A stretch of 64,000 nucleotides of DNA, taken from assembly GCA_023053545.1 (NCBI GenBank), contig JAKZAN010000002.1:9172790-9236789 (forward strand), given 5' to 3'. A model generated the notes under the pieces. The model had not been told where the DNA came from and made no database searches. It saw only the letters and a program-made list of their open reading frames with translations. The stretch is from Lepidurus packardi (lineage: Eukaryota; Arthropoda; Branchiopoda; Notostraca; Triopsidae). This document shows positions 1-64,000 of the stretch, piece after piece (the stretch's first letter is position 1; every line of letters begins with the position of its first letter). The translations under genes and the position numbers were made by a program.

Positions 1-2484
1 TGATAGTCGTGTTCGCTTGTACGATTTAAGGGACCTGAGTTTATCGTGCAAGTATAAAGGGTGCGTCAACTTTAGCAGTCAAATCAAAGCCGGTTTTAGG
101 TAAGTAAAACCTCGTTTTTCTTCCCATTTCTGGCTTAAGAACTTAAAATTGCATAGCTTTTGGCAAAGCGGAACAAGATTTGTAGTAGTCATCGGAATGC
201 GTAACTTTCTGTTGCACATTCCATTCACAAGGCAGTGTGTAAAATATCGAAGGGTTTTCAACGCCCATTAATGTCAACCATTCCTCCAAATTGGGCATCG
301 TTTCCTTCGTAGGAAATTCGTATTTCTTAATTATGTGGAATTGTCGTTCCAAGTTCGTTAATTCATGGCACTTCTTCGATTCGCGCATTTTCTGCAAGTC
401 CAAGAGGATCAAACTGACGTCAAAGCCAGGCCAGCCATCTGGTTCCAGTTGTCCTAATCTGGGCTTCAGTGAATTCATAAGGCGATACATGGCAAATTGA
501 TCCATAAACTTGGCATTTTGTGTTAACGCTACCCCCATAACTTGTTCTTTCTCAAATTTGTCAAATTGTGCATACAGCTGCACAATGTCAGCCCGGAACT
601 TAAGCTTAGGGTTAAGAAAGATGACTCGATCCACTTCGGGGTAATGCCATGGTAAAATTAAAGGGAGCATTTGAGTGATCAAGGTTTCTTGAATCATGGG
701 CAATGTAATGGTGGGGAAATGCCTATCAACTTGGCTAAGCAAATCGTGGTAAGTTTGTCCCAATAACTCCACCTGGTACGTGTATGTGCATGACGCTTGT
801 TCTCCTGCTTTGCTAAAGATATCAGCGATGGCATCTTGACTCTCGGAATCGGTTAAGATATGGAACTGGATCGGCGCCGAACTATACAGTAGAATCCACG
901 CAATCGTGTCTTTAGCCCTGTAGAAATTCCAATTTCGTAACTGCAAGCTTCTTTCTTAAGTTATTATTTTAAAAAGTGATTAGGTTTAGAAGTACCCAGC
1001 TGCTGCTAAAGGTTGTTGTCCAACGTAAAGGAGTCCGAGTAAGATATGAACGACAGTATTTGGTTTTAGGACTGTTTGTTGGGTAGGACTGAGCTTTAAC
1101 AAGGCTTGCTGATAAACATGTTCCGCGCTTTTCTGGGAATCGTCTTCCTACATCCAAAATTAGCATTTTAAATATTGAAAATATTCAGTATATAGCGAAA
1201 GAGAGGTCTTAAATCAGGGTATTGTAATGATTTGCCCGCAAAATTAAAAAATACTAGGAAGTATCCATACTTTGATGTAATTGTTAGGTGGGAAGTATGG
1301 TATGGGATCATTATGCGAGCTGGCTTCCGTTAGGTTAGCGGCTTTGGACCGTAATAAAACCGTGTATAGGGCAATGACACATAGTGATATTAGCACTGGA
1401 CCATAACGTGCACGTAGCATTTTTCTACGGGGATTGAAACACCTTTTTTTAGCTTTTAAATAGATTTCGAAGGGTTTTGTGAGAATGAAGGGAAGTTTTT
1501 CTACCTGGATGTTAGTTGAGCTAGCGAGCAGTAAGTTCGATTCCCCATTAGGCTAATTGCTTGGAGCATTGAAGAGAAATTAAGTTTATTTTCACGGTTT
1601 TTGTGGCCCATAGTTTCGAGAGTTTCTTCTAGAGGATCTACAGAAAAATAGAAATCGAATTCCGCGTTTACGTTACACAGGAGCCGTCGTCGATGACGAA
1701 CTGGCACTGGTTCTTCTGTGCCCCTTATTTTTTTAACGTTTCTTTCACACCTTGCTAGTTGGTAGTCCTTCGGAAGACTGAACTGTTCTTCACTAGAAAA
1801 TCTAACTGACTGAAGTTGATAAGTTGGAAAAAATCCGTTGGGTGTTGACTGTGTGCCGCGTCATTTACACCGCCAAAGCCAGAAGTTTGGGTTCAAAGCC
1901 CTTTCTAACATTTCCTTATTTTGATGGTGCCATACAAACGCATACCGCAGTAATTAATCTAAGCATCACCATATTAACAAATTTCTTTTAATGTCGTTTC
2001 AGTCACGATGGCAAGTTCATCATCAGCGGATCAGAGAACCAGTGTATCTATATATGGAAAACTAATCACGACTACGCCAAGTTTTCTTCCGCTCGAAGGG
2101 ATCGGAACGATTTCTGGGAAGGTGTAAAAGGTAATTGTCGAATTCTTCGGATATTAGATCACGAGAAGTACCGTAATGTTTTGACTCTTTGTAGCCCATA
2201 ACGCGGTAGTAACATCCGCAGTCTTTGCTCCCGATCCTGCTATTATATTCAACCATATCGAAGAGGAAAAGAAACGCAAAGAAGAGGAAGAGCAAGCGAA
2301 AGTTGAAGAGAAAGGGGCTGGTCCCAGAACTACTTTAGGAGGGCATGGTCAGTCCCCACGAACGACGACTACGGCGTGTTCGGGATATGTTATAGTTAGC
2401 GCGGATTTTAATGGTGTGGTCAAAGTCTTCCTGAACCGAATGAAACCAAAACACAGTTCTTTGCCTGCTTCGGCATTAGCTTAG
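1..2484 (+). CDS. WDR44: WDR44 (Rab11-binding WD40 protein), 3' part
   Basis: Only the last three coding exons are in the window: 1-99, 2003-2130 and 2195-2484 (TAG). The first reads DSRVRLYDLRDLSLSCKYKG and the next HDGKFIISGSENQCIYIW, then RRDRNDFWEGVKAHNAVVTS. These are the last two WD40 blades of WDR44, whose human sequence is nearly the same here. WDR44 is known as a Rab11 effector acting in endosome recycling and in preventing premature cilium formation. A lysine/glutamate-rich insert (around EEEKKRKEEEEQ) separates the final beta strands, which end in the SADFNGVVKVF block. Phases match at both junctions (AG|T and G|CC). The 1.9 kb intron 100-2002 contains a complete gene on the opposite strand, while the other intron is only 64 bp. 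The 5' part lies outside the window. Confidence 0.93.
143..1420 (-). CDS. XXYLT1-like GT8 glycosyltransferase homologue without the DXD motif, nested in a WDR44 intron
   Basis: Three exons on the minus strand, 1271-1420, 996-1147 and 143-950, give 369 residues. The start MLRARYGPVLISLCVIALYT is a type II signal anchor, as expected of a Golgi/ER enzyme. The body matches xyloside xylosyltransferase 1, which adds the second xylose to Notch EGF O-glucose glycans: HILTDSES near residue 130, LKFRADIVQLYAQFD, GWPGFDVSLILLDLQKMR and a C-terminal LTLMGVENPSIFYTLPCEWN. The family's Asp-Leu-Asp before LKF is replaced by Asn-Pro-Lys (FLNPKLKF), and the later GDQD block is replaced by NLEEW. The frame is intact and phases are 0 and 2, so this looks like a maintained pseudoenzyme or a changed activity rather than a decayed gene. 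The 150 bp first exon was found by eye from its signal anchor and the GTATGG donor; it is the least certain exon. Confidence 0.75.
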
Positions 2485-2544
2485 TTCTCTTGTTTTGTTA
2501 AGTTTTGTAAAGCTAGTCCTTCTCTGTCGCTATCTTTTCCCCCC

Positions 2545-2550
2545 AATAAA
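2545..2550 (+). promoter_or_regulatory. Polyadenylation signal AATAAA of WDR44
   Basis: AATAAA lies about 60 bases after the WDR44 stop, preceded by a C-rich stretch and followed by a GT-rich sequence (GTGTGTAGT). This is the usual layout of an animal cleavage and polyadenylation site. Confidence 0.6.
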
Positions 2551-3185
2551 GTGTACCTATATTGTGTGTAGTATCGTGAACTAATCAAGTTGATTTTGAC
2601 TTATGAAATTAGCCTAAGCTTTTATAAGTGTAAATCTAACGATTTTTTTATTGTCATTTGCTGAGAATACAAATGACGCATATGTACAGGCATACGAGTC
2701 TTTTCTATTGTAATTGAAACTAGGATTCACTAGTATTGTATTCATCATTGCTGCGATGATTGCGATACAGGATTGCCATACCTGGAGTCGTTGTTTTTTT
2801 AGCTTATTTAAGGCAATCAATCTAACGATTAAATGAATACAGTAACAGCATGTGATCTTTGTTAACTATAGTTTACCCAATAATTTTAGAGTAAAATCTC
2901 CAACAATGCAATTCCCAGAATAATGCGAACTTTTTGAAAATGTGGATAGGTCAATAATTAGATGATGGCGCCACTAGCTAAACACAGACAACTAGCAAAC
3001 TGGCTTCCTACTCAGCAAGGCGTTCATCTTTTCGTGTAGTGTGCGCATTTTGGCGGTCTGTTGTGTATGTAGCGTGTTTTTGGTTAAAAATAAGCTTGAT
3101 TTTGAAAGTTTAACTACAACAAGCCAAGGTATTGTATAACGTTCGTTAACTGTCCAGTCAATAATAACCTTTATTTTCTGGTAGA
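2551..3185. other. Intergenic region between WDR44 and EFTUD2
   Basis: No gene was recognised. The last 200 bases precede the EFTUD2 start and probably hold its promoter and 5' UTR. No TATA box stands out, as expected for a housekeeping gene. Confidence 0.5.
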
Positions 3186-7322
<4,137 letters not shown>

Positions 7323-7352
7323 TGCGATTTAACTTTCTTTTTGTTACCTTAC

Positions 7353-7358
7353 AATAAA
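7353..7358 (+). promoter_or_regulatory. Polyadenylation signal AATAAA of EFTUD2
   Basis: AATAAA lies about 30 bases after the EFTUD2 stop. It sits in the 467-base space between two convergent genes; nothing else was recognised between 7323 and 7789. Confidence 0.6.
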
Positions 7359-7789
7359 AGGAATCGGTTTCTTGAGTGACAAGTGAGGTTTTCAAGATAT
7401 TTGTATTGACAGCGATTCCAAAGCAGAGTGTTGGAATATGAAAATAAAGCTTCAGAAACGAAAAGAATTTGATGATAACAGCTAAATCGTTTTCTTTTTC
7501 CGAGAAAGAGACAGAATGACAAAATCGGTTTAAAAGCTAAACAGTTTTTTTTAATCAGTCGTTCGTTCATTGTCTGAAGTGATCCGTTCACGTGTCCCTT
7601 GAGCAAGACAGTTACCCTTTTTTAATGCTAACACAAGAAGCTACTTAAAAAAATTAAATATCAAGTACACGGAAAACCAAGTTTGAACGCAAGGGTTATT
7701 TGACAACAGCTTTTAAACATCTATATATGAATATCAGAGATTGTCATCGACTAAGGTATGTTCAAGCTTTGTTGCTTTCTTTCTTTGGG

Positions 7790-10700
7790 TCAGCGTCGAT
7801 TGGGTTCTAATAGCGTATCTAAACTACCGCTCAGTTTACGATCCCGGGCGTGGCTATGGGTGGGCGTGGACATTGGCGAAGAGGACAAGGCAGGACTGGT
7901 GCTTTTATCCGTACGAGAAAAGGAGCGTCGAAAAAAGCGCGGGAGATTAGGTAAAACACGTTTGCTTGTAATGTTCTGGTGATGTTCTGGATTGGAACAA
8001 GTCACTATGGATGACGTCACACGAGTCCTTCGTCCTCCCGCGCCTGCCAAACGCTCTTTCAAGTGTTTGATCCGCTTGAGAAACGGGATGTCACTAGAAC
8101 ACTTGGTAACCACGCCCACTGTGGTATCAATAGTCCGTACCACGTCATTGGGTGCATTAGGAGGTTCGCTTAGTTGTGGAGATTCTGTGGTTAAGTTGGG
8201 TGTGTCTGCCTCTTCTTGAATGCACACTTGGGGTACATGGTGTTTGTGAGGGTGAAGCAGTTCTTTGCTGGCTCTTCGTGTGTGCGAAAGCAGGGAATGA
8301 CGACGATGGCCGTGGTTCGAAGAAACCGGCCAAGGCTCGGAATGAATTTTGAAAGTTAAGGTTTGCTCGCTGACGTCAACCTCCGTGGTCGTATCCGGGT
8401 CCAAGCCAAGCGCTTCTTTCAAATCTAGTTCTTCATCAGAAGTATTCGCCTCGGAATCCGTACCTTCTTCGGAAGACGGTTCTGGGTTTATCGGAGGTGG
8501 AAGCAAGGGACTTCGTGTAGAAGCCACAGTAGGAAGCGTTGACGTGCTAATACTCGGTGATTCTTTGGTGGAGTCACTCGTATTGCTTTCGATACTGCGC
8601 CTCTGGCGAGTATCCTTCGAAGCTTCGTTTAAGCGGCGATAATACTCCAACGCTTCGCGGACAGGTCGAACAATCAAATCCTAATATATTCATCATAAAG
8701 AGAATAAAGAAGCGATAAAAAGGTCTTATTTATGACTATACTTCGAGTTCCGGAATTAATTGACCGATAGCTTCAAAAAGAGGGAGTAATACAAAGCCGA
8801 TGAAAGAACATTGCGAAGACGGTTTGGTGATTTTATCTCGATCCATGAAAGGCGTCACTGGTAGTCCTAACAACTTTTCCGTGTCACTTTGTTGAAAGAA
8901 TTCCTTAAAAAAAAAGAGCTTAGTACAAAGAAATCAAATAAGAAGTGAAATTCTATCTACTTGAAGTAAGCAATCCAACCAAGGCTCAGCCACGTCCATT
9001 GGTCTTGCTTCATTGGAAATGTCGGCCACTTTGATAAGCACCATGCAGAGCTACAGAAAAGAACCAAGTGCTCAGGAAGTTTCTTCTTTCTTCTTCTGTG
9101 TTAGCAACAGTGAGTATTTCCTTTTACCTGGTTAATGTGCGAGCGATTGGAGTAGTCGAAAGTCGGTATAATGTCTAGGAACTGCCCAAGAATTTCGTTA
9201 TGACGAGCCATATCCGTTGCCAAGATACAGCGAATCATGCCTTCACGGACTTTACGAAACATCTCTGGCGCAAAGTCGCGAAATAAGTTGGCGGATGGAT
9301 CTTCCAATATACGAAAAGCCACCGAGCAGTGATGGTTTTCCAGGGGGGATATGTCGTTGTAACGGAGAGCTAATTCTGTCCGCGCATTGATTTGGTAAAT
9401 GTTATTGAAACCGGGGTGGTCCAAGTCGTGGCAGATGCAAGAAGTCAATAACACCAGTGTTTCCAAGTCTCCAATCTTGGATGGAAGCTGTACTGCCCAT
9501 ATTATGCCGTACATCTGCAAAATACCAAACAAAACTAAACAGAAAATCCTTCTCGATAACCTTTTTCCATTAACGCTACTCGTACTCTTATGAGACTTTT
9601 CCCTCTCCCTAGATCTTATGAGACCTCATAGATCTTACGCGACTCTGTCCTCGTAGTATTGTCTGCTTCTCATTGTCAAGACGTCCTGATTTCCATCAAG
9701 TTTCCTGCCCAGACCTCCCAAGTCCCAATTCATTTCCCGTAAGCTGTCGCGTGGGACACACTCAGCTTAATGAATTGGACTGGTAGTGGCACGGAAGCAA
9801 GGTCTTTGCTCCAAAGTTTGAATGGAAGGCAAACTTTATGTAACTCGGTATACACAGGTTACGGCGACTACATTTGAATACTGCTATATTTCCTTTTGCT
9901 CGCGTAAACTTTACTTCCCAAACTTAAAATGAGCCCATCTCAAATTTGGTCGAGTATAGCAAGAGTTACGCCAGACTATAGTACGGAAACAACAGATGTC
10001 GTTTAGTCGTTCGCTTTCCTGACAAGTAAATAAACATTGCATGGTTAGACAAAGCGCGTTTTTGACCTTGTGCCTAACCCGAACATTACAAGAAATTGGT
10101 CTTTTCGACGGTTTTTGTTATCAATTCTTCCAAAGAATATCCCATGTCCTTTAGATAAATGTCATTTGTCTACAAATTAGAGCCCCATTTAAATACCCTG
10201 ACTCCCGTATGAAAATTCAAAGTGCCTCTCCGAAGCGAGTTCACAACACAAGTATTCACTAATTTGCATGCTGACATTTCATTGTCTATTTCTCAAGAAA
10301 AGCATATGTAAAAGAAAGAACGTATTCAGGCTACGTAATGGCTAGACTAAACTATGGCACATTGTCTTTACTTTAGCATAGAATTGGGACATTTTGTCGT
10401 AAGAAAATAATCTTGAAAGACGTACGACATGTCTGAAAGCGAATATGATTACCAACGGTTACCATTTGGGTGACGCAGAAGCAATGGTGGAAGTTGTGAA
10501 AAGGCACCTCATGGTAATTCATATAGACTTGGCAGAGGAACCGACGCAAAACAGCCAAATCAATGCCTAGTTTTTGGGGGAATTCCAAATCGATGTACAT
10601 GTGCTGAAGCAGTAGCAATATTTCCTCGTCTTCCCATTGCCAATTGTCGAACGTGGGCATTCGTAAGCAGCGCCGGACTTCCTCGGACAGTCTCATTTCG

Positions 10701-12586
10701 CTGGACGAATTTACATAAGACGCAGATTAGATTGCAAACCTTTTATTTTCTTATTTTTAGTTCCTTCCATTGACGTACCACAAGTAAAAGTAAAGAGACG
10801 TACCAGATCTGCATGAATTTCTGGCAGGCTAGTTGTTTCTCCGAATCGGTCTTGCGTCTGCTCTGGATCCTATTCCAATAAGGACGAGACGGATTCCGGG
10901 GCACAGGGGTGTCTTTCCAGAAACCAACTATTAAACATGTACCAGGCACACGGCCCCCGAAACCCAAGGTAAAAGAAGGAGGGAAAAAGAAAACCCCAGC
11001 CAACCCGAGATGAAAAGAATAGCATCTCATTTGCGTGACTTACAATGCCGTTAAAAAATAAAAGTTCAGAACGGGAAAGGATATATCAACTTAAAGTCTA
11101 AATAACAGTCGCGAATGCTTTAACTGTCTTTTTCGGAGCACAATAAAAGAGGAAACCCAAGTTTTAATTGACAGGTTCAACCTTTGAGCATTACCTTTGA
11201 AGCCTGTTTTCTCGACTGTGCCTTTGCTCATTTTCGAGAACTATACGACGGTGTAATTAAATCTTAATAGGGGGTTGAGCCTCATTAGTGATTGATTACA
11301 AACTAACTTTAGGCCATTTCCTCTTTGTTGCTTGAAAAGTTGTTAGCAAGTAAAACCTTGGGAGTTATTTCTAAAGCTCCAATAGGAAGACGTGTATCCA
11401 CGATTAGCTGAATGCAAATTATCCGGTTTTCTTTGTCGAAATCCGTGTCCATAAAAAGTAAGTTGCGAAATGTTGTGGACTGCTCAATGTTTCAACATCG
11501 AAGGCTAATTTAGTTGCGTCACGATTTGCGACAATGTCATGGCTCGTAAAATGGAACAAGTTTACAAGCTTGTGTATAAAGAAACTGCTGAAATTCCCGT
11601 GTTCTACAAAGAAGCAAAACTCGAAGGAACAGTGCTTAAAATAAATTAAAAAAATTAATTGCAATCCCACAATTAAAAAAAAAACTACAACGATTTCAAG
11701 TTCATTTCTTGCAACTACGAAGTTGTGTTCCCATACCTGCTCGAGCAACTCCTAACGCATTCCGTAGCGTATTTATGCGCTTCTTGAGATCCAAGATGCC
11801 TTGTTCCGTTTCCTGACAGGTAATCCCAGCTTCGAGTTCATATAGTCTTTTGGAATTACGTGAAAAAACATAACGTGGTTATTATCTCCCAGCTAGGTTT
11901 GTTTTCGTGTGAATTAATAAGGTATTTACCGGTCCATGATGACTCCCAGTTCCTGATCCACTTGATCGAGAAGAGTCCCTTTAACAAATATCTTTTATTT
12001 ACTTATAGCTTATCGCGATATGCTACGCTATTGGTCTTGTTTGAGTACATAAAAGGTCTCCTTAGGAGTTCAAAAAGTGCCATTGACAAGGATCATGGTT
12101 AAACTTGTTTTCTATCTATCTGAAACCGAAGCAAACATTTAGCTTTTTCCAGACTAAGTCTTCTGAGTTGTAAATTAGAAAAATCTAACTGGTTTGATCT
12201 TTTGCTAATTATTGAATGACTCGAGGCAAAGCTGACAGACCAGGAGTCTTGTCATCAGGGTTCTTGCAGCTTCAAAGAATTCACCATACGAGATGTTATA
12301 TTTTATTGCTGTGACATAATTCACATTTATACCCCATTCTTGGCGTCTAGTACCGTTAAGGTATTATTCCTGCTAAATTTTGATTTTCTGACAGTTAATT
12401 AAAAGCATTCCAAACGTACCATGGCTAGCGGGGCGTGTAAGAAAAAAAGCTAAAATATGACGTACCGTTGTAGTGCGCGGCCAGCAATTCCAGCCGATAA
12501 GGAGCTCGTTCGGTCGTCTGATTGGCTTCTGTGGGCGGTAATTGTTGCAGCAATGGTCCTTTTCCGCAATACATGGTCTGGGCAGC
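7790..12586 (-). CDS. PDE9A: PDE9-type cGMP-specific phosphodiesterase (5' end missing)
   Basis: Minus-strand exons from 3' to 5': 7790-8680 (stop), 8742-8903, 8961-9050, 9128-9515 (the coding phase requires 9514 as its first base), 10463-10700 and probably 10804-10912, 11737-11849, 11930-11978 and 12466-12586. The catalytic domain hydrolyses cGMP. It shows HNFHHCF, the metal-binding [33 protein letters not shown] and [16 protein letters not shown], each closely matching human PDE9A. The upstream coiled-coil exons ([22 protein letters not shown]) and the exon ending [17 protein letters not shown] match the PDE9A N-terminal region in order. After the domain there is a tail of about 280 residues rich in Ser, Thr and His with no known domain, much longer than in human PDE9A. 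No initiating exon was found; it may lie in the 12.6-17.8 kb stretch. The 10804-12586 exons are less certain than the catalytic ones. Confidence 0.92.
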
Positions 12587-15500
12587 CTATCTTCTTTTTT
12601 CGTGAAGAAGACGAGCTGGGAATGTCGTGCTGTGATGTCGCAGCTAAGGTTCTTTCTCCCCAAAAGAAAAGAAAAGGAGGCAATCTAAATCCTTCTGTCA
12701 ATATCAATACTCGGTCAGATGAGACCCATAGGTTCTGTTTCGTGCCTCCTGTCTTCACGGTACAGTACGAAAGAACAACTGACTGATACGGTATTCGTTT
12801 CACGAGCACTTGGCTGAGACTTGTGTCTCAATTAAACTCGTCCATAGTAGACGCTTTACAAATTAGGAAAACGATAACAGAATTTAGGCTCAAAACTTGG
12901 CCTTACCGTTCAACAGTCGCCTCCGGCTTGATAAGGCGATAGCGTGAGCTCGTTCGGCCTCAGATTTGACATCTCTATTAGGCTGACTAGATGATATTTT
13001 TCTTATTTTCTTCAAAGGAGGCTGATACGCAGCGGTCAGTCTTTCAAGCTAGTGGCGTTGAAGGTTGAATCGTGTATCGTGTCACACTTGCACCGTGTCA
13101 GGCTTATAACCAGTGAACCGTATGACTGATAGTGTCTGCAACTGTCAATCTAGGAGCTCGTGGATGGAATAAAATCACTTATACGCATTATATAAATGGT
13201 AAAATGATGGGATCAGTGATACGAAAAGGAAATGTAGCACTTTGCCGCAACATCAATTCAATGCGATTCGGGGTGATCGATTCGATCACGATTCCTTTGG
13301 TATAGTTTTGCACACCGCTAAATTTCCACGGAATATGTTTCGCGAAGTCAAAGGGAGAGCAAAGTGGAGGAATCTATCCGAGTTTTCTGACCAGCGTGCT
13401 ACATGCCTGTACGCAACTAAGCTGCATACACCCACCGAACCTTAGGCACGGTAGCTAAAATTAACTTGCCAACGTGCGTTCAAAGGCAAAGGCTATACAC
13501 AACGTAACTTACGAACAGTCAAGGCAAACGACTTTTTTTTCCGTTAATCCTTCGACCAGGCGTACTTTCTTTCGTGATTCCGAGAAATCGTTTAGCTTAC
13601 TTGCCTATAGCATTGCTACCTGCTTCTCTACTTTTACGTATTCCGGATTCATAAGCTAGGAAATTCGTAAAACCTCCCACAAGCAGCAACTTTTGGGTTT
13701 ATTACTTTTAACGTATGCAAGAGTGAAGTCCTTTAGTTTGTACTTTGCAGCACCGGGAATCCGTAACGTTTCACTTGTTGCTTTCATTTGGAAGATATAG
13801 CAAAGAACCACACGAGTCAGTGACTTTGTAAACTAAAAGGATCGATTTTTCGCCAAGACCTGACTACCGCAGATGCACGCAGAGAGCAGATTCGCGGCGT
13901 TGGAACGTGAAAAAAAAAAAAAAAAAAAAAAAAAGTTCGAGGAAGCTGATACCAAGTTTCAATAAAGCCGGGGAACCCCCCAGTACTATGCTGATTAAAT
14001 GCTTTGTCTCCCGTCAAGCTTCGCAAGGCATTTCGCAGCACCGATAATTACAGCCGCTGGACTCATGCTGCTTTCAACAGTTACCAAGACAGAATTGAAC
14101 AAAAAGAAAACCATATTCCGTATTGTCCTTTCCGCAAACCAATATTAGAAAGGAAAGTCAGTTGTGAAAAAGTACCAAAAATTAAAAAAAAAAAAACGTG
14201 GGACCACTTGGCAAAAGTACGGTTAATGACTTTCCAAGAAGTCTGCTGTTTTTGTTCAGAAGTACTGTACGTCTATCATTGAAACTAAATTTGTGTACTG
14301 TTTCACAGTGACTTCGACGATGGTTCTTTCTTTCTGTTTTTCCTCAGTCGTTACGTTCACGCACAGTCGCCTTTCCCGATTTGCTCACTAACACTTGGGG
14401 ATGTTAAACAACACTGTGTCAAGATGGAAGACTTCGTCGAAGAGTCGTGTCAGTCTGGCTCGGCCTGACTTCAGCTTGCTTGGTCGAGAAGCGCCGGCGC
14501 TCCTTTTATTTACGAAAAACAAGTCGCCCTATTTTGCGTTCGTGGACACACTTCGTTATAGGTTTTGTGCTTCATATCTTTATTACTATTATCTGTTTGA
14601 ATAAATTAGTCGTTATGTATCATTAGGGGAATTTTCGTTTGAATTAGACAAGAAAGGAGAAGGAAAAAGAGCTCACTTTGGCTCGCATTCTTGAAGCAAA
14701 AAGGAAGCCTTTATATTGTCGGTTCTTGGGTGATGTAAATTTCTTTACAAAAGGAAAAATGGAACGAAACGTTTATCTGGCCTGAAGGTTGCTCAGGCAA
14801 CGGCAACTATTGGATGTTCCAGGAGTAAGCGCAGCAAGATTTTGGTTACGTTAATGACCCCAAGGTCAAAGGTCAAGTGTGACAAGCGATAATGGGGGAC
14901 AGGGAAGGGGAAAATGGAAGTTGACTTGAATGTGTTTGGGCTTATGTGCCTACTGTGGTAACTTGACGCTTGGCGGCGAATTTTTGTCCAACTTATATAC
15001 GATGTAAATCCCGTACGAGTACTACGACGTGAGAAATTGGCTTGATTTGCAGTTATTATCACCACCTTTACGCTTTTTACTTAGGAAAGCTTAAAAACTT
15101 TGCGGAGGGCAATTGAGTTCTCAGCTATTTTGGGTATTTAGCATCTGCTGTACACAAAATGCGTATTAATAGGCCCAAAGTGGTGTTTGCCCTTCGACTA
15201 GAGCTACTAAACTTCAGCTGACGCCTGACGGTTAATTTTTTGCCCCGCTTACATCACACTTCAACTCTCTTGACCTTGTGATTGAGGGTTTTATAATCCT
15301 CTCGTGACACTCAGATACACCATATGTAATTGTGTCTTATTGCTTCAGGCTTTGGCTAGAACTCGGACGGTGCTTCACGTCCTAATTGAGTCACTTTACT
15401 TAATGGCTTGTAGGCGCTATCGTTTTCATTTATTAGCTTACGAAAAATCTAAAGGAGCCTGGCATACTGTAACTTTTGTCATTTATGGCTTTTCTCAACC

Positions 15501-17869
15501 CTTGAATTCCTGATTGCCCCAGTTACTGAAAAAGTCGTGTTCTGAAAGGGAGATTTAAACAGGGAAAAGTTGTCAAAGCTGCAGTCTGGAAAAACATGGG
15601 CATATATACCCCGGTTTTGGGCATGCGGTATGCACGGTTTACTTGTAACCGGTTGATATGTAACACAAAAACGCGTGTCAGGGCTGGGCTCGGAAGGAGA
15701 CGCAACTAGAGATAAATTTAGAAGTTTTCTTGGGTAAAACGTGTATATCGCTAGCCCTGAGCTTCTGTGTTGTTGTTTTTCTCCCGTTTCTATTTGCTCT
15801 ATCGCGTATTGCTCGCCCTGGATCCCTCCGGTTGTAATGTTGCTCAGGAAGTAAGTGAAATCCTCTAACTGACAAATTGACCTAAACCCTTTGCGATCCT
15901 CTTTTTGCTTATATAACCTCAACGTGTTCAACGTGGCATATGTTAAAGGAAAAACCCTGCCAAGCAATATGGTATATTGGGGAAACTTCCCACTCAAGAG
16001 ATTCGAATCATGCGTGGCTCGCTTGGATAGCTAACTTTGATGCAAATAGGGTAAAGATTCGGTGTTTGCCCGGACTTGTGCTAGCTGTAGGAAAATTAAA
16101 CCTGTCACTAGGGCGTTGACATGTACCTAACTAGAAACACAACTTGGCTATGCGGGTTCAATCAAGTGCGATATGGCGGACCAAATAAGGGCAAATGAGT
16201 TGTATTGATGTATGAACTCCCGCATCGTAATGAAACTAACGCAACTTCATGCTGGTGCTCCTGGTGTACCGATTTTTTTTATTGGAATGTGGAGTGGTTC
16301 TGCTTCCATTGACATGAGAAAGTTCCCAGAAGCTCTTAATTTCATAGAAGAAAAGAAAGAAAGAAGTCGTTGAGAAAAGGAGAGATTTCTGCCTCGTTGG
16401 TTGTAACCAAACGACGTTACCGCTCTTGAATTTAGCCCAGGACTATTTTGTGTATTTTGTTTCTTTAAGCGCTGTATAACCATTATTTAAGGTGCTGAGG
16501 TTCCTCGAAAGGGTACCGTACTATGTATGTCTTAAGGAAGAATTCGATAAAGATTCAAAACTGTTCAACTAGTCTATGAATAGAGATGGGATTTTTTTTT
16601 TTACCCAACTCTGTCATTGACGTTTTCCATCAAGTATCTTAAATCTTTCCGAAGGACTATATTTCCTACTTTTCCGAAAAATTAGACCACATAAGGTTCT
16701 CGATATTCTCGGAGCGAGCAGGCGCCTGCTGTTTTGCTTTTGCTTTCGGAATATTTTTCGAGCCTATGAAAATTACATAGTTCGCCTTTTATCCAAACCT
16801 TGTCAAGCATTATTTTTGACAGTTGTGACCTTTTCAACACATAAAGGGACTTATAGGTATATAGAGCGTCGAAGAAGGTATATAGAAGAACGTGTTTGTT
16901 ATATCTTTTGTGGGTTGGGGAAATCTTCTTATGTGTCTCATGGTATCGGCTTTTCTTCTCCACAACGATATTTTTACTTTATTTTCTTCTCGCGACCTTA
17001 AAGCCTGTGCAAACTTCGTCACAGCCTGACAGAGCAGCATCCGAGAATGTTTCGGCGAAGATGTATTGCACCGGCAACCTTTGTACGCCTTACTTCTGCG
17101 TTTGAATACTTTGTTGCATCGCTGTCCAATCAATACTGGGTGCCCGCATTGGACGTATGTAAAGCGGAAAACATAGGTCTGGTTCTATAGAGGATAACGG
17201 TAACCGTGTCCTGCTATATGTTCCACATGATTATACTACGTTGGAACAATATAAATTCCGATTATCTGACCTGGGCCGCTGGTAACCAAATTTAAACGTC
17301 ATAATGCATTCCGGAAAAACTTGTCTTCTTTTTTCCAAGAAACTGCAAACCTCTAGGCTGGGAAAAAAATAATTTCCTAACTTATTAAATATTCTTCGCG
17401 GAATAGAACTATATAAAGGACAGTGTTTCAAGCGGGTCCTTTATAGAAAATGATGGATTTTGGGACACTGGGTGAATTGAAACGACTTTCGGTGTTTTCT
17501 TGCTAGGTAATAAGGCAATAATATTAACTAAAATTTAAAACTTGGAATGTTATTATAAGATAAAAAAAATGCGTAGCTTGATTGAAAAATTGATGATACA
17601 AAGGCATATTTGATAATGACAGCATAACAGCTTTAGGTGCAAAACAAATGATTCAAGCTCTAATGGAGACGTAAGCTTCAGGATGTCTAGACAGGTTATT
17701 ATGACATAAATCGAGCTCCTATATTGTGTATGCATTTGGTCTTTCAACATGTTCTTTCTAAAAGCTACTTCTTGAGCACCGCTGGCGCGAACTACCCGTA
17801 AGTTCATTTGAAACAATAAGCCTTGTGAGAAGAGTCTTTGCTCACAATAGTCTCGTACTGTAAACTTCA
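12587..17869. other. Gene-poor stretch upstream of PDE9
   Basis: About 5.3 kb without a recognised gene. It probably contains the PDE9 promoter, 5' exons and long introns. A minus-strand stretch at 12906-12970 resembles the PDE9 exon at 12466-12540. A run of 24 A is at 13911-13934. A minus-strand frame of 172 codons at 15479-15997 has no family resemblance that I can see and is not called as a gene. Confidence 0.5.
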
Positions 17870-17980
17870 GTTATTAGCTGTGACAACAGCTTAATATATC
17901 GTCCAGACTTTAGCCTTGCCAGTGGGAGGGTGGGTTGCTGAGCTTGGCTCGGGTTTTTCCCATAAGGGCTGTGTTATTTT

Positions 17981-18001
17981 GGGGTGGGTTTGGTGGGTGG
18001 G
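17981..18001 (+). other. G-quadruplex-type motif
   Basis: GGGGTGGGTTTGGTGGGTGGG has four G runs of at least three with loops of 1, 6 and 1 bases. It fits the canonical quadruplex pattern. A further G-rich stretch lies just upstream (GGGAGGGTGGG near 17925). Confidence 0.6.
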
Positions 18002-18308
18002 AGATAAGGACATATTGCCATCGGCCAGGTCGTTCGTGCTCCTTTCATGAGATTCTCAGAAGTGGGCAAATTGGATCACAAAACGGGTTAGAACGTACCA
18101 GCACGTGATAGTTTTTGGGCTTGTGACGTCACGTCTGTAGGATCAATAGGACAGGGTAGCAGATCAACGTTGGTAAACGTTTGTTATTAGCTGTGACAAA
18201 AGCTTACTATATCGTGCAGAGTTTGAATTTTGAGGACTCATAGGTAAAAATAAGATCAATTGCTAAAATTGTATTCTGTTTTTATTGGTAGCTTTCTATG
18301 CTGATATT

Positions 18309-18395
18309 TCTTATGTCAGCACTTACGTTAGTTTTGTGAACTGATTTCTTCTTATGTCAGCACTTACGTTAGTTTTGTGGACTGATTTCTTCTTA
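18309..18395 (+). repeat. 41-base tandem duplication
   Basis: The block beginning CTTATGTCAGCACTTACGTT occurs twice in a row with a period of 41 bases and one or two differences. A more diverged third copy starts near 18721 (CAGCACTTCCTGTTACCTTC). The sequence after it, near 18790, also resembles that after the second copy near 18430, so a block of roughly 400 bases was probably duplicated earlier. Confidence 0.75.
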
Positions 18396-19190
18396 TCTTA
18401 TATCTAACGGGTAGACATTTTTCCTGTTTGGACGATTGATTTCTTGCTTGGATATTTGGAAAAATTCTTGTTTTTTGTTTTCTCCGATCCGGCAGTCACC
18501 TGCTCTAATTTTTGTGACTGCAATGTTAATTAGACTTGTTTCTTGTTTTGTACTGTTTGCAGTACTGAACTGAACGAACTGAACTCATTGTTTGCATTGT
18601 CATTAGACGATTCTTTCCCGTATGATAAGTGGATAATTTCTGAATAATTATTCCGGCTGGTTATCTTTTGGAATTTTTAGGAGTATCAGGTAATGTTCAA
18701 TGAATAACAGTTTCATATGTTTCAGCACTTCCTGTTACCTTCGTGAGCTGATTACTTCTATTTTATGTACTAGAAGTTTTGGAATTCGGACGATTTATTT
18801 GTTGGAGATTTGGATAATTGCTGGATTCCGTTGTTTATTGAGATTGTTGGATTTTTCACGATTGATAGGTAATTCGTGGTTGAAAATATTTATTTACATT
18901 TCACTATACGGTTGCTTTCTTTTACACAGTTAATTCATAATACATCTGCTCGTTTTTTCTGGTATTAAAGCATGAGGTTGATCTGTAGAGCGCCGTATTC
19001 GCAATTTGCGCATGTTTTTTCTGCTTCTAGTCGTGGTGCTCAGTGCACACCGATGGCTTTTGTATCTATTGCATGGAGTTATTTTCATTAACAAAGCGAG
19101 GAAAATGACTTGACTAATGACTTAAACCTTTCTCCTAATGATTCAACTTTGACCGAACTTGACTTTACGAAGAATCTACTCTTCCACACG

Positions 19191-19248
19191 TCAACTCTAC
19201 GATAGAACCCGACTATAAAAGACCTCACACGGAATGACAGAAAACAGT
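19191..19248 (+). promoter_or_regulatory. Upstream copy of the duplicated TATA promoter block
   Basis: These 58 bases are identical to 20808-20865. TATAAAA is at 19214-19220 and the identity ends about 28 bases downstream, where a start site would be expected. Weaker similarity reaches back to about 19100. Downstream is a pattern that could be spliced (TTCAACTTTCG|GTAAGC at about 19277, TTCTTACAG| at about 19357), but the open frames there are very short. Confidence 0.55.
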
Positions 19249-20807
19249 TGGACCGATACATATGGATTTGTTCAACTTTCGGTAAGCGTTTTTATTGACC
19301 TTAACCACGTTACTCTTTCACTTATAACGTCATGAATATAATTTTTGTTTCTTACAGTCCACATAAACTATGGCGAAATTCCCTGTCGTATCAAGACATC
19401 GAGTAGCTTCAGCCCTGATGAGTACAAACGTAAACATACGACATAAAGAAAAAAGTCCCCTACACCCTTTTTGAACTGAAACGTAAGAATTTTGCAACTT
19501 TCGGTACGTTAACAAAATAAATGCTTTAACAACAAAATTCACTACTTTCAGTAATCCCTCGATCGACAGCACTTTCAAATACGTACCTTGTCTTATTACT
19601 GCAGGCTACACGGAATACGCCACTTACACACAATACAAATAAAAAAAGGAAAACTCCCAACCACACCAATTTATACATGCTGTGCCGAAGCCCAAAAATT
19701 TGTTCAACTCCCGGTATATTCAGATCATAAAGTTGTTTACATTCAAATGTCAGACTTGTAAATACGAAGCTACAAAACATGCCATAATCACATCATATAG
19801 CTAAGCAGTACAAAATTCCGCATCGCAAAAAGACAGACACAATAATATACTCCGCAAACACCCAGTGACAGTAAAATGTACATTCAGATCACACATTTTA
19901 AATACATTTTTCTGCTATTAATCATAAATAACAAATCGAATATTCCACGTTCTTAACACGGACAGTTACGCAGCTCAGCAATAATCAGGTGAAACTATAA
20001 TGTTGTTCTATAAGTATTTCCTTATAGTAGGTATGGAATAGGACAACATTTCCCATGAGCACCAATACCGGCATAGATACCACCGATTCTATTTCGTTTG
20101 TAAAAATAACAATCCAAAAAATTTCCAACCATTCTAAAATCATCAAGTCGTAAAACGAATTGCCCTACGAATAAATGGCTTCGATCATTATCGAAAGCTA
20201 TTTTAAGGAAAAGCATTCCCTATTAATAAGGGAACGTCCATAAATGCGGCGTCATACAAATTTCACGACGTTTGGACCCTCCCACCCAATTAAACGGTCA
20301 ACACTTTTTTTACCAATTTTAGTACATTTCAAAATATTGGTATGTTTTAAAACAAATATGATGTTTTCATTTTCAAAGATTTACCTCAGGTACATAATAT
20401 ATATTTCTTGCATTTTAGATAAATAGTTTGGGATTTCCGTATAATACAAAACCATCATGTATTTTTCTCTATTTTAACTCGATATACGCATAACCCAACT
20501 GCAATTTAACTGCCTTCCACAACGTGACACCTTTTAAAAACACACCAAAAGCGGCAAACAATAAGACAACTGCATCCAGCTACTAAGCAAGAAAACTTCA
20601 AAATGTGCTTTGACACTCGAACTAAGGATACAAATTTCAATTGACCATCCCTAACTGCTGGTACACCTTTGAAATTTTTTCTTTCTAAATTGTACCCTTT
20701 TCATTAACAAAAGGAAGAAAATGACCTGACTAATTGACTTGAACCTTTGCCTCCATGATTGGACTTTGACCGAACTTGACTTTACGAAGAACCTACTCTT
20801 CCAGGCA

Positions 20808-20865
20808 TCAACTCTACGATAGAACCCGACTATAAAAGACCTCACACGGAATGACAGAAAACAGT
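20808..20865 (+). promoter_or_regulatory. TATA promoter of the RPA-like gene
   Basis: Second, identical 58-base copy of the promoter block, with TATAAAA at 20831-20837. It lies about 240 bases before the RPA-like start codon. A likely 5' UTR intron follows, with donor AAAA|GTAAGTAAATAG near 20970 and acceptor CTTTCCACCAG| at 21062. The leader would then be spliced onto AAACGGCAACC directly before ATGG. Confidence 0.6.
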
Positions 20866-21073
20866 CCACTCACAGCTCCCAAACACTAAGTGCAAATCAA
20901 TATTCATCATACAGTTCCAAAAAAGAAATTGAAAGCAATTTCACCTCACCATTCCGAAACACCCTATTGCAAAAGTAAGTAAATAGTTTCATTTCACAAC
21001 TTTTTAATCCAATAGTTCTTCACTGCAACTCTTCTCATCATGTCTTATTCTCTTTCCACCAGAAACGGCAACC

Positions 21074-22129
21074 ATGGGAGCAGACGCTTACACCGGGTAC
21101 GTCCATGACATAACCCCTTTGCGCCAAAACCAGAGTCCATCGAAGTACACCAAAATTCCAGGCCAAAATTTTCGCTTTTTTCTGCAGACGTCGGACAATA
21201 CATACGAAGAATGTTTGTCGTTTATTGCTGGCTCCTATAGCAGAATTAAACGTTATTCGACCGCCAAGATACCCATCACCATCCAAATCCTACCGAATAG
21301 CTCACCTTCAGGTCAGACTCCACAAAAAAGAACTAAATACGATCTTATTAAGATTACCCAATCTTCGCAAATCAGCGAGACAAATCAAACGCTCAAATTT
21401 AATTATTCGCCAAGAAAACAGCAACAAGCCACACTTCAAACTTGTATAGAGTTTCCCGACACCCGTTACAAAATCATCGTTCAAATCCAAAACATTAGCG
21501 AAGAGAAGACAACGAACAAAGGGCAAACGTTCCGCGAAATAACAATTGGAGACGATACCTGTACTTCCACACTAATTACCTGGAAAAACCAAACAGTTAC
21601 TATCGAAAAAAACAAAGTTTACGAAATTACCGATGTCATCTATAATCAAGATTATCAAAACTTCGCCTTGACGCAGCAATCGTTCTTTACAAGAACAGAA
21701 GCCCAACTGGACATCCAGCAACCCATTTTAGACGACACAACGGAGCCCATCATACTGGAAGCCATAGCCCACTGCAACATTGGTATTTTCCAAACCTGCC
21801 TAGCCTGCAAAAAAAAAACAGAACGACAACCGACCATTCCAGATAACGATGACCCTACCATTACGTGCACAAACTGCAAAAAAATTCAACTTAGACAAAC
21901 GACTCCACTAACTTTCCAAGGCACAGTCGGTTTCTTCAACGATAATAACATTATCGAAGCATCGATGACAGAAACCATACTAAAAGACTTCTGCAAACAA
22001 GAAGAAACTCTACAACTGACTCCAGACACTGCGAATGCTGTCATCGTGAAATTACTAACGACAAAAGACTTCGACTTCACGGTAGACCTAGAAAAAAAAG
22101 AAATCGTCAACGTCACCAAGAAAAAATAA
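21074..22129 (+). CDS. RPA-like protein with OB folds and a four-cysteine zinc ribbon
   Basis: A single open frame of 351 codons starts in the good context GCAACCATGG. It reads MGADAYTGYVHDITPLRQNQ, then an OB-fold-like first domain (about 1-105), a second (about 115-205; RYKIIVQIQNISEEKTT, FREITIGDDTCTSTLITWKN) and a third carrying CLACKKK...CTNCKKIQ (about 230-345). This is the domain layout of the large subunit of replication protein A, the single-stranded DNA-binding factor of replication and repair. It lacks the N-terminal protein-interaction OB fold of cellular RPA70. RPA-like proteins are known as passengers of Helitrons and other elements, and the repeat-bounded, gene-poor setting fits that. 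I cannot assign it to a named element family. The frame is undamaged, suggesting recent activity or selection. Confidence 0.65.
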   Translation: MGADAYTGYVHDITPLRQNQSPSKYTKIPGQNFRFFLQTSDNTYEECLSFIAGSYSRIKRYSTAKIPITIQILPNSSPSGQTPQKRTKYDLIKITQSSQISETNQTLKFNYSPRKQQQATLQTCIEFPDTRYKIIVQIQNISEEKTTNKGQTFREITIGDDTCTSTLITWKNQTVTIEKNKVYEITDVIYNQDYQNFALTQQSFFTRTEAQLDIQQPILDDTTEPIILEAIAHCNIGIFQTCLACKKKTERQPTIPDNDDPTITCTNCKKIQLRQTTPLTFQGTVGFFNDNNIIEASMTETILKDFCKQEETLQLTPDTANAVIVKLLTTKDFDFTVDLEKKEIVNVTKKK

Positions 22130-22281
22130 TATTGTTTTGTCAACATTTTTATTCTAAATAACCTAGATTTGTATTTGCATTGCATGTAATAGTGAATTCA
22201 CTGTATTAGCGAAAAACTTACAAAATATATATCTACCAATAACGCAAATGTCTTCTGATATTATAATCACAGCTAATAACA

Positions 22282-22890
22282 TTAATAAAAATCACAGCTA
22301 AAAAGCAAACCATTAAAACATGCCAATAAAAAAAAAAAAAAAACATGCAATTTCAGTTCGTTATCGTTTCGCATTTGGTTCGCATTTTAATTCGCATTTC
22401 TGATAAATTTTGATACAACTTAATATCTATTCCTATTGATAAATGCTTTGATACATATAACTTGATAACATTTCATATTTTTACTGACCATCTTTTCTCC
22501 TATCAGTCAAGTCCGTTTTCTGCTCTATATCAAATAGTTTTAGGACTTACAGAATACCATAATTAATGCCATAATAATGACATGACATCAAACAAAGCCG
22601 TTTCTTTAAAAATCAACAGTAAATAAAAATCATAGACTGGCACAGCTAAAAACCTCTACACATTTCAAAATCGACCACAACAGACCACCAACAGACGAAC
22701 CCAGAACAGCCACCTACCCACGTTCACCACTACTAACATTCCGTTGTCACAGCTTATTCGGCAGTCCAACCTGTCGTCTTGTAAATTATAAAGCTGTCTC
22801 TGTCGAGTTATTTTAAAATAATCCAAGTAAATTTGCTTCATTAAGGATTTGATTTACGCTCAATAATATTATTTCACATTTAGCTTTAAA
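22282..22890. other. Promoter region of the Ada2a/Rpb4 gene
   Basis: AT-rich sequence with no gene. Partial copies of the element's end word recur (ATCACAGCTAA at 22291, GTCACAGCTTA near 22746). The last 150 bases should contain the shared Ada2a/Rpb4 promoter and 5' UTR. A run of about 16 A is at 22328. Confidence 0.45.
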
Positions 22891-24429
22891 ATGGCCCAAT
22901 CGGGACAGGAAATGACTGACGAGGATGCTGGCGTCCTACAGTTTCCTAAAGGTATGTTTCTTCTTTTCCCTTCTAGTTGTGTAATTGTCTGTGTGTAGTA
23001 AGGATGGTTCATGTTCTGTTGTTCTCACGACGAGTCCCAAGTTGATTGGGCGTTAGAAAGCTGACCTGTAGCATCTAGGTTTTCGTTTTGATGCGGATGT
23101 GCAATTGGCATATTATTAGCTTGTTGTGTCAGGCAGTATCATGGATTTGTATCCCTCTCAGTTTGCTGCGGTTGTCAAGGAATTCTGAAGCTGCCCTATG
23201 TATACTGTGCTCAATGCAGCGGTCATGTTCGACTGTGTCTACCTTGTTTCGCCAATGGTTATGAACAAAATGAACATGAGAGCTCTCACAGCTATCACGT
23301 TATTCGGGACAGCTTTCCACCGTTTAGTGAATCTACCTGGACAGCCCGCCAAGAGTTGGAGCTCCTGACCGCTATCGAACGACTTGGCCCTCACAACTGG
23401 TTAGAAGTCTCGCGCTATATCAGCTCTTGTAAAACTCCCCGTCAAAGTCAAGAACATTTTACCCAATTCTATCTAGACCAACCGGATCAGTCGCTTCCTC
23501 GCTTCCCAGAAGGAAATGACAGGCATGTATTGCATCCAACGCCGCTATTTTACTCAACTAATGTTGGTGATCCTCCCCGGCCAGCTTCTAACACCCACTG
23601 CACCGACATGGCTGGTTATAATGCAGCTCGTGGCAATTTTGAAACAGAAATATTTGAACATGCTGAGCAAGATTTGACTTGGTTGGAAACGTTGCCAGTA
23701 CCTCCTGATCCGGACGAAGCATCTGACGACGAAAAATTAGAGCAGGCGTTGCAAGCAGCAGTCGTGGGCGCTTACAACACAAAATTGAGGCACCGAGCTC
23801 GGCAAAAACGGATCATTAGAGAACACGGGCTCATTAGCTTGCATCGAGCCATGTCGTTACGTCTTCGTTATGACTTGGCTTTACCCGGTTTCAGCTACGA
23901 GCGCTTCCTCAAGTTTGCCCAAATCCTTCGCGCGATGGAGCTGGACAAATTGCTCGAAGGCTTGCACGCGTGTCTGGATATCAGGCAGCGGATTTTGCGA
24001 TTGCAGAACATGCGGAAATTGGGAATTCAGAGCTTTGCTGCGGCGGAACTCTACCAAAGATTGCTTTCCAAGCGCGAGTTTCTGCACAAAGAGCAGAAGT
24101 TGACGCGAGTGGCCATTACGGATTTTTTGGCACCTTTGCAAAACGTGCCAACATCTTCGCAAAATCGACGAGTGTTTCAACCTCTGGAAGTGGTGGGACT
24201 ACCGGGTTATGACAAACTGAGCGAGAAAGAACGGTCTTTCTGTGCTAACGTACGCCTCGTGCCAGAACAGTTCGTCGAGTATAAAAGTTTGTTCATTAAA
24301 GAATGCCAAGAGAGGCGAGGATTGAAACTTGCTGACGCTCGCAAGCTAATAAAAATAGATGTTAATAAAATTAGGAAACTGCATGACTTACTTATAGCTG
24401 AAGGCCTTATTTATCTGCCGACAGTTTGA
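22891..24429 (+). CDS. TADA2A: TADA2A / Ada2a, transcriptional adaptor of GCN5/PCAF complexes
   Basis: Exons 22891-22951 (shared with Rpb4) and 23162-24429 give 442 residues. Ada2a is an adaptor of a GCN5/PCAF acetyltransferase complex (ATAC in insects) and works in the nucleus. In order: the N-terminal piece [14 protein letters not shown]...FPK, a ZZ zinc finger (VCCGCQG, CAQC, CLPC, then His pairs) at about 21-75, a SANT/Myb-like domain ([20 protein letters not shown]) at about 80-130, and the Ada2 middle region with DPPRP...[13 protein letters not shown]. At the C-terminus is a SWIRM domain ([20 protein letters not shown] to [20 protein letters not shown]). The middle region and SWIRM match TADA2A rather than TADA2B. 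The first exon ends with one base (G), joined as G|TT to give Val. The N-terminal 20 residues are those of Rpb4, showing that the exon is shared. Confidence 0.95.
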
Positions 24430-25060
24430 GCAATACAGGGATTTGTAAATTGTGACGTCTTGATTAGAACTTTGTTCCTGACAACGCCTCGAGCATCCTG
24501 GTTATTAACTTTTGCTTATTTGTGTCCCTTTTTGTTTCTGTTAGAATTTGAGAACGCCGAGACTTTGTTAATTTCGGAAGTACACATGTTACTAGAACAC
24601 CGGAAATCCCAAAACGAAAGTGCAGAAGAAGAGCAAGAATTGTCAGAGGTTTTTATGAAAACTTTGAATTATACGCAACGCTTTTCCAAATTCAAAAATC
24701 GAGAAACGATCGCAGCGGTGAGAAGCCTTTTACTCCAGAAGAAACTACATAAATTTGAGCTTGCCGCCTTAGCTAATCTTTGCCCTGAAAGCCCCGAAGA
24801 AGCCAAAGCCCTCATTCCAAGGTATTATATATAGTAGTGTTTGATTCTAAAAGACTCACACAATTAAAACGATCTTAGCAATGATTAAAAACTATTAAAA
24901 GGATGTGACTTGGAAGTTTTTAATCTCTTAATTAAAAGCCAAAGGGATATAAGAAACTAAATCTTGTCGTGTTAATTTTAGTTTAGAAGGACGGTTCGAA
25001 GACGACGAACTCCGCCAGATCTTGGAAGATATTCAAACTAAGCGGAGTTTCCAATATTAA
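22891..25060 (+). CDS. POLR2D: POLR2D / Rpb4, RNA polymerase II subunit, alternative product of the Ada2a locus
   Basis: Exons 22891-22951, 24545-24821 and 24982-25060 give 138 residues. Rpb4 pairs with Rpb7 to form the stalk of RNA polymerase II. Exon 1 supplies [20 protein letters not shown]; exon 2 continues [20 protein letters not shown], and the last exon ends [25 protein letters not shown]. This matches human POLR2D almost throughout, including the FPK-EF junction. The 115 bases between the Ada2a stop and the Rpb4-specific acceptor contain no ATG, so the protein must take its start from the exon also used by Ada2a. The two acceptors accept the same one-base overhang (G|TT for Ada2a, G|AA for Rpb4). 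The Ada2a reading frame is therefore skipped as an intron of Rpb4. The arrangement is known in Drosophila and other insects. Confidence 0.95.
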
Positions 25061-25853
25061 TTTCCCCATTTCCACCCAAGGTCTCTTTTCTTGTTTTATT
25101 CGTTGCCAGGAAAAGACAAGTATGTCCCAATGCGAGCCGTTGTTTTGCATAATCCGCTTCTTTTCTCTCGTTTTTCAATTTTCCAAGTCGTTACGCCCGG
25201 GCTGAAACCATAGCAACGAGATGAATAATCCAATTCTAGGGTTTTTCTTTTCTTCCTTTGTTTAACCCACGCGGAATATTCTGCAGGTATCTGATTTTTT
25301 TATATTTGGAAATAGCCTTTCGCAATGTCGCAGCAGCATTTTCCTTTTCATTATTTCCTGTCGTACCGTAAATTAATGTAAGGAAATTGAATTAAATACA
25401 TAATAAGAGGGAAAGATTGCAAGGGATCTAATGTGAGTAAAACACATCACATAGCAAATTAAGTTCGATAAAGGAATTAGGGAGCTAACACTTGGAACAG
25501 GGAGACAAAAATTCGCACACCACTTTGCTTCTCAACCATCAAAACTCCCGCTACTTCCAAGCGAACATCCAACCTATCGTCGCTGCCTACGACTCTCTAG
25601 TCATCTATCGTCAGTGTCATCTGAAAACTCTCATCTCATTACAGTACGTTAATGAACAATCCCAGCCTTAGGGGCGGGACTTGTTTGTCGTACGTGACTG
25701 CCAGACGCGAGTTTGTTTACGCACGTTCATTTGTCCTAAGTTGGACAATAAAAGTGATTATGACCGCTTTTCAGTTGAATGACGGTTATTTTTGCCTAGA
25801 TCTGTAGGTCCGGCTCAGTACATCCTTGACGACGTCAAGTAGGAGATTTAAAT
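25061..25853. other. Intergenic region between Rpb4 and GPR155
   Basis: No gene recognised. It presumably holds the Rpb4 3' UTR and the GPR155 promoter. A pyrimidine-rich first half is followed by AT-rich sequence. Confidence 0.5.
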
Positions 25854-28800
25854 ATGGCAATTCTGAGACTGAGTCTGAATAAAGGTTTCGCTTATGTAAC
25901 TAAAGTTGTTTTCTTCGTCCTCGTCTTAGGGAACTATATAACAACGATGCTTTTGCCAAGGGAAATGGAAAGCTTGACTATCACGAACACTGCCTTACCA
26001 ATAGTTATGTCGAACACAAGCTCGGAATATGAGCAATTATCAGATACTGCATTTGACAACTTGTATCCAGCTGTTGTCAAATGTTTTGCAGTAATATTTT
26101 GCGGGTATTTTTATTATTATTTAATGAAAGGAAGAAAGGCTCATAAACCTGTCTTTCTTTGTAAGGTTTATTGCTGGCAAGCTGGGGTGGATATCCCAGA
26201 TGGAATCCAAAGGGTTGAACACATTTGTGGGAACTTTTTGCCTCCCTGCCCTAATTTTCAACTCGATGGCTACATTAGATTTCGGGTAACCTACTTATTG
26301 TTTTGCGAAAGATCAACTTATTTTGTTCTGCGTAGGATTGTAAATTGGCGCTTTTTGTTGGCTATATTTCTTTCAAAGACTACGATCTTTCTTCTGGTTC
26401 TTATCGTAACCTTAATTGCGAGCAAACCCACTAATTTAGCCAAAGCTGGACTCTACGCAATATTTTGTTCTCAGAGCAATGATTTCGCTCTGGGTTATCC
26501 TATAAGTAAATTTATAAATGTTATATTATCAATATTTTACGCAAATTATGATTCCATTGCAGTTGCGGCGCTTTATAGTCAAACTCACCCCGAATATCCG
26601 TCTTATTTGTATCTCGTGGCACCAGTTTCGCTGGTTTTCTTAAATCCCATTGCATTTTGCTTTATGGAATGTGGGCGTCAACAAGATCTCAGTCGAGCCG
26701 CCCTTACAGATCGAAACATGAAGTTTGTCGCTCCTTCTGGTTGCCGTTTAGTTTTGACCATCGCTAAAAGCGTCCTATTGAACCCAGTAGTGCTCATGAC
26801 ATCGTTGGGTTGCTTGAGCAACGTAACCTTTGGCCCATATCTTCCTACAGTGTTGCAAGGCGTCCTAAACGCACTAGGTCTGGCTTTTTCAGCCACTGCC
26901 TTGTTCTTGCTGGGTTTAAGAATGGTCGGGCAAGGGCAGCAATTCAATCGAGCTGATTTGGTCACTCCGGGGCTTCTTATCGTTGTGAAATGGTAATCTT
27001 ACTTATTCGTTAGGTTCATACCAATTTCAAGCTTTCTTTACCTCGTTTACAGTTTGGTGTTCCCTATAATTACCAGAGAAATGGTTAGTTTGGTTCATAC
27101 AGGAATCACTACCAACGCTACATTAGATTTGAGTGATTACGGCTTTCTGTACGGCACTTTTCCGTCCGCCCCCAGTGTCTTCGTATATGCATCGCAGTTT
27201 CACGTTGCGACAGAATTGGTACTTGGGTTTTGTACTTTCGCTGCAGGAAAATTAAACTTTCGAAGTAATACGTATATTTTAATCCCAGATCGCTGGAGCA
27301 ATGGTAGCTTGTACATTTTTATCCGCACCGGTTATGTTCGTATCTGCCAAGATGGTAACTCTATCTCGAATCAATCCCAGCAATTACCTGTTTGAGCTGG
27401 ATGCTTTCCTTTTTGATGTCAGTGTAGTAGGACTTGTTTGTGCTGTAAGTTTCTTTCTTTTCCTTGTAAAAATATTTTTTTTAAGTCCTTATTTCTTTTA
27501 GTCCTGGGTTCTGCTCATTTTCATGGTTGGCAAAAAATGGAAACAATTGCCACATTTTTTTACCATGTCATTATTACTGGCTCAGGTAATTATCAGATTA
27601 ACTCTTGTTATGAACTAATATTGCTGGATTTTTTGAATTTTCGCTCATCTTATTTAAACCCCTTTTTTCAGAGTTTGGGGTGTTTAGGTGCATTATTTTG
27701 GTCCGTATTGGGCTGCAATACGACATGGCAACTGTACTTGCAATTCGGCTGTATTGTCCTGGGCGTTTTTGGAGCTCGTATATGGACGGCTCTTTTGGCT
27801 GTCTCTTTGTACCTCCTACGCACTCGTTCCTTATGTTTCGTTCTTAAACTTCGTCTCCTCTTTTCAGCCATCGGATGGGGGTAAAATTTCATAATCTTAT
27901 AACCTTATTTCTACAAAAAATAATCTTTTTTTTTTTTTAAATTAAACATTTTTATTATTCTAACATTTTATTATTTGAAAATTGTATTATTTTTTAGTAT
28001 CCCTGCCCTTATTGTCGTGGTGTTGCTGTCCGCTGTTAGCGAAGAAGCCGAAGTTCATCATAAAACCGATCCTAATTTTCAGTACGGGCATTCTCAAGCC
28101 TTGTTCGCTTTGGTGATCCTAATCCTTTCCTTTCTTGGTATAAGACGTTTTGAGTATGGCAAAGTAACGCTGGTATAATTTATGTAACTCTTGCAGTTAC
28201 AATTGTTTCCTTGGTGCTGCATCAACGCAATGGAAAGAGACACGAGGAATCGCGAGAGCACCCTGGGGATGATACTGAAAGTCTCCTGCCTGATATGGAA
28301 GATCTCGATCAAATCCGGCCCATGGTTTCGTGTGAGCCAACAGCAAGAGTCACGCCTGCTGTCCCCTTGTTTCCATCTTCATCTACTACCAATTTAACAA
28401 CCCTAACCTTCAACAGAGAGCGTTTGGACCCTATTGTCGAAATCCGCGAGAGTGACGATGGACAAACTATGATTTTTGGGGCGGGTATTAGTAATATGTG
28501 CCCGCCCAAGGAATGCGGTCCTTTGAAAAGAGAACAATGTTCAGCCTCTCTTCGGCGGTACCGCAACGCGCGTGTAATCGTAGATAGAGAAGAAGATGTT
28601 GGGAATCAAAATGGCGATGGAGAGCAACAAATATTGCGGCATGTAGTACTTTTATTGGTTCTTACAGGTTCCATGTTTGTGGTAAGCCACACGCTAGCAA
28701 TGCACGCTAATTTTGAGTTAATTTCGTACAAACTTTCAGGGTCTGGCTTTGTGTATATGGAGGTTGTGTTTGGAGGAAGTTTCAGGGGTTTATTTGGAGC

Positions 28801-29374
28801 TTTTGTTTTTGGACGGAGCCCTAAACTTTGGTCAAGCTTTCTTCACGTTCCTGTGCTTTGGCCTTGATTTCAAGATTGTCTTCTCACCTTTATATAGAAG
28901 GTATTTTTATTTTTTACAAAGGAATATTAGTTTGGGATTTAATTCAACATTCTTTTCAGATGGAGACGTTGGCGTTCTGGCGTTGATAGATTAGTTTTGC
29001 CGCGATGGGAAGCATTGAACGAGGAAACTCGTCACATCTGCGAGCAGTTCGTGGGGTACCATATGGATAAGTGCGTCCGGGATTTGGTCCGGAACAGGAG
29101 GTAATAAATGCGGTTATGACTTATTTGTCGTAAAACTTTCCTTTTTCCTTGTAGGCGGAGATTGCAGCTTTATAGAGATGTATTTCAAGGCAAAGACTTG
29201 GTAGACTGGCTCATTTTAGTGGGCTTGTCTCAAGACCGAGCTCAAGGCGAACGCTATGGAAAACATTTGCTGATGGGACGCGTAATTCGCCATGTCCATC
29301 GAGAACATCACTTTCATGATAGATCACTGCTTTACGTCTTTACTGTGGCTATTCGCACACCACGAGGTGTCTGA
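25854..29374 (+). CDS. GPR155: GPR155 (lysosomal cholesterol-sensing PIN-fold protein with DEP domain)
   Basis: Thirteen exons: 25854-26104, 26166-26285, 26336-26505, 26563-26992, 27053-27218, 27289-27444, 27502-27585, 27672-27880, 27998-28137, 28197-28681, 28740-28900, 28960-29100 and 29155-29374. They give 910 residues (human 870). The first half is an auxin-carrier-like (PIN) ten-helix domain: SQSNDFALGYPI, YLYLVAPVSLVFLNPIAF, GFLYGTFPSAPSVFVYASQF. A GPCR-like helical region follows (QLPHFFTMSLLLAQ; LEELLFLDGALNFGQAFF-type motif). After a polar loop of about 110 residues comes a C-terminal DEP domain (YRDVFQGKDLVDWLILVGLS). The human protein (LYCHOS) sits in lysosomes and links cholesterol to mTORC1; the fly homologue is anchor. 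All phases agree, and the CGFIAGKLGWISQ and FNSMATLDFG blocks appear only after splicing 50-60 base introns. Confidence 0.95.
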
Positions 29375-29864
29375 TGAACGGGTTTTCTAATTTAGCTTTT
29401 CTTGGTGCCTTTCTTCGCTTATAATTACGAATATCAAGTGCATGAAAAAAACATTGAAGGGTTTTAATATCCCTATCAGGGTATTAAAAGGTTGTAATTT
29501 CGATTTCGGTTGTAATTGTGCAGATAACTAGTAGGAAGGACTCCATTTTTAGTACATGACTAGTCAGATTCTTTTTAGGGTGATTATGTCATTTTGTAAA
29601 CCGTGGGACTTTAGATATAAATATTGAATTACGGATTGTTTGAACTTTTTAATATCAGCTAGGACGATTCCCGGATATTGTGGTTCAGCATTGGCCGCAA
29701 AGGCGGTAGCGTTCTCTTTCGTCTGAATGGGCAGTTTCTTATGTGTCGTCTCCTGTCTCGTGCGAGTTCTTGGCATTCGGAAAGGGGATCAGCTGTTGCT
29801 ACTTGCAAAATTGTGTTGTTTGAACAAGAACCCTTCAATGAAGTGATCATTATTCCTAATGGGT
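29375..29864. other. Intergenic region between GPR155 and Shark
   Basis: Contains an imperfect 12-13 base palindrome, TTTTAATATCCC-TATC-AGGGTATTAAAA, at about 29461-29488. Otherwise only 3' UTR and promoter sequence, with no gene recognised. Confidence 0.5.
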
Positions 29865-32800
29865 ATGGAAACGCCGAAAAGTTCCAGTAACCGTGGAAGT
29901 CGTTGGTTCCATGGTAAAATATCCAGACTAGAAGCCGAGGTGGCTTTGCTGAAAGGTAGCTAGGTTCTCTTTCAAATATGTATTTCTATTTTCTTTGCAT
30001 TGTTGTAATGATATTGTTCGTACCTGTGTACTGCACCACTGACGACTTAGTCTGCTACCCGTACAAGACTGACTTGCTATAGATTCGAGTCGCTATTTAA
30101 AGGGTTAGGGTAAGGTCAAGGTATAAATTATAGGTAGGTTTGGGTCAGGTCAAAGCGAAAAGGGTAATTAGTTCGAGCTACGAGCTACTTTGTGAGTTAC
30201 TGAGTTTTTAGTTTTGTAAAAAAAACATGCTCTAGATAGGCCTAGAAGAATTACCGAATCTATCTTTTTAGAAGGAAACGATGAAGGGCTCTTCTTGGTA
30301 CGCGAAAGTTCAACCGTACCAGGCGACTTTGTGTTATCGGTCATCAGTGAAGGCGAACCTGCCCACTTTCAAATCCAAAGACACGGCGAAGATGCTTTTT
30401 TCTCTATCGAAGATGGTCGTATAGTCCATGGCCTGGACACTATTATAGATTTGTGTTTAAAAGAAGGTGCTTCAGGAGGAGCAGTTGAACTCAAACGAAT
30501 TTGTCCCAAAGATCCGCCTCCCGTGAAAGTTTTAGGGCATGGACAGACTTACTTAATCCACAGAGCAGCCAAAGAAGGTACTAACATGTTCCATTAAAAA
30601 AAAGTTTATATATTTAAAGCCTTTCTTTTTGTTTTAGGCAATTATACTGTTGTTGCAGAACTTGTAAGATGCAATTACCGTGGAATCGACGCCAAGAACA
30701 ACGAAGGACAAACGGCTGTACACCTGGCCTGTCTAGGCAACCGAATCGACATCTTAAAAGTTTTGATTGAAGGTCGGGCTACTGTAAATGTGGTGGATGA
30801 ACAAAACTACACTCCTTTACAGGTAAGGACTTTGGTGCCAAGAAGTTCATGGCATGAGTTTTCAACGTAGAATTTTTATTTTACTCAGCTTCTTTGTTAC
30901 GTTTCCTTCGTGTGATTCGGTTTATTTTTTGTTGTTATTCAGTACGCTTGCATGCATAATTATCCCGATTGCGTACGAATGTTGCTGGAAACTGGTGCCA
31001 ATCCACAAATCCGGCAACGTGAAACAGGTTAGTCTTTTAAGTAACATGCTCGATTTTAGGTGTTACTTTACACGAGCAATATTTAATTGTGGTCTTTCCC
31101 GTACTTAACAGGTTTTGTGGCTATACATGAAGCAGCCAGCAGAGGTCATACAGAATGTGTTCGTCTCTTACTAATGCACCGAGCAGCACCTTTGCCTAGG
31201 ACGAAACGCCAAGAAACCCCCGCTGATTTGGCTCGGAGAAACGGGTTTTATCAATGCGCCCGTTTTCTTGGTATTTACCCATTTACCCTCGTTTCAGGAG
31301 ATTACTAAGCAAACTTGACCTTAGAACTGTACCAAAGTCCTGCTGCTGGCAAACCTGAAAACTGGTTCCATGGTTCTATTACCCGTCAAGAGGCTCTTTT
31401 TAGACTGAGACGATTTGCTGAAGAAGACGCGTTAGATTCTGTTTTCCTAATCCGCAAAAATTCCCGCAAGTCGGGGTTCTTTGTTCTTTCAGTTTCCATC
31501 GCCAAGCATTGCTATCATTATGAAATCGGAAAGCGAGTAAATTAAAGCACATACAATTTCTATGTTCATGTTTAATTTTTTATTATTCTTGGCAAATTAA
31601 AGGGACAGTATTATTATATCGACGAAGGTCCCTATATGGAATCATTGGAGCATTTAGTCGCTCATTACATGCGCTGGGCGGATGGATTGCCTGCATCCTT
31701 AAGCTTTCCTGTGCCGCCGCCCCTTGCCTATCGCAATTGCGACGTTTTAAACAACAACGTAAGTTCAACCTAACTTATTTGTTTTGATCGCAAAATTCTC
31801 GAATTTATTTAATTTTGTGTAGTTACTGAGTCCTCCTCCTTTACCTTGTCGTAATACGCAACGCTCTCCGTCTCCTTGCCGGGATCGTTTAACCCTTACA
31901 AATGATGCTAACAGCAACAATCAAACTGAAACCGATTCCAACCAGTCCAGTACAGCGTTTCTAACACCATCCAGTGTCCCTAGTCAAACCTGGAGCGACA
32001 ACTACAAATTGATAGGCAATTTACATCGTATTTTATGATTCAAACTTCTTTCAACTGTCCTATTGCGTTATTTCAGATGATATCCCTGCGGAAGCGTTGG
32101 TTCGATGTGACGAGATAGGCGAAGGCGAATTTGGCTCTGTGTATCGTGGAGTGTATACTTTACCCGGAAGTACAGGATTGAAAGTCGCTGTTGCCATCAA
32201 AACTTTACGAGAAGATCAAGTGCAGTCCAGCAGAGAAGAGTTCCTACGAGAATCACGAGTCATGATGGTCCTTGATCATCCTTGCGTTGTGCGACTCTTG
32301 GGTATCAGCTCTGGACCGCCTCTTATGATGGTCGAGGAACTAGTGCCCATGGGTTCGTTGCTGTCGTACCTAATGGACCATCCCGATTGTGTCAGTTCAG
32401 ACTATGACATACGTGTCTGGGCTGCACAGATTGCTCAAGGTATCCACACTCCAGACCCCTTATATAAGCCGCGTTCGTTTTGATGAAAGTTTAAGTCGAC
32501 TTAAAAGTCTACCCAAGACTTTGCGCTTATAAACGTTCAAGATAGGTAGACTTTGCCAGACTTCGGGCTTATAAGCGTTTTGTTTAGCTAGTCGACTTAG
32601 ACTTTAAAGTCGACTTTTAGTTTTGATCTCAAGTCAGGCAAGTCTATAGTGAGTACTCTTGTGTCCAGACTTAAACTTAACCCCGCCTCTTGTTTATTTA
32701 TCTCCTTAGTCGATAACTAACAATTCATACATTGCTTTTGTTTATTTTCTACAAGCACCGCCCCGTGGGTGGAGCACCTGTAAACTTATGCTTATAAGGT

Positions 32801-33615
32801 TTCGTTTTGTACTCAAAGACTTTCCAAGTCTATTTCTGTAAACTTTCAAAGTTTAGGCTAAAACGAACGCTTATAAGCGTAAGTCAAAGAAGTCTGGCTA
32901 ATCTTAAGTAAAAGTTGAAGGTGCAAAACGACCGCGGCTTTAATGTTACATTTTTTCCCTTTTCGTAGTTTTACATTTGTTTCCCTTTTCATAGTTTTAC
33001 AAAATTTAATTGAAAGTATCATTCCAGGAATGTGTTATTTGGAAGAGAAACGCTTTGTCCACCGTGATTTGGCTGCGAGAAACATCCTATTGGCTTCGCG
33101 ATTCCAAATCAAAATTAGCGATTTTGGATTATCCAGAGCTATTGGCCTGGGCAAAGAATACTACCAAGCTTCGCAGGGCGGAAGATGGCCAATCAAGTGG
33201 TAGGCTTTTTTTTTTTTTTTACAAATTGATTGCGATATATTTTGGCTTTTTTTAAATGAATGTTAATTAAATCTATTAATTTAGGTACGCGCCAGAATCC
33301 GTCAATTTTGGTACTTTTTCTCATGCAAGTGACGTATGGAGTTACGCCGTAACCTTGTGGGAAATGTTTTCATTTGGTGCGCAACCTTTCGGAGACCTAC
33401 CTGGTGCTGAGGTCATTCGGATGGTCGAATCTGGCTATCGTTTGCACAAACTGGACGGGTGTCCAGATGAAACATACGCTATGATGTTGCGGTGCTGGAA
33501 TTATGATCCTGCGAAGCGTCCTACGTTTGCAGAGCTCAGTGCGTTTTTCGCCATATCTGTTGAATACGCCAACGTGCAGGGGTTATTGATGTCTAGCCCC
33601 AGTGTTCAAGTATAG
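29865..33615 (+). CDS. Shark: Shark-type SH2-ankyrin-SH2 tyrosine kinase
   Basis: Eleven exons: 29865-29955, 30272-30577, 30638-30822, 30943-31027, 31112-31270, 31310-31536, 31603-31758, 31823-32015, 32077-32439, 33028-33199 and 33285-33615. They give 755 residues. Order: SH2 domain 1 (WFHGKISRLEAE, FLVRESS), ankyrin repeats (GQTAVHLACLGNRIDILKVL; ATHEAASRGH-type), SH2 domain 2 (WFHGSITRQEALFRL, FLIRKNS), a proline/serine linker, then a tyrosine kinase with IGEGEFGSVYRG, AIKTLRED, HRDLAARN and SDFGLSRA, ending near RPTFAELSAF. Active-site residues are intact. In Drosophila, Shark acts with Draper in glial engulfment and in dorsal closure; Hydra HTK16 shares the layout, and vertebrates lack it. 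One intron is only 39 bases (31271-31309). The 32016-32076 intron appears to begin with GC instead of GT. A 588-base intron splits the kinase domain. Confidence 0.96.
32455..32890 (+). repeat. MITE-like insertion in the Shark kinase-domain intron
   Basis: GCGTTCGTTTT at 32471-32481 faces AAAACGAACGC at 32840-32850. The similarity extends imperfectly outward (TTATAAG/CTTATAAGC) and inward (GAAAGTTTA/TAAACTTTC). The interior carries GTTTAAGTCGACTTAAAAGTC and several CTTATAAGCG words. It is about 400 bases, has no coding content and fills most of an intron otherwise expected to be about 60-100 bases. The word GTTTAAGTCGACT recurs near 36210 and 36230, suggesting a family. Confidence 0.5.
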
Positions 33616-33749
33616 CATACTAGCTTTCCTGAAACCCGTCAAACACACGATGTTTTTTTAATCATTTGTTGGAAATTTTATGGTTGGCTTTTCTCAATTT
33701 TATACTTAAAGATTTTAAAGATTAGTATACCTAGAGGTCAACAATTCCA

Positions 33750-33755
33750 AATAAA
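33750..33755 (+). promoter_or_regulatory. Polyadenylation signal AATAAA of Shark
   Basis: AATAAA lies about 135 bases after the Shark stop and 47 bases before the stop of the convergent ankyrin gene. Confidence 0.5.
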
Positions 33756-33801
33756 ACACTCCACCGAGTATATTATAAATATGAAGAACAACGGCACGAG
33801 A

Positions 33802-36047
33802 TCAAGGCATTGTTTTTAGCCAGATACAGTTTTTGAGACAGACAGGCCAAGAGGACTTGGATAATTGTGAATACATCCGATCCCCCAAGTATTTTCGAAT
33901 GGCAATTGTGCAAACTTGGGTTAAAGGCCAAGGATTGCTCCTGGTATGGAGCAACCAGATGTCTGCAGGTGTGGAATTGGTAGACGACTGGATGGATGAC
34001 CAGGGAGCATTATTCAGATCGAAGCCAGCGTATACCAAGGCTTTGATTACAGGCAAGGCTTCAGCACCGTGTCTTCGCGCTAAGGAAAGATTACTGACTG
34101 TAGGACACGACATCAACGTGCCCTGATTAGGATTAGCACCGTGTTGGACTAGACATAACGCAAGACGGGTTTTCCGCTGCTCCAGCAGGCGAAAAAGGGG
34201 CGTGTCCCCTGGTGTGAAGGATTCCAAGCTCAGCTTACAGCCCCAGTCTTGCAAAATCGTGACCATTGTATCAAAAAGTTCTTCTGAAGCATCGGCCACG
34301 GAAGTCAATTCGTGCAGAGGAAGAACACCCGTATAGGAATTAGGATAATTAGGATTGGCCCCTATAAGATAAAGAAAAGTAATTCGAATGTCTACGTAAT
34401 ATTGTGACATAGTATTTAAACAGGTATTTGATCAAATATACCTCATTAAATAATACACGTTTGACCCCTTGACATCGTAATTCGAATTACGACGTCGAGG
34501 GGGTCAAACGTACTCAAGTATTGGGTAAGATGTCTTAAGCGCTCTAGATGTCAACCAAGTCCACTCTAAGTTTTAACCGAAAACGCATTGAGAGAAAAAT
34601 GCTGGGGCACTTGGTGTGCGGAAACAGATAAGCATATTTTTTTAGCGTGACAGCATTATATGTTCCTTTACCTTTAAGTAGTAAAAGTTTTACGGATTCC
34701 ACATGCTGCCCTCGACAAGCTAAATGCAGTGGAGTGTCGCCATAGTCGTCTCGTAAGTTGGGAACGCATCCAGCTTGTACCAAAAGTTGTGCTAACTCCA
34801 CGTGTTTCTGGAGAACGGCGAAATGGAGCAGACGGTGACTTTGAGTTATTCGTACGCCATGTTTTAGCAATAAGGAAACTATGTCCACGTCCAAATGCCA
34901 GACAGCTTCGCAAAGACAAGTGTATCCTGTTCTTAAGATGGATTAATTAACTGAACAAAGGATGCGCCATAATTACCGTGTATTTCTTCTAGGTTAACTT
35001 TCGCTCCCCAGTTGAGCAAGAGGTCAACCACTGGTTTATGAGACCGTGCGACTGCCAAATAAAGTGGTGTGCGATCGGAGTAGTCCAAGGCATCAATTTT
35101 GGCGTTGTGCTGAAGCAAAAACTGAGCCACTTCTAAGTGGCCCCGTGAACAAGCTGCATGTAGGGCAGAGCTTTTATCGTTCGAGCGAAGGTTAACACCA
35201 GCAGACCAGGAAATTAGCGTGTCTACGACGGCCAAATGTCCTCGTGAAGAAGCCAAAGAGAGAGGTGTCATGCTGTCGATGTCAACTGAGTCCACAAATG
35301 CTCCTACGAAGGGAAAGAGCATCTAGTATAGTGACGTAGTATTTTTTTTTAAAGTCCATACCGGCTGAAAGTAGAAGCTGTGTGAGTTCCAAGTGACCTT
35401 GTTCGGAAGCATAATGGAGTGGCCGTCTGCCATAGATATCTGAAATGTTCACGTCATATTTGTTCGTGACATTAATGCTTTTTTTGGAATGTAAGTTATC
35501 GGTTCGTGGCAGAGGAGCTTTTGCAGTGTTTGAAAGTAGTTTTTCCATTGTGGCGTTCAGGGGATTTTTTAGTTTAAGGGTCTTAGGGGGTAATTTCCTC
35601 TTTCTCTCTTGAATCACAAAGCTACGGCCTTCTTCGTCTGAAGAAGAATACTCTAAGGGAAGTGCTGCGGGTTGTAACTGTTTCGTGGGCTTCGGAGAGC
35701 AAAATATGTCATGCGAAGTAGCGGGTAAAGGCAATGAGACATTTTGAGCTCGGAAGGTAGGCCTTTCTATCTGCAATTCAAGTAAAGCTCGAAACACATC
35801 AGCGTTGCCCATCTGAGCAGCTCTCCCAAGTAAAGTGTGACCACATTGGCATATCCAGTTTACTTTCGCTCCTATATGTGTGAAGAAAGTGTTATTGTCT
35901 TTTAGTCATTTGTATAAATCAAATATTTTACTTTTGGTGCATATAAATTAATTCAGTACCTTGGGAAACTAGATTTATAACTTCTTCTAGATTTCCTAAG
36001 CTGATTGCTTGATATAAGCATTCTTCCAAATTTTTCTCTGGATCCAT
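33802..36047 (-). CDS. Ankyrin-repeat protein with a C-terminal SOCS box (ASB-like)
   Basis: Five exons on the minus strand: 35960-36047, 35362-35871, 34977-35303, 34672-34926 and 33802-34361, all in phase 1, giving 579 residues. About ten ankyrin repeats are visible (GRRPLHYASEQGHLELTQLL, SALHAACSRGHLEVAQFLLQ, RTPLYLAVARSHKPVVDLLL, DTPLHLACRGQHVESVKLLL). Repeats 1-2 and the rest are separated by a polar Ser/Lys-rich segment of about 120 residues. The last 40 residues (WPLTQVCTIAIRKYLGDR, then WPVCLKNCIWL) fit a SOCS box, which binds Elongin B/C and Cullin-5. The likely role is as substrate receptor of a ubiquitin ligase. The substrate cannot be told, and I did not match it to a specific ASB number. 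The SOCS box call rests on pattern only. The gene is convergent with Shark. Confidence 0.8.
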
Positions 36048-36281
36048 TATTAGTAATAGTATGTCACGCGAATGTAGTATTTGTTTTGTATTGTAAATTT
36101 TGTATGCATATTCGAAAATAGTTTACTATGTGCGCCTAAGATTTGAACTACGAGTGCTTCGAATCATGAGCCGCAGTCGTTTTGTCCTAAGTTTAAGTCA
36201 TAGAGTAGGTTTAAGTCGACTCTATGGTTTAAGTCGATTATAGTCTTTACCGAATTCGCTCTCTAACTTCAAGAGTGGACG

Positions 36282-36358
36282 AAATCCATCATTTTACGTA
36301 CGTTTTCTTCAACGTTTTCTACATGTTTTGTAGAAAACGTACGTAAAATGATGGATTT
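36282..36358. repeat. Perfect 27-base inverted repeat with an alternative nested hairpin
   Basis: The left arm 36282-36308 (AAATCCATCATTTTACGTAC GTTTTCT) is the exact reverse complement of 36332-36358, with a 23-base spacer. A second perfect hairpin, ACGTTTTCTACA/TGTAGAAAACGT (36312-36323 and 36329-36340), overlaps the right arm, so the two folds are mutually exclusive. There is no coding content. Confidence 0.85.
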
Positions 36359-38704
36359 AGCCCGTGTTTGCCGCTAGGGCGCGAATTTGGCAAGGACTAT
36401 AGGGATGCCTAAAAGTTTACCAAACTTTAAGTGTATTTTAAAACTTTCTATTTTTAAACGTTTATTTTTTATATTTTAAGAATATTGTATTTTAACATAT
36501 TCTTATGTGTTTCAATGCAGTACACCATTTATTTTTAAAGTTTTAAACGTTTATTTTTAAACTTTAAGAATATTGAATTTTAACACATTTGTGTGTATTT
36601 CAATGCAGTACAATGTAGCCCGCGTTCTCAAACCTCCCAGTACAGTTCTAATCTTCACATCTAACTTATCTGTATTATGCTTGCTAATTTTTATAGGCCT
36701 GTTTCTGTAAGGTAAACCTTAAAAATAGAGATTTTATTTTTAAGAGTTCCATAGGATTTGAATAGCGCGCGTCATTGAAAGACGCAAGGGGCGCTTCGCT
36801 CAGCTTGCAGCCTCTCCTCGCCCCTCAGTCGCGCCCGCGCAGCCGAACAAGCTGTATGTGTAGAGAGAATCTGTTGTCATGATTATCTTTTAGGCTAGTT
36901 GTGTTTCTAAGCCAAATTTTTGATAAGTTACTCTGTTTTTAGTTATGCAAAATATTCCTATTGAATCACAAGCAGTAATTTATCTTCATTTTTGGGGTAG
37001 TTTTGATTACGGTGTTTAATTTCAAACGTTTGGGTATGTAGACGTTTTATTACGTTTAAGACGATTTTGTTAAATTTAGACTGGGCAAGTCCAAACAAGA
37101 TCTCGGTGGGTTTGTTTTTTCCTATTTTTTTTGTTCGCAATTATTATTATTTTTAGTTTTTAGGAGAGACATCAATAGTAATTCTTCGCATGTTTTGCAA
37201 ATGAAGCTTAGTGAAAACATGGCGTGCCATGTGGGGGAGATAAGCATGGTATGAAGGAAAGCATTGTTTGGAATGTATTTAATAGTTTAATAGAATAGAC
37301 CCGCAATAATAAAAGGAATGAAATTGGTCAGTACTCCTTACGTCGCGATTCCATCGTTCGTATGGCATAATTATTAATAAAGCTTAAAGATGTTTCAGTC
37401 TCTGTATGGTTAGCCAGGGAGCGGAGTTTTAGCCAGTGATTCAATTCAATATCCCATTTGCTCTTGAGAGGGCTAGACCGTGGGCTAGACGCATGTCGTT
37501 CTTCTGTTGAATTGTCCTTGTGGACGGCCATGATTGTACCACGATGGAGATTAAAGTTCTTGGGTTTAGCATTTTAAACGCTGGAAGAACTTGTACCAAA
37601 TACGTAACGGCACTGACTACTTGGTAATAAATAATCTGCCATTTGTTTATATGAATTCTTACCTCATAAATTTAACTTGGGTGTTATTTAGCGTTCGTGG
37701 TTTTCTGGTTGGACAAGGGGTTCGTAAATCGGTTCCTTGGTGTACGAAGTTATAAGCTAGCTACAAACCCCTTGGATTTGGGTATACAGAAAGAGGAGAA
37801 GAAAACTGAATGACCACGAGTAAGAGGCTTTGTTGCTTTTGATATACCGGTGTTTCTTCTGGCTGTGAAGCTGGTGGCTGTAACCATTACGTTTCAATAT
37901 TTAACCCTTCCAACCGCTGCTGTTGCACTTGACATATTGGAAGAATCGCGATGTTCAGCATAGCAGATTTTGGGTTCGACTGTGTGTAGTTTTCGTCCCT
38001 TATAGTACTTATTTGTAAGTTTCGTAATTATCGTGCTTACAGTTCGATTACTGTATAATTTTTAAGAATTGAATAGAATTGCAACGTTTGTTTTCACGAC
38101 TTTTTGCTTTTCTTGTAAAGTTTATACCTCCCAAACATCATTATAGAGCTCAGTTTTCCTCCAAAGACTGGATTCTAAATTATGCAAAAGAGATTTTTTC
38201 TTTTCCCTTGGAATTCCTTATTTGCTTACTTGTTGCACCAAAAACTTTCCCCTTAAAATCTAGTTTCCGAAAGTGTCCTTTTGTTGTACGATTTGTACTA
38301 TTTGAAGTAAAAGCGGAAAATTTGGAAATTTGTGCGAGATTTTGTTTTCTAAATGCTGAAAGGGGTGTGGCCTATGCCAGAACGACGAATCCTATTGGTG
38401 GATTGGGCCAAAAGGTAGGCGTGGCTCCTTTTCAATCTGGAAAAGCGTTTTCAGGGCTTTTTTCCATAAGGATTCCTGCACGATCAAGGGGGTCCCCTTC
38501 AAAAATTTTTAAAAATTCGAAGCCTCGCCCCTTTCCCTGTTCCCAACTCCCCTACTCGGTTTCCTATCCCTGATATTCAAGCTCGTGATCCCGTAGCTTT
38601 ACAATTTCAAATATGGAAATATAAACCTTGTCAGGAAGGCATAAGGTACAGAGAAAGGGACCAAATTTTATGTCGTTTCTTTTTTTATTAAATAAAATGC
38701 CACA

Positions 38705-38775
38705 ACCAACCGGGAATCGAACCGGGTACCTCTCGTTCCCCAAGCTTGCGCCATAACCACTTGATCACAAGCTTA
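38705..38775 (-). other. tRNA-like sequence (pseudo-tRNA or SINE head)
   Basis: Read on the minus strand it has TGATCAAGTGGTTATGGC, like a D arm/A box, and GGTTCGATTCC, an exact B box, at tRNA spacing. However the acceptor ends do not pair, the T stem has a mismatch and no 5-base anticodon stem with a 7-base loop is evident. A functional tRNA is therefore unlikely; a decayed tRNA or tRNA-derived SINE fits better. Confidence 0.4.
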
Positions 38776-39326
38776 TATTTACAATGCGTTGAAACTTCTA
38801 TAAATTCAACATATGGACAAATCTAGTCAACGTGTACGTGGGTAGCATACATCTTTTGTTCGATTTATAAAAATAGGATGGTTTGCCTACAGCCATACCT
38901 TTATTCTCTAAGTTTGCATGATTATATTATATTTTTGTTTCTTTTAAAATGTAACAAAAAATCCTTCCTAAGTTTTGTTTACGAGTCAAAATCATTCGAA
39001 AATAAATTACAATGCAATGTGTTTGCTTTAAATTATATTTTATTAAAACCTCACACATACATCACAGCTAATTTGTTTGACAGGCCATTTGCATGAAATC
39101 TATACGCCAAACATCTTAGGACATGTTCCGCTACATTGTTGCCGTAGTTTGAAAACTCGATTAAAAAGCTATACCATAGCCTTGAGTTTTGGTCGATTTC
39201 GAACGTTTTCAAAGACTCTGAAGTAAGATGTCACTAAAGTTATTTAAGATGTTCAGTTACAGAGGTTATATGCACAAAATGTTTAATCGACTGTCAGCGT
39301 GAACGACGTAACATGCGGCGCGTTAA

Positions 39327-39472
39327 ATAAAAGATCGCTTCAATTGTCTATTTGATAAGACTTGTATTTTTACAATCAATTTTCGATTGAACATTGAAAC
39401 ATTTTCAAAACCATCCACTAAAACTGCTTGTCTACAAGTCTTATCAAATAGACAATTGAAGCGATCTTTTAT
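39327..39472. repeat. Fold-back element with perfect 40-base inverted repeats
   Basis: Arms 39327-39366 and 39433-39472 are exact reverse complements (ATAAAAGATCGCTTCAATTG...) around a 66-base spacer. TTAA stands directly at the left edge (39323-39326) and 4 bases outside the right edge (39477-39480), a possible target site. The size and shape suggest a MITE. Confidence 0.85.
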
Positions 39473-40120
39473 ATAATTAATTCGATGGAGCTCATTTTAT
39501 TATTTCACCTTGGCATGGCCATGGGGTCCCCGCGAGCCAGATGGCTGGTATTAGCTGCTCGAAGGCAGGGGTATCCTCAGGTACGACCTGGGTCTCTGTG
39601 GCCCATTTTAGCTAATACGAGTGTACACTCATCTCAACCTCTTGAATCTTGCGTTCTTGAATTCTGCTATCTTTAGTTCTCATTTCTTGATTTATGCTAT
39701 CTTGAGTCTTGAATTTTGCGATCTTGAATCTAGAATTTTGCGATCTTGAATACCGTGATCTTGAACCTTAAGTTCTGCGAACCAAACCAACAATCACCTA
39801 AAGACATAATATACACTGTAATGTAATAAAATATGTAATCGTCATTATTAAACATAGGGAGCAGCATAAAAGTACTCGGCAAAAACATCACATGCATAGT
39901 GGAGAATTCCAAACACCCAATACGGTTAACTCAAAGCCAGAAAAATTCGTGGAAGAGCGTGCCCAAGTACTATATTCAATAAATTTAAATAGCGAAGGCA
40001 GTGCCACGCAAACGTGCTCAGAAAAACTCGCATAATTAGGTTAACACACCCCGTGAAAGGTTTCCTTGCTGCAAACGACAGACATTACAGTTAGGTAAGG
40101 GAGAGAACTTTGGTTACACG

Positions 40121-42326
40121 ATGAGCGAATCCCGGAATCCCTTCACGTTCACGGGTAAATTTGTACTGTCGCTCACTTTCTTATTTTCAACTGGCTTTCA
40201 CAATAGCTGGGAATTTTTCTACAAAACCTGGGTGGTACTCAAAATGCAGGTCGTTTCTCGTGCTCCAAGAGAACCCTTCTTGGACGTTAGGAGTGATTTA
40301 CATCATGGGTTACGTCGTGCAGCAAGAAGCTGGAAATTCAAGCTTCTCCGTTCTCTTTCTTTCCACGGTTACTATGCTCCTATCAGGTTATTTCCATCCT
40401 AATTAGTACAGTCTTTGAAATAAACAGGTTTGATTTGACCATTTAAGGTTTGTCGCGATGCCAATTCCCAGGTGGCTGCATAAAAGCTGGACTGAGCGAA
40501 ACAAGCGGGAAAGCTGTAGAATTTATATATGTGTGGCTGGAAATCTATGGGCAGTTATCCTTTGTGGCACTCTGTGGACGCTGTCTGTCTTCTACCATCG
40601 ATGCAATCTGGGGAGGGCCTTGGCATCAATATATTCAAGCCAACTTTATACTCGTTCCCTGGACCGACATGTGTCCTGACTTTCCTACAGGAGTTGTCAC
40701 ACTACTATTAGGCATCTTGACAAGTTTAGGATTAGAAGTAAATTTTACTTTTATAGCGTCTCCCCAGACGTACTTAAACGTTACAGCTTGCAGACTAACC
40801 GCCAATTTCGCCATGGGTACCATATAGCAAGTATCGCCATTGTTTTTCTGCTAACTCTACTACTTTTCATGCCAAGACACGAGCAAGACACTTCTTTTAA
40901 TGCCTTGGATTTAAACGTAAGATATCCTAGTTAAAAAACAACAACAACAAAACAGGATTAAAGTCTTTAAGATTTAATCTGGAGACAAATTGTGGAACTT
41001 GCAGTTGCTTGAAGCCAGCGCCATTTGTTGCTTGCCAATGTCTGGAGCATTGGCATTGACATCTCCCAACGAAGCCCGACCAAAGCTCTTGCGTACGGAT
41101 AAACGACCCCAGATCCTAGGATTTACAGTCTTGACACAATTCGTGTCGCTCGGATTGACAACACTCGTATACACTATGTGCTCTACCATCAAGTAAAACC
41201 GTTTTTCCTTCTATTCCTCCCAAGATCTTCTACCAAATCGATTTTCTTGCCCCGAAACAGGCCCTTGGCATGGTCCATACCTATAAAGAACTTAAATACG
41301 CTCCCTATAATGCATTTACTTTTAAGCTTACTGAGCTTACTGGCTCTCAGCTTAGTCATTGTAGATGTCTTCTCCCAAACTTGGCCTCTGGTGCGAAACC
41401 TGGCCGTCAACGGGTTCATTTGGCCAGTTTTCCACAAAGAGAACCCACTGACTCAAACGCCAGTCAAGTGCATCGCTTTTGTCACTTTGGCTTCAACCTG
41501 CTTATCCATAATCGTTCCCACTAAAACGCTTCTCTGCGGAACCCTCCTACCTCTCCTTGTAGGCAACATTTTCACGACCATTTACATCCTCCGGCGTTCG
41601 TATTCCCCACTCGCTTTGATTCTGCAAGAAAAATCGCATGACATAACCCTTGCAAATACTTCAAGTTATCAAAGAATGGATCCTAGACCCTTACCCGACG
41701 AGCCAGATGTCGACCAGATAGTTTTGGAATACTTGGGCTTGTCCAAACCAGGAAACCTCAACCAAAAACCGTTTAAAGCTGCTTTGGTTCGCCGCTTGGT
41801 AGCAGTTCTCTTAATTAGCCAAGTATCATTAGCTTTGATGGTTCGCAGCATCACTCTGCAGCCGCATTTCTTCGGTTTTGCGGCTGGTAGCTTGTCATTA
41901 GTATGGGTTGCATGCGTAGGCTGGCTCCATTACCAACCTCGCGTTAGGCAGCGCGAGAATCTTCAGTTTCAAGTTTCCTTCCCGCCTTTTCTCACTGCCA
42001 TCGCGTCGCTCCTCAATTGCCTCCTCTTGGCTCACTTGAGTCTCTCCACATGGGTGGCTACGATCACATGGACCACCATAGGTAAAAGGATCTGAGTAAA
42101 TAAAGATAAAAAAAAAACACGACTAGCAGTTCGAGACAATTGCTTTGGGTGATAATGTCTAGGAGTGCTACTTTATGTTGGCTATGGCAAAACACATAAT
42201 CGTGCAAAAGCTAGTACGACCAATCCCCAACCAGTTTTACAGCTTGTGACATGGTTTCATCCAGCTACTGTCCGTCACATCCAAATACAGCCTTCGTCTC
42301 CCACCGAGAATCCAGTAAACCCATAA
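40121..42326 (+). CDS. SLC7 family amino acid transporter (CAT / SLC7A4-A14-like)
   Basis: Seven exons: 40121-40154, 40207-40386, 40448-40737, 40794-40916, 41005-41192, 41261-42081 and 42163-42326, summing to 599 residues with consistent phases. The order matches the cationic amino acid transporter subgroup: the first helices (GVIYIMGYVVQQEAG, then STVTMLLSG), the segment LTSLGLE joined to TNRQFRHGYHIASIAIVF, and SAICCLPMSGALALTSPNEA where the family has [21 protein letters not shown]. Next come AVNGFIWPVFHKENPLTQTP and the CAT-specific C-terminal helices (FPPFLTAIASLLNCLLLAHL then GVLLYVGYGKTHNRAKA). Such proteins carry basic amino acids or act as sensors at the plasma or lysosomal membrane. 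This copy is diverged: the GxG of helix 1 is not conserved and the loop after helix 10 is long, so transport activity is uncertain. Confidence 0.8.
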
Positions 42327-42818
42327 TGGCTGCCAGGCGTATAAAAACAAGGACTAATTAGATGTTCTTTCTCAAACCTCTCAAGGAGAATTATCCATAC
42401 CTGCAATTTGGAGACGAAGCCTCGAAAGACGGATCTTATGAACGCTTTTAAACGTTGAGAAAAGAAAAACAATATAAATACAAAATAATACATTATTAGG
42501 AAATTATGCGCGTTTGCCTGGTCTTTGTTGAGTTTATTTAATTGGATTAGTTCGACATTTTTTTGCGTTTATCTGTGGGAAGAAGAACAAGTGGAAAATG
42601 CGCCACACCCCGTTCTTGAGTCAATAATTTTAGGGTGGGACTCGATTGGTTGGATAGCTTTCTTGGTCTATCTACATCAGTAATCCATGAGATTTGCAGA
42701 GGTCGTAAAGTGAGGAAGTGTAATAAGAAGCAGCATCCATGGGGCTTTGTGAGGAAGTAAAAATCACGGCCATAAAATCCGTGTTTAGAAACTGAGCGAG
42801 TTTTCTTGTTTGTTTTAG

Positions 42819-43473
42819 GGTGGTGATTGCATTGGAATAGGTTTAGGCACCGCGAACGAAACGATGGTCGTTTCCGGGACTACATGGGCGGAACAGCCAG
42901 TGTATGGAGGATTCCGGATGTGGCAAGTATTGTTTCTGGCAGGTGGAGTTATTTTGGTACTAGGTAAAATATTTTACGTATCGGAATTGCTTCTATCAAT
43001 AAAGATTTTTTAAAAAGTAATTCTCCTTTGCTGCTGTGTGAGAATCCGTATTCCAAGGACGAAGCAGGAAATCGAAGCTGATTTTCGACGCAAGCAGTTA
43101 GCCAAGAGATTCCGAGAAGAGCTGAAACGGATCAGAAATTCAGAAATGGACATCATGGATCTTAGAAACGGTAAAATAATCTGTAAAAAGAACTCATAAA
43201 TGTAAATGAAGGGAATTTTAGCGTTGGATCGTGTAAGGATGGACTTTAAGTCGGATTCCGAGAGTTTCAATCACTCCGATACTACGCCTCGCAATGGTTT
43301 GAGTGACACCCTCAAGTCAGGGACAAGTAAGAATTTGTCCTGTTAACTGAAGCCGTAAAATTAGCGACATCATTCGTTTTCTAGGTAGTAGTTCGAACGT
43401 CGAAGCTCAGCAATGGTTGGAATTGACCCTGTCGAATCTCAGAAACAGCCAAAAATGCCAAAGTCCCGTTTAA
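42819..43473 (+). CDS. TMIE: TMIE-like transmembrane inner ear protein (5' exon not found)
   Basis: Exons 42819-42963, 43018-43170, 43222-43326 and 43385-43473 (TAA) keep one frame. A single membrane helix (RMWQVLFLAGGVILVLVILL then CCC) is followed by VRIRIPRTKQEIEADFRRKQ LAKRF. This matches the TMIE signature of the helix ending in LCC and then [21 protein letters not shown]. TMIE is a subunit of the TMC mechanotransduction channel in vertebrate hair cells and in C. elegans. The helix is split by an intron after VL (G|GTAAAA ... AAAAAG|TA). A coiled and Ser-rich cytoplasmic tail follows (EELKRIRNSEMDIMDLRNAL). The first listed exon opens in phase 0 after a good acceptor, so a signal-peptide exon probably lies between 42330 and 42800; I could not find it. 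If not, translation could begin at the ATG at 42864. Confidence 0.8.
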
Positions 43474-43610
43474 AACCACAGTATAGTTTAAAACCAAAAC
43501 AGAAAAGGAAACAAGCCGTATTTTTCTTTTAGTAAAAAATGTAACATACGTACGTGACATTAAAAGGTGTATTCATATTCAAGTCGTCGGTCCATATTAA
43601 CCATGCAATA

Positions 43611-44427
43611 TTATCCTAATAACGTATCTTCTGATCTGATATATTCGCCAATGTCCACTTGATGGAATGCAACAATCGTCATGGGATCTGCGTGTCTGCA
43701 TTCTGACGTTGACTTGGCGGCTACTCCAAAACCCTAGAAGATTAATGAACTTAAGCTTTTTTGGTTTCTTAAAAAGTGCTGGTTTAAAAGAACTTACTAA
43801 AGGCAAATCTGCCATATTGTAAACGACAACTCCTTGGTATTTAGGTGCGTTTTCTGTGATCCGAGCCAAACCGGACTTGGTAATATGATGGCCGTACAAG
43901 AATTGTTGCTCAGCTGGACCTTTGACCCATATTTTGTACTAAAAGAGAAAAAAGTATAGTCTAACAGTCGGTCCTGTTTTCTATTCGTAGTGTTACCTGT
44001 GCGTATGGGGCAAGGTAATCCAGCGCGGTGACATGTAAATGAAATTTCCTCGTTTTGGTAAACTTGCCAAAACATGTCCCAATGCAAATGAGGTTGTCTT
44101 TGTCAATAGCAGATGCTTGTCTTAGTAAAGATTCTGCCATGTAATATACGCGGTCTCTATGCAAACGAAAACAATAGCCTCCATCTGGACGATCAATCAA
44201 TAGTTTGATCTTATCGCCGATGCTAAAGAATACAGATTATTTTAATTTCACTTCATATGAATGAAAAAAGTAAACTTTTAAATTCACAAAGCGCATGCTG
44301 CTATCAACTAAAACGACCTGACTAAAATGAATCACATTTTAAAATTAAACAGGTTCCAAACCTCTACTTACTATTTAGAAAGCTTTTCAAAGAATGTCCT
44401 AGTCTCTTCGTCAGTTAGTGGGCGCAT
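43611..44427 (-). CDS. NIP7: NIP7, 60S ribosome biogenesis factor
   Basis: Four exons on the minus strand, 44372-44427, 43997-44222, 43798-43938 and 43611-43733, give 181 residues (human 180). It starts [19 protein letters not shown], continues [20 protein letters not shown] and [20 protein letters not shown], and has a C-terminal PUA domain ([40 protein letters not shown]), ending [17 protein letters not shown]. The match to human NIP7 is close over the whole length. NIP7 binds pre-rRNA through the PUA domain and is needed for 27S pre-rRNA processing and 60S assembly in the nucleolus. Nothing is missing. Confidence 0.97.
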
Positions 44428-45338
44428 TTCTGGTATGCTATCTTTTTAACTTATATGCAAAATAACACAAAACTCTTGGCATACACGCTTTCACTGCTTG
44501 CTAACAACACGTGCACTGGACCCATCTTAGTAGATAACGTAGGGCGAATTACCTTGTAAAGTATCGACCACGAACTGCGAACAGAATAAACTGTCTGGCC
44601 GGATTCTCCGAAGCCTGAATGGCTGTAAAAAGCTTGCCGAGACATTCATACGAAGACCAGAGACTTATGCCCATTTCGTGCTCGCTACGATGCTAGTTTT
44701 AGTACTTTGCCGTAAAATATCCATATAAAATGGATACATAAACGAATTGAAAAACAGGGCACCGGCTTGACTAAATCGTACTTTATAGGAGATTCTAAGT
44801 ATATTGCCATCATAAAATTTTCCGAGAAACGATACACTGATAAAATACATAAAAGGACAAGTTCTGAACATGTGAACTTGTGGTATACAGTACAATATCG
44901 AGGAGCCGCTCTTTCAGGTCTTAGTCATATCTGCACAAAGTTACAATAACGAAGAAGAGGATGAGTCTTTTTTTTATATATATTCACAAGAACGCCGTTT
45001 GTCTTTAAGCCCGACGAATGGATGAATAGTCAGCTCTTCGCTGAAAACGCAAGGAAAAAATTTGCGAAGTTTCTCCCTAAAATATTTAAATTTCAACTCA
45101 TCTGAAGCTTTGTAGGCTGGCTGTAGAAAGAACATCCTCCACCTTGGCTGCATAAGAAGTATGGACTTTTGCCGCGGCCTTGCCCCCTCCGTCCTTTTCC
45201 CTTGACACCAAAGCAACAACCTATAAGGAGAGTGCACTGGGTAGTAATTGGGTACTCCATACAGTTCGATATTAAAACAACCAAGAAGTTCTTACTTTTT
45301 CTGCGTTCATAGATCACGAACGTGGTCGGTTTTCGCAA
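44428..45338. other. Space between NIP7 and the TNF ligand gene
   Basis: No gene recognised. It holds the NIP7 promoter side and the 3' UTR of the TNF ligand. Minus-strand frames near 44974-45237 show no family resemblance. Confidence 0.45.
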
Positions 45339-48300
45339 TCAATCGTGAATACCTGCCAATCGTGCCAACCCAAAGAAGGTTTTGCTGGGCTGCAGCACCG
45401 AGTACCGCATTGGTTCTGTATCCCGCACAAAAACCTTGTCTCCTTCTTTTAATACCATGGCTCCAGCAGTATAGCACGTGGAAGGAATAGCAATTTTTCC
45501 ATCACCGCCTGTAGTGGTCACGCAGCGTAAAAAGGGCTCTGTATTGACAAAAACCTCATAGCTGTTCACGGGATGCGGATCCAAATAATGAATCTACAAA
45601 AACAAAACAAGAAACGAAAAACAAAAGAATAAATTGAAATAAAAAAGCTTCGCAACTTGTAACCAGGGTGACATAGTGATAATAGATAGCTAATGATATT
45701 TCACGATGATTATCAAAGAATTACTCCCCAAGAAAAAACAAAACAAATGACAGTAGTATTTAAAGGCCAGGGCATCCTTCCAGAAGAGGTAACCCGAAGG
45801 ACCGAGGTGCTACAAATAAGTCCTGACTCCCTATCCTGTCATCTCTCTAATGATCACTTGCAACAAAAGAGGCAGAAAGAAATTGCCACACTCATTAAGC
45901 AGCAACGCGGACGTCCTGCTCTTTTGGCCTCTCTTCCCTCTCTTTTCTTCTCTTCTGACTACCTAACAAACCAGGATCTCAATATTTTTTCTTATTTTTT
46001 TATAAATCATCTAACTGAGAGTCATACTACCATAGACAGAGACCATCAGGCATCAGTCAGTATACCAGGACAGACGACAAGCTCAAATTAGCTTTTAGGC
46101 AAAGCACAACGGCTCGTGACTCGCGAGGAGCTTGCTGGGTGGCTCTTTACATACGCGGACCCCTAGCATATAGGAAAGTCATGTCGGGCACATGAATGTC
46201 CACTCGCTAAACTACCTACGTCCGCTCTTTTCTTTTCCGTCTAAAATACAAGTTATCTAAAATGGAAACAAAAACCCTGCCAAGTACTCTACAAGGCCAA
46301 AGAAGTACATTGCGAAAATTGACAAGAGCCAAAAGAAAGAAAATCTCCAAAATGGCTGGTAGACGGCTATAAGGCAGGAAAATCTATTCGTGCCACTCAT
46401 AAACTATCCCAAGTCTTGGCGACTGCCAACCTGAGTTTTATTAAGCGAATCCTTATAACTCTCTCCCCTTCTCCCCGCCACCTCATTCCTAATTCTGTCT
46501 GCATAAAAGAGATATCTGCAGTGACGAAGCGCCATGAGAGAATTAAGCACAGCAGCATGTAATTCATAACTCAGATCTTTCTAAATGGGACGCAGTGACC
46601 CCCCCTTCCCCCGTTCTCCACCTATATTTAGCATTTCCAACGAAACGAAAGGATCCCCAGTCGTCCGAAAATTTGTGACTTTCGGATGCTGTCAAAAATT
46701 ATACATAAAATTTCCCGACTTGTCATCCTAATCAGACTCGGCGAACTTGCTAAATGCATTTCTCGCCTCTTTTATACGTAGTGTGGGTTTCTACCTGGGC
46801 GTAAATAAAGTAGAGTCCGGCGTGACGAACGCTGACGGTTGCTCCATCCAATTTGACCAATGTGGAAGGACGTAAAGTGCGGCCGCCTGACCCAGGGTCA
46901 TTGCTCAAAGTCGGTGCATGGCGCCACGACGTATGCAGGCCCAATTCATTCCTGGACGCCAGTTCGACTAAAGCCAAGAAAATAAGTTTAAGGACCAAAA
47001 AATAAAAATAAATAAAAAAACGAGTTATAAGACATTAATCAGTTGAGAAGCTCCTTCTCTTCTCAGAGCTCAGCACTCTCTTTTCCTCTCTTTTCTCGGT
47101 CGTTTGCGTTTCGCTGGCTTTACACGAAGTGAGTTGCCTTGTTGTTGTTCTCTTCAGCAACAACGAAGCGAGCAAGCAAGCCAAGGTCTCTCTCTCCTCG
47201 GCGGAAAGCCCCTTTTCCCTCCAACAGCACACACACATACATACACACGAGCATAGATGCAGTGCTAGCAGAATCATTATGCAAAATGTTCATGTCCAGA
47301 TGTGTACTTTTGCACTAATAATAGCCTTGTCAGTGATCCCACGCGCCCGACCGGAGACACATTACGTCAAGAGCACGAGGAAATTAACGGGACATGTTGG
47401 TGTCATTTGTCTGCTTATGCTAGATCATTAAAAGCCACATTTCATGGCCTAAGAGGGGCCCTTGGGGCAAAACTATCGTCTTTTTTATCACTCTGTCTCT
47501 CTCTCTCTTTTTCCATCTCATCTCGTGCAGCTCAACTTATTATTCTTGTTGCTTCCACTGCTGCTTTTATGATTGTACGCGCCCTGAGCTCGGGACAATT
47601 AACTCGCAAACTCGTCGTGCTTCTCATTAAACACACGTGTTGCCCTGATGGACTACCCGGTGTTCAAAACTGGGAATTAGGCTTCGAAGGTTGCTCACCA
47701 CGGGTCAAATTAGTAGTAAAGGATCTCGTAGTTGTATGACAAGCAAATCTCCTTTACCGTTCCAACAAAAAAAAGGAAAAATACAAAAAACTTCCCAAAC
47801 AATAAACGAAAAAAAGACACCAACCTAGTTAGTGCTGGTTTGTAGTTGAGCATATTAGTTCCAAGTGATTTGGAGTGTGCTCAAAAATAATACCGACATC
47901 GTTTGTAAACGTGTGCACAAGACAAGTTGAAGTTGAAGCACATTGATAATGGCGTGTGAGCAAGGCCAAGGGACAAGCTGGCGCCTTTTGAATCATACGT
48001 ATCTTTGCCCTTTCTATGGCAGCAGGCATAACAGACAGAACGCTTTCTCAGAATAGAGTTGGATGGGCGTAAATAAAAAAAAATATGGAAATAAAACATC
48101 ACCACGCTTGGCGTGAAAAATGACAAGATCTGTAATCCTAAAATGAAACGTGCCATGCGTGCTGGTTCTAGGCTCTTTTTTACCCCCATTTTTAAAAGCA
48201 TAACAATAAAAGGACGAAGGAATCCAAACAAAAGTACACCCGACTTTAGGCCTACTCTCCCTTTTTCGTGTATAGTAATTTCGTACGTTATGATAATCAA

Positions 48301-51159
48301 TCTGAACAAGCTAACTGCCCCGCCACAAGGTTGAACTCACTGAACCCTGTAAAACGAGAACTGTGGAAGATCTGGTAACATGGAAAACCACCACTTTCTC
48401 CTCCATCAAGTCATATGTACATAAAAAAAAGAAGACAAGACAAGGCCTTTGTCAGACGAATCTCTTGCAATGCACCCGTGTGACAAAGTACAAAAGTATC
48501 ATTACTAACCGACTCACGTACAAGTGTCAGGTGGACTTGGTTTTAAAGAGAGCGAGAAAGTCCTTTTAATTAGGAAGCCCGGATCTTCGACCCCCCCCCC
48601 CCCATGAAAAAAATAGAAGAAAAAGAAGTGAGCGAATACTGGTTCGCCACATGTTGCCTAATATTCTAATCCGTCTCGAAGGTTGGAAAGACGACAATAA
48701 ATACCTGCATTATCGCCTGATGCATAGGTAGCATTGCGCCCATCAGCGACCAGATGAGCGGCCCAAATGCCTGCATGCGGGTGTTGCTGGCTCCGGGATT
48801 CGGTTGACAACTGCTTCTTGCCGAGGCGACTGCTCTTTTTACGGGTGGTGGGGCGTCGATAGTCCGCTTTGTCAACAGTCGACTGCACTTGTTCGCTAGG
48901 GACCTTGCGAGGGACGACGCCGCGATCTGCACCTCCAGCAGCTGTCGGTTGTTGGACGCGGATAACATCGCCTGCTTGGGATGAAGACGACGACGTTTTG
49001 CGAGGTTTGTGCTGGGCATGGGAGTGGGCGTGGCGGACTTCCGGTACTGCTACCGAGGCGGCCGCCACGATGGCAGCCGGCGGGGCAGTGATGGTCAGCT
49101 CGCGGGGTTGAGTCAAAGATTTCTGGTCGCCTTGAATCGGGGGCAGAGTGGGCGTCTCCGGGGAGCTTTTCACTCGACTGTGACGGACGACGACAGACGG
49201 GGCTTTGATGCGAGGATTCTGGTACGAGTGACCCTGAATTCCGGTACGGGCCGGAGAAGGTGAAGCACTCGTGGCTTCAGGCCAGAATCGATTTTGTCGA
49301 TGATGAGGTTGGATGGGGGCGGCCGTAACGTCCCAACCCACATCTGGGGTTTTGGGTTCACCCCGTCCGCCTGTAGCCAGCAAAGATTGATAGATTCGTA
49401 AGCCTTCAGTGCGATTGATGGATAGTCCGTAGCCTTGGTCAAAGATCGGGATGCCGTCTTGAGTATGGGCACTCATATCCACTTGGCGTTTGGGTCGGCC
49501 GAAACCCTGTATTTCTTCTTCTTCACTGCTGTTTTCTGCACTGTCGCTGTCCGTGTCAGCCTCTTCATCTTCCTCAGTTTCGCCATCCCCGTCTCCAGAC
49601 TGGCTATAAGTTTCCTCCGAGTCTTTCAACGATCCTTCCTTCAACTGCGCCAAAGTCACCGCAGATAAAGTCCGTTTTGACTCTGAAGTGGGTTCATCTT
49701 CCATAAACTCGACACCAAAACCATCTTCTACCTGTAGTAATACCAAAAGTAGAAATGTTCAAATAAGAATAACATAAAGATGGCAGTTTAGACTACCCAC
49801 GTTGGATGTCGAGCGTTACCAAAATCAAGAAGTATACAAACAAACCGGAGGGAAGCCAACAATGAATCCCCCATTTAGAATCCCCATAATTTCGCAGTGC
49901 CCATAGAAAATAAAACAAAAAATACAGAAAAGGCTTCTAAATTTGGACAATAATCATAAATAAGGCACAAGAAGAAAAGCCTACGGACTTAAAAGAGTTC
50001 CTATAATTGTCTTGAGACAAACTTGTTCGCCTCCTCCTGGGGCCCCTCATGTTTATGAAAGGCCGACAAGGCTGCTGCGGTTACAGAGAAGCAGTTTAAG
50101 GACCAGTCACGAAAATTGTAGACATGGATTCATTCTCTCTGTAATTTCTAACAAGGTAAAATCCCCAGAAAGGTCTGCTGTGGGCTTTTATCCATAGCTA
50201 CAGCCCCCAGTACTGTGCATTGCATTGTTATGCTGATCCCTTGACAAACACTCCGCTAAGGTTTCCAGAAAAGAAGTCCATAAGAAGGGCGTCGACTTAT
50301 AGCCAGCCACCTCCGCTTATTTCCAACCAACTCACACACAACTTTGTCCAGTTCCAACTATTCCATCCATAACATTAAACGCTCGAATAGCTCAGGTGAC
50401 ATTTACGATGGGGAATTTTCTGGCCCTGTCTTGCTGCTGCAATATGCTGCATTGCGAGCCAAGTAAGGGCACCATTGTGTGCGCTAACTATTAGCTGACT
50501 TCATCGAATTCCTCACCGAAAAACTTCTCTTGCTCTTTCCCTTCTGTGTGCGAAACAAAAATCCCTTAGCGGTGCTCATCACCGAAACCTTTGTTCCTTT
50601 ATGATACTTCAGCATGCAATTTTTCGGGGTAAACCGGATGATGCAACAAGGAAAAAAAATAATCCATAAATAGACATAAAATACGATAGAAAAAGAGGAG
50701 CAAGAATGAAAGTTTTAAGGACATTTTAAGGTGTTGTGGGTCTCTTTTCCTTGGCTCGAGAACGAAACTTACTGCGTCCTGATCCTCGTCAGCGGAAGTG
50801 GGTTGTCCGCGCCAGGCTTGCTGTTGCTGTTCTCGACTCAGCTCTTTCAACTCGGCTAATTCTTTCAATTGCGAGCGCAATTCATGCCAATCGGCCTGGT
50901 CACGGAGCCAAGCCACGCCTTCTTCCAACTCCGTCACTCGTTTTTGCCAACGTCCCACGTCCCACACCTGCCATAAAGCGCACACTGTGCAACTGATGAA
51001 TACCGCAGTTATAGCAGCCACCAACAACAACACGCCCATGCTCAGACCATTGCTAGTACTTCTCCGGATCGTCGTGGTGGCTTTGGCCACAGCCACCCCC
51101 CTTTCGTCAACCAAGCATTTTTTCCCGTCCAAAAGCACTGCGTAAGTATTAGGACCCAT
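45339..51159 (-). CDS. egr: Eiger-like TNF superfamily ligand, type II membrane protein
   Basis: Four coding exons on the minus strand: 50773-51159, 48705-49731, 46795-46967 and 45339-45593, giving 613 residues. The start at 51159 is supported by an in-frame TGA 18 bases upstream in the same exon; the exon begins after TTTTTTTTTACAG, so a 5' UTR exon lies further upstream. An intracellular N-terminus is followed by one membrane helix (SMGVLLLVAAITAVFISCTV) and a Leu/Glu-rich stalk. A long acidic, Ser/Pro-rich region has a furin-type RPKR site near residue 211. The TNF homology domain begins WAAHLVADGRNATYASGDNA and continues VRHAGLYFIYAQIHYLD, CYTAGAMVLKEGDKVFVRD and KTFFGLARLAG. The last strands resemble Drosophila Eiger, ligand of Grindelwald/Wengen in JNK signalling. 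There is no collagen stretch, which argues against EDA. Introns are 1-2.7 kb. Confidence 0.93.
45594..50772. other. Large introns of the TNF ligand gene
   Basis: Introns 45594-46794, 46968-48704 and 49732-50772. The first contains a plus-strand frame of 132 codons from ATG at 45693 (MIFHDDYQRITPQEKTKQMT...) with no recognised family; it may be chance or transposon debris. The second contains CT/CA-rich low-complexity stretches (around 47160-47260 and 47495-47520) and a run of 13 C at 48591-48603. Confidence 0.5.
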
Positions 51160-54100
51160 GATTTTCAATTGTTTTCAGACCCTTGTGGGGGAGGCTGTAA
51201 AAAAAAATTAAAGGTTATCTCGAAACGGGCCACTTTTTAGAAGCCTCACACATGTTGTCTGGTGCTTTTTCTGCCTGTCCACTTTTTTGTCTACAATGAA
51301 CTTCGGTTGTGGAAACACTTTTTAAGAGAAGGCAGACTCCTATAGGGCTCTATGCGTGATTTTTCAAGGGTTTGGGGGGGAAAAGGCAAGAGAGTGAGAC
51401 GAGTGAGTGGCGGAATTGGATACGAAATCAAGTTAAGGTCTTTTTCAGGTGCCGTCTGGGAGCACAGTGATGCTCGCACGCTGGCGAGTCGGGCTTTTTC
51501 ATTCCTTGCCCACAGAGCGCCCACAGAGCAAGATCACAATGTAGCTTTAAAAGCGCTGGATGGATGCTGCTTGTGGGTATGCGATGTGCATGTGTGTGTG
51601 TGTATGTTTCTATGGGCGCATGCATCGCGTGTTTGCGTGCAAGGTCGTCATACCAAAGTTCCCAAACCCAACCCCCTCTGCGTTGCCCTTATGGACACGC
51701 CCAATCTCTGCACTGTGCGTCATCATTTCTATTGAATCTGTTCTTCAACTTCTCCTTACCATTATTTTTTTAATTATTAATTTATCAAGCGTTTCATGAT
51801 TACGGGAGCAAGCAGAGCAGAAAACAGCGCTGTTTCCACACCGTGTGAAATGTCCACATGTGGTCCTTTGCATACCTAGACTAACTCCACCCTTTACAAA
51901 ACCTTTCTCTCTGCTTTTAATTTATTCCGTAATTAGAAATTATACATCTCAATGCTTAAAAAACCTGTCATTCTTCTTGTTAGAAATAAAACTAAGAATG
52001 TAAGAAAAAAGGCTCCCAAAAGTACGCCTGTCTGGTACAAATTTAGGCGTAATTACGGCTATAACAATCCAGAAAAGAATGAAAAAAACGAAAATAAAAG
52101 AAAAAAGAAAAAAAACAAGTCTGAGAATGTGGACAAGGATTCAGCCTAATTCCCACATGGAAATCACCCGGACAAAGTTGGACCACAAGGACAATACATA
52201 GTACATACACAACAGGCTTGCTGCTCACACTAAAGCTATTCTTACGGTTTTAACGACTTTTGCAACAATACATTTCGCAAGCGAATCTCTTCACTTGTTC
52301 CAAGAATTCCTGTCCGGTGAGTTTATGCCAAGAATGCTGTGAATTTTTGGGAACAACCACACACACACAAACACTGGCAAAGAGTTGACACACGTAATGC
52401 ACAAGGTTAAAAGTATATACAGCAAATACGCAAACTGACCATCGTACCGCTATGTCCCACATCACCCAAACCGTTTTTCGCCCCGTTTTCTCCTACCCAA
52501 GGCGTCCGACTGTCAGGCGTCTCGACGCCAATTTCGCCATCAACTCGTCGACGGCGCCTTTTGCCATAATACGAGAGTCAGTCTTTCCTTTCCTTTGCCT
52601 CTTTTTTTCTTTTGCACGTATGTGTGTCTGTGTGCAGTGGGGAGGGAGGGCGCCGGGGGAAGGTAAGTATACAGCTCTGCAAAGAGCACTATAAAATGTG
52701 CATCTTTAGGCACTTGCCATCATCTCCCTATCATTAATAACCGTTTCATAACCATCGATCACAACACCTCGGCGTAAAAACTTTTCTGCCACGTCCGGGT
52801 TTCCCATCTCCGCCAACGGCAAACAACCCGGCATGGGCCATGTGCCAAACGAAAAGGAACTCTACTTGTATTATTCCCTAATTGGGACTTCGCACTGTGC
52901 CGTGTAAGTGTTGTATCTTACTCATGGTGTGAGAATATGAAAGTTCGAGTACAGAAATTGACGGGCTATCATGCAAATGCTGCTTTCCGACCGGATCCAG
53001 CCCCAAACTAAGCACCCTGAAATGCCAATTTTAAGTGCAACCTCAAGAGTCACGCGTTTCAACTCAAAAACTAATCTAAAACACAAGCTAACATATAAAA
53101 AAATAAAAAATGGCGGTACCCCGCGGCCTGTTTTGCTCCCAAGACCTTGAATAAACCAACTCAATTTCCCTTCATTTTGCCCCCCTTAGAAACAAAAATA
53201 CTAAAAGAAAAGAAAATTCCAAACTCGCAAACCGCTTACGTTTATATAACTAACACGACGCACCTGCTTGGCTTTGCTTCATTTTCTGCAGTGGGCTATG
53301 CAATGCAAACGCAGCTGTCAAAGTCACTTCACTATCATTAACCTAGTCTCTCACTTTTACGTGTACGCTAAACTCATTCCGTCCCCCCCCCCCCCTCTCC
53401 TGCCCTTCAGCCTCAAGATTTTTTTTAGAACTCCTAATGAATACTGAGCATTCCTCACCCTTTAAAAAAAAATATTCCCTCCCCATGGAAGCCAAATGGC
53501 CAAACGTATGCCAGAACGACTAAGAGATAAACTGTGAGAACACAAACCTTAAAGTAAAGGTTTAAAAATAAAAACAAAATAAAATAAAAAACTCGTTACG
53601 AAAAGACACTTCACTTTGGATCATAAAACACGTTGCGACACAGGCGCGTGTACCAAAACTGTCATTTAACCCCAGCTTGCAATTATTACTTCCGACTTGG
53701 CCATAATTTAAATTGCTAGATCATGTCACATTAGGCAACCCAAGTACCTAGTACCTCATTCTGGTATTTACTTGGACACGTATTTTAATTTAACTAAAAA
53801 AACGAAAAGCGGATACGAGGGCTTTAACGATAACAATGCAAAGTGCGCGCGTGTCTGTACTTATGTTTTGAACTTCTTAACGAGGTACTATTGTCTTCGC
53901 AACGCCCTATTACGATGGCCATTGACACAAGTGCAAGGTACAGCTACATTCTAGTAACGAAATTTTATTGTTGGGTCATCAACTGAGGTAAGCCAGTCGG
54001 GAACAAAACTGCCAACGTGTCCCTTTCTTTGCTCAGATGTACACACAGTCAGTAATGACATTTTGTTTGATAATAAAAAAGAACAGAAAAGAAGTCACTG

Positions 54101-54392
54101 CTCTATTCGCAGTGTCTATTATTTTGTTTAATAAGAGCTGACGTGAGAACAAGCTATTGGAAATAACGCCACGCTTTTAACGAGAAGTCCGCCTATACTG
54201 CTTGGAGCCATACTGTTCTTGAATAACAAGGTTGGTGCGTGTCATTGCTCCAAGTTTTTTTAGTTGCCTAACATTTCAAGGAAAAGGAGAATTGTACCCA
54301 TCAAACTATACAAGTCCAAAAATGAACTCCCAGACTCCCACGCATACTTTTTATCAAACCTTTCCAATCAAAACTCTAATCTTTCCTTTCCC

Positions 54393-54595
54393 TACATGCA
54401 ATGTATGACTACGCAACTTAATATAAAAAATTACAATTATAAATATATATTATTATATTTATTATATTTTATTTATATTATTATATTTATTATTATTATA
54501 TATTATTTATATTATTATATTTATTTTATTATTTTATTTATTATATTTATAATTGTAATTTATATATTAAATTGCGTTGTCATAAATTGCATGTA
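54393..54595. repeat. AT-rich 200-base fold-back element (MITE-like)
   Basis: The first 51 bases (TACATGCAATGTATGACTAC...) and the last 51 are reverse complements with about four differences, ending in ATTACAATTATAAATA. The core between them is almost pure A and T in TTATTATAT-type repeats, itself largely self-complementary. An open frame at 54264-54746 runs straight through it and is an artefact of this composition. Confidence 0.85.
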
Positions 54596-57500
54596 TCTAC
54601 TTATGGCAGGTTTTAATCCTTCGCTGAAGCTAACAATAAATTATGACACGTATGGTACGACGCTATGTCCTTGCAAGGACGCCCTGTGTTCGCAGGTATT
54701 TCTAAACAAGAGGAGAAATAAAAAAAAAATGAAAAGAAAGACGTGAACACACAGCATCAGCATGATCCAGGATTTGACATCAATGACGTGGCCAAGCTTC
54801 AGACTAGGGAAGCTATTGTTGTGACTTTGGGGTCAAGAGATCAAATAAGACCTGTAGGCGCCAAGCCAGCGAAAGACAAGAGCACCATATAAGGACACGC
54901 CCCCTAGTGCGGCCACGGCGCCGGACTTCCATACGGACGTCCTCCGTTTTGCTTCGACAACTTTTAACAACATTAGCTTGTTTTCTGAGACAGCAAAATG
55001 TATATGTTCGTGGGCAACCTTGACCACAAATTTGTATTTTATTTTATTCATTTTGAAACGGAGTTTTCCTTAGTTTCCTAATCTTTCTTGTAATGGTCGG
55101 GGTAGAAAATAAGTCGCACCTCTACGTTTTCCCAGACGATTAATCTGCTCGATATGGTGGCTAATAAAGATTTCAAACTAAGATAAATGAGTTGGAAATG
55201 GACACTATTGCTCGTATCCGTTTCAAACTACCCGAGAACAATTCATTTGCCGAAACAAAACTAAATAAAATGTAATAAAATACATCGCCAAAAGAAATGT
55301 AAACAATTGAGATCTATATAAGCACTTAAGGGATACGAGATTACAAAGTCCCTCGGGCTTTCTTAGTTGCGACGATTAGATTGTTTCTATTACAAACTTC
55401 CCTGACACACCAATGGAACCAGCCCCTGAAGATTGCTCCACTAAATTCTCTTTAATATCGACCGTTTCAACACAGGAATGACCGGTGGCTATTGCTTGTC
55501 TAAAAGCTTGTTGCTAAAGCTTTTCATAAGCTTTTTGTAAGCTTTTCCTCTTTATAAACTGTAAGTGAACCAGTGAACACGACAAGATAGGGAACAAAGA
55601 ACCCAAACCAAATTCTTCCTAAAAGAAAAATCAAATTAATTAATAAGCGAAACCTTTGAATCCGTATTAGCTTTACGTTAATTTAGTTTTTTTCAGCCTC
55701 CAAGAAAAAACAACTGAATCTTCATATGATATCAAGGTGAAGTGTAGAATATTTAAAAAAATCAAGGTAGCCATAGCATTTTTTGTGGTACTTGTCCAGA
55801 CGAGATTTATGGACCAGCTTTTGTAACTGCTAAACATAACCACCCAGTATAAATCTTGTCAATCCAAATCCAAACCAGCGGCACATGTTGCTACATTAAC
55901 AGCTCAAATACTGCAACTTGTCAGGATTTCTCTTTGTAAAATGCCTATAAATTCATACACCTTTAACAGTGGCGATTTCACTAAAAAAAAAGTCTTTAAA
56001 CATTGCGTAAGGCATAAGTCTGCACACAATAGCTAGTACCTTCCTGGAAGCAGTTAATACCAGATTCTCGCTCCAAACTTGGCGGCAAAAGTGACTTTTC
56101 GGTGGCGAAATCATGGACCAATCTTTCATTTCTCTTGAGATTTCTTCCGTGCAGACACCTGTTGGAATTAAAAACAAAGAACGGGTTTAAACAGTGACGC
56201 TCACAGCATCAGCCTCCGCTAAGTCACGCAAGAGTGCTCTGTCAGCAAAAACCTCACGCGACTTCACGCACACAAAATCCGTTACTATTTTTTTCACACA
56301 AAAAAGGCCTTGAAGAAAAAGTAGGACATATTCTAAGACTAGGTCATTGACTATAACTGGAATTCATTGCTAAGGAACGCATCTGACGCATATATTCACA
56401 CGTTAAAGCTTTTCTTGTCCATCTGACACGAAACTTAACCAAGAGCTTTTCCTCGTCGGCCAAACATGACTCCCGTTAGTTTGTAATCGTAGAAGCAGCC
56501 GCGTCAATCGTTAACTGTTCATGCCCCAATTAGGCTTAGCGATACATCGAATGCTACGTCCTATTTCCTTTCCGTTTCACCTGACTTATCTTTCTCCTCT
56601 GTGTCATCCTACTTTTGGCAGTAATTAAGTCCCCAGGAAGAAACCCAAAGGAAACTATGGATAGGCTTCATTAAATCATATTATGCATACATCATTCGAA
56701 GAAAATTGGGCTTTGGGTCCCTAATTTTCACAATGACGCACGCACAGAAAACTGCCAAGTTAAACATTCGTCACTTGACACAAGGGACAAGTTAACATTT
56801 GTGCCCGTCGTGTGCCAGATGCGATTCTCGTGGCTCGAAAGGAAAGGCATTCATTGTTACTCGGCACCTGTGAGGTAAGCTTTGGAAAATTTCTCTCAAA
56901 AAATAAAAGGGACACCCGTAGGACGGGTTTCGTTGCAGAAGCTGTCGGCGTTTTTAAAAACTGCTCTTAACAGAAAACACGTTTTCAACGATACGATAAC
57001 CCAGAATCCACGTCACAGACATTGGTTATGTCGCTGAGAGTTCTTACTGATGAACTGATATCAATATGCAGTTACTTGACATGTCTTTTTTTCTCCTACT
57101 GCATGAAAAAGTCGCAAAACTGGCTTATGTCATAAAAACAAGAATGGCAAATGTGACATCAATATGTAATAGAAAGCTTACTTAATTTCATTTTCGGAAA
57201 AAACTAAACTTGAAACAGTTTGGGTGAGGCACAAGGACTCGGAAAGGTTAATTGAACAGGTTTCTAGCTTTAGCCATAAAAATACCTCGTAGTGGAAAAA
57301 CCCTTGAAAAAAAGAAAATTTTCCTTCCTAGAATAGCACATTCGGACATCCAGGTTTTGACTAAGCTCGAGGGACGTTGTTCCACCCCGTTTCCCCATCC
57401 CATTGGAATCAAGCTAAATCTACCCATACTAAACATAAACCGAAAGCCGTGAGGTCAAATACAAGGACACAGGTTGTCGACCTATGCACGGTTCTTTATT

Positions 57501-58953
57501 TTTGCTGAGGGTTGCTCTTCGTTACATTTCACGTCGGGTCCTGGACAAAGAAAGAAAAAAGGTCCGAGAAAAGCCAGTGGAATTAATTGGAATTGCATGA
57601 CTCTTTTGCGTCAGCTTAAGCAGAGCAAAATAAAGTACTTCAAAAAAGAAAGAGGGAAAGGAAAGCTTTAGGAGAAAATGGAAAAAGTTAGTAACTCAAG
57701 ACCATTGTTAAAGTTTATTAGAAAAAACTCCATAGCTTCAAGCTCCATTTCGTTTTTAATTTCGTCTCACTTTCTTCCCAGGGAAAGTTTGCAGGCCTGT
57801 AGTTCCATCGAACCCAACGTTTTAGTGTGCCCGATGTTAAAATTGTCTTACCGAACAACTAGGATGTAACAGTTACCCCAATTCTTTGCACATACTCGGC
57901 TCAGCGATCCGGTAGGTATTTTCCCTTGCACAATTAGTAAAAGTCTTGAAGAGAAATCGGACCCTATGAGTGTGCATTCCATAATTTTGTCGGGGAACAT
58001 GCGCAGGAAGGGTTAAAACGACATCGAAAGCCCAGGTTGGCCAAACTAGGTCGATGATGAGTGGATAAGGTATAATGCCTGAAATTTTTTCGCACCTCCT
58101 TTAGTGTCGGATTCGACCGTTTTCCAATTGTTTTAGCAACTGTGTTTTGCATTCTTAAAAAAAAAATAAAAGGAAAAAAGTGTTACATTTCCGTAGGAAG
58201 TCTGACACAATTTTGCAAGAAAATTCAAAGATGCGACTTGAAATTAGCTACAAAACCTTGACATCCACGTTATTATGGGCACCTGTTTGGGCAAAATATG
58301 AACAGCAGCCATCTTAAGAATGGATCAATCTATTTCGTACATTATGTTCCGGAATCTTCGAAAATGCGATTTAACATCAATCATCACAAAACTGTGAGGC
58401 ATTGCATGTGCTACCGTTATCTCTGCGGATATCTGACTTGATACGATTACTAGAACAACAGGATTTAATGAGCAAGGGAACAAAATAAACCCCTCTACAC
58501 TACTCTTTCGAAAGCTGTTCGTTTGCGATAAAAGCTATTTAGACAGTCCTTTAAATAGACTCCTTAAGGTAGCAAAAGATGGACAGAAACAGACAAGCTT
58601 AATTTTTTTTAATAGTGTCTACTTCCTACTCCTACCGGTAATGATAAGCCACGTGAATTATAGCAGAAGAAGCATGGGTGAGTTATAGGAAGCTTGCTTC
58701 CACCTGAGTCGGGGTCATTGGACTTGGATGGAACCAACGGCAAAGTTCGAAGAAGAAAACCACACTTGCTTACGGCACAAGAGTTCCAGGTCTGCAGAGT
58801 TGGAATTCTACTGGTTCAGTAGACGAAAGACTCGGACCGGGGTTAGGAATTGGAAAATAACTTGTATCTCTGTAGCACGTAACTCGGGGAGGAAACTTAG
58901 AAAGGCAGTATTTTATTTTAACTAGTTCTTCGTATTTTTAAGTGCAAATCAAG

Positions 58954-59117
58954 TTCCCGTCGCTAAGCTAGCAAATGTGACTTAATTTTGATGAACAAAA
59001 TTTGATAGTGGTTTCCGCGTTCTCTAATATTCTCTAATATTCCCGTCGCCAAGCTCGCAAGTGTGACTTAATTTTGATTAACAAAATTTGATAGTGGTTT
59101 CCGCGTTCTCTAATATT
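58954..59117 (+). repeat. 86-base tandem duplication
   Basis: The block from TTCCCGTCGCTAAGCTAGCA to GCGTTCTCTAATATT occurs twice with a period of 86 bases and a handful of differences (GCTAAGCTAGCAAAT against GCCAAGCTCGCAAGT). It lies about 250 bases upstream of the ELOVL TATA box. Confidence 0.85.
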
Positions 59118-59371
59118 CATTACCAGATTCGCTGGTTATACTCGAACAGGTAAGTGGGTCGTCGTCGAAACTAATGATGCCCTTCGGACAGGATCCCGTG
59201 TATCTCGATTCAAGTTTTCTTTTTACTTCGTTCTGTTAGCGTTCCTTCGCCAGCTTCTTTTTTTCTAGACGAGGACTATCAACTGTTTACAGAGAAAAGG
59301 GTAAACAGAAGAAAGAGCTCCAGGCTCATGTGTAATACCATTGTAGCGTTCAAACACGCGTTACTATAGAG

Positions 59372-59378
59372 TATAAAA
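59372..59378 (+). promoter_or_regulatory. TATA box probably driving ELOVL
   Basis: GAGTATAAAAACGC is a strong TATA context, followed about 25-30 bases later by a purine-rich AGAGAGAAAGAGAG tract. The ELOVL start codon is about 550 bases downstream, so a 5' UTR intron or long leader is implied. Confidence 0.5.
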
Positions 59379-59928
59379 ACGCCTAGACCAGGAGAGAAGA
59401 GAGAAAGAGAGAAAAAGAGAGGACAGCTTTTCTCCACGAAATGCGGTAAACGGAACCGGGTGGACTTTCCTTTTTTGGTACCAGTCCATTCTGGGGCTTG
59501 AGGCTCCGCCTATTCAGCTTCGCTACCCAACTAGTTTTCCGGGATTGGTATTACAAAATGCCGCAGCTGGCTTGAAGAGTTGATCATAAAGGGATCTGAA
59601 GTTCAGTGTCTTGGTTCTCTACATAACGGGACACTTTAGAGAAAGAGGTTGCTTGGGCGGTTGCTTACTTTACGTTGGCTAGTGCCAACTGCAATCCTGT
59701 TCAGTTTGAAGGTAGGACGTTCCTTAGTTGGACTTTTAACCTTAACGTACGTCTGCCCAGAACCTCAGGTGGGCTCTCCGGCTCTATGTCGACACACGAG
59801 CATTAAGTAAATTGTTCTGTTCTTCATTCAGCTTCTTGTTTTATTCTCATTCAGGTGTGTCTTGTGTGTGACGGTTGTTCTGAATCCAGTATTTTGCGTA
59901 GCTGCCAAATTAATTTGTCGCAATATCC

Positions 59929-62009
59929 ATGGCGACGGTGTGGCTGCAGAAAGTCGTGGAGGACTACCATGATATCATGGAGAACCAAACTGGTGAGTTG
60001 ATTAGCCTTCTTTATAATACTTCGATTTGGGGATTATGGGTTCAAGTATGGTAGGCCACAATCTTAAGAATTTGTGAAATTGCTTGAGGCCCACAGGTCT
60101 ACCTTTTTCGGGCCTCAATCAAAGATCGTAAGCATGACTTCCGTGTTGCCTGGAATTCGCATGCCGTTGCACGCTTTTGGGGTTTTCTGCAAACTCTAGC
60201 TTCTTTGGATAGTAAATACGGTATCTCAAGGTCTGCATTTGCCTACGTGGCGTACGTGTATTTTTTTAAAAGTAATTACACTCACTTGGCAAGGATGTCA
60301 TGTCGGACAAAGACGGGTTTTTTTATATTCCAAAGCGCTGTGTCTGGCTCAAGTATGGAACATATTTGTGATGGGAATTTTTCTTAGGGGTCCAGTCCCA
60401 GCTATAGTAAATTTAACCTAGAAAAGAATCTCCTTACTTCTGAAACCGGTTTCTGTAAGGTTCATAGACTCCCGTTACTTTGGGTTCCACGCGTGATTTG
60501 GCTCCAGGTAAAAAGGTACGACAGAGCTTTAAGGGTTTTAAAGCCCGAAACTCGCAAGTTCAACATGGAAAGGTGAATGCTATTTATTTAGGTACAGCCT
60601 CAATTTCGGGCTCACGAATCTTTGATGGATGCTAGGAACCATAGGATCCTGTGGGCATTTTAAATTTGCATGTCATGGGTAAACAGAGAGAAATCTTCAA
60701 TTGCTACTCGCCAACGGTTTAGCTTCTTAAACAAACGAACACCGTAACTGAACGCAAAGATCATTGCACTTTATGCATTGGATTGACTTTAGAACCAGTT
60801 TTTTCACCTCGGAATATTTGTGCGCGTCTTTCCACTATTTTTTTTATTGAATTTCCGTCGTATGCACGGTTTGCGTCTAGACTTAGGGTTTGGCGCTAAA
60901 CATAGCTGGCGCCACGTGACGAGTTACGGAGATTCAAAATGTTGAACACATTTTCAATTCAAACCATGTAACATGCTTCAATTGGTCAATTCAAACCATG
61001 TAACATGCTTCAATTGGTCAATTCAAACCATGTAACATGCTTTTAAAATAAGTTTTCTTGTTTGATTGTCTAGATCCCCGTGTAAATGGTTGGCCCTTGA
61101 TGCAATCGTTTCTCCCCACGGCCCTGGCCTGCACCGCCTACATATATTTCTCCAAGGTTTTGGGCCCCCGATTGATGAAGGATCGCAAACCTTTCGAGCT
61201 CCGAAACGTCCTCATTGCCTACAACGCATTCCAAGTCGTAGTCAGCGCATGGCTCGTATACCATGTAAGTATCCTATTCATTAGGTCAAACAAGCTCTAT
61301 TAATTTTCTGGTGCTTTTAAAGGGTTTGTACTACTGGTTTTTCCGCTACAATCTATACTGCGAGCCGGTGGATTACTCTCCCACAGAAGATGCGACTTGG
61401 GTGGCCAAACTTTGCTGGGTATATTACTTCCTCAAGTTTACGGAATTTCTCGACACGGTGTTCTTCGTCATGCGTAAAAAGTTCGACCAAGTTACCAATT
61501 TGCATGTAATCCACCATGCAGTCATGCCGGCCACTTGTTGGTGGGGTATCAAATTCGCAGCAGGCGGTCATGCCACCTTCTTCGGTACGGTCAACACCTT
61601 CATCCACGTCATCATGTACTTCTACTACCTTATGGCCGCCATGGGACCCCAATACCAGAAGTACTTGTGGTGGAAGAAGTACCTCACCCTCATGCAAATG
61701 ATCCAATTCGTCGCCGTGTTCCTCCACTCTGCCCAAGTCCTCTTCAACGGCTGCCAATACCCGAAGCTCCTTGCCATTGTCCAAACCTCCCACGCGCTCA
61801 TGTTCTTGGGACTCTTCTCCAACTTTTACATCCAAGCGTACATTCGTGGCCGTCGTACCCCCAAGATCAAGGCCGGACATGACATCAACAGAAACGGCTA
61901 CAGCAACGGAGTCAACGGTTACACCAATGGCTATACGAATGGACACTGCAGTAACGGTATCCAAACAAACGGCCAAGCCAAAAGCAACGGAGTCAAAAAG
62001 ACCGACTAA
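59929..62009 (+). CDS. ELOVL very-long-chain fatty acid elongase (ELOVL1/4/7 type)
   Basis: Exons 59929-59992, 61074-61264 and 61323-62009 give 313 residues. ELOVL proteins are the condensing enzymes of fatty acid elongation in the ER membrane. Visible are DPRVNGWPLMQSFLP, LGPRLMKDRKPFELRNVLIA, KFTEFLDTVFFVMRKK, the catalytic histidine box in LHVIHHAVMP, NTFIHVIMYFYYLMAAMGP and QFVAVFLHSAQ: all the family's diagnostic boxes, in order, with about seven helices. The usual C-terminal KK retention signal is not terminal; the tail instead has NG repeats (NGYSNGVNGYTNGYTNG) and ends GVKKTD. The second half uses mostly C-ending codons, unlike other genes here, suggesting high expression. The subtype is not decidable by eye. 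The first intron (1.08 kb) contains a three-copy 32-base tandem repeat. Confidence 0.96.
60956..61042 (+). repeat. Three-copy 32-base tandem repeat in ELOVL intron 1
   Basis: AAACCATGTAACATGCTTCA starts at 60961, 60993 and 61025, giving a period of exactly 32 with near-perfect copies and ending just before the acceptor of exon 2. There are no variable spacers, so it is a minisatellite. Confidence 0.9.
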
Positions 62010-64000
62010 AAGAGAATGTTATGCAACTGCTCCAGAGATGCTCTTCGTGCAACTGCAAAAGAGAACTGTTAATTGAAGTACACAACCTTTTTAAGCTTCT
62101 TGCTCCTTAGATCCAAACACCGTGTACATAATTGCATTGACTCGAGCTCCCTTCCCCAAAAATTTCCAACCTATGATCGTAACCTGTAAATATAATTCCA
62201 AGAAATGAAAAAGACAAACGGGGAGGTAAGACAATGCTTCCTCCTTGAGCACGATGGTTGCTTCTATTTTTACTTGCCTTGAATTTTAAAAATGTTATTC
62301 AAATGACCGCAGGTGCCGCTCACTTTTCTTTTCTTTTTAAAAAAAATCTATTACGATACTTCTGTACTTTTTAAGAAAAAAACATCACTCTGTCCACCCG
62401 TGGCTTATTTAGGGGATTGAAACTCCCGAAACCTAAAATCCAATGGAAAAGGAAAGAAAACAAGGTGTTGGGCTATTTGAAGCTCGTAAGTTTTGCATTT
62501 AAAAAGAAAAATTGTTTGATACAAGTTGGCTCGAAATTATTTCCACACTAATTTATGTAAGCCCTGAAAATTCTAAAGACTCGTTAATAAAATCTGGGCG
62601 GAAAAGTCAATACAAAGAAACATTTTCTATTTAAATGTAAAGGAGCTCACGGACGTTTATCAAACGATTGTATTTCGACACAATACGAGAAACCCACAGA
62701 GTTCCGGATGTGACGACCGTCTTCAATTGTAAATGGTCCCATCTGGGGAATTTTACAACATCCGGTAAAGACCTGTACTATCGATCTGAACTTCCTTTAA
62801 TTGCCGTGAAGTAATTGCGCAATTCATAAAAGTACCAATTCTTCTTGCCGAAAGACTGGCTCAATGAGTACTATATATCCCGAAACTTGGCCTCCCCTCA
62901 CTAAAGTACCGCTATGGAGAACACTATACTTGTCACGACGTGAATTGGCGCTTTTGTCTGAGATAATTACTATTGTTAAGTGAGATGTCTCTTAATTATT
63001 AATTAATGACATACTTCATTTGTTCATTAGCCTTGTAAAAAAAGACCTGTCCCCCAGCTACACAGTACATGCGTCGAGGGTACGTATATTCCATAAAGTG
63101 TGCCAAATCAGTGTCACGTGATCTCGCATGGTCACAAAGTGACTAAGTTAACCTCGACCTGGATCTGGACCTTGACCCGTGAACAAACATTGTGAGATAT
63201 TTCCAAAGTGAGGGACCAAACTGAGGAGTCAGCTTACCACCAATGCGGGGCTTTCGAAACGCTTCGAGACACTTTTTATTTCTAGAATGTTGAGGGTATA
63301 AGGGAGGGTACAAACTCGTTTTTCGTTATTGCCTAGAATTTAATCCGGAAATTGCTCAAATGTTTCAGCAGAATACCGCCTCAAATTCCACGCAAGTAAA
63401 AATGTTCAAGAGTTCCTTACGCTTGCTTCATCCATTTTTTTCGTGCATCCCAATATGAATAGCATTTAGATTATAGAAACTACTCGGGTTTCTTGCTCCT
63501 GAGGATTGGAAAAACTGGATTTTGGTGCCCAAGAAGCGAAAGGCTATTTTGGAAGGGTGCCTCTTGGCTATGCAGTGGAGTTCGAATGTTCGCAGACTTT
63601 CATACATGAGCTTCCAAATGATCTTATTAGGCTAAATCGTAGCTAACGAGAATCAGAATAGAAAGCCCACAATCTACCCAGTCACCCCACGCCCCTTGGG
63701 CCAGCTCCACAATTGCTCCTCCTCGAAGTCATGATGACCACATGACCCATAGGCTCCTGGTAATGCCCCAACAGGTCAGCGAGGTCGAACCTCCGGGTTT
63801 TCCATCCAAGCTCATTTGACAGAAAGGCTCATACCTATTTTTATATAGGAAGGAGCAAAGGCCGCATTAGGTCATTCTCACAGTGTCTTTCAGCGCGAAA
63901 ACGTGTCTCTCTGAATACTACAGTCTTTCAGAGTTTGAAGCCTCTTGTTGCTTTTACCCCTTTCTTGCAAGGAGTTTCCTCCCCTAACCCCCCCCCCCCC
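62010..64000. other. Non-coding region downstream of ELOVL
   Basis: ELOVL 3' UTR and intergenic sequence; no coding frame of interest. The window ends in a run of 13 C at 63988-64000. Confidence 0.5.

Follow-up and report, generated by a model that had tools for sequence, protein, structure and literature searches.

Muratoglu et al. in 2003 and Pankotai et al. in 2010 are said to have described, in Drosophila, a common first exon from which Ada2a and Rpb4 are both produced by alternative splicing. The original prediction for the locus studied here invoked this precedent. The part concerning joint expression of the two genes was borne out: in the fly, according to PMC7413394, a "bi-cistronic operon" provides for the expression of Rpb4 together with Ada2a.

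A described parallel involves other genes. According to PMC4528330, Su(var)3-9 of insects may have relocated to an intron of eIF-2gamma, each of these two genes is the sole orthologue in the fly, and the FlyBase class "Genes with CDS overlap" comprises 10 pairs and one triplet. Ada2a is not named in the text of that paper, which describes the class of genes with a shared first coding exon. In the open-licence literature searched, we found no report of the Ada2a/Rpb4 arrangement in a crustacean.

The locus analyzed here lies in the genome of the notostracan Lepidurus packardi (assembly GCA_023053545.1, contig JAKZAN010000002.1), within a stretch of 64,000 nucleotides that was analyzed as a whole (hereafter, the window; coordinates refer to it unless a contig is named). 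One ATG-bearing exon is in frame with the acceptors of both genes, as expected of an Ada2a/Rpb4 shared-exon locus. Arrangements of this kind are known; the novelty lies in a well-supported example from the Lepidurus genome and in the intron contrast between its Ada2a and a paralogue. We put the probability at about 92% that a single transcription unit gives rise to two unrelated proteins through the choice of 3' splice site, a reading in which we infer both splices and the single promoter from sequence.

The locus would resemble that of Drosophila in the joint expression of both genes, stated for the fly, and in the common first exon and alternative splicing reported for it. It differs in that the Lepidurus Ada2a body is one exon and in that the Lepidurus genome carries TTAGG repeats, which are not known from flies. 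With Su(var)3-9 and eIF-2gamma, it shares the possible movement of a chromatin gene into an intron of a housekeeping gene, with the start codon, the N-terminal residues, and (in Lepidurus, presumably) the promoter in common; the genes are different, however, and PMC4528330 gives 80 shared residues there, against 20 in Ada2a/Rpb4. Members of the FlyBase class, as described in PMC4528330, have the first exon and the start in common and read a short coding stretch at the N-terminus in one frame, all of which applies to the predicted Lepidurus messages; the Lepidurus locus is not from Drosophila and is predicted from its sequence.

Organization of the locus

The features of the locus, all on the forward strand, are as follows.

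22787..22792 (+): TATAAA, a candidate core promoter motif some 100 nt 5' of the start codon; motif match only
22891..22951 (+): shared first coding exon (exon 1), ATG-started, 61 nt, 20 codons plus 1 base
22952..22957 (+): shared 5' splice site GTATGT, preceded by the exon end AAG
22952..23161 (+): intron 1 as spliced for Ada2a, 210 nt
22952..24544 (+): intron 1 as spliced for Rpb4, 1593 nt, enclosing the complete Ada2a body
23162..24429 (+): Ada2a body, one open exon, with ADA2 ZZ finger, Myb/SANT, TADA2A-like domain, and SWIRM
24432..24437 (+): AATACA, just 3' of the Ada2a stop; no other of the scanned poly(A) signals occurs before the Rpb4 acceptor; motif match only
24545..24821 (+): Rpb4 exon 2, joining exon 1 in phase 1
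24822..24981 (+): Rpb4 intron 2, 160 nt
24982..25060 (+): Rpb4 exon 3 to the stop, which ends at 25060
25391..25396 (+): ATTAAA, the earliest of the scanned poly(A) signals past the Rpb4 stop; motif match only

The original prediction had placed exon 1 at 22891–22951 and the two acceptors at 23162 and 24545, and these coordinates are correct. It had also proposed that the 61-base exon fits both the Ada2a body and Rpb4 and that both acceptors have the same phase; both spliced products are indeed open in frame, and the acceptors share one phase because the first introns, at 210 and 1593 nt, are each divisible by three. Exon 1 encodes 20 residues followed by G, the first base of the next codon. 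When intron 1 is retained, the frame of exon 1 meets stops. A scan of the stretch 5' of exon 1 (22583–22890) found no further ATG.

The donor of exon 1 matches the consensus MAG/GTRAGT at eight of nine positions, a match equalled by 0.44% of the 7,251 GTs in the window (both strands), and is strong. The shared exon suggests that Ada2a and Rpb4 would also have a promoter in common.

Identity of the predicted products

Joining exon 1 to 24545, and 24821 in turn to 24982, gives an open Rpb4 reading frame of 138 aa. The Pfam domain RNA_pol_Rpb4 (PF03874) is found at 97.7 bits, over the cut-off, and residues 9–138 match a solved Rpb4 without gaps at 227.7 bits; among the chains listed, five solved Rpb4 chains align gap-free with the 138-aa product, beginning at residue 9 or 10. 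Given this domain and the gap-free full-length match, the predicted product is an Rpb4 (POLR2D) orthologue. Eleven residues encoded by exon 1 align to EEDASQLIFPK and DEDAADLQFPK of solved Rpb4 chains. A stretch of 20 residues of Lepidurus Rpb4 has as its counterpart a 20-residue stretch of solved chain 9mu7_D, which looks like a Drosophila protein.

Joining exon 1 to 23162 gives a 442-aa predicted ADA2a whose stop ends at 24429. The ZZ_ADA2, TADA2A-like_3rd, and SWIRM domains are over their Pfam cut-offs, and the Myb/SANT domain, at 20 bits, is below its cut-off of 24.4 bits, correctly placed and in a region that aligns to a solved ADA2. With ZZ, SANT, middle, and SWIRM domains all represented, the predicted product is an ADA2. 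It matches six solved chains. The top match, at 105.7 bits, is a chain of 519 residues that bears just the name Transcriptional adapter 2; two SWIRM chains come next, "transcriptional adaptor 2-like" at 91.6 bits and "Ada2 alpha" at 90.5 bits. Pfam domains and solved-chain matches agree with the gene identities originally proposed, Ada2a and Rpb4, although the assignment to the a-type rather than the b-type is tentative.

Exon 1 as the N-terminus of Rpb4

Against the Rpb4 N-terminus EEDASQLIFPK, the final 11 residues encoded by exon 1 reach a score of 34 (BLOSUM62). This score was compared with those of all donor candidates, defined as + strand GTs at window positions 1–24544 that follow a G and have the upstream 11 codons open in phase 1 (n = 161, including exon 1), among which the runner-up scores 12. 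When every stop-free 11-mer of the window is considered, on both strands (74,578, the sum of 37,935 and 36,643), the runner-up scores 23. A chance likeness of exon 1 to Rpb4 was rejected on both comparisons. Furthermore, the best phmmer score of Rpb4 rises from 210 bits without exon 1 to 227.7 bits with it. The proposal that exon 1 carries the sequence of the Rpb4 N-terminus was therefore upheld, by the gap between 34 and the scores of at most 12 of the other 160 donor candidates and by the gain in phmmer score.

Searches were extended to the 108.6-Mb assembly of 344 contigs, which may be incomplete and in which the window lies on contig 2; in each search, the best candidates were scored. Among these, the exon-1 region as DNA and Rpb4 exon 2 each gave a single match, and the Rpb4 N-terminal peptide matched exon 1 and Rpb4 exon 2 only. 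A second genomic copy of Rpb4 or of exon 1 was rejected, as the best-scoring candidates in the assembly searches match this locus only. The Ada2a body matched itself and, weakly, one other gene (E 0.009).

Splice sites and the choice between products

Acceptors were scored in a simple and crude way, from the number of pyrimidines and the base that precedes the AG. By this count, the Ada2a acceptor at 23162 scores 13 and the Rpb4 acceptor at 24545 scores 15, against 10–15 for six introns of the ADA2 paralogue described below; 5.2% of the 7,524 AG sites in the window reach the score of the Ada2a acceptor and 0.9% that of the Rpb4 acceptor. The pyrimidine tract is stronger at the far Rpb4 acceptor than at the near Ada2a acceptor. 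A branch-like TTAAC lies 40 nt upstream of the Rpb4 acceptor, and no YTNAY branch-like motif was found within 60 nt of the Ada2a acceptor. Two other sites were recorded in intron 1: the AG before 22977, 25 bases past the donor, scores 17 by the same crude count, which is above both acceptors, and position 23120 offers Ada2a another acceptor in phase, with a score of 9, whose use would add 14 residues.

These features suggest how the two forms could be produced. Pol II would initiate 5' of 22891, and in the resulting transcript one 5' splice site would confront two 3' splice sites. Splicing of exon 1 to the near acceptor at 23162 would yield ADA2a with a 20-residue Rpb4 leader, and splicing to 24545, with the whole Ada2a body skipped, would yield Rpb4; every spliced pre-mRNA would then give either ADA2a or Rpb4. 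A weaker near acceptor combined with a stronger far one, as the crude score has them, would let both forms arise. The balance between Ada2a and Rpb4 may be set by splicing, with acceptor strength probably contributing to it.

Alternative readings

Two other readings place the first exons or promoters differently. In one, the downstream exons of Rpb4 would be read from a separate promoter inside or past Ada2a, which we regard as very improbable. The 115 bases ahead of the Rpb4 exon (24430–24544) hold no ATG in any frame, and none lies in frame upstream of the Rpb4 acceptor within its open frame; both scans agree with the original prediction, which held that Rpb4 has no other start, and a separate start was rejected in the stretches checked. 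With a downstream start at the Met of EVHM, Rpb4 would lose its conserved N-terminus. The + strand of window positions 1–24544 offers no other donor with an Rpb4-like peptide (the next scores 12 against 34), and no separate Rpb4 first exon emerged among the best-scoring candidates of the assembly search with the Rpb4 N-terminus. In the other reading, which is improbable but less so, exon 1 would serve Rpb4 alone and Ada2a would have its own first exon and promoter in 22952–23161 or further upstream. ADA2a N-termini are poorly conserved, so a private Ada2a exon would be unrecognizable by similarity, and for the same reason exon 1 cannot be shown to be the sole first exon of Ada2a. However, the Ada2a open frame holds no in-frame ATG upstream of its acceptor, back to the upstream stop, and exon 1 joins 23162 in frame at an acceptor that scores like the six paralogue introns. 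The expression of fly Ada2a and Rpb4 together, as given in PMC7413394, also speaks against a private exon.

A further possibility is a variant of the favored reading of one transcription unit with two 3' splice sites and concerns the 3' end. Eight poly(A)-signal forms were scanned for, and in the gap that separates the Rpb4 acceptor from the Ada2a stop AATAAA is absent and AATACA at 24432 is the sole form; the Ada2a mRNA would therefore either end in the gap at 24430–24544 or read on through the Rpb4 exons. In the latter case, the two messages would have a common 3' end and the Rpb4 exons would form the 3'UTR of Ada2a. The final codons of Ada2a (LIKIDVNK; 24348–24369, +) contain two AATAAA motifs before the stop, one at 24348 and one at 24364; if either were used, the Ada2a message could be cleaved ahead of its stop codon. 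These motifs and AATACA could direct cleavage ahead of the Rpb4 exon. We rate read-through at slightly under even odds.

An ADA2 paralogue and the origin of the arrangement

The contig that carries the locus holds a second TADA2A-like match, over the family cut-off, at a distance of approximately 1.8 Mb. In this Ada2b-like paralogue, seven exons separated by six introns of 53–67 nt form one open frame that spans the ZZ, SANT, and middle regions; the count was limited to these first seven exons and is thus a lower bound. The paralogue has at least six introns, whereas Ada2a has none across the region coded by its single 1,268-base exon. This contrast suggests that an intron-poor, perhaps retroposed, copy of Ada2a was placed in intron 1 of Rpb4. 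The structure fits either an intron-less copy inserted there or a thorough loss of introns. That Ada2a was fused only once, by retroposition into the first intron of Rpb4 and ahead of the split between insects and branchiopods, and that two essential genes have been tied by one splice choice since then, is a tentative proposal, about as likely to be wrong as right and if anything a little more so.

Other features of the neighborhood and the genome

Upstream of the locus, an open frame of 373 aa (21008–22129, +) ends approximately 760 bases before exon 1; it has no Pfam match and resembles an OB-fold/RPA-type protein by eye only. On the + strand, the stretch 20001–22000 contains few Gs (271 G versus 489 C). 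On the 3' side of Rpb4, a putative gene for a multi-pass membrane protein occupies 25830–26996 and beyond on the same strand, and its first long open frame has no Pfam match.

TTAGG is the arthropod telomere-type repeat, and a 30-base pattern of it has 79 matches in the assembly (overlaps counted), 52 of them in one stretch on contig 86, against none for the reversed control. This telomere-type TTAGG array lies at 58115–58454 of contig 86, and short runs occur on several other contigs. Branchiopods, Daphnia among them, typically have tandem two-domain haemoglobins. The assembly holds 13 globin matches, including five same-strand pairs spaced 546–611 bases from start to start, as in two-domain haemoglobins; the pairs lie on contig 3 (8583227–8698346), where three of them form a tandem array in steps of 2.7–3.2 kb, and on contig 1 (8303282–8304135), where one globin domain match contains TAA. 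The 18S rRNA measures 1,754 nt, which is shorter than that of Daphnia, and is followed after approximately 2 kb by the 5.8S rRNA (stretch 1–3966); the first spacer seems long. The TTAGG repeats and the paired globins hint at a crustacean, possibly a branchiopod, and the length of the 18S would allow for a branchiopod outside the cladocerans.

Significance

For a crustacean host such as Lepidurus, and provided that the fusion arose only once, the Ada2a/Rpb4 arrangement would be older than insects and would predate the insect–branchiopod split. One transcription start would then have bound a Pol II subunit to an adaptor of a histone acetyltransferase throughout that time. The locus would provide pancrustaceans with a datable shared genomic character, and it would offer a natural test of why the supply of two unrelated proteins by splicing persists.
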